From: Planctomycetota bacterium
GTDB taxonomy: Bacteria > Planctomycetota > UBA1135
Direction: 5' to 3'
NCBI GenBank assembly: GCA_028821845.1
Contig: JAPKEZ010000004.1
Span: 1-33,556 of the forward strand
Length of the DNA stretch: 33,556 bases
A model generated the notes under the pieces. That model had not been told where the DNA came from and did not search any database. It saw only the letters and a list, made by a program, of their open reading frames with translations. Position 1 is the first letter of the stretch. Each line of letters opens with the position of its first letter. Made by a program: the position numbers and the translations under genes. This document shows, in pieces, positions 1 to 33,556 of this stretch.

Positions 1-2
1 AG

Positions 3-1394
3 CAAGCTACTGTTGCCGACTATGAAAAGGTCTCAGCTGAAGCGCATGCCGCATTCTTGAAATGGCGCGAACTTCCTGCTCCAGCGCGTGGCGAATACGT
101 ACGTCTAATGGGCGAAGCAATGCGTAAGTACAAAGAGCCACTCGGCAAGATAGTGTCACTAGAAATGGGCAAGATCCTGCAAGAAGGACTAGGTGAAGTT
201 CAAGAAGCCATCGACATCGCCGACTTCGCAGTTGGCCAGTCACGCATGCTTTACGGTTTGTCTCTACACTCCGAGCGTCCACAACATGCGATGCGCGAGC
301 AGTGGCACCCGATTGGCACCATCGGTGTTATTTCAGCATTCAACTTTCCGTCCGCAGTTTGGGCCTGGAATTCCATGCTCGCAATGGTCTGTGGTGACTC
401 AACGCTATGGAAGCCATCATGGAAGACACCACTCACTGCTCTAGCCATGACTAAAGTTTGCGCGCCAATCCTAGAAAAGGATGGCCTCGGCGCGGTGCTA
501 TCGATGATTGTTGGTCCTGACGATACCGTTGGTGAAGCAATGACTGCTGACAAGCGTCTGCCTGTTATTTCGGCAACCGGTTCTTGTCGCATGGGCGCAC
601 ACGTTGCGGCTAAAGTCGCAGGGCGTTTTGGCTCTACTATTCTCGAGTTGGGCGGCAACAATGCCGTTATCGTACTCGAAGATGCAGATCTCGAAATGGC
701 AGCGCGTGCAATTATGTTTGGTGGGGTTGGCACTGCAGGTCAACGCTGTACTTCGACTCGCCGTGTGCTGGTACAAAAAGGTGTGCGCGAGCAACTGGTT
801 GAACGTCTTAAAACGATGTACGCCGGTGTGCGTATCGGACACCCGCTTGACGAAAACGTGTTGATGGGGCCATTGATTGACCAAGATGCTGTCGATAATG
901 TGCTTAAGTCCATCGAAACCGTTAAAGAAATGGGCGGCGAGATTCTTTGTGGTGGCGAACAGGTATATCCTGAAGGTTGTGCTAATGGTTTCTACATGAC
1001 ACCAGCGATAGCCACTGCGCAAAACGATTGGAGTGTCGTGCAAAACGAGACCTTCGGCCCTCTGATGTACATCATCGATATCGACGACCTCGATCACGCG
1101 CTTAAAATACATAACGATGTGCCACAAGGTTTGTCGTCGGCTATTTTTACGTTGAACATGCGCCATGCTGAAAAGTTCTTGTCTGTCGTAGGCAGTGACT
1201 GTGGTATATCAAATGTCAACATCGGCACTTCGGGTGCAGAAATCGGTGGAGCTTTTGGTGGCGAAAAAGAAACTGGCGGCGGACGCGAGTCGGGCTCTGA
1301 TGCCTGGAAGGCTTATATGCGCCGTCAAACGAACACAATCAATTACTCTACTGAGTTGCCTCTGGCTCAAGGTGTTTCTTTCGACGTTGATTAA
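3..1394 (+). CDS. ALDH7-family (antiquitin-like) aldehyde dehydrogenase, 5' end beyond window
   Basis: Frame is open to the left edge (reads QATVADYEKVSAEAHAAFLKW upstream of the called TTG); motifs ELGGNNAVIV, GTAGQRCTSTRR (catalytic Cys), SGAEIGGAFGGEKETGGGRESGSDAWKAYMRR typical of ALDH7/alpha-aminoadipate semialdehyde dehydrogenases. Confidence 0.93.
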   Translation, partial: QATVADYEKVSAEAHAAFLKWRELPAPARGEYVRLMGEAMRKYKEPLGKIVSLEMGKILQEGLGEVQEAIDIADFAVGQSRMLYGLSLHSERPQHAMREQWHPIGTIGVISAFNFPSAVWAWNSMLAMVCGDSTLWKPSWKTPLTALAMTKVCAPILEKDGLGAVLSMIVGPDDTVGEAMTADKRLPVISATGSCRMGAHVAAKVAGRFGSTILELGGNNAVIVLEDADLEMAARAIMFGGVGTAGQRCTSTRRVLVQKGVREQLVERLKTMYAGVRIGHPLDENVLMGPLIDQDAVDNVLKSIETVKEMGGEILCGGEQVYPEGCANGFYMTPAIATAQNDWSVVQNETFGPLMYIIDIDDLDHALKIHNDVPQGLSSAIFTLNMRHAEKFLSVVGSDCGISNVNIGTSGAEIGGAFGGEKETGGGRESGSDAWKAYMRRQTNTINYSTELPLAQGVSFDVD

Positions 1395-1396
1395 GT

Positions 1397-2248
1397 TTGC
1401 AGGTTAATACTTTAACAGTAAATAGCGGCCGTCTGCCCCTAGCTCTACACGACTACGGGGGAGACGGCCCAGCCGTTTTATTTGTACACGGTTTTTTAGA
1501 TGGCGGCAAGTCATTCGAAGATGTGGCACTTGCGGCGCGCGATTTCTGCAGACCTATGTGTTTAGATTGGCGTGGGCATGGCGATAGCGAGTGGGTGGTC
1601 GATGGCAGTTATCATCAGCTCGATCACTTCAAAGATTTACTCGCAGTGATGGACGAGAAACCTGCCGGTAAACCATTTGATTGCGTAGTCGCGCACTCGT
1701 TGGGTGGCACAGTGGCATTGATGTTGGCTGCGGCTGCCCCCGAATTGTTTAATAAGTTGATGTTGCTCGATGCTTTAGGCGGCTACGCCGCTGATGCTGA
1801 TACGCAGATGGAGCAGTTCGTGAGTGTCGTCGAACACTTACGACAACCGCAAAAAGAGTTTCGTGATTTTGAATCACGCTCCGCTGTCGAAAGTCGCGTT
1901 AAGCAAAACAACCCAGGTTTGTCAGGCGTCGGCGCCGAACGCATTGTGCGCCATTACTTAGAAGAATTAGACAACGGTATGTGGCGGGTAAAACTAGATC
2001 CACGCTTGCGCGGGCCGAATCCGATTCGTTACCCTGAACAATATTGGCAAGCAATGGCGAAAAGGGTGGCATGTAAGACCACCGTAATAGCTCCTGAGGG
2101 CGGTTATATGCATCGCCATCCACAGGGTCGCGAACGCTTCGAGTGTTTGGCGGATGGGAAATGGGTGGACGTGCCGGGCATAGGGCATCATGTGCATTCT
2201 GAGGTGCCGGAGTTGGTGGTGAGTGAGTTGCGCGAGTTGTTAGAATAG
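1397..2248 (+). CDS. alpha/beta hydrolase
   Basis: VLFVHGFLDGGKSF, LDWRGHGDS, VAHSLGGTVAL nucleophile elbow, C-terminal GIGHHVHSE histidine; TTG start 2 nt after the upstream stop. Confidence 0.88.
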   Translation: MQVNTLTVNSGRLPLALHDYGGDGPAVLFVHGFLDGGKSFEDVALAARDFCRPMCLDWRGHGDSEWVVDGSYHQLDHFKDLLAVMDEKPAGKPFDCVVAHSLGGTVALMLAAAAPELFNKLMLLDALGGYAADADTQMEQFVSVVEHLRQPQKEFRDFESRSAVESRVKQNNPGLSGVGAERIVRHYLEELDNGMWRVKLDPRLRGPNPIRYPEQYWQAMAKRVACKTTVIAPEGGYMHRHPQGRERFECLADGKWVDVPGIGHHVHSEVPELVVSELRELLE

Positions 2249-2257
2249 TCATCAGCC

Positions 2258-3976
2258 ATGACTAACACCACTGCTAATGTAATGCGCTACGACATGGCGT
2301 TGCCGGCGAATTGCGCACACCATGCGCAGCTAGATTTGACTGGCGGCACTAATGGTTTATGGCTGTGCGTTGACGCGGCGGCGCGATTGGCGCTGCACCC
2401 GCATTCTGAAGATGGCAGTGAGGCCGCGGGCGACCAAGGATTGATGACTTGGGATTTACCATCTTGGCAAGAGGCACTAGATGGTGTGAATTTGAATATG
2501 ATTGAGTGCATTCTTGATGCGGGCGCTAACGCGATGCCGAATGCGGCGCCGTTGATTGCTCTGGCCCGTCAGCAAGGCTGTGACTTAAATGAGTTGCGCT
2601 TCGATTTCGGATTCGATCCGCTGTCATGTCTAGCCAAAGACGGAGTGCTGATTGGTGGCCCTGATTACGTAAAGCACCAGGCACGGTCGTTGTTTGAGTT
2701 TGCACAGGAGAACATGGCTAAGGCAAATGTGTTTTGCGTTAGTACTGAGGTGCACGAAATGGCCGGCGCTAGTCATGCGCAACAACTGGGGGTGATGGCC
2801 GCGACCTTAAGTCATTACTTCACGTTTGCCGATACGCTTGAAATTAGTGTCGCTGATATCGCGCGCCGGACAACTTTGCGTATTGCAGTGGGCCGTGACA
2901 TTTTCGTTGAAGTGGCTAAATTGCGGGCGGCTAAATTGTTGTTTGCTAAAGTTTTGGCTGCGCATGGTGTTGGCGAAGAGATTGCTCCGCGTATTCATGC
3001 GATATCATCGCGACAAACGATTAGTCAGTGCGCTCCGCACACTAATATGTTGCGCGGCACCGAGCAAACTTTCGCGGCGTTGTTAGCGAATGTCGATGTA
3101 GTAACTACGTCTTGTTTTGACGAAGCACTTGGCCAGTCGTCGGAGATGGCGCGACGTGCGGCGCGCAATGTGGCGATTATCTTGCAAGAAGAATCTAACC
3201 TCATGCAGCAATCTGATGCGACCGCCGGTAGCTACTGGGTTGAAGAAAATACTTCGCGTTTAGTTGACGAAGGCTTTGACTTCATGCAACAAATAGAATC
3301 ACGCGGATCAATGCCTGGCGTCTTGCTAGAAGGTTGGTTGCGCGACCAACTCAGTGAAACATATACTGGGCAAAGCCAACGGTTTGCTACTCGCGCTGAC
3401 GCCATAACGGGGGTCAGTGAATATCCGCAACTTGATGAGAATATGCCAGAATCTTTGCCGGTATTCGGTGAAGACGAACAAGATTTTATACTTAGTTATG
3501 AAGACTTAATTGAAAGTTGTGAATTAAATAGCCAGTCAAACTTTGAAGATTGCATAGCGGCTAGTGCTGCCGGTGCTAATGTTTTTCAAATAAGCGACGC
3601 ACTGCATCTTGGCAAAGCGACGCAGTCTCCGCAAATGGTGCCGCTCGATGCCCATCGCCATGCTGAAGATTTTGAACAATTACGTTATCAGGCAGCGTAC
3701 TTAGAGAATGCTACTGTGCGTTTGCATTGTTTGGGTGATTTGGCGCGACATAATACTCGTAAAGTTTTTGCCGCTAACTTTTTAGCGGCAGGCGGGCTTA
3801 ACGTAAGCGACAATTCTGATTCAAAAGTAGTCTGTATCTGCGGCGACGACAAACAATACGCTGCTGAGTTAGAGGAAGTGATTAGCAGCTATGCTGATGA
3901 CATCCATGTTGTTGTAGCAGGGCAGTTTGAAGATTCTGTTGCTACGCTACAGCAAATGCACGAGGTCTTAGCATGA
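2258..3976 (+). CDS. mutA: methylmalonyl-CoA mutase small (non-catalytic) subunit
   Basis: MCM TIM-barrel-like segments ([45 protein letters not shown]) with a degenerate C-terminal B12-like domain; directly upstream of mutB with ATGA overlap. Confidence 0.88.
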
Positions 3977-5985
3977 GTGAAGTTAATCATCCTTACCCGC
4001 ATATGGGTAGTGAGCCAGGAGAGCCGCCGTTTGTGCGCGGCCCTTACGCTTCAATGTATGTTAATCGCCCATGGACTATTAGGCAGTACGCTGGTTTTTC
4101 TACGGCGACCGAATCAAATGCTTTTTACCGACGCAATTTAGCTGCGGGTCAAAGAGGTTTGTCGATTGCTTTTGATTTGGCAACACATCGTGGCTATGAC
4201 TCTGACAACCCGCGCGTTACCGGAGACGTGGGCATGGCGGGGGTGGCAATTGATTCTATTCTTGACATGCGTATTTTGTTTGACAAGATACCGCTTGATC
4301 AGATGTCGGTGTCGATGACCATGAACGGTGCGGTGCTGCCAATTTTGGCGTTGTACATCGTGGCTGCCGAAGAACAGGGCGTTAAGCCTGAGCAGTTAAC
4401 CGGCACCATTCAAAACGATATTTTGAAAGAGTTTATGGTGCGCAATACTTATATTTATCCGCCGGCACCGTCGATGCGCATTATCGCCGATATTTTTAAG
4501 TACACCACTGAGTATATGCCGAAGTTTAATTGCATTTCTATTTCGGGTTACCACATGCAAGAGGCGGGGGCGACTCCTGAATTAGAGTTGGCCTTCACTT
4601 TGGCTGATGGTCTCGAGTACGTGCGCACTGGCATTGCAGCTGGTTTAGACATAGACAAATTCGCACCACGCTTAAGTTTCTTTTGGGCAATCGGCATGGA
4701 TTTCTTCAGTGAAGTTGCTAAGCTTCGCGCCGCACGTCTGCTGTGGTCAGAGATGATTGCTGAATTTACTCCGCAGAATGTAAAGTCGCAGATGTTGCGC
4801 ACTCACTCGCAAACTTCTGGCTGGTCGTTGACGGCGCAAGATGTTTACAACAATGTTACGCGTACTTGCATCGAGGCGATGGCTGCTACTCAGGGTCACA
4901 CCCAATCGTTGCATACGAACTCACTCGACGAAGCATTGGCTTTGCCGACGGACTTCTCGGCGCGCATCGCCCGCAACACGCAAATTCAATTGCAACAAGA
5001 GTCGGGCACTTGTCGTCCTCCTGACCCATGGGGAGGCTCGCATTTGGTGGAACGCTTAACTCACGAGATGGCGGAAAAAGTTCGCGTGCACTTGCAAGAG
5101 ATCGAAGATATTGGCGGTATGACCAAAGCTATTGAAAGTGGCGTGCCGAAGTTGCGGATAGAAGAAGCAGCGGCACAGGCGCAGGCGCGCATCGATTCTG
5201 GCGAGCAGACAATAGTTGGCGTGAATAAATATGTGGTTGATGTAGAAGCAGACATCCCGATGTTGGCGGTTGACAATGCCAGCGTTTATGCTGAACAAAT
5301 CGCCCGTTTAAAGAAATTACGTAACGAGCGTGATCAGGCCGCCGCCGACGCTACGCTCGAGGCGTTGACCTCGGCCGCAGCTAATGAAAGCGGTAACTTG
5401 CTTGACTTATGTATGAAAGCAGCACGCGCTAAAGCCACTGTTGGAGAAATGTCCGACGCTCTGGAAAAAGTATTTGGGCGCCATCAAGCCAAGGTGCAGG
5501 CTGTGTCGGGAGTTTATAGTAGTGCTGTGAAGCACCAACGCTCCGACCTCGACAAAGTGCGCGCCCGCGCTGCTGAATTCGCCGACCGTAACGGACGGCG
5601 CCCGCGCATATTGGTGGCGAAAATGGGGCAAGATGGTCACGACCGTGGGCAAAAAGTAATTTCGACGGCCTTTGCCGACTTAGGTTTCGATGTCGACATA
5701 GGCACTTTGTTCCAGACTCCAGAAGAGACTGCGCGTCAAGCTGTCGAAAATGATGTGCATATCATCGGTGTTTCGTCGTTGGCGGCAGGTCACTTAATCT
5801 TGGTCCCTGCATTACGCAAAGAATTAGATTCGCAAGGACGCAGCGATGTGTTGGTAGTTGTTGGTGGTGTTATCCCTCCGCAAGACCATGATGCTTTGTT
5901 CGCGGCTGGCGCGTCAGCTGTGTTTGGCCCTGGCACGGTGATACCTGAAGCTGCTAATAAATTACTCGATAAACTAAATGGCTGA
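3973..5985 (+). CDS. mutB: methylmalonyl-CoA mutase large subunit
   Basis: [41 protein letters not shown], cobalamin motif [20 protein letters not shown]-like sequence upstream of ATG. Confidence 0.97.
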
Positions 5986-6955
5986 TTTCCCACCGCCTTC
6001 TGAACTTGCCCAAGCTGTTGTAGCGGGCGAACGTTCGGCGCTGGCGCGGGCTATGACCTTAGTCGAATCGACATTGCCTGAACATCAACTCTTGGCACAA
6101 GAGTTATTGAATTTATTGATGACTCATACCGGTAAGTCGCAGCGCATTGGAGTTACCGGTGTGCCAGGTGTCGGTAAATCTACTTTCTTAGATAGCTACG
6201 GTATGTATTTGATTGAGCGTGGTCATCGCGTGGCAGTGCTGGCGATTGATCCGTCAAGCTCTATTACGGGTGGTAGTATTCTTGGCGATAAAGCGCGGAT
6301 GAACGATTTGGCTTTATCTGACAAAGCATTTGTTCGTCCGTCGCCAAGCTCAACTAATTTGGGCGGAGTGGCACGCCGCACTCGCGAAAATATTTTGCTG
6401 TGCGAAGCAGCTGGATATGACACTGTACTTGTTGAAACGGTTGGCGTTGGCCAATCCGAAACGGTGGTTGCTGATATGGTCGATTTCTTTCTAGTGTTAA
6501 TGCTTGCCGGAGCAGGTGATGAATTGCAGGGTATCAAGAAAGGAATTATCGAACTCGCTGACCTTATTGCGATCAACAAAACTGATGGCGATAATCTTAA
6601 TCGCGCGAAGGCGGCTGCAAATGACTACACATCCGCATTGCATTACTTGACTCCAACTAGCGAAAAGTGGCAGCCGTCCACCATTTGCATTTCTGCATTA
6701 GAGTCTGCTGGTTACGACGACTTGTACGGCAAAGTAGCCGAGCACGCATCAGTGATGCACGAATGCGGCGAGTGGTCTAGTAAGCGTCAGCAGCAAAACA
6801 CTAAATGGATGTGGTCGTTAATCAAGAACCGTTTGCTTGACGATTTCAATTCTTCTTTAGATGCAGCGCTCTTAGAAGAAATGGAACGGCAAGTACAAGC
6901 CGGAGAATTAAGCCCAACAGCTGCCGCCGATAAATTGATTGATGGAAATTCCTGA
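5978..6955 (+). CDS. meaB: MeaB/ArgK-type G3E GTPase (methylmalonyl-CoA mutase chaperone)
   Basis: Walker [47 protein letters not shown]; overlaps mutB end. Confidence 0.95.
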
Positions 6956-7799
6956 AAACATAATAGACTTTCATGTGCATATTCAACCGTGGGAGCAAAT
7001 TAAAGATGCTCCACGCAAGACTATCGAAGCGGGGCGTAGCGACGTCGAAGCAATATTACATTATCAACGCAACCCTGAAGCGTTTAGTAAACATTTAGCC
7101 AGCCAAGGAATTGCGCGCGCCGGATTAATAAATTATGTTTCGCCAAAGCTGATGGGCTTCGACGCTTCGTGTAATGACTGGATTGCTGAATACCGCAATG
7201 TCGATCCGCAACGCTTCTTCGCATGGGGAGGCATCCACCCCAACTTTTGCGATGATGTGCCGGCCGAGATGGTGCGCTTATTAGACGTCTTGAAAATTGA
7301 CGGCATTAAAATACATCCACCGCATCAAGAGATGACCGCGCGTGACAAAGCGTTTTATCCAGTTTATGCTGCTTGCGAAGAGCGTGGAGTTCCGGTGATG
7401 ATCCATACGGGCACTTCGGTTTTTCCCGGAGCGCGTTCGCGACTGGGTGATCCTTTAGACATCGACGATATTGCAATTGATTTCCCCAAGCTGAAAATCG
7501 TTATGGCACATGCCGGTCGTCCTTTTTGGTATGAGCAGGCGTTTTTTGTCGCCCGTCGTCATCGTAATGTTTACGTTGATTTGTCGGGTATTCCGCCGCA
7601 GTATTTGCCCAAGTATTTGCCTCGTTTAGAGTTTCTCGACGAGAGTGTGCTGTGGGGTACGGACTGGCCAAGCCCAGGGGTGAAAGATTTGCGCTCCAAT
7701 GTGCAAGTGTTCTGCGATTTAAGTGAGTACTCGGATGAGTTTAAGCGTATGGTGTTGGTTGATAATGCCCATAAGTTTTTAGAGGGTGGTAGTGTATAA
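6942..7799 (+). CDS. amidohydrolase family metal-dependent hydrolase (Amidohydro_2-like)
   Basis: N-terminal DFHVHIQPW (HxH), KIHPPHQE, VMIHTGTS, VMAHAGRP, WGTDWPSP; start at ATG 6942, overlapping meaB by 14 nt. Confidence 0.85.
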   Translation: MEIPENIIDFHVHIQPWEQIKDAPRKTIEAGRSDVEAILHYQRNPEAFSKHLASQGIARAGLINYVSPKLMGFDASCNDWIAEYRNVDPQRFFAWGGIHPNFCDDVPAEMVRLLDVLKIDGIKIHPPHQEMTARDKAFYPVYAACEERGVPVMIHTGTSVFPGARSRLGDPLDIDDIAIDFPKLKIVMAHAGRPFWYEQAFFVARRHRNVYVDLSGIPPQYLPKYLPRLEFLDESVLWGTDWPSPGVKDLRSNVQVFCDLSEYSDEFKRMVLVDNAHKFLEGGSV

Positions 7800-7808
7800 T
7801 CACCACCA

Positions 7809-9704
7809 ATGATTCACTTAGTTTTTGCGATACTCTTTGCCCAGCAGCCCATAAACGATATGTCCGACTGGGTGCATGTCGGCGGCCAAGCGACTTACAC
7901 TTTCACCGACGGCGAATTAAATGGCGTCGGCGCAACCGGCGGTAACGCTTTTCTACATTCACCGCGCGAATACAGTGACTTCGTTTTAGAGTGCGATGTG
8001 AAGATTGCTCCCGGAGGCAACTCGGGTATTCAATTCCGTTCGCACGTCCGCGACAACGGTCGCCTATTCGGCTATCAATGCGAAATAGATTCAAGCGAAA
8101 CTTGGATTTGCGGCGCGATTTATGATGAAGCACGCCGCGGCTGGCTCGAGGACCTGCGCGATGAGAATGAAAATTTAGCTCGCGAGGCATTCGTCCAAGG
8201 CGAATGGAATCACTACAGAATTAAAGCACAAGGCAACCACCTTCAAACTTGGATAAATGGTGTCGTCTGCAGTGACATCCGCGATGATGTCGATGCGTCT
8301 GGGTTGATAGCTTTTCAGGTGCATGGTGGTGATGCCACAGATGTACGCTGGAAGAACATCGTGATAACTGAGCTTCCGCCAGCACCGTTCATTCATAGTG
8401 TCTCCGACATTTCACAGCAGTTCAGTTTCTACATGGACGGCCGCTTCTTCACTCAGTACATTAAGGGCGACGGTGCTGACGTGCGTAACTGGGGCACATT
8501 ATCTAAACTCGATTTGTCTAACACTAATTTGTTATTGCTCGACGGTGGCGAGCGGCGTATTCCATACTCGCAAGACTCTATTGATCACATTGCAGAATAC
8601 GTGACTAAGGGTGGCACCGTTTTAATCATGGCGGATCATTCAAACGATGGCCCAGCGGTGCTGCCGCTCATCGAACATTTTGGCGGCGCGCTCTCCGACC
8701 AAAAAGCACAAAAGCCATTCACTGCCGCACCATCACTTGCCGCGGGCGAGATCGAATATTACGGCGGCAACACCTTGGCCTTTAGCAGTGATTACACTTA
8801 CCTCATCAAAGACAAAAAAGGCCGTCCACTGTTGGCACGCCGTCAATTCGGTAAAGGCATGGTGTTGCTAGGTTCACGCGGCTTGTTCGGACATAAGCCT
8901 GACCACTCTGACCCAATTAACGCGCACTGGATTCGTCCATTACTGCTAAATTCAGTGAAAGCAAAAGTCGTAGATAAAACTAAAGGGCAGCATGGGCAGT
9001 GGGCAGAATTAAGTAAGCAGCTCGGGCCACTGAAGTTAGAGTTCAATGAGGGCACTATGCCTTTCGCCGAGGCCATCGCAGATGAATATATTTTAGTGCG
9101 CCCACATTTGGTTGAAATAACCGGAGTCGAACCTGCGCCAGGAATGATTAAAAACTTATTAATATTACCAACCGGAGGGGGTGGATTTTCTAGTGGTCAA
9201 CGCATTGCTATTGGTGCATTCTGGGGGAACTATCCAGAAAAACGTTATCCGATGGTAGAATTAATTTCTCATGAAGCGGGTCACTCGTGGGTGCTGCCAT
9301 ATGCCGAGCCACTCTGGAATGAGCCCATCGCCACTTACCTCGGCATTAAAGTTGGCCAGCGCCTAGGAATGACAGAAGCTGACTCTACTTTAGCTCGTGC
9401 AATTGCCAACGCCCGTAAGTTAGACCCTGATTTAAACAAAATAGACCCACTAGCAGAAGGTACGCCACGCGATTTGATTTGGGGAAAGTCTTACTACGTT
9501 TTCGAACAACTCGAAGAAAAATATGGACCAGGCGCGATGGCCAAATATTTCAAAGCTAAACGTAAGCTGCTTAAAGAAGGTGGCGCGCGTAATAGTTACA
9601 CCATGGATGATTGTGTCGCCGTATGGAGCGCAGCTGTCGGCGAAGATTTAGTGCCGTGGTTCCAGTCTTTGGGTTTTTCAGTGACTAAGGTGTCGTTAGA
9701 CTAA
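7809..9704 (+). CDS. secreted multidomain protein: DUF1080/LamG-like N-terminal domain, GATase-like middle, HEXXH zincin-like C-terminal domain
   Basis: Short hydrophobic N-terminus MIHLVFAILFAQ; FVLECDVKIAPGGNSGIQFRSHV typical of DUF1080; middle LLLLDGGERRIPYSQDSIDHIAEYVTKGGTVLIMAD; ELISHEAGHSWVLPYAEPLWNEPIATYLG zinc motif. Confidence 0.75.
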   Translation: MIHLVFAILFAQQPINDMSDWVHVGGQATYTFTDGELNGVGATGGNAFLHSPREYSDFVLECDVKIAPGGNSGIQFRSHVRDNGRLFGYQCEIDSSETWICGAIYDEARRGWLEDLRDENENLAREAFVQGEWNHYRIKAQGNHLQTWINGVVCSDIRDDVDASGLIAFQVHGGDATDVRWKNIVITELPPAPFIHSVSDISQQFSFYMDGRFFTQYIKGDGADVRNWGTLSKLDLSNTNLLLLDGGERRIPYSQDSIDHIAEYVTKGGTVLIMADHSNDGPAVLPLIEHFGGALSDQKAQKPFTAAPSLAAGEIEYYGGNTLAFSSDYTYLIKDKKGRPLLARRQFGKGMVLLGSRGLFGHKPDHSDPINAHWIRPLLLNSVKAKVVDKTKGQHGQWAELSKQLGPLKLEFNEGTMPFAEAIADEYILVRPHLVEITGVEPAPGMIKNLLILPTGGGGFSSGQRIAIGAFWGNYPEKRYPMVELISHEAGHSWVLPYAEPLWNEPIATYLGIKVGQRLGMTEADSTLARAIANARKLDPDLNKIDPLAEGTPRDLIWGKSYYVFEQLEEKYGPGAMAKYFKAKRKLLKEGGARNSYTMDDCVAVWSAAVGEDLVPWFQSLGFSVTKVSLD

Positions 9705-9708
9705 GCGG

Positions 9709-11238
9709 GTGAGCCAACTGCGACCTACACTGCTACTCGTTCTCGACGGCTGGGGCCATGCGGCGGCCAGCGAGTCGAATGCTATCACGCATGCACCTGC
9801 TAATAATTTCTTGTCGTGGTGGGAAAAATACCCGCACACTTTATTATCAGCCAGTGGCCACGAGGTAGGTCTGCCAGCAGGGTTGATGGGCAACTCAGAA
9901 GTCGGCCATACCAACCTTGGAGCGGGGCGCACCGTTTTCCAAACCATCTCGCGTATCAATCAAGATATCGATGACGGAAGTTTCACACGTAACGGTATGT
10001 TGCGCAATGCCATCGACCATGCGCGCTCTAACACCACCACTTTACATTTGTTCGGCTTGCTCGGTAATGGCGGAGTGCATTCCTTCGACAAGCACTACGA
10101 CTCGCTGCTCGCATTGGCAAAGTCGATGGGTTTAAAGTCCGAGCAAGTTAAAGTACACGCCTTGCTTGACGGTCGCGACACCGCGCCGCGTTCGGCAGAT
10201 CATTTTATTAAGCAACTTGAAGAAATGTGCCGCATTCACGGTGGTAGCATCGCCAGCATCTGCGGACGCTACTTCGGTATGGACCGTGACACTAATTACG
10301 AACGCACTCAATTATTTTGGAATGTAATGGTAAACGGCACTGCGCCATTCGATGCTCCTAGCGCCAGCAGCGCACTGCAAGACGCTTATGCACGTGATGA
10401 AAGTGATGAATTTGTGCAGCCCACATTAATCGCAGGTGGTGCGTCTATTCAAGACAACGACTCAGTGATTAGCTTCAACTTTCGTGCCGACCGGGTGCGT
10501 CAAATATCCGACGCATTTTTAAACGGTGGCGACTTTACTCAACTGAGCCGCGTGCGTCGTCCATGTGTAAAGTACACGACCATGACGCAGTATCGCGAAA
10601 GTTTCGATTGCGCGGTGGCCTATCCACCCTTAGAAATTAACTCTACATTAGGCGAGGTGATTTCCGATGCCGGCCTGCGCCAGTTCCGCTGTGCAGAAAC
10701 TGAAAAATATGCGCATGTTAGTTTCTTTTTCAATGGTGGCCGCGAAGATGAATTCGCTGGTGAAGATCGGCATTTAGTGCCGTCGCCGAAAGTGGCTACT
10801 TACGATTTAAAGCCTGAGATGTCGGCCTACGAAATAACTGCTGCGGTACTGAATAAACTCGACGCCGGTCAGCATGCGCAATATGTGATTAACTTCGCCA
10901 ACTCGGACATGGTGGGGCACACCGGTCTTATCCCGGCTGCTGAAGCTGCGGTGCGCGCCGTTGACGCATGCTTGAAGCAGATTGTCGATAAGGCGCTAGA
11001 GCTCGGAGGGACGGTGGCTATTACTGCAGACCACGGCAATGCCGAGCAGATGCGTGACCCAGTTACCGGCGACGTTCACACGGCGCACACTATTAACCCG
11101 GTGCCGTTGCTTCTAATCAGCGATGAATTCAGCGGTGTTGAAATGCGCAACGGAGTTCTTGCCGATGTCGCACCGACGTTGCTTAAGGTAATGAATCTAG
11201 CGCAGCCCGAAGTTATGGACGGCCAACCGTTGTTCTAG
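9709..11238 (+). CDS. gpmI: 2,3-bisphosphoglycerate-independent phosphoglycerate mutase
   Basis: LLLVLDGWGHAAASESNAI, GNSEVGHTNLGAGR, HALLDGRDTAPRSA, ADHGNAEQM; GTG start. Confidence 0.97.
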   Translation: MSQLRPTLLLVLDGWGHAAASESNAITHAPANNFLSWWEKYPHTLLSASGHEVGLPAGLMGNSEVGHTNLGAGRTVFQTISRINQDIDDGSFTRNGMLRNAIDHARSNTTTLHLFGLLGNGGVHSFDKHYDSLLALAKSMGLKSEQVKVHALLDGRDTAPRSADHFIKQLEEMCRIHGGSIASICGRYFGMDRDTNYERTQLFWNVMVNGTAPFDAPSASSALQDAYARDESDEFVQPTLIAGGASIQDNDSVISFNFRADRVRQISDAFLNGGDFTQLSRVRRPCVKYTTMTQYRESFDCAVAYPPLEINSTLGEVISDAGLRQFRCAETEKYAHVSFFFNGGREDEFAGEDRHLVPSPKVATYDLKPEMSAYEITAAVLNKLDAGQHAQYVINFANSDMVGHTGLIPAAEAAVRAVDACLKQIVDKALELGGTVAITADHGNAEQMRDPVTGDVHTAHTINPVPLLLISDEFSGVEMRNGVLADVAPTLLKVMNLAQPEVMDGQPLF

Positions 11239-11272
11239 TTTTATTTGGCGGCGACGCTACAATTTGCTCCCT

Positions 11273-12364
11273 ATGAGCGTCTCCTGCGGCATTGTTGGCC
11301 TACCTAATGTAGGCAAATCTACCATCTTTAGCGCCTTAAGCGAAGCTAAGGCCGAAGTAGGTAATTTCCCGTTCTGTACTATCGATCCTAATACTGCGAT
11401 TGTTGAAGTGCCAGATCAACGGCTGTTTGAAATTCACTCGCGCATCAATACGCAAAAAGTGATTCCGGCGGTGGTTAAAGTCGTCGATATTGCCGGCTTG
11501 GTGAAAGGCGCCAGTGAAGGCGAAGGCATGGGCAATAAGTTTTTGTCTAACATTAAAGAGTGTGATGCTGTGATGCAAGTGGTGCGTTGCTTCGGTGGCG
11601 ACAAGGTGTTGCGCGATGAAGCGATAGACCCATTGAGTGATATTGAAATCATCGAAATGGAATTAGCACTTGCCGACTTGGCAACGGTCGAACGTAACAT
11701 TGATAGGCTGGCCAAGAAGTTGCGCTTAGGCGATAAAGAAGTTTCTGCTCAACACGAAACCTTTGTTAAAGCGCAAGCAATTCTTGCCGATGGATACCAA
11801 CTGCGTAGTGCCGACTGGAAGTCCGATGAACTTGCACATCTCAAGCCGATGTTCTTGATGACCATTAAGCCAATGCTTTACGTGGCGAACGTAGCCGACG
11901 ACGATCTCGACGGCGAAAACGAGTGGTGCCAAGTGGTGGCCAAGTACGCTGCTGATCACGGTTGCCAATGGATACCGATTTGTGGCGACCTCGAATTAGA
12001 GTTGCGCAATCTTGACGCCGAAGACCGCGAGATGTTCATGGAAGACCTTGGTGTTGCAGAGCTCGGCCTTGGTCGTTTGATTCAGTCGGTTTATAAATTA
12101 CTTGGCTTGCAAACTTATTTCACCGCGGGTGAAAAAGAAGTGCGCGCCTGGACAATCCATCAAGGCGACTCAGCGCCGGTAGCTGCCGGTGTTATCCACA
12201 CGGATTTTGAAAAGCAGTTTATTCGTGCCGAAGTTTACTCCGTTGATGACCTAGTCGTGCACGAATCAGAGCAGGCAATTAAGGCTGCGGGTAAGTTGCG
12301 CACTGAAGGGCGCGATTATCAAATGCGCGAAAGTGATGTCGTGCATTTCTTGCTCGGCGGGTAA
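11273..12364 (+). CDS. ychF: redox-regulated ATPase YchF (Obg-like)
   Basis: MSVSCGIVGLPNVGKSTIFSAL, FPFCTIDPN, DIAGLVKGASEGEGMGNKFL, TGS-like end TEGRDYQMRESDVVHFLLGG; ATG 11273 preferred over the TTG at 11264. Confidence 0.97.
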   Translation: MSVSCGIVGLPNVGKSTIFSALSEAKAEVGNFPFCTIDPNTAIVEVPDQRLFEIHSRINTQKVIPAVVKVVDIAGLVKGASEGEGMGNKFLSNIKECDAVMQVVRCFGGDKVLRDEAIDPLSDIEIIEMELALADLATVERNIDRLAKKLRLGDKEVSAQHETFVKAQAILADGYQLRSADWKSDELAHLKPMFLMTIKPMLYVANVADDDLDGENEWCQVVAKYAADHGCQWIPICGDLELELRNLDAEDREMFMEDLGVAELGLGRLIQSVYKLLGLQTYFTAGEKEVRAWTIHQGDSAPVAAGVIHTDFEKQFIRAEVYSVDDLVVHESEQAIKAAGKLRTEGRDYQMRESDVVHFLLGG

Positions 12365-12619
12365 TCAACCCAGTAGCGTGTCTAATTCACCCGACTTATT
12401 TAACTCAGCCAAGTCGTCGAAACCGCCAATTAGCTTGTCGTTGATTAAGATTTCGGGCACCGTCATGCGGCCGCCGCAACGTTCAAGCATCTCGTCAGTG
12501 CGCTCGGGGTGGGTAGACAAGTTGATTTCTTCCCAGGTTTGTCCTTTTGATTCTAGCAATCGTTTGGCAAGAGTGCAGTATGGGCAGACGTTCTTGGTGT
12601 AAATTTCTATTTTGGTCAT
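12365..12619 (-). CDS. grxC: dithiol glutaredoxin (GrxC type)
   Basis: MTKIEIYTKNVCPYCTLAKRLLESKG, CPYC active site, TVPEILINDKLIGGFDDL; ATG at complement 12617-12619. Confidence 0.93.
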   Translation of the reverse strand: MTKIEIYTKNVCPYCTLAKRLLESKGQTWEEINLSTHPERTDEMLERCGGRMTVPEILINDKLIGGFDDLAELNKSGELDTLLG

Positions 12620-12644
12620 GGTGAAGATATAATATATCCTCCTC
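12620..12644. promoter_or_regulatory. 25-bp divergent grxC/bolA intergenic region with a palindromic -10-like core
   Basis: GGTGAA-GATATA-A-TATATC-CTCCTC; the 6+1+6 perfect palindrome (12626-12638) is exactly 6 nt from both ATGs; contains TATAAT/TAATAT on + and TATTAT on -. Confidence 0.6.
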
Positions 12645-12884
12645 ATGGAAAATCAAGACATAGCCAAAATAATTACTGACGCCATCGATGGTGCCAGTTG
12701 CGAAGTAACAGATCTCACTGGTACCGCCGATCATTGGGGGGTAAAAGTGGTGTGGTCAGGTTTTGCCGAGCTACCTTTGATTCAACAACACAAAAAAGTG
12801 TTGGAAGCCGTACGTCCTTATATGACTGACGGTACTAACGAAATTCACGCCGTGCAAATAAGCACCTTCTCTGAAAATGACTGA
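12645..12884 (+). CDS. BolA/IbaG family protein
   Basis: 79 aa, DLTGTADHWGVKVVWSGFAELPLIQQHKKVLEAVRPYM; followed by a monothiol glutaredoxin. Confidence 0.87.
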   Translation: MENQDIAKIITDAIDGASCEVTDLTGTADHWGVKVVWSGFAELPLIQQHKKVLEAVRPYMTDGTNEIHAVQISTFSEND

Positions 12885-13194
12885 TCTCAAACAACAACTC
12901 GAGCAAGCAATTGCCGACAACCACGTTTTGGTTTTTGCCAAAGGTAATAAAATGTTTCCGCGTTGCGGTTTTTCAAAAGCAGTCGTCGAGGTATTCACCG
13001 AGGTAGGCTGCGAGTTTGAGGTCATCGATATTTTCGAGCATCAAGACATCAAGCCGACATTAATATCTATTACAGACTGGCCAACCACTCCACAGATTTT
13101 CATCGGTGGAGAATTTGTTGGCGGTGGCGATCTAGTCCGCGAGCTGCATGCCCGCGGAGAGTTAGCACCGATGGTTGCTGCTGCTACAGAATAA
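12877..13194 (+). CDS. grxD: monothiol glutaredoxin, Grx4/GrxD type
   Basis: VLVFAKGNKMFPRCGFSKAVVEVF (CGFS), ITDWPTTPQIFIGGEFVGGGDLVRELHARGEL; overlaps the bolA-like gene by 8 nt. Confidence 0.93.
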   Translation: MTDLKQQLEQAIADNHVLVFAKGNKMFPRCGFSKAVVEVFTEVGCEFEVIDIFEHQDIKPTLISITDWPTTPQIFIGGEFVGGGDLVRELHARGELAPMVAAATE

Positions 13195-15643
13195 GTAGGG
13201 TTAGCAAGTTAGAGTCGTCAACGCCAGCGCCGTTCATTGCGCCGCCTTCTACATATGCGATGGTGTTTGATGCCACCGACATCGGAATCGTGAAACTGAT
13301 GGTCGCTTGGCCGTTGGCGTCGGCAGTTCCTCTGTGCACTATTCGATACGGATTACCAATATCAAACTGGTGTCCGAAAATGCTTGTACCGTTATTTTGC
13401 AGACTAACCAATACGCCAAAGGCTGTGTTTGGCTGCATAGCACTCAAAGTGTAACTGACGGCTTGCCCGCGCTGGCCTATGGTTGAACCTGACAACGTCA
13501 AAGCGTCGCTAGAACCTCCGCTACCACCTAGGGTGTACAGTTCAAAGTCGTCGATATTCCAGCCGCCGAATACGACACCGCCGTCAGATTTTAATCTGAA
13601 CTCGATTTGCACGGACGCGTTGTTATCTGCGTAGCTTGAAATGTCAATATCCTGCATTTGCCATGAGGTATCGATTAGATTGCTACCCGCCGGATTGCTC
13701 CAAACGAGGTTACCATTCACGCGAATTTCTGCCTGATCATATTGGTTTTCTTCGACAGTTAGCCAACGGGCAAATGCCATGGTTACTCCAGACTCGCCAG
13801 AACAATCGATGGCGGGTGAGGTCAATCTGTTTTCTACATTAGACTGATATTCGCCATTCCATCCGCTTGGGCCTAGATCGTTACCCCATACCTTTAATCC
13901 TGAGTATGCACTGCTTGGGTCACCGGCTAGACCATTTGGTGTATTTCGTTGCCAGTCATCTTGGGTGGATATTTGCATATGCGTCCAACCGTTATCCGTT
14001 GTGCTATCGAAGTCATCGAAGAAAATGGATTGGTACAATCCCACGTGGAAGCGATACGTATCGTCTCCCGCGCCGTATCCTTCCGGCAACCATTTTTCGT
14101 TGCCTGCAGAATCGGATGTCGTTAGGTAATACTCGACGCGCGCCGGGCTGACTTGACCAGGAATCATTCCACTGTAGGTATTAGTTCCGGTCGAGTTCAT
14201 TGCCACTATATTGAAATTACTCGCGGAGTCGGTCCTCCAATATAGAGTTGCACCATTGACAGTAGCTGCAGTATTTGAAACCACATCGACGTTAACCACA
14301 TATGGGCCGGCCTCATCTTGAGTATCCGGCAAAGGTGTGTGACTTAAGGTCATTGACACCGGGCGCGCCAATTCAGCAACAGTTGCCAATGCACCTTGAG
14401 TAATCATTCGTGCTAAAATGAAATCGTTAGCGGATATGCCGCTTACATCGTTAGCCCCGTGAATGTATGGACTGTATGAACCGAGATCTTCGAAGGGGAA
14501 GGTCGCCGGAAATCCGTGTTGGAAAAAAGAACGATGGTCGCTTGTACCGCCAGAAAGGGAGCCGATGTTCACTGGCAAAGTAGGGACATAAGCTTGATAG
14601 ACATCCATTGCAAAGGCATTGAGCCCAGGGTCGGTGTCGTTCGTTACAAAGTCAACGCTGCGAGTGTCACCACTTGCGCGGTATGCAATCATGTCAAGTT
14701 GCACCATACCTATAACATTGGCGCCAATGGACTCAAGGTGTGCAGCGTAGGCCTCGGAGCCTAATAGTCCTGACTCTTCACCTGACCACGCACAGAAGCG
14801 AATGGTGTAATCGTATTGCTGCTGTGAAAGAATGCGGGCGATTTCAAGTACTGCAACTGTTCCGGAAGCATCGTCGTCTGCTCCAGGAGCGCTAGCGGAT
14901 GTGCCCGCGTAGTTAATGGAATCGTAGTGTCCGCCAATAATGACAATCTTAGAAGGGTCTGTAGTACCGACATATTCGCCAATTACTACGTCGGCTCCGG
15001 AGTCATAGTTAAAAGTGCTAGTGTTGAGCCCGATGGCATTCATGCGCGAAACTAACCAGTTCTCGGCATCCACTTCACCTTGTTGCCCGTGGCGGCGCGT
15101 GCCAAATGCTTCCATGGTTGCAACGTCGGTAGTTAAATTTGACTGACTAACCTGCGACACCATACCCTGGATTGTGGCATTGGGATTTATAGCACTTAGC
15201 TGACCGCCATTAAATTTACTAGGCGTAATAGCCCGTACACCAATTTTGCGTACTGCACCGTGACACTGAAATATTGGGCCACTAACAGCACCGAGTTGCG
15301 CTTTAGTTAATGCACGCAACTGCACTAAGCCACTAGGTGATGTCCATAGCGGGCGTCCTGATACGAGCAATGATTTGTCGGCATGATCTGGATTAGCCAA
15401 TATCGTAAACATTTCTTCGCCAGGGTTTAGATCTGGGATGTCAATGCATTCAACTTCGAAGCGCTTAATCAAATCGGTATCAAGTTCGCCAATGATGTAG
15501 GTTCCGAGGTCGTCGAACATGTCACCTTGTAGGATCAGCTCGTCGCGTAATGCTAGGTCTTGGCCATAATGATAGGCCGCAAAGTCTATTGGCCCAACAC
15601 TTGCGTGTTGAGCCAATAGAGCTATAGTGATTGATGCTAACAT
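13184..15643 (-). CDS. secreted M28-family zinc peptidase with C-terminal extracellular modules
   Basis: IIGGHYDSINYAGTSASAPGADDDASGTVAVLEIARIL, FCAWSGEESGLLGSEAYA, QLDMIAYR; C-terminal module shared with the next gene. Confidence 0.9.
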   Translation of the reverse strand: MLASITIALLAQHASVGPIDFAAYHYGQDLALRDELILQGDMFDDLGTYIIGELDTDLIKRFEVECIDIPDLNPGEEMFTILANPDHADKSLLVSGRPLWTSPSGLVQLRALTKAQLGAVSGPIFQCHGAVRKIGVRAITPSKFNGGQLSAINPNATIQGMVSQVSQSNLTTDVATMEAFGTRRHGQQGEVDAENWLVSRMNAIGLNTSTFNYDSGADVVIGEYVGTTDPSKIVIIGGHYDSINYAGTSASAPGADDDASGTVAVLEIARILSQQQYDYTIRFCAWSGEESGLLGSEAYAAHLESIGANVIGMVQLDMIAYRASGDTRSVDFVTNDTDPGLNAFAMDVYQAYVPTLPVNIGSLSGGTSDHRSFFQHGFPATFPFEDLGSYSPYIHGANDVSGISANDFILARMITQGALATVAELARPVSMTLSHTPLPDTQDEAGPYVVNVDVVSNTAATVNGATLYWRTDSASNFNIVAMNSTGTNTYSGMIPGQVSPARVEYYLTTSDSAGNEKWLPEGYGAGDDTYRFHVGLYQSIFFDDFDSTTDNGWTHMQISTQDDWQRNTPNGLAGDPSSAYSGLKVWGNDLGPSGWNGEYQSNVENRLTSPAIDCSGESGVTMAFARWLTVEENQYDQAEIRVNGNLVWSNPAGSNLIDTSWQMQDIDISSYADNNASVQIEFRLKSDGGVVFGGWNIDDFELYTLGGSGGSSDALTLSGSTIGQRGQAVSYTLSAMQPNTAFGVLVSLQNNGTSIFGHQFDIGNPYRIVHRGTADANGQATISFTIPMSVASNTIAYVEGGAMNGAGVDDSNLLTLLIL
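13187..14315 (-). repeat. copy 1 of C-terminal module (EAGPYVV...LLTLLIL) shared between two adjacent peptidases
   Basis: Shared with 15651-16763: TQDDWQR.TP.G.A.DPSSAYSG, AIDCSGE.GV, FGGW.IDDFE, NTI.Y.E.GA, VD.SN.LT. Confidence 0.85.
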
Positions 15644-15647
15644 TCTT

Positions 15648-18548
15648 TTACAGAACTAGAATTGTAAGCATATTGGATTCGTCAACGCCGAGCGCAGATC
15701 GTGCGCCGGCTTCGATGTATCCGATAGTGTTGGAGCTCACTCCCGGAGGAATGGTGAATGTAATGGTGCCGTTACCGTTCTGATCGGCAACGCCGCGACC
15801 ACCTATGATATAAGGCAAACCAATATCGAAGGCTTGACCCAGGATAATTGAACCTGAGTTGCTCATGCTTGCGAGTACCGCGAAGTTGGAGCCAGGCTGC
15901 ATGTTGCTTACGTTGTAAGAAATTGAACTGCCAGCGTAGCCGACTGTATCACCACTTAGTAACAAGACGTCACTACCGCCGCCAGGTACAGGCCCGAGCG
16001 TAGAAATTTCGAAGTCATCGATAGTCCAACCACCGAACTCGAGGCTCGTGTCGGACTCCATTGTGAATCGAACTCGAACATCAGGATTGTTGTCGGCAAT
16101 AGATGAGATATCAACTTCTTGAATGTTCCACCCACTATCAATAGTGTTGCCATTTGGTTGGTTCTCCCAAACAGTAACGCCATTGACTTTGATTTTAGCC
16201 TGATCGTAAATCCCTTCTTCTACAGCCAACGAGCGTGCGAAGCGTAGTTTAACGCCGGTCTCGCCTGAACAATCGATGCTTGGTGCTTCAAGGTAGTTAT
16301 TGACATTGGGTTGGTATATACCATTCCATCCTGATTCACCGAGGTCACCCGCCCAACAATTTGATCCAGAATAAGCTGAAGAAGGATCCTCGGCTTGCCC
16401 TGTAGGTGTTCCGCGCTGCCAATCATCCTGTGTTGCAACTTGTGCATGGGTCCAGCCTTCATCGGTGGCGCCCTCAAAATCATTGAAGTAGATTTGGTTT
16501 TCTACACCAACCACAAACGCGAATTCAGAATCCCTAGGAAGGTCATCGTTATTTCCGGCAGCATCGTAAGCAGTTATGTGATACTTGACTCGGGCTGGCG
16601 ATATCTGTCCAGGTATGCCAATGGACCAAGTCGAACCAGCTGGGTTGTTCATGTTCATGACCGTTGGAGCTCCGTCGTTGACGGTGTAAGTCACTTCCGC
16701 TGAGGTAACCGTAGAACCAATCATGCTGGTAATGTCGGCATCAACTACATATGGACCAGCTTCGCTCAAGCTATTGCCAAGTTCTGTGTGAAGAATTTGG
16801 ATGATGTCAAGATCGACTCCGGGGAAACCTTGCTGGCGGAATCCACCATCAATGTCTGAGAAGTTAGGTGTTCCGTCGCCAATATTTCCATTGTCGTCAT
16901 CAAGGACAAGCCAATGCTCTTCAATCAGCGAAGTGATGGTGCCATCGTTGTATGCATTCATCGAAGCAAGGAATAGTGTGTCAGCAGTTAATTCACCTGC
17001 TGTGGTACCAAGGGTTGCAATAAGTCGGGCTCGCACCTTCCAGAGAGCGCCCATAAGGACTTCTCCATCAGCATGAACTTGGCCGTAGCATCCGCCGTTA
17101 CCGTCTCCACAGTACTGTCTAGTGTTAAGACCGTTTCGGATGTAACCGCCTGTTGTAAAAAAGCCGTCACCAACGATTGGTGTGTCATAGATATACATTG
17201 ACCACACATCGGCATTACCTTCACCAAAGCCATCGGAGCCATTTCCACTGTTGTATCTGTCGTTAGCCCAGTGACCAGCTTCGTGAGTGACTACGGTACT
17301 GAACCCGGTATTGTTACAACCACCACCAGAAGCATACATGTTAATCGACGAGCCGTCGTAATAGGCATTACAGGTAGAGCTTAAGTTTGCATTAGTACGC
17401 ATCTGGAAATCGAGGTGCGTATCAGTAGCGTCAACACTCTTTAGCCAAATGTTGAAGTCATTAACAGAGTCATAGCAACTAGCTTCTGAAGTAATGGCCT
17501 CTGTTTGAGCAGAGTTCATTACTAGTGAATTGCCAGAGCCAGCTTGAAAGTTTCCTGTTGTGGAGTGATCGCTACCAGCCTGATTGTAGACGCGACAGAA
17601 TTCTCCTTGGAATCGTGCAGTTACAGATGCTGCTGACGGTATAGCTAGATTGCCGTTTATGTCAGTGGTATAGGTAGAGCCGCCTGACGTTACATACATG
17701 AATGGCATCGTTTGTATAGTAGGAGGGTTCGACGAGCTGTTGGCTTCGGTACCAGGTGTGGCATAAGAACTAATGGTTCCACTTGCCTGTTGATTATGAA
17801 TCAAATTCTTTTCTTCTAGAACCTGGTAACCACCATCAGCTGCAATGTAGATTTGACGTCCGGCAGGGGATGTCATATTTTCGTTGTTGCGTAATTCAAT
17901 CGACCATGCCAGGCGTGGCTGTAAGAATTTGTCTTCTTTATGCTTAACGATTACCAATTCAGGGGTAGACACGAAGTTTGGTTCGCGACCGCCTTCAAGA
18001 GTTCGGTATTCGTTCATAGCTACACTGACTGCAACATAGCGATCGTTTTGTGGACGAACGCTGAATTTACCAAGGTGAGGTAGGGCTAGGCCGTCTAGGG
18101 CAAGCAGGTCTCCCTCGGGAGTGAACAAAGCCTGCGCTGAGCCGCCTACTACCTCAATTCCGTTGATGCTTTGGAAGAATTCGACAGCTACCTTGTTAGT
18201 AGTAGCGATTTGATTGAGATTCAGGTGCTTAACAGTGAGCAATCTCAGCGAAAAGTCGTCAATTCCGAACATTTCGTAACTTTCATCGAAAGCCATACGT
18301 GCTAATTCTTCAAAATCGCCGTCGTTTCGCGGAGAAAAGGGTGCTGCTGAATGGTAACCCCACAGAAACTGGGCGGTTGGCAGGTCGTTATGACGACGTA
18401 AACGCCATTCATTGCCATGGTCCTTTTGCCAGTTTTCGAAGGAGCTGAGAACAGGGTTTTGCCCTTCTGCGCCACTTTGAGCGCTAATAGGAGCAGAAAA
18501 GAGGCCACCAATACTTAGGACGGCCACAGATGCGATTAATTTGTGCAT
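15648..18548 (-). CDS. secreted gluzincin metallopeptidase (fungalysin/thermolysin-like, FTP-type propeptide) with C-terminal extracellular modules
   Basis: Signal peptide MHKLIASVAVLSIGGLFSAPISAQ; FTP-like VEFFQSINGIEVVGGSAQALFTPEGDLLALDG; VVTHEAGHWANDRYNSGNGSDGFGEGNADVW. Confidence 0.87.
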   Translation of the reverse strand: MHKLIASVAVLSIGGLFSAPISAQSGAEGQNPVLSSFENWQKDHGNEWRLRRHNDLPTAQFLWGYHSAAPFSPRNDGDFEELARMAFDESYEMFGIDDFSLRLLTVKHLNLNQIATTNKVAVEFFQSINGIEVVGGSAQALFTPEGDLLALDGLALPHLGKFSVRPQNDRYVAVSVAMNEYRTLEGGREPNFVSTPELVIVKHKEDKFLQPRLAWSIELRNNENMTSPAGRQIYIAADGGYQVLEEKNLIHNQQASGTISSYATPGTEANSSSNPPTIQTMPFMYVTSGGSTYTTDINGNLAIPSAASVTARFQGEFCRVYNQAGSDHSTTGNFQAGSGNSLVMNSAQTEAITSEASCYDSVNDFNIWLKSVDATDTHLDFQMRTNANLSSTCNAYYDGSSINMYASGGGCNNTGFSTVVTHEAGHWANDRYNSGNGSDGFGEGNADVWSMYIYDTPIVGDGFFTTGGYIRNGLNTRQYCGDGNGGCYGQVHADGEVLMGALWKVRARLIATLGTTAGELTADTLFLASMNAYNDGTITSLIEEHWLVLDDDNGNIGDGTPNFSDIDGGFRQQGFPGVDLDIIQILHTELGNSLSEAGPYVVDADITSMIGSTVTSAEVTYTVNDGAPTVMNMNNPAGSTWSIGIPGQISPARVKYHITAYDAAGNNDDLPRDSEFAFVVGVENQIYFNDFEGATDEGWTHAQVATQDDWQRGTPTGQAEDPSSAYSGSNCWAGDLGESGWNGIYQPNVNNYLEAPSIDCSGETGVKLRFARSLAVEEGIYDQAKIKVNGVTVWENQPNGNTIDSGWNIQEVDISSIADNNPDVRVRFTMESDTSLEFGGWTIDDFEISTLGPVPGGGSDVLLLSGDTVGYAGSSISYNVSNMQPGSNFAVLASMSNSGSIILGQAFDIGLPYIIGGRGVADQNGNGTITFTIPPGVSSNTIGYIEAGARSALGVDESNMLTILVL
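15651..16763 (-). repeat. copy 2 of C-terminal module shared between two adjacent peptidases
   Basis: Protein-level paralogy to 13187-14315 along its full length. Confidence 0.85.
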
Positions 18549-18793
18549 GAGTTGTTGATTTTGGGATGACGGGGATTGCTAGGTTGAGATGCGGTAAAAT
18601 GCCCCTAGGTTCCTTAAAAGTAACACTTTCTGCGCTATAAGTAGACGATTAATTGTGGAAAATGATTATTTTAATAATAATTTGCAAATTCCTATATATA
18701 TCGCTAGGAATAGCCGAAATATAATATACTTAGCGAGCATCATTTTTTAGAGTGCCTGAATTAGTGCTTCTGCAATGCTAAGTGTCCTTGTAA
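18549..18793. promoter_or_regulatory. 245-bp divergent intergenic region, AT-rich core, contains TATAAT
   Basis: Largest non-coding gap in the window; AT-rich run ~18660-18730; TATAAT at 18720-18725 flanked by TCGCTA (18701) and TAGCGA (18731). Confidence 0.4.
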
Positions 18794-19630
18794 ATGACCA
18801 ACACCAACTCCGCGCGCCCTTCAGTAATTTGGGTAGTATTAGCTTGCATGCTAAGCTTTAGTTGTGCCCATTCTGGTGCCTCTACGGTTGGTTCTGGCGG
18901 TGCAGGTTCAGGCGCAGGTGACGGTGGTTACACCATTAGTGATCTAGATGGCGACTGGGTGGGTGTTCTGTACCCAAATTCGAATGTCCTAGACCCGTTT
19001 AACTTCTACTTCAGCTCAGCAGACAGCGGTATTGTAAGCGAAGCAGCAGATAGCAAGGGCAATCAGTGGTTAGCAGCAGATTCACTGCTAACGTCTAATA
19101 TCATCAATTCGGGCCGAATGATGGCCGAATTCGATTCTATGATAGAGCAAAACCGCTTATACCTCGATGGTAATATGAGCACGGCAATGAATGAGCTTAC
19201 TGGCGATTACGAGTATGTTAATAGCTACGGTATTCCGGTTAGGGGCACTTTCATTTTGGCGCGCTCAACGGGTAATGATTATTTCGCCGACATAGATTAC
19301 TCAGGCTTCTGGTCTGGTGGTTTTGGCGTAGGGCATAATGAGAACATGCGCCAACTCACGTTTGTACTCGATAATGATGGTTCGGTGATTTCTGGCTCAA
19401 TGACTAACCGGGTTACTGGCCACGAGATTCATCACTATTCAGTAGGCGCTGGTAGCTTCGGCATACACTTGAACACAACGACAGGTCGTATTGATGACTT
19501 TGAATTGAAGGCTGATGACGGGTCGCTTGCTACATGTGATTTCTTGTTGCTCGACCACGAGCTGACATTAGTGGGTGGTACTGGAGTCGATGCAGATGTC
19601 GGCGAAGGCACTATAGAAATCATCCGGTAA
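18794..19630 (+). CDS. putative lipoprotein, unknown family (paralogue A)
   Basis: Lipobox-like LSFSC at the N-terminus; aligns along its length with the next gene. Confidence 0.7.
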   Translation: MTNTNSARPSVIWVVLACMLSFSCAHSGASTVGSGGAGSGAGDGGYTISDLDGDWVGVLYPNSNVLDPFNFYFSSADSGIVSEAADSKGNQWLAADSLLTSNIINSGRMMAEFDSMIEQNRLYLDGNMSTAMNELTGDYEYVNSYGIPVRGTFILARSTGNDYFADIDYSGFWSGGFGVGHNENMRQLTFVLDNDGSVISGSMTNRVTGHEIHHYSVGAGSFGIHLNTTTGRIDDFELKADDGSLATCDFLLLDHELTLVGGTGVDADVGEGTIEIIR

Positions 19631-19676
19631 TAAATAACTCGGAACTAATACCGACTTATCTCGTCTTATTAGCCGA

Positions 19677-20471
19677 ATGAATAAGACATTAAATTTCTTG
19701 ATTTGCGCGTTAGTCGTTGGCTGTGGTACGTCATCTGACAGCTCGTCAGCGTCTTCTGGTGCCAATTCCAGCTTCTCGCAATCCGATCTTGGCGGAATCT
19801 GGGCAGGAAAGTTGACTCCAGAGAATCCAAACGATAAATTTCGCTTATTCTACTTCGAGGCTGCAGCTAATGGAGAGGTGACAGAGGCGGCTGATAGTAT
19901 CGGCAATGAGTGGTACGACATAAACACTACCATTTCGGCAGATTTGTTGTCTAGCGGCGAATTGTCAATGGACTTTTCTTCTGATTCTGGGATGAAAAAG
20001 TTGCATATGGACGGTCACATGACTAATTCTATGTCCAATATTAAGGGCTCTTATAACTACCAAAACCTGCATGGGGTCAGCGCAGTCGGTTCATTCGAAT
20101 TGGTATTATCCGGTGGTGTCGAGCAGTTTACGAACATCGATTTCTCTGGCTCATGGTCAGGCGGTTTCGGGATTGGCCGTCTTCATAACGAGCGCTTGCT
20201 AACATTCGAATTGGATCAAACAGGGCATGTCGTTTCGGGCTCGCTAATCAACACCATTAGCGGTGATGAGATACACCACTACTCGGCAGGTTCAGGTAAC
20301 TTTGAGATAGAGGATACTGCCAACGGTCGCATAAATAACTTTGTTTTAGTCGCTGATGACGGGGCTATCGCCGAATGCAGTTTCTTGCTAGTAGACATTG
20401 ATTTAGAATTAATTGCAGGCGTCGGTACAGACTCAGAAGTAGGCGCCGCAGTAATCGAAGTGCGACGCTAG
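19677..20471 (+). CDS. putative lipoprotein, unknown family (paralogue B)
   Basis: MNKTLNFLICALVVGC lipobox; shared SDL.G.W.G, EAADS.GN.W, SG.WSGGFG.G, G.EIHHYS.G.G.F, GTD.EVG with the upstream gene. Confidence 0.72.
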   Translation: MNKTLNFLICALVVGCGTSSDSSSASSGANSSFSQSDLGGIWAGKLTPENPNDKFRLFYFEAAANGEVTEAADSIGNEWYDINTTISADLLSSGELSMDFSSDSGMKKLHMDGHMTNSMSNIKGSYNYQNLHGVSAVGSFELVLSGGVEQFTNIDFSGSWSGGFGIGRLHNERLLTFELDQTGHVVSGSLINTISGDEIHHYSAGSGNFEIEDTANGRINNFVLVADDGAIAECSFLLVDIDLELIAGVGTDSEVGAAVIEVRR

Positions 20472-20481
20472 AATATGGGGG

Positions 20482-21402
20482 ATGTCATTCCCCTTGACTT
20501 TTGTAAGTGATTTCGACGGCGTATGGACTAACCCCAAACGCGAACTACAAGCCGTCCATCAAACCGTGCAAACTAATTTGCGCCGTATGTGTGGCTGGTC
20601 GCAAGAGCATCTCGAAGAAGTGTATGCCCATTTTCGCGAGCAAGTTTTGCATAGTCCGCACCAATACGGATGGCGTATCGATGGTGTCTTTTCGTCCTTT
20701 GTCGACGAAGACTATTTTGCGATGCCAACTTCGATTGCCCAGTACATCGATGACGCTCCGTGCGAATATTCTGTTGAATTGAAAAGTTCAGTCCTGCAAG
20801 AGTTCGAAACGGTTTTATCTTTCGTTGACTCTTGTTACGCTTCAACTTGCGAAAACTTTCGCAATGAAGTCGATCACGATTTATCCGAGGGTAGCGCGCG
20901 CGTTTTGCAATGGTTGCTTGACAACGATGTCAACGTGGTGTTCGTCACCAACGCGCCAACTGAAAAAATAACCACATGGTTCGCTCATCACGGTTTTAGT
21001 GTCGATGATGGTCGGAGCACATCTCCAGGCTCATCACGCTTGCGAGTTTACGGCAGGGCGGGCAAGCAGCATCTCGGACCCAGCGGCCGCAGCCTCGATT
21101 TCTGCGGGCGGCATGTGCAATGCGATCGCCCGCAATACAGAGCGGTGCTTGAACGTGAATCCCCCGACTTAGTCATCGGTGATGTGCTGTCTTTAGATTT
21201 AAGCCAGCCATTAGCAATGCGTGTTGATGGCAACCCGGCGGCGCCATCCGCAGTTGGTATCATGCACTTGCCGCATACACCCGAATGGGTGCTAGAATCA
21301 ATTGGCCAAGAGACTCACGAAATTGATTATTTGGTGCCGCACGTTACTTCAATACCACGAGTCGTAGAACGAGTTCGAGAAAATAGTTTTATCCATGGAT
21401 GA
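20482..21402 (+). CDS. HAD-superfamily-like hydrolase
   Basis: VSDFDGVWTNPK (DxDG motif I-like), VVFVTNAPTEKITTWFAHHGF (motif II-like), DLVIGDVLSLDL. Confidence 0.65.
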   Translation: MSFPLTFVSDFDGVWTNPKRELQAVHQTVQTNLRRMCGWSQEHLEEVYAHFREQVLHSPHQYGWRIDGVFSSFVDEDYFAMPTSIAQYIDDAPCEYSVELKSSVLQEFETVLSFVDSCYASTCENFRNEVDHDLSEGSARVLQWLLDNDVNVVFVTNAPTEKITTWFAHHGFSVDDGRSTSPGSSRLRVYGRAGKQHLGPSGRSLDFCGRHVQCDRPQYRAVLERESPDLVIGDVLSLDLSQPLAMRVDGNPAAPSAVGIMHLPHTPEWVLESIGQETHEIDYLVPHVTSIPRVVERVRENSFIHG

Positions 21403-21616
21403 ATTCCCTGATTTTGACCGCTCTTGGCTGCCGTATATCTACTTATACGGGGTAGGCGGCATCTTTTTTCTTGGCGGCATGTTGCTTATCTTTAAATCAA
21501 AGGCCTGCGACTGGAAGCGAGCCTCGCACCGCCGCTGGGCAAAGGTTTTGATTTTTGGTTACTTCTGGTATGCAGCAATCCATGGCGTCCTAATTTACTC
21601 CGCACTTAACATCTGA
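21395..21616 (+). CDS. small two-TM membrane protein, possible symporter accessory subunit
   Basis: 73 aa; hydrophobic segments IYLYGVGGIFFLGGMLLIF and VLIFGYFWYAAIHGVLIYSAL; 8-nt overlap upstream, 5 nt before the symporter. Confidence 0.6.
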   Translation: MDEFPDFDRSWLPYIYLYGVGGIFFLGGMLLIFKSKACDWKRASHRRWAKVLIFGYFWYAAIHGVLIYSALNI

Positions 21617-21621
21617 TTGCT

Positions 21622-23562
21622 ATGCTTTCTTTATTAATGCAACACGTTGCACAAAGCGGCTCTGACGCCGCTGCTGCAGCTGCCGCCGATGCCGGCTCTT
21701 CACCAATATTTTGGTTTATTGTTCTTGGTTATTTTGCTGTGGTGCTTGGCTTCGGCTCGTACTTCGCAAGATTCAATAAATCGACCAGCGACTTTTTCTT
21801 TGGCGGGCGCCGTTTCTCGTGGTGGCTTATCACGATGTCTATCGTCGCCACCGGAGTAGGTAGCCACAGCTTCTTAAAGTATTCAGGTAAGTCTTTCGAG
21901 CACGGCTTCAGTGGTTCAATGGCATACATGAATGACTGGTTCTTCATGCCATTATTTATTTTCGGATGGCTGCCGATTATTTATTACATGAAGGTGCGTT
22001 CGATACCAGAATATTTCGAACGTCGCTTTAATGCTAAAGTTCGCGCTTTAGCTACAGGCGTGTTATTAATGTACATGCTCGGTTATGTCGGCATAGGCTT
22101 GTTGACAATGGCTAAGACCTTGGGCCCTATTCTTGGCGACTCATGGTCGCTAATGGAAATTATTTGGGTGGTTGCAGTCGTCGCTGGTGTTTACATCACC
22201 TTTGGTGGCCAGACGGCGGTGATTTTCACTGACTTGTTGCAGGGCTTCATTCTGTTGTTTGCCGGAATCATGCTGTTTATCCTCGGCCTTAATTGGTTCG
22301 GTGGCTTTGACGCTTTCTGGAATATACTCCCAACTGAATTCAAATTGCCGTTATCTAATTTTAACGACGATCCGGGGTTTAACTTCGTCGGCATTTTCTG
22401 GCAAGATGCGGTTGCCGGTTCGATTGGTTTCTTGTTTATGAACCAAGGCTTAGTAATGCGCTTCTTGGCTTGTCGATCTGTGGATCATGGGCGTAAAGCT
22501 GCGGCGTTTAACATTTTGTTTGCGCTGCCTATTTCTGCGATAGCTGTTTCTTGTGCAGGATGGATTGGCTACGGCATGATGACGCAAGACCCAACTTTGG
22601 TATCTCCAGACACTGACCCTGACACCATATTTGTAATCGTTACACGTATTCTTACAACTAAGGCTGGCTTCGGCTTCTTCGTAGCAGCTGTGACAGCTGC
22701 GCTAATGTCTACTGTCGATACCTTGATAAACGCGATTTCCGCGGTGTTCGTTAACGATGTTTATGAACCGATTAGTAAGTTGCGCGGTATTCATCATGAT
22801 GACAAGCATCACCTGAAAGTCGCGATGGTTGCATCTGCCGCGGCAACCGTAATTGGTGTTGGCGCCGCATGGTCTTTCTCGCTGTTTGACAACCTTTATG
22901 AAGCGCATGGTTTCTTCCATTCGACTTTTACGCCACCACTAGTGGCCTGCATCTTCATGGGAATTTTCTGGCGCCGATTTAATACTAAGGGTGCTATGGC
23001 AACATTCTTGGCTGGCACCGTCATGATTATTCTTGGTCGCTTGTTGCCTCACGAATTGATTGAGCCAATCGCTCATGGTGTGCCGTCTATCGATCCCGAA
23101 ACAGGTGAAGTTTTAAGTACACCATTCAAATACATCGGCGCGCTTTACAATTTAATGGCATGTTTCGGTTCAGGCATCGTAGTTACTCTTTTGACGGAGA
23201 AAGATAACAAAGACCTTGAAGGCTTGACAATGTTCAGCCTCACTGCAGCGCGCAGAATGTTTAAAGGTAGCGAACCGAACGACCGTGTTGGCTTCCCGCA
23301 AACGGTAACCTACGAACTTGACACGAGTTTGCCGATTGGCGCCATCCGCATGGATAGAGAAGCGATGAATCACTTAGCTGCAGAGCAGGGCGACCTGGCC
23401 TATATTTGTGATAAGCGTAAATGGCTTGGTGGCTTGCGTTCGGCACACGCGCACTTTGATGGTGTCCACAACTCTGGAGAAACCGTGTTGTTGTCGCAAG
23501 ATATCTATGACAATGGGCACTTCTTGCCGGGCAAGCTGCTAGTCGTCGAAAAAGAGTTTTAA
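21622..23562 (+). CDS. sodium:solute symporter (SSS family)
   Basis: Many TM segments; DFFFGGRRFSWWLITMSIVATGVGSHSFLKYSGKSFEHG, YITFGGQTAVIFTDLLQGFIL, AALMSTVDTLINAISAVFVNDVY. Confidence 0.92.
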   Translation: MLSLLMQHVAQSGSDAAAAAAADAGSSPIFWFIVLGYFAVVLGFGSYFARFNKSTSDFFFGGRRFSWWLITMSIVATGVGSHSFLKYSGKSFEHGFSGSMAYMNDWFFMPLFIFGWLPIIYYMKVRSIPEYFERRFNAKVRALATGVLLMYMLGYVGIGLLTMAKTLGPILGDSWSLMEIIWVVAVVAGVYITFGGQTAVIFTDLLQGFILLFAGIMLFILGLNWFGGFDAFWNILPTEFKLPLSNFNDDPGFNFVGIFWQDAVAGSIGFLFMNQGLVMRFLACRSVDHGRKAAAFNILFALPISAIAVSCAGWIGYGMMTQDPTLVSPDTDPDTIFVIVTRILTTKAGFGFFVAAVTAALMSTVDTLINAISAVFVNDVYEPISKLRGIHHDDKHHLKVAMVASAAATVIGVGAAWSFSLFDNLYEAHGFFHSTFTPPLVACIFMGIFWRRFNTKGAMATFLAGTVMIILGRLLPHELIEPIAHGVPSIDPETGEVLSTPFKYIGALYNLMACFGSGIVVTLLTEKDNKDLEGLTMFSLTAARRMFKGSEPNDRVGFPQTVTYELDTSLPIGAIRMDREAMNHLAAEQGDLAYICDKRKWLGGLRSAHAHFDGVHNSGETVLLSQDIYDNGHFLPGKLLVVEKEF

Positions 23563-23569
23563 ATTAGCC

Positions 23570-24463
23570 TTACAAAGAATCCCAGTCGGACGGAATTTCT
23601 TCGCTGGCTGGGTAGCAATGTTCGGCAGTCGGAAACTCGCCACTGCGAAGGTCATCCTTTAGTTTGCCAAGGGCATTGCTGATTTCATCGGCAAGATGCG
23701 CGTAACGTTTCGCAAACTTTGGCACGGGGCCGGTGGTCAAGCCAACCACATCGTGAAACACCAATATCTGGCCATCACAGCCGCCTCCGGCACCGATGCC
23801 AATCGTTGGAATGATTAAGCGTTGGCTAATACGCGTTGCCACAACTTCTGGTACGCCTTCAAGAACAATTGCCGTAGCACCACACTCTTGCACAGTGAGC
23901 GCTTCTTCAAGAAGTTGCTTTGCTGCATCGATAGTCTTGCCCTGAATTTTGAAACCACCGCGAGCGTTTATCGATTGCGGAAGTAACCCAAGATGAGCAA
24001 TCACCGGAATATCGGCTTCAACTAAAGCGTCGATCCGCTCAAAGCGCGGACCTTCGATTTTCACAGCCTGCGCACCGCCCTCACGAACTAGGCGCAGGGC
24101 GTTGCTAATAGTCTCTTCATTAGAAACGTGATAAGTTCCGAAAGGCATGTCAGCTACCACGAGAGGGCGATCGACTGCACGCTTAACTGCGCGTGTCGCT
24201 GAAATGATTTGGTCGAGGCTTATCTTTAGAGTACTTGCGTGACCCAAAACAACGTTGGCCATTGAATCACCAACTAGGATTAAATCAAAACCGGCCTCGT
24301 CAATAAGGCGCGCTGTCGAATAATCATATGCAGTCAAGCATAGTATTTTTTGGCCTTTGGCTTTGCGCTGCAGCAAACCAGGCACAGTAACTTTGGACGG
24401 CAACTGGCGCTCTGTGGTCTCAGAAGTCGGGCCGTAAGCAGTCGGTGATTTGGGCTTATCCAT
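23570..24463 (-). CDS. panB: 3-methyl-2-oxobutanoate hydroxymethyltransferase
   Basis: LTAYDYSTARLIDEAGFDLILVGDSMANVVLGHASTL, ADMPFGTYH, VKIEG, IGIGAGGGCDGQILVFHDVVGL; ATG at complement 24461-24463. Confidence 0.96.
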   Translation of the reverse strand: MDKPKSPTAYGPTSETTERQLPSKVTVPGLLQRKAKGQKILCLTAYDYSTARLIDEAGFDLILVGDSMANVVLGHASTLKISLDQIISATRAVKRAVDRPLVVADMPFGTYHVSNEETISNALRLVREGGAQAVKIEGPRFERIDALVEADIPVIAHLGLLPQSINARGGFKIQGKTIDAAKQLLEEALTVQECGATAIVLEGVPEVVATRISQRLIIPTIGIGAGGGCDGQILVFHDVVGLTTGPVPKFAKRYAHLADEISNALGKLKDDLRSGEFPTAEHCYPASEEIPSDWDSL

Positions 24464-24519
24464 TTTGTAGACTATATTGTACTCCACACCAATTGAAAAG
24501 GCTGTGTTATTCTACATGC

Positions 24520-25803
24520 ATGTTTGCTGTCATTCCTCTGACTCTTGTCGTGCTTCTAGCCGCACCTCAGCAGCAAAGCGAAGATGATGCACCTACGCAG
24601 TCATTCTCGCTTAGCGAGTGGTTAAAAGTGCTGCAGGTAAAGCCTCAGCAGCAAAGCGAAGATGATGCACCTACGCAGTCATCCGCGCTTAGTGAGTGGC
24701 TAGAATCGCGCTCAGATGATTGGCAATCTAATGTTAGCCGTCAGCAAAGCTCTATATTCGGCTTGCAGGCTGATATGTTCATGGCGATAACCGAAAAAGC
24801 CGATGCTTTTGACCAATTTAACCGTTTGCGAATGCGTTCTTTGGTGCTTAATGCTCAACAAAACTTCGATTTCGGTGTGCTGTTTGGTACTTTTGCCATC
24901 GGCGATTACGATGACTTCGACGAGGTAGCGGTGTCACAGCTCGGGATTATGCTCACAGACATCGATTGGTTTGGCTTTCCGGGCACCACCGATTTGCAAA
25001 TCGGCCGGTACTTTGCCGACGTAGGTGCTTTCAATTCATATTTGCCAACCGATTTCGCCGCTCCGCATTTAGATGGCGTACGTAGTAGCTTTCTCGGTGG
25101 TAACTTGTCTTTGCTTGGCCTCGAATTACAAAATAACGCTTACCTTGATAATGGCCACTTTCATTTTTCGTTGGGTGTGGCTAGTGAACGCCAAAGTCTA
25201 GATTTCGATAATTTTGATACTGCTTCTGTCACTGGCTCAAACGCCGACCAGCGTTTTAGTGCCAAAAATTGGTTGGCCACAAGTCGTGCTAGCATGCAGT
25301 TTGATTTTAGTAGCAGTAACTCGATGCGCATTGGTGCCACGGCAATTTCTTCACCGGCGGAAGTGGTTTTTGAGCCAGAACGTGCCGAAATTGAGCACAA
25401 TAACTTCGGAGGAGAGTTAGGTTTTGTTTTCAATACTGGCAATGACCGCTCTCATGAGCTAGCATTCGAAGTGTGGACTGACGATCGACAGTATCGCGAT
25501 TCATCTGGTGAATATCCGTATTCATTGAGTCGAGGTGAGTGGGGTATGTATCAATTCAATTACGACGCAAAGTGGTCACTCGGTGCCTTGGCTTCGCGTT
25601 ACGACGCCTTAGAAAATGTCGATGACTCCGCGCATCATCATTCGGCGTGGTTAAGTTACTCACCAAATTTCGGCGGTGATGTAACATTCTTTGGCACGCA
25701 TACCAACCCTGGCCAGCAGCAAGAAAAGTATTTCACCGTCGGCATGGCATTCAGTCTTAACTTCGGACGCTCGCAAACTCGTGGCTACAGTCGCTGGTAT
25801 TAA
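24520..25803 (+). CDS. putative outer-membrane beta-barrel/porin-like protein
   Basis: Hydrophobic N-terminus MFAVIPLTLVVLLAAP, alternating aromatic strands (DLQIGRYFADVGAF, LSLLGLELQNNAYLDNGHFHFSLGVASERQ), C-terminal strand KYFTVGMAFSLNFG; TTG 24493 is an alternative start. Confidence 0.6.
   Translation: MFAVIPLTLVVLLAAPQQQSEDDAPTQSFSLSEWLKVLQVKPQQQSEDDAPTQSSALSEWLESRSDDWQSNVSRQQSSIFGLQADMFMAITEKADAFDQFNRLRMRSLVLNAQQNFDFGVLFGTFAIGDYDDFDEVAVSQLGIMLTDIDWFGFPGTTDLQIGRYFADVGAFNSYLPTDFAAPHLDGVRSSFLGGNLSLLGLELQNNAYLDNGHFHFSLGVASERQSLDFDNFDTASVTGSNADQRFSAKNWLATSRASMQFDFSSSNSMRIGATAISSPAEVVFEPERAEIEHNNFGGELGFVFNTGNDRSHELAFEVWTDDRQYRDSSGEYPYSLSRGEWGMYQFNYDAKWSLGALASRYDALENVDDSAHHHSAWLSYSPNFGGDVTFFGTHTNPGQQQEKYFTVGMAFSLNFGRSQTRGYSRWY
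24565..24720 (+). repeat. tandem direct duplication, period 78 bp (26 aa)
   Basis: Copies begin at 24565 and 24643; first 40 bp identical (cctcagcagcaaagcgaagatgatgcacctacgcagtcat), about 63 bp recognisable. Confidence 0.95.
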
Positions 25804-27161
25804 CAGAGTTTTTCGAATACTGCTGTCGAATCAATGACGTTGCCATTTGGCATCAGATGTGCAGGCGCAATTATCAGTGGCCCCAACTCTGGTCGGCTCG
25901 GACGGCGTCCGTGTGAACCTTTTACTAAACTGGTGTCTAGCGGAACTACATTCATGGTGTAGCGCATGCCGATAAGTTTTTTTAGTAGCGTGAATGCAAT
26001 TTTCAGCTTGGGGAATTTTATTTGCGGGTCTAAGAATAACTCGCAAGGATCGTAGCCAGGTTTACGGTGGATGTCGACGCATCGCGCGAAATCTGGCTCA
26101 GTCTGATGATCGAGCCAGTATTGGTATCCAAGCCAGCTTTTTTGCGCAGCGGTAATTATTAACTCTCCACTTCTAGGATGATTTAATTCGGCGATGTCTT
26201 GTCGGGCTTGCACGCTTTCAATTCCATCAACAGCGCTTAGCAATTGGCGAACCTGCTCGATATCGGCAGTGTCTTTGACGTAGACGTGAGCGATTTGATG
26301 ATCGCAAACGGCAAAGGCGCGTGAGTTGCCAGGGTCGAGCAGCGAACCGTTTTTGGCGCGGTGTATTTGCAATAAACCGGCTTCGTTGAGTATCTTGTTG
26401 GGTAATACGCAGTTATCGACGTTTTCGATACCGTACTCACTTAATACAATAACCTGAGTGTCGGCTAGTTGCAGCAATGGTGCAAGCGCCTTGTCTAGAT
26501 CGCTGCATGCTCGCCGTGCCTGGGCAGAGTTCGCGCCATAGCGCTGTAGGTCGTAGTCAAGGTGCGGCAAGTAACTCAAATGCAATCCATAAGGATGGTT
26601 CTTGAGATGCAATAAAGTGGCATCAATAATCCATTGCGTACTCTTTATGTTTGCGTTCGGTCCCCAAAAGCTGAAGAGCGGAAACTCGCCTAACTCACTG
26701 GTTACTTCCTCGTGCAATTGTGGCGGATGAGCATGGATGTCTGGTCCCTTGCGTCCATCAGCAAAATAAGTTGGGCGGGGGGTAATGCTGTAATTAGCAT
26801 CACTTGGAAGATTGAACCACCAAAACAGCTGATGGCTTTGACGTTGCTGCGGATCGTTATTTGCTTCTCGCCATCGTTCAAAGATCGATTTGCCATCGCC
26901 AGTGATTAGTTTTATTGATTGTCGCCACAACCACACTTCGCTTAAATCGCGGTGGTACCAGCCATTGCCTACAGCACCGTGTTGGTCGGGAGTAGTACCC
27001 ATCAACATGTTGGCCTGCGCAGTTAGAGTTACTGCAGGAAATGCTGGCCGGATATGCTTTTGCTGTTGTGCAGCGGCGTAGGATTGCAGGTTCGGCATCG
27101 CGCCACTCTCGAGTAATTCTTGAGTGAGGCCGACTACGTTGAGCACTAGTTTCTTAGTCAT
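25800..27161 (-). CDS. alkaline-phosphatase-superfamily protein (type I phosphodiesterase/nucleotide pyrophosphatase-like)
   Basis: FPAVTLTAQANMLMGTTPDQHGAVGNGWYHRDLSEVWLWRQS, YLPHLDYDLQRYG, VLSEYGIENVD, CVDIHRKPGYDPCELF, VKGSHGRRP. Confidence 0.87.
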   Translation of the reverse strand: MTKKLVLNVVGLTQELLESGAMPNLQSYAAAQQQKHIRPAFPAVTLTAQANMLMGTTPDQHGAVGNGWYHRDLSEVWLWRQSIKLITGDGKSIFERWREANNDPQQRQSHQLFWWFNLPSDANYSITPRPTYFADGRKGPDIHAHPPQLHEEVTSELGEFPLFSFWGPNANIKSTQWIIDATLLHLKNHPYGLHLSYLPHLDYDLQRYGANSAQARRACSDLDKALAPLLQLADTQVIVLSEYGIENVDNCVLPNKILNEAGLLQIHRAKNGSLLDPGNSRAFAVCDHQIAHVYVKDTADIEQVRQLLSAVDGIESVQARQDIAELNHPRSGELIITAAQKSWLGYQYWLDHQTEPDFARCVDIHRKPGYDPCELFLDPQIKFPKLKIAFTLLKKLIGMRYTMNVVPLDTSLVKGSHGRRPSRPELGPLIIAPAHLMPNGNVIDSTAVFEKLC

Positions 27162-29518
27162 TAGTTTATACTTGGACTATGGTTGCTTAAGTAGCCAGCT
27201 ACCTGGGTAGGACTTAGCGGACGCGAGAACAGATATCCTTGAGCATAGACACAACCCATCGCCAACAATTGCTGGCGTTGACTTTCGGTTTCGACGCCCT
27301 CGGTAATTGTAGACAAATTTATAGTTCGCGCCAATTCGATGATTGAAGCAATCACTTTGACTCCGGTTGCGGAGCGATCCATTCCGACCACGAATGAGCG
27401 GTCAATTTTAAGCGAAGTAGCAGGAAGATTGTTGAGGTAGCTCAGTGAATTGTAGCCAGTGCCGAAATCGTCTAGAGCGATTTCGAAACCAAGATCACGT
27501 GCCTGACGCAATAACGGCACAACCTCTTTATTAGGATTTACTGCCTCGCGTTCTGTTATTTCGAGTTGTAATAAGTGAGGTTGAATGTTGTAGTTTTCTA
27601 CCAAGCGCTTGATACTCGGCAGGAAGCTATCTTTTTCTAATTGGCTTGAAGCGACGTTTACGCTTACATAAAGATCTTTGAAATCGTCACTCGTTTTGTG
27701 GCATTCATCCAGCAATCGGCACGATTTGCGTAGCATGATATTACCAAGTTCTTCGATCAATCCGTACTCTTCAGCAATAGGAATGAATTGATTAGGTGGG
27801 ATGAAGTTTCCAGGTGAAATTTCCCAGCGCGCTAAGGCTTCAAAGCCGATAGGCTTATTGGTCTCCATGTTAACAATTGGCTGCAACCAAGCTTCAATAG
27901 TGTTTTCTGAAATTGCCTGCTTCAATTGCTCGCTTAGTTGCCATGCACTGAGTGCCTCGGAAGCTAGAGCAAGATGGAACATTCGCTCTGTATCGCCCCC
28001 ATCTTTGCTGGCAGAAACGCATGCGGTTTGTGCTTCGCGCAACCAGTCTTCGGCATTTTCTTGGCGCATATCACTGCGCGCGATGCCAATGCTGCAAGTA
28101 ATGTTTAGTTGGCGTTCTTCGAGGAATAATGGCGCCGCAAATTCGAGCTGCAATTCGCGTGCCATTTTTAAGGCGTCATCGTCATTGTCGATGTCTTCGC
28201 TGAGTACACTAAAGTCGTATTCGCCGATGTGTGCGATGTGTTTGTCGCCGGCAAAGTAACCTGTAAGGCGATCACCTATTTGACGGACCATCTCGTGCAT
28301 TGCTGCGGAGCCAAGGGCGCTATGCAGTGGGGCGGTGCGATTGACTGCTAAAACAAAGAGGTAGCCTTTTTCGGTGATACCTCGCTGAAATCTCTCTTGA
28401 AAATTAATAATTTTTTCTATCAGCAGGTTGCGATTCGGTAAACCAGTTACGTTGTCGTAAAGTTTTTCTTTGGCAAGTCGTTCTTCGAATTGTGCGCGAT
28501 CGCTAATGTCAATTGCTGTCACTACTACTGATGTAACCTTGGAATGTCTGTCTATAACGGGAGTAAAATGACCATCGAAGTCACGATTACCCAGTTTTAG
28601 CCCAGCGTGAAAGTCAACTCCGCCAAGTGCGCGAGTTAAAGATTCGATAAATGTTTGGTTGCCGGCGAAAGCAGCAGCAGCTTTCTCCCCGAGAAGGTTT
28701 GAGCTGATAAAGCCGGCGCGGGCAAGCGCTCGACCTTCGGCGTATTGCACTACGCCTTTGCCGTTAAACACGAACATAGCCACCGGGGCATAAGCAATCA
28801 TGTTTTGGAAGTTGCGTTGATTATCGCGAATATCCTGCTCCGCTTGGAGGTGCGACAACTCAGAGGCAAGAATCTCGGCAACCAGATTAAACCCCTCATG
28901 CTCAGAGCTTGACCATTGACGCTCACTTGTGGTAACTTCAATTCGTAGGCAACCAAGAACGTGATCGCGGTTAATCAGTGGTACCACCATCATTGACTTA
29001 GTCCCCGCCTCATGCATTTGCAGGCGCAATGCCTTACTGCTACGCGGCACATCATCAATGCTGTTAATTAAAATTGGGATGCGCGATTTTGTTTTGTCGC
29101 ACAACCACGGATAGTCTTTAATACTTACATCTTGTAATTCTTCGACATGTTTGCTGACACCGCTCTTGCACCATTCGTTAATGCATGAAAAGGTACCCGC
29201 ATCTTCATCGAACAATAAAATTGACGATCGTTCTACTTCGTAAAAGCCACCAATCAGCTGCAGGGCAGAGTGAACCGCATCATCGAGGCCTGCTTGCGTA
29301 CTGCCAATGAAAATGCTAGAGATTTCCATCAAGTGTTTGTTGTTTGTCGCGCGATATTGCATCAGGCGGTATTCACGGCGTCCCACTTCTAGTTGGGAGA
29401 GCAATTCATCTGCGCGACGGCGCGATTTACGCGAAGCAAGAAGCTGTACAACCATTAGCGCCAAACTTGCGGCTGCAAGTATTTGCGTTAGCATCAACAC
29501 TAGGCTTTCGGAGAACAT
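27161..29518 (-). CDS. membrane-anchored GAF-PAS-(degenerate GGDEF)-EAL protein
   Basis: N-terminal TM; GAF-like and PAS-like regions; DNVTGLPNRNLL; degenerate GGDEF site IGEYDF; EAL motif GFEALARW, LEITERE, DDFGTGYNSLSYL, KIDRSFV, TEGVET. Confidence 0.92.
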   Translation of the reverse strand: MFSESLVLMLTQILAAASLALMVVQLLASRKSRRRADELLSQLEVGRREYRLMQYRATNNKHLMEISSIFIGSTQAGLDDAVHSALQLIGGFYEVERSSILLFDEDAGTFSCINEWCKSGVSKHVEELQDVSIKDYPWLCDKTKSRIPILINSIDDVPRSSKALRLQMHEAGTKSMMVVPLINRDHVLGCLRIEVTTSERQWSSSEHEGFNLVAEILASELSHLQAEQDIRDNQRNFQNMIAYAPVAMFVFNGKGVVQYAEGRALARAGFISSNLLGEKAAAAFAGNQTFIESLTRALGGVDFHAGLKLGNRDFDGHFTPVIDRHSKVTSVVVTAIDISDRAQFEERLAKEKLYDNVTGLPNRNLLIEKIINFQERFQRGITEKGYLFVLAVNRTAPLHSALGSAAMHEMVRQIGDRLTGYFAGDKHIAHIGEYDFSVLSEDIDNDDDALKMARELQLEFAAPLFLEERQLNITCSIGIARSDMRQENAEDWLREAQTACVSASKDGGDTERMFHLALASEALSAWQLSEQLKQAISENTIEAWLQPIVNMETNKPIGFEALARWEISPGNFIPPNQFIPIAEEYGLIEELGNIMLRKSCRLLDECHKTSDDFKDLYVSVNVASSQLEKDSFLPSIKRLVENYNIQPHLLQLEITEREAVNPNKEVVPLLRQARDLGFEIALDDFGTGYNSLSYLNNLPATSLKIDRSFVVGMDRSATGVKVIASIIELARTINLSTITEGVETESQRQQLLAMGCVYAQGYLFSRPLSPTQVAGYLSNHSPSIN

Positions 29519-30087
29519 TAACTAGAGACGTCGAGGTCAAGTAACGGCTGAGAATCTTCAACATCGTTACCATCGGCAATACGGTAGTTTCCGACAACAG
29601 CGGTTTGCGGATTTCCGGGGGCTGGGTTCCATTTTACAGGACTAAAAGTTTTCATGACCTCTAAAAGACCAATAGTTTTACCGGCGCTAATAGTCTCTCC
29701 GGCATTGACAAAGGCCTCGGCGTCGGCCGCTGGCCGATGATAGAAGCGACCAGCTTGCGGAGCAAGAACGCAAAGATCAGATAAATCGTCACTCGTAACT
29801 TCAGTCGTACTTTCTTCACCATCTGCCACAGTAGCTAAAGATGCAATCATCTGCTGGTATGCCACTCCTTGCGACAGGTTGAGGTCGTCGGCGAATGCGA
29901 TGCGATGTTGCACCGTGTCAGGTGCTATCAATTGATGTCGAACGCCTAAGATACTGATTTCGGCAACGACATCGTTTGCACTAATTATTTCGTTGTTGTC
30001 TGCGAGCGCGACAATTGTTCCGACTACAGGTGAACACAAGCACTGCACTCCGTCGACATCTTGAAGCAACAACGGTAATCGCATCAT
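29518..30087 (-). CDS. biotin carboxyl carrier protein with two biotinyl/lipoyl-like domains
   Basis: C-terminal [44 protein letters not shown] is AccB-like; N-terminal [39 protein letters not shown] resembles a domain without the Lys. Confidence 0.82.
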
Positions 30088-31820
30088 GCATCTCCGTGTA
30101 AAGCAGCGATGTCATGCATAGACCAAATGCGTGGGTTCTTAACACGGCGGTTAGCCTGTGCTTGGTAAGAAGCTTCAATTAAGCAGCTTAGCCAAGGACG
30201 TATTTCGTCAGGGTTGATGATGTCATCAGTGTCACGCTGGCTAGCCGCCTTGTAGGGACACATATCATCCTCTATGCGCTTTTCAGTGACAGCCATACCT
30301 TTGGCAATAGCGTCGCGCTCTTCGTCGCTATCTGCAACAATTTCGAAATTGTCATCGAGCTTGGTGTTGAATGCGGCAATAGCTAAAGTGCGTCCTTCCA
30401 TTACGGATTGGCGGGCGATAGAGGTTGATAGCTGCACAACCGGATCGTATGGCAGTCCAGCCATGGCGTAATATCCTGCGCCACTTGCTTTACGCAACAA
30501 TATAGTAAACATAGGCACGTCGTTAGTGCTATTGCTGTAAATCAAATTAGAGCCATAACCGAGCAAGCCACTAGCTTCTGCGTCAGTGCCGATGTCGAAA
30601 CCTGAAATATCTTGCAACCACACAATCGGAATGCCATCGCTATTACATGATCTTGAGAATTCAGAAATTTTAGCAATACCATCGCGGTATAAAATGCCAC
30701 CGGGGCGTATCTTGTTAGGGTTGTTCGAGTCTTTAATCGGGCCTTGGACGTTTGCAATAATGCCACAGTACAAACCGTTGATTCGCGCCACGCCAGTAAC
30801 CATCTCTTTGCCCTTGTCCGGCATTAACTCCCAGAATGTTGAACGATCGACAAGTCGCGCTATAACTTCGCGCACGTCGTAGTAAGTGCGATGATCGCTA
30901 GGGAACAACTCGTTTAACTCAGTTGATTCAAAGCGTGGCTGCGCTGAGGCCACTCCTCCTCGACGGTATCCCGCAGCGCTTGAAGCGGTCTTTGCAACCT
31001 CGGCACGGATTGCCGAAATGCAATGTTCGTCGTCAGGTACACGAACGTCGGCGCATCCTGATTGGTGTACGTGCACTTCGGGGCCGCCAATGCCTAGCGA
31101 AGTAAGTTTTTGCGACTTAGCACCTTTGATTAACGCGGCGCCGGCAATAACCATGTAGGCTTGTTCGGTCATGAATACACGGTCGGAAATAATTGGCATG
31201 TAGCCACCACCCGCAATGCAGTCGCCAAAGACCCCAGCAATTTGTGGCACGCCCTTATCTGACAGCAACGAGTTCATCTTGAAAATGTGGCCCGCACCAG
31301 TTGCTCCGGGGAATGACTTTGATTGTTCAGGTAAGAATAATCCACTGCAGTCAACTAAGTAAATTGCAGGTATCCCAAGGCGCAACGCCATCTGTTGAGC
31401 GCGTTGAATTTTCTCTGAAGTCTCTGGCCACCATGAGCCGCTTGCCACAGTGTTGTCGTTGGCAATCGCCACCACCCAGCGGTCTTCGACTTTAATGAAA
31501 CAAGTCACTACACCTGCGCCGGGCGAGTCGAGCTCTTTGCCACCGGCATCAAATTTGCGACCATAGTTAACAAAGGTTCCTACTTCGAAAATATCGCTAG
31601 CGTCATCTTTAAGCAACTCGATGCGCTCGCGCGCAGTTAATTTGCCTTTGGCGTGAACGCGCTGCTGGTATTTATCTCCCCAGCCAGCAGCCACCTCGGC
31701 GCGCCTCTCGGTTAGCGTGGCTTTTAACTCGGCGATAAATGCGCTATTACGGGCGACTTCTTGTTCGTCAAGAAATGTGTCGCGTTCGTTACCAATCGGA
31801 TTTAAAGGGACATGTGCCAT
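30084..31820 (-). CDS. acyl-CoA carboxylase carboxyltransferase subunit (substrate unresolved)
   Basis: [93 protein letters not shown]. Confidence 0.92.
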
Positions 31821-33172
31821 TATTTATTACCACTTAAAAAAGAATCTAACCACAAGGTATCGCATCGCGCGTTTTTGAAATCGTCGCTAAGCAAGATGTC
31901 ACACTGCAAACCTAAAGTCGTGGGGAGGCCTTCGATGTCAGCGTCACCAATTGCAGCGACCAACATTTTAATACATTGTTCGCGCGTGTCAGCATGCGCA
32001 ATGACTTTACCTAGTAAAGAGTCGTAAAAGGGTGTTACGCTGTCGCCAGCCTGCAGGTGCGTATCAAAGCGAATGCCATCGCTATTGATCGAAAATGAAG
32101 TCAATTCGCCAGGAGTAGGGCGGAAGTCGTCGCTGGTGTCTTCGGCGTTTACGCGTAATTCAATGGCATGGCCATTAAACGCAACTTCATTTTGCATGCA
32201 TGGCAATGATCCACCGGCAGCAATAATGATTTGTTGCTGCATTAAATCAATGCCAGTAATTGATTCACTCACTGGATGCTCGACTTGTAAACGTGTGTTC
32301 ATCTCCAAGAAAAACAAATTGCCATTTTCGTCAAGCAAGTATTCAATCGTGCCCGCCCCCGCATAGTTAAACGATGCCGCGGCTTTTGCCGACAGGTCTC
32401 CGTAGTTACTACGCTGTTCGTCGCTAATCATTGGCGACGGCGCTTCTTCAAGCAACTTTTGATGACGCCGTTGAATGGAACACTCGCGTTCGCCAAGGTG
32501 AATGACATTGCCGCGGCCGTCGCCTAATATCTGAAACTCTATGTGACGCCCGCCGACAATGTATTTTTCTAGATACAAGGCGGCGTTACCGAATGCTGAC
32601 TGTGCTTCGCGCGCAGCGTCGGCAAAGGCTTGAGTGATTTCGCTATCTTTGTTACAGCGGCGAATGCCGCGTCCGCCACCACCGGCATCAGCTTTAAGCA
32701 CAACTGGGTAGCCTACTTGATTTGCCACCGCGATTGCTTCTTGCGGTGAGTCGAGTATTCCGTTAGAGCCGGGCACAACGGGTAAGCCGGCAGCCATTGC
32801 TGCGGCGCGTGCCGGAACTTTCAATGCCATGATGTCCAGGGTGGCGGCATCGGGGCCGATGAAAGTAATACCGTGCTGCTCGCACAATGCTGCAAACAAA
32901 CTATTCTCTGCCAAGAACCCCCAGCCAGGATGCAACGCGCTGCAATTCGTCTGCTTAGCTGCTTGCACGAGTTGCTCTAGCTGTAGGTACGATGCCGATG
33001 GGGCAGAACCACCAACGCAAACCACTTCGTTGGCTTTCTGCAAGTATTGGTAATTGGCTTCTAAATCAGCGGTGGACGCCGCACAAACTGTTTCAATTTG
33101 GAGTTCGCTACAGGCGCGAACAATACGGGCGGCAACCTCACCGCGATTCGCGACGAAAAGGCGCTTAAACAT
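31820..33172 (-). CDS. biotin carboxylase subunit of acyl-CoA carboxylase
   Basis: [70 protein letters not shown]. Confidence 0.96.
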
Positions 33173-33186
33173 GCCCTTAGTTTACC

Positions 33187-33555
33187 CTATTCTTCACTAA
33201 AACGTAGTCGAAGATTTTGCACAGATTCACCATTTACAAAAACATCGTGAATTACGATATCTTTACCCGGGCGAATAAGTTGAACTTTGTAATTGCCAAC
33301 AGGTAAAGGCCCCAGTTTTTGTGCAGTTCCTGAGAAATAAGCAGTTTGTGTGGCTTGTGTCTCAGAGAGTGCCCAAACATAGGATAAAGCGGCTCCACGG
33401 TGATCGAGAGCAGTGCACAATACACCACTAAGCGGCTGATCGTTCTTGTCGACAACAGTGACCATCAACTTAGTACCACTATCAAGAGTGATGCGTTTCT
33501 TTAGCTCCTCACCATCACTAAGGTTCACTTCAAACTCGCTCAAGCCAATTTCAGG
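33187..33555 (-). CDS. C-terminal part of a protein with a carboxypeptidase-regulatory/Ig-like domain, 5' end beyond window
   Basis: Frame remains open to the window edge (PEIGLSEFEV...); KLMVTVVDKNDQPLSGVLCTALDHRG, LPVGNYKVQLIRPGKDIVIHDVFVNGESV. Confidence 0.55.
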   Translation of the reverse strand, partial: PEIGLSEFEVNLSDGEELKKRITLDSGTKLMVTVVDKNDQPLSGVLCTALDHRGAALSYVWALSETQATQTAYFSGTAQKLGPLPVGNYKVQLIRPGKDIVIHDVFVNGESVQNLRLRFSEE

Positions 33556-33556
33556 A

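Follow-up and report, generated by a model that had tools for sequence, protein, structure and literature searches.

The 25 nt gap between the divergently oriented grxC and bolA genes appears to be a compact bidirectional promoter, in which both directions would share a single -10 element and yield mRNAs with a very short leader or none. Judged from the sequence, this reading has a probability of approximately 0.66. The whole stretch of DNA that was analysed, hereafter the window, comprises 33,556 nt and belongs to the genome (G000) of a marine Planctomycetota bacterium. The features on which the argument is built are the following:

12365..12619, minus strand: grxC-like gene for glutaredoxin 3 (TIGR02181, 104.6 bits, above the cutoff of 90)
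12645..12884, plus strand: bolA-family gene (PF01722, E 1.8e-8)
12877..13194, plus strand: gene for a Grx4-type monothiol glutaredoxin (CGFS) (TIGR00365, 106.3 bits, below the cutoff of 117.1)
12620..12644, no strand: divergent intergenic gap, 25 nt by direct reading, of equal length in two congeners (loci L063/L045 and L046)
12626..12638, no strand: perfect odd palindrome GATATA-A-TATATC with 6-bp arms and a single central base, intact in G000 and in both G016 alleles, broken in G017
12628..12634, no strand: TATAATA, candidate -10 core of the TATNATA type for both directions, with reciprocally coincident -11A and -7T, unchanged in three congeners
12628..12633, plus strand: proposed -10 element TATAAT of bolA-grx4, a full match with G two bases upstream; predicted TSS around 12640, or A12645 if leaderless
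12629..12634, minus strand: proposed -10 element TATTAT of grxC, preceded at a distance of 16 bp by TTGATT, which lies within bolA (9/12 matches overall); predicted TSS around A12622

The ATG codons of grxC (12619, minus strand) and bolA (12645, plus strand) are separated by 25 nt. This segment (12620-12644, GGTGAAGATATAATATATCCTCCTC) is flanked by CAT (12617-12619), which is the grxC start on the minus strand, and by the bolA ATG (12645-12647). It consists of GGTGAA, GATATAATATATC and CTCCTC, the 13-mer being exactly centred with 6 nt on either side. Direct reading of the gap bore out the initial annotation, which had described a 25 nt gap with a centred 13-bp palindrome equidistant from both ATGs and had noted that there is no room for a ribosome-binding site. 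No Shine-Dalgarno sequence was found between -14 and -7 of either start codon; the ATGs are preceded by CCTCCTC (plus strand) and TTCACC (minus strand). The purine-rich GAGGAGG (12644-12638, minus strand) was considered as a Shine-Dalgarno site of grxC and rejected, because at 18 nt from the ATG it is too far away.

The earlier assignment of the three genes as grxC, bolA and grx4 holds by the matches to TIGR02181, PF01722 and TIGR00365, the last of which stays below its cutoff. The start of grx4 overlaps the end of bolA by 8 nt. BolA and CGFS monothiol glutaredoxin proteins are known to interact, for example GrxD and IbaG (PMC10580914), and the adjacent, overlapping genes on the same strand resemble this pairing. 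What differs here is that a divergent dithiol-type grxC shares the upstream gap, an arrangement conserved in the family. A longer bolA start is excluded by the TAA at 12630-12632, which is in frame with bolA. An ATG at 12646 (minus strand), upstream of grxC and in frame with it, would give a 93-aa ORF. Since this ATG is missing in one allele of G016, the nearest relative, and in G017, it was rejected and 12619 is the better grxC start; homologues start at the position matching the shorter ORF.

Warman et al. (Nat Microbiol, 2021) reportedly described prokaryotic promoters that work in both directions through a symmetric -10 element. TATAATA has the TANNNTA core of such promoters, in which the -11A and the -7T of the two strands coincide, and the divergent starts predicted from it, 12640 (plus strand) and 12622 (minus strand), lie 18 bp apart. 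In bidirectional promoters the divergent TSSs are separated by 7-25 bp, usually 18 (PMC10268837, PMC12825309). The commonest class has TSSs 18 bp apart and reciprocally coincident -11A and -7T (PMC10268837), and spacings of 10 and 23 bp are likewise common (PMC12825309). The grxC/bolA gap resembles these promoters in the shared -10 element with reciprocal -11A/-7T, in the predicted 18-bp spacing and in the functional linkage of the divergent genes. The E. coli cases (acrA/acrR, soxS/soxR and others) were studied as regulated divergent pairs, whereas here the starts are predictions and the gap is 25 nt long.

From the sequence, the gene content, the conservation pattern and the motif statistics we infer the following course of events. 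RNA polymerase would use TATAATA (12628-12634) as -10 element in both orientations, and transcription would start near 12640 (plus strand) and 12622 (minus strand), or at the start codons. Because the gap is only 25 nt long, both mRNAs would be nearly leaderless: the bolA-grx4 and grxC transcripts, with leaders of approximately 0-5 nt, would be translated without a Shine-Dalgarno site. There would be room for one polymerase at a time, so that the two directions would compete. Position -18 relative to the predicted starts, where bidirectional promoters carry T and which depends on the true TSSs, would be T at 12622 for the plus start and A on the minus strand at 12640 for the minus start.

Statistics on gaps and first genes were obtained from 1.07 Mb of the 1.83 Mb window genome, with genes called by a simple script. 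The loose pattern TANNNT occurs at -12 in 30 of 243 first genes starting with ATG, which is 12.3% where the background is 2.4% (p = 6e-13). The peak lies exactly at -12 from the start codons of first genes, which is the leaderless register, since transcription starting at the A of the ATG would place TANNNT there. The frequency of Shine-Dalgarno sequences in first genes is near background (4.1% versus 2.9% in the control), and such sequences are present in inner genes. These figures lend statistical support to the suggestion of two near-leaderless mRNAs, and Shine-Dalgarno-free translation of first genes appears to be common in the lineage. The family relative G004 also has the -12 peak, in weaker form (6.0%). 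Thus G000 and G004, members of one Planctomycetota family, display a leaderless signature, i.e. a -12 TANNNT peak with Shine-Dalgarno sequences mostly in inner genes.

At the grxC/bolA gap the -12 register is occupied on both strands by TATATC, with C at -7, and TANNNT is found at -15 and -17; in locus L046 TAGGTT lies at -12 of bolA. An exactly leaderless start would therefore need a longer discriminator than usual, and a leader of a few nucleotides seems as likely as none at this locus. Leaderless genes with TANNNT adjoining the ORF are known from Actinobacteria and Deinococcus-Thermus (PMC3160421, PMC12340547), and Planctomycetes have been listed, from a single species, among phyla in which Shine-Dalgarno genes are few and the bias is of the leaderless or RPS1 type (PMC5397173). 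The window genome resembles the former in its TANNNT peak near -12, and the locus in lacking a Shine-Dalgarno sequence, but the lineage is Planctomycetota and the best hexamers of the locus are at -15 and -17.

The arrangement had been described as unusual. In its own genome it is not: 13 of 84 divergent gaps are at most 25 nt long (23 of 84 at most 40 nt), and the shared -10 geometry is enriched in divergent gaps. The 18- or 23-bp shared geometry was detected in 23 of 28 divergent gaps of 15-60 nt, where dinucleotide shuffling gives 12.0, and every one of the 33 gaps of 61-150 nt has a shared geometry (21.4 in shuffles). Regions upstream of co-directional genes had no excess (35/121 versus 37.7 in shuffles). 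TANNNT followed by A, the 18-bp geometry, was present in 85 of 163 divergent and 40 of 123 co-directional regions (p = 0.001; p = 0.002 when the window was omitted). Geometries without shared bases were also raised in divergent gaps; part of the excess is thus due to the presence of -10 motifs on both strands of these gaps, and the geometry-specific excess is moderate (52% versus 33%). The proposal of one bidirectional promoter with a shared AT core gains from these statistics, namely from the geometry of the core and its enrichment in the genome. The window contains a second short divergent gap (24464-24519, 56 nt) with TANNNT-type motifs on both strands.

A BolA match was found in 19 of 26 genomes of the family, and the divergent order grxC / bolA-grx4 in nearly all bolA-bearing loci; locus L051 has no glutaredoxin 3 match. 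The named close relatives of the window genome are Planctomycetota MAGs. All three species of the genus have a gap of 25 nt, while the gaps of other family members measure 33-104 nt. Comparison of these gaps gave a divided answer: the palindrome is not conserved where the divergent order is kept, whereas the shared -10 core is kept within the genus. GATATAATA, which contains TATAATA, is unchanged in the three congeners, whose third codon positions in the flanking genes differ by approximately 16% and 29% (0/9 changes, P ~0.05). With the compact gap confined to three congeneric species, conservation is weak evidence and that of GATATAATA within the genus only suggestive.

The two genes could also be served by two separate promoters, whose own -10 elements overlap or abut in the short gap and are read independently, the symmetry then arising from the AT-richness of -10 elements. 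Several hexamers fit each strand (TATAAT and TAATAT on the plus strand, TATTAT and TATATT on the minus strand), and wider-gap relatives have separate candidate sites, such as TAAAAT at -15 of bolA in G004, G007 and G008, with no TATNATA. However, any pair of -10 elements within 25 nt physically shares bases, and the shared geometry is enriched in the divergent gaps of the genome; we regard independent promoters as rather unlikely. Even less probable, to the point of being very doubtful, is a gap that serves a single direction, with transcription of the second gene beginning within its neighbour or at a point further upstream. In favour of this are the occurrence of a -35-like element (TTGATT) in the minus direction only, the best plus-strand match being 3/6, and the unfavourable position of the predicted plus start 12640 within a pyrimidine run. 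Yet TATAAT on the plus strand is a full match, and the -10 sites of the genome show no enrichment of -35 elements (1.1% for TTGA with spacers of 15-19 bp).

The initial annotation had also considered an operator. Since the inverted repeat is perfect and lies midway between genes of related function, it could serve a regulator acting on both units, for example in redox or iron-sulphur stress. The palindrome is, however, broken in a congener with the same gap and gene order: G017 (locus L046) retains the 25 nt gap and has the right half replaced (GATATAATAGGTTC). The palindrome is absent from 15 other family members, and neither TATNATA nor a perfect arm longer than 5 was found in the gap of any other member tested. 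The genome (1.83 Mb) has it in perfect form nowhere else, and with one mismatch allowed the palindrome has 4 sites as compared to 2 for the reversed control pattern. An operator is accordingly improbable. Neither the perfection of the palindrome nor the pair of 6-nt flanks is conserved in the relatives, which gives no support to the idea that either matters. When the 25 nt were shuffled, arms of at least 6 (loop 0-1) occurred at a rate of 1.4% with mononucleotide and 2.5% with dinucleotide shuffling. An exactly centred palindrome appeared in approximately 0.05%, a figure that overstates the significance as the centring was spotted post hoc; 1.4-2.5% is the fairer guide. The perfect mirror symmetry is probably incidental, and the equal flanks look incidental too, with no need of a function.

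With the shared -10 element as the preferred reading, the 13-bp palindrome would represent two overlapping GnTATAAT-like -10 motifs of the lineage placed head to head. Two positions before the hexamer, the -10 profile of the genome most often has G (54%), as in GATATAAT. With TATAAT and TATATT as the hexamers, the palindrome's outer G/C pairs fit this preference on either strand. By itself, the grxC/bolA site is probably an ordinary compact promoter, and the compact two-way arrangement is probably ordinary for this lineage and common in the genome. It is conceivable, if still tentative, that in this streamlined lineage a shared -10 element is standard for divergent pairs, with leaderless or nearly leaderless mRNAs in both directions as a genome-wide mode of expression. 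The wider pattern, enrichment of the shared -10 geometry in divergent gaps along with a leaderless register in an uncultured lineage of Planctomycetota, would carry two phenomena known from elsewhere into a phylum whose promoters are little documented.

Some further observations were made in the relatives and in the rest of the window. A block close to CGTGGGACAATGCCCA lies upstream of grxC in loci L048, L049 and L050 (three relatives from two genera), where it may be a grxC promoter or a binding site. The JAQWRF01 MAG carries two nearly identical bolA-grx4 loci on separate contigs (L001, L002), perhaps reflecting strain variation in the bin. No RNA element or tRNA was found in the window. Between 13184 and 18548 the window contains two large neighbouring genes on the minus strand. 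One encodes an 819-aa peptidase M28-family protein, the other a 966-aa protein whose C-terminal part resembles, by eye, its 819-aa neighbour.
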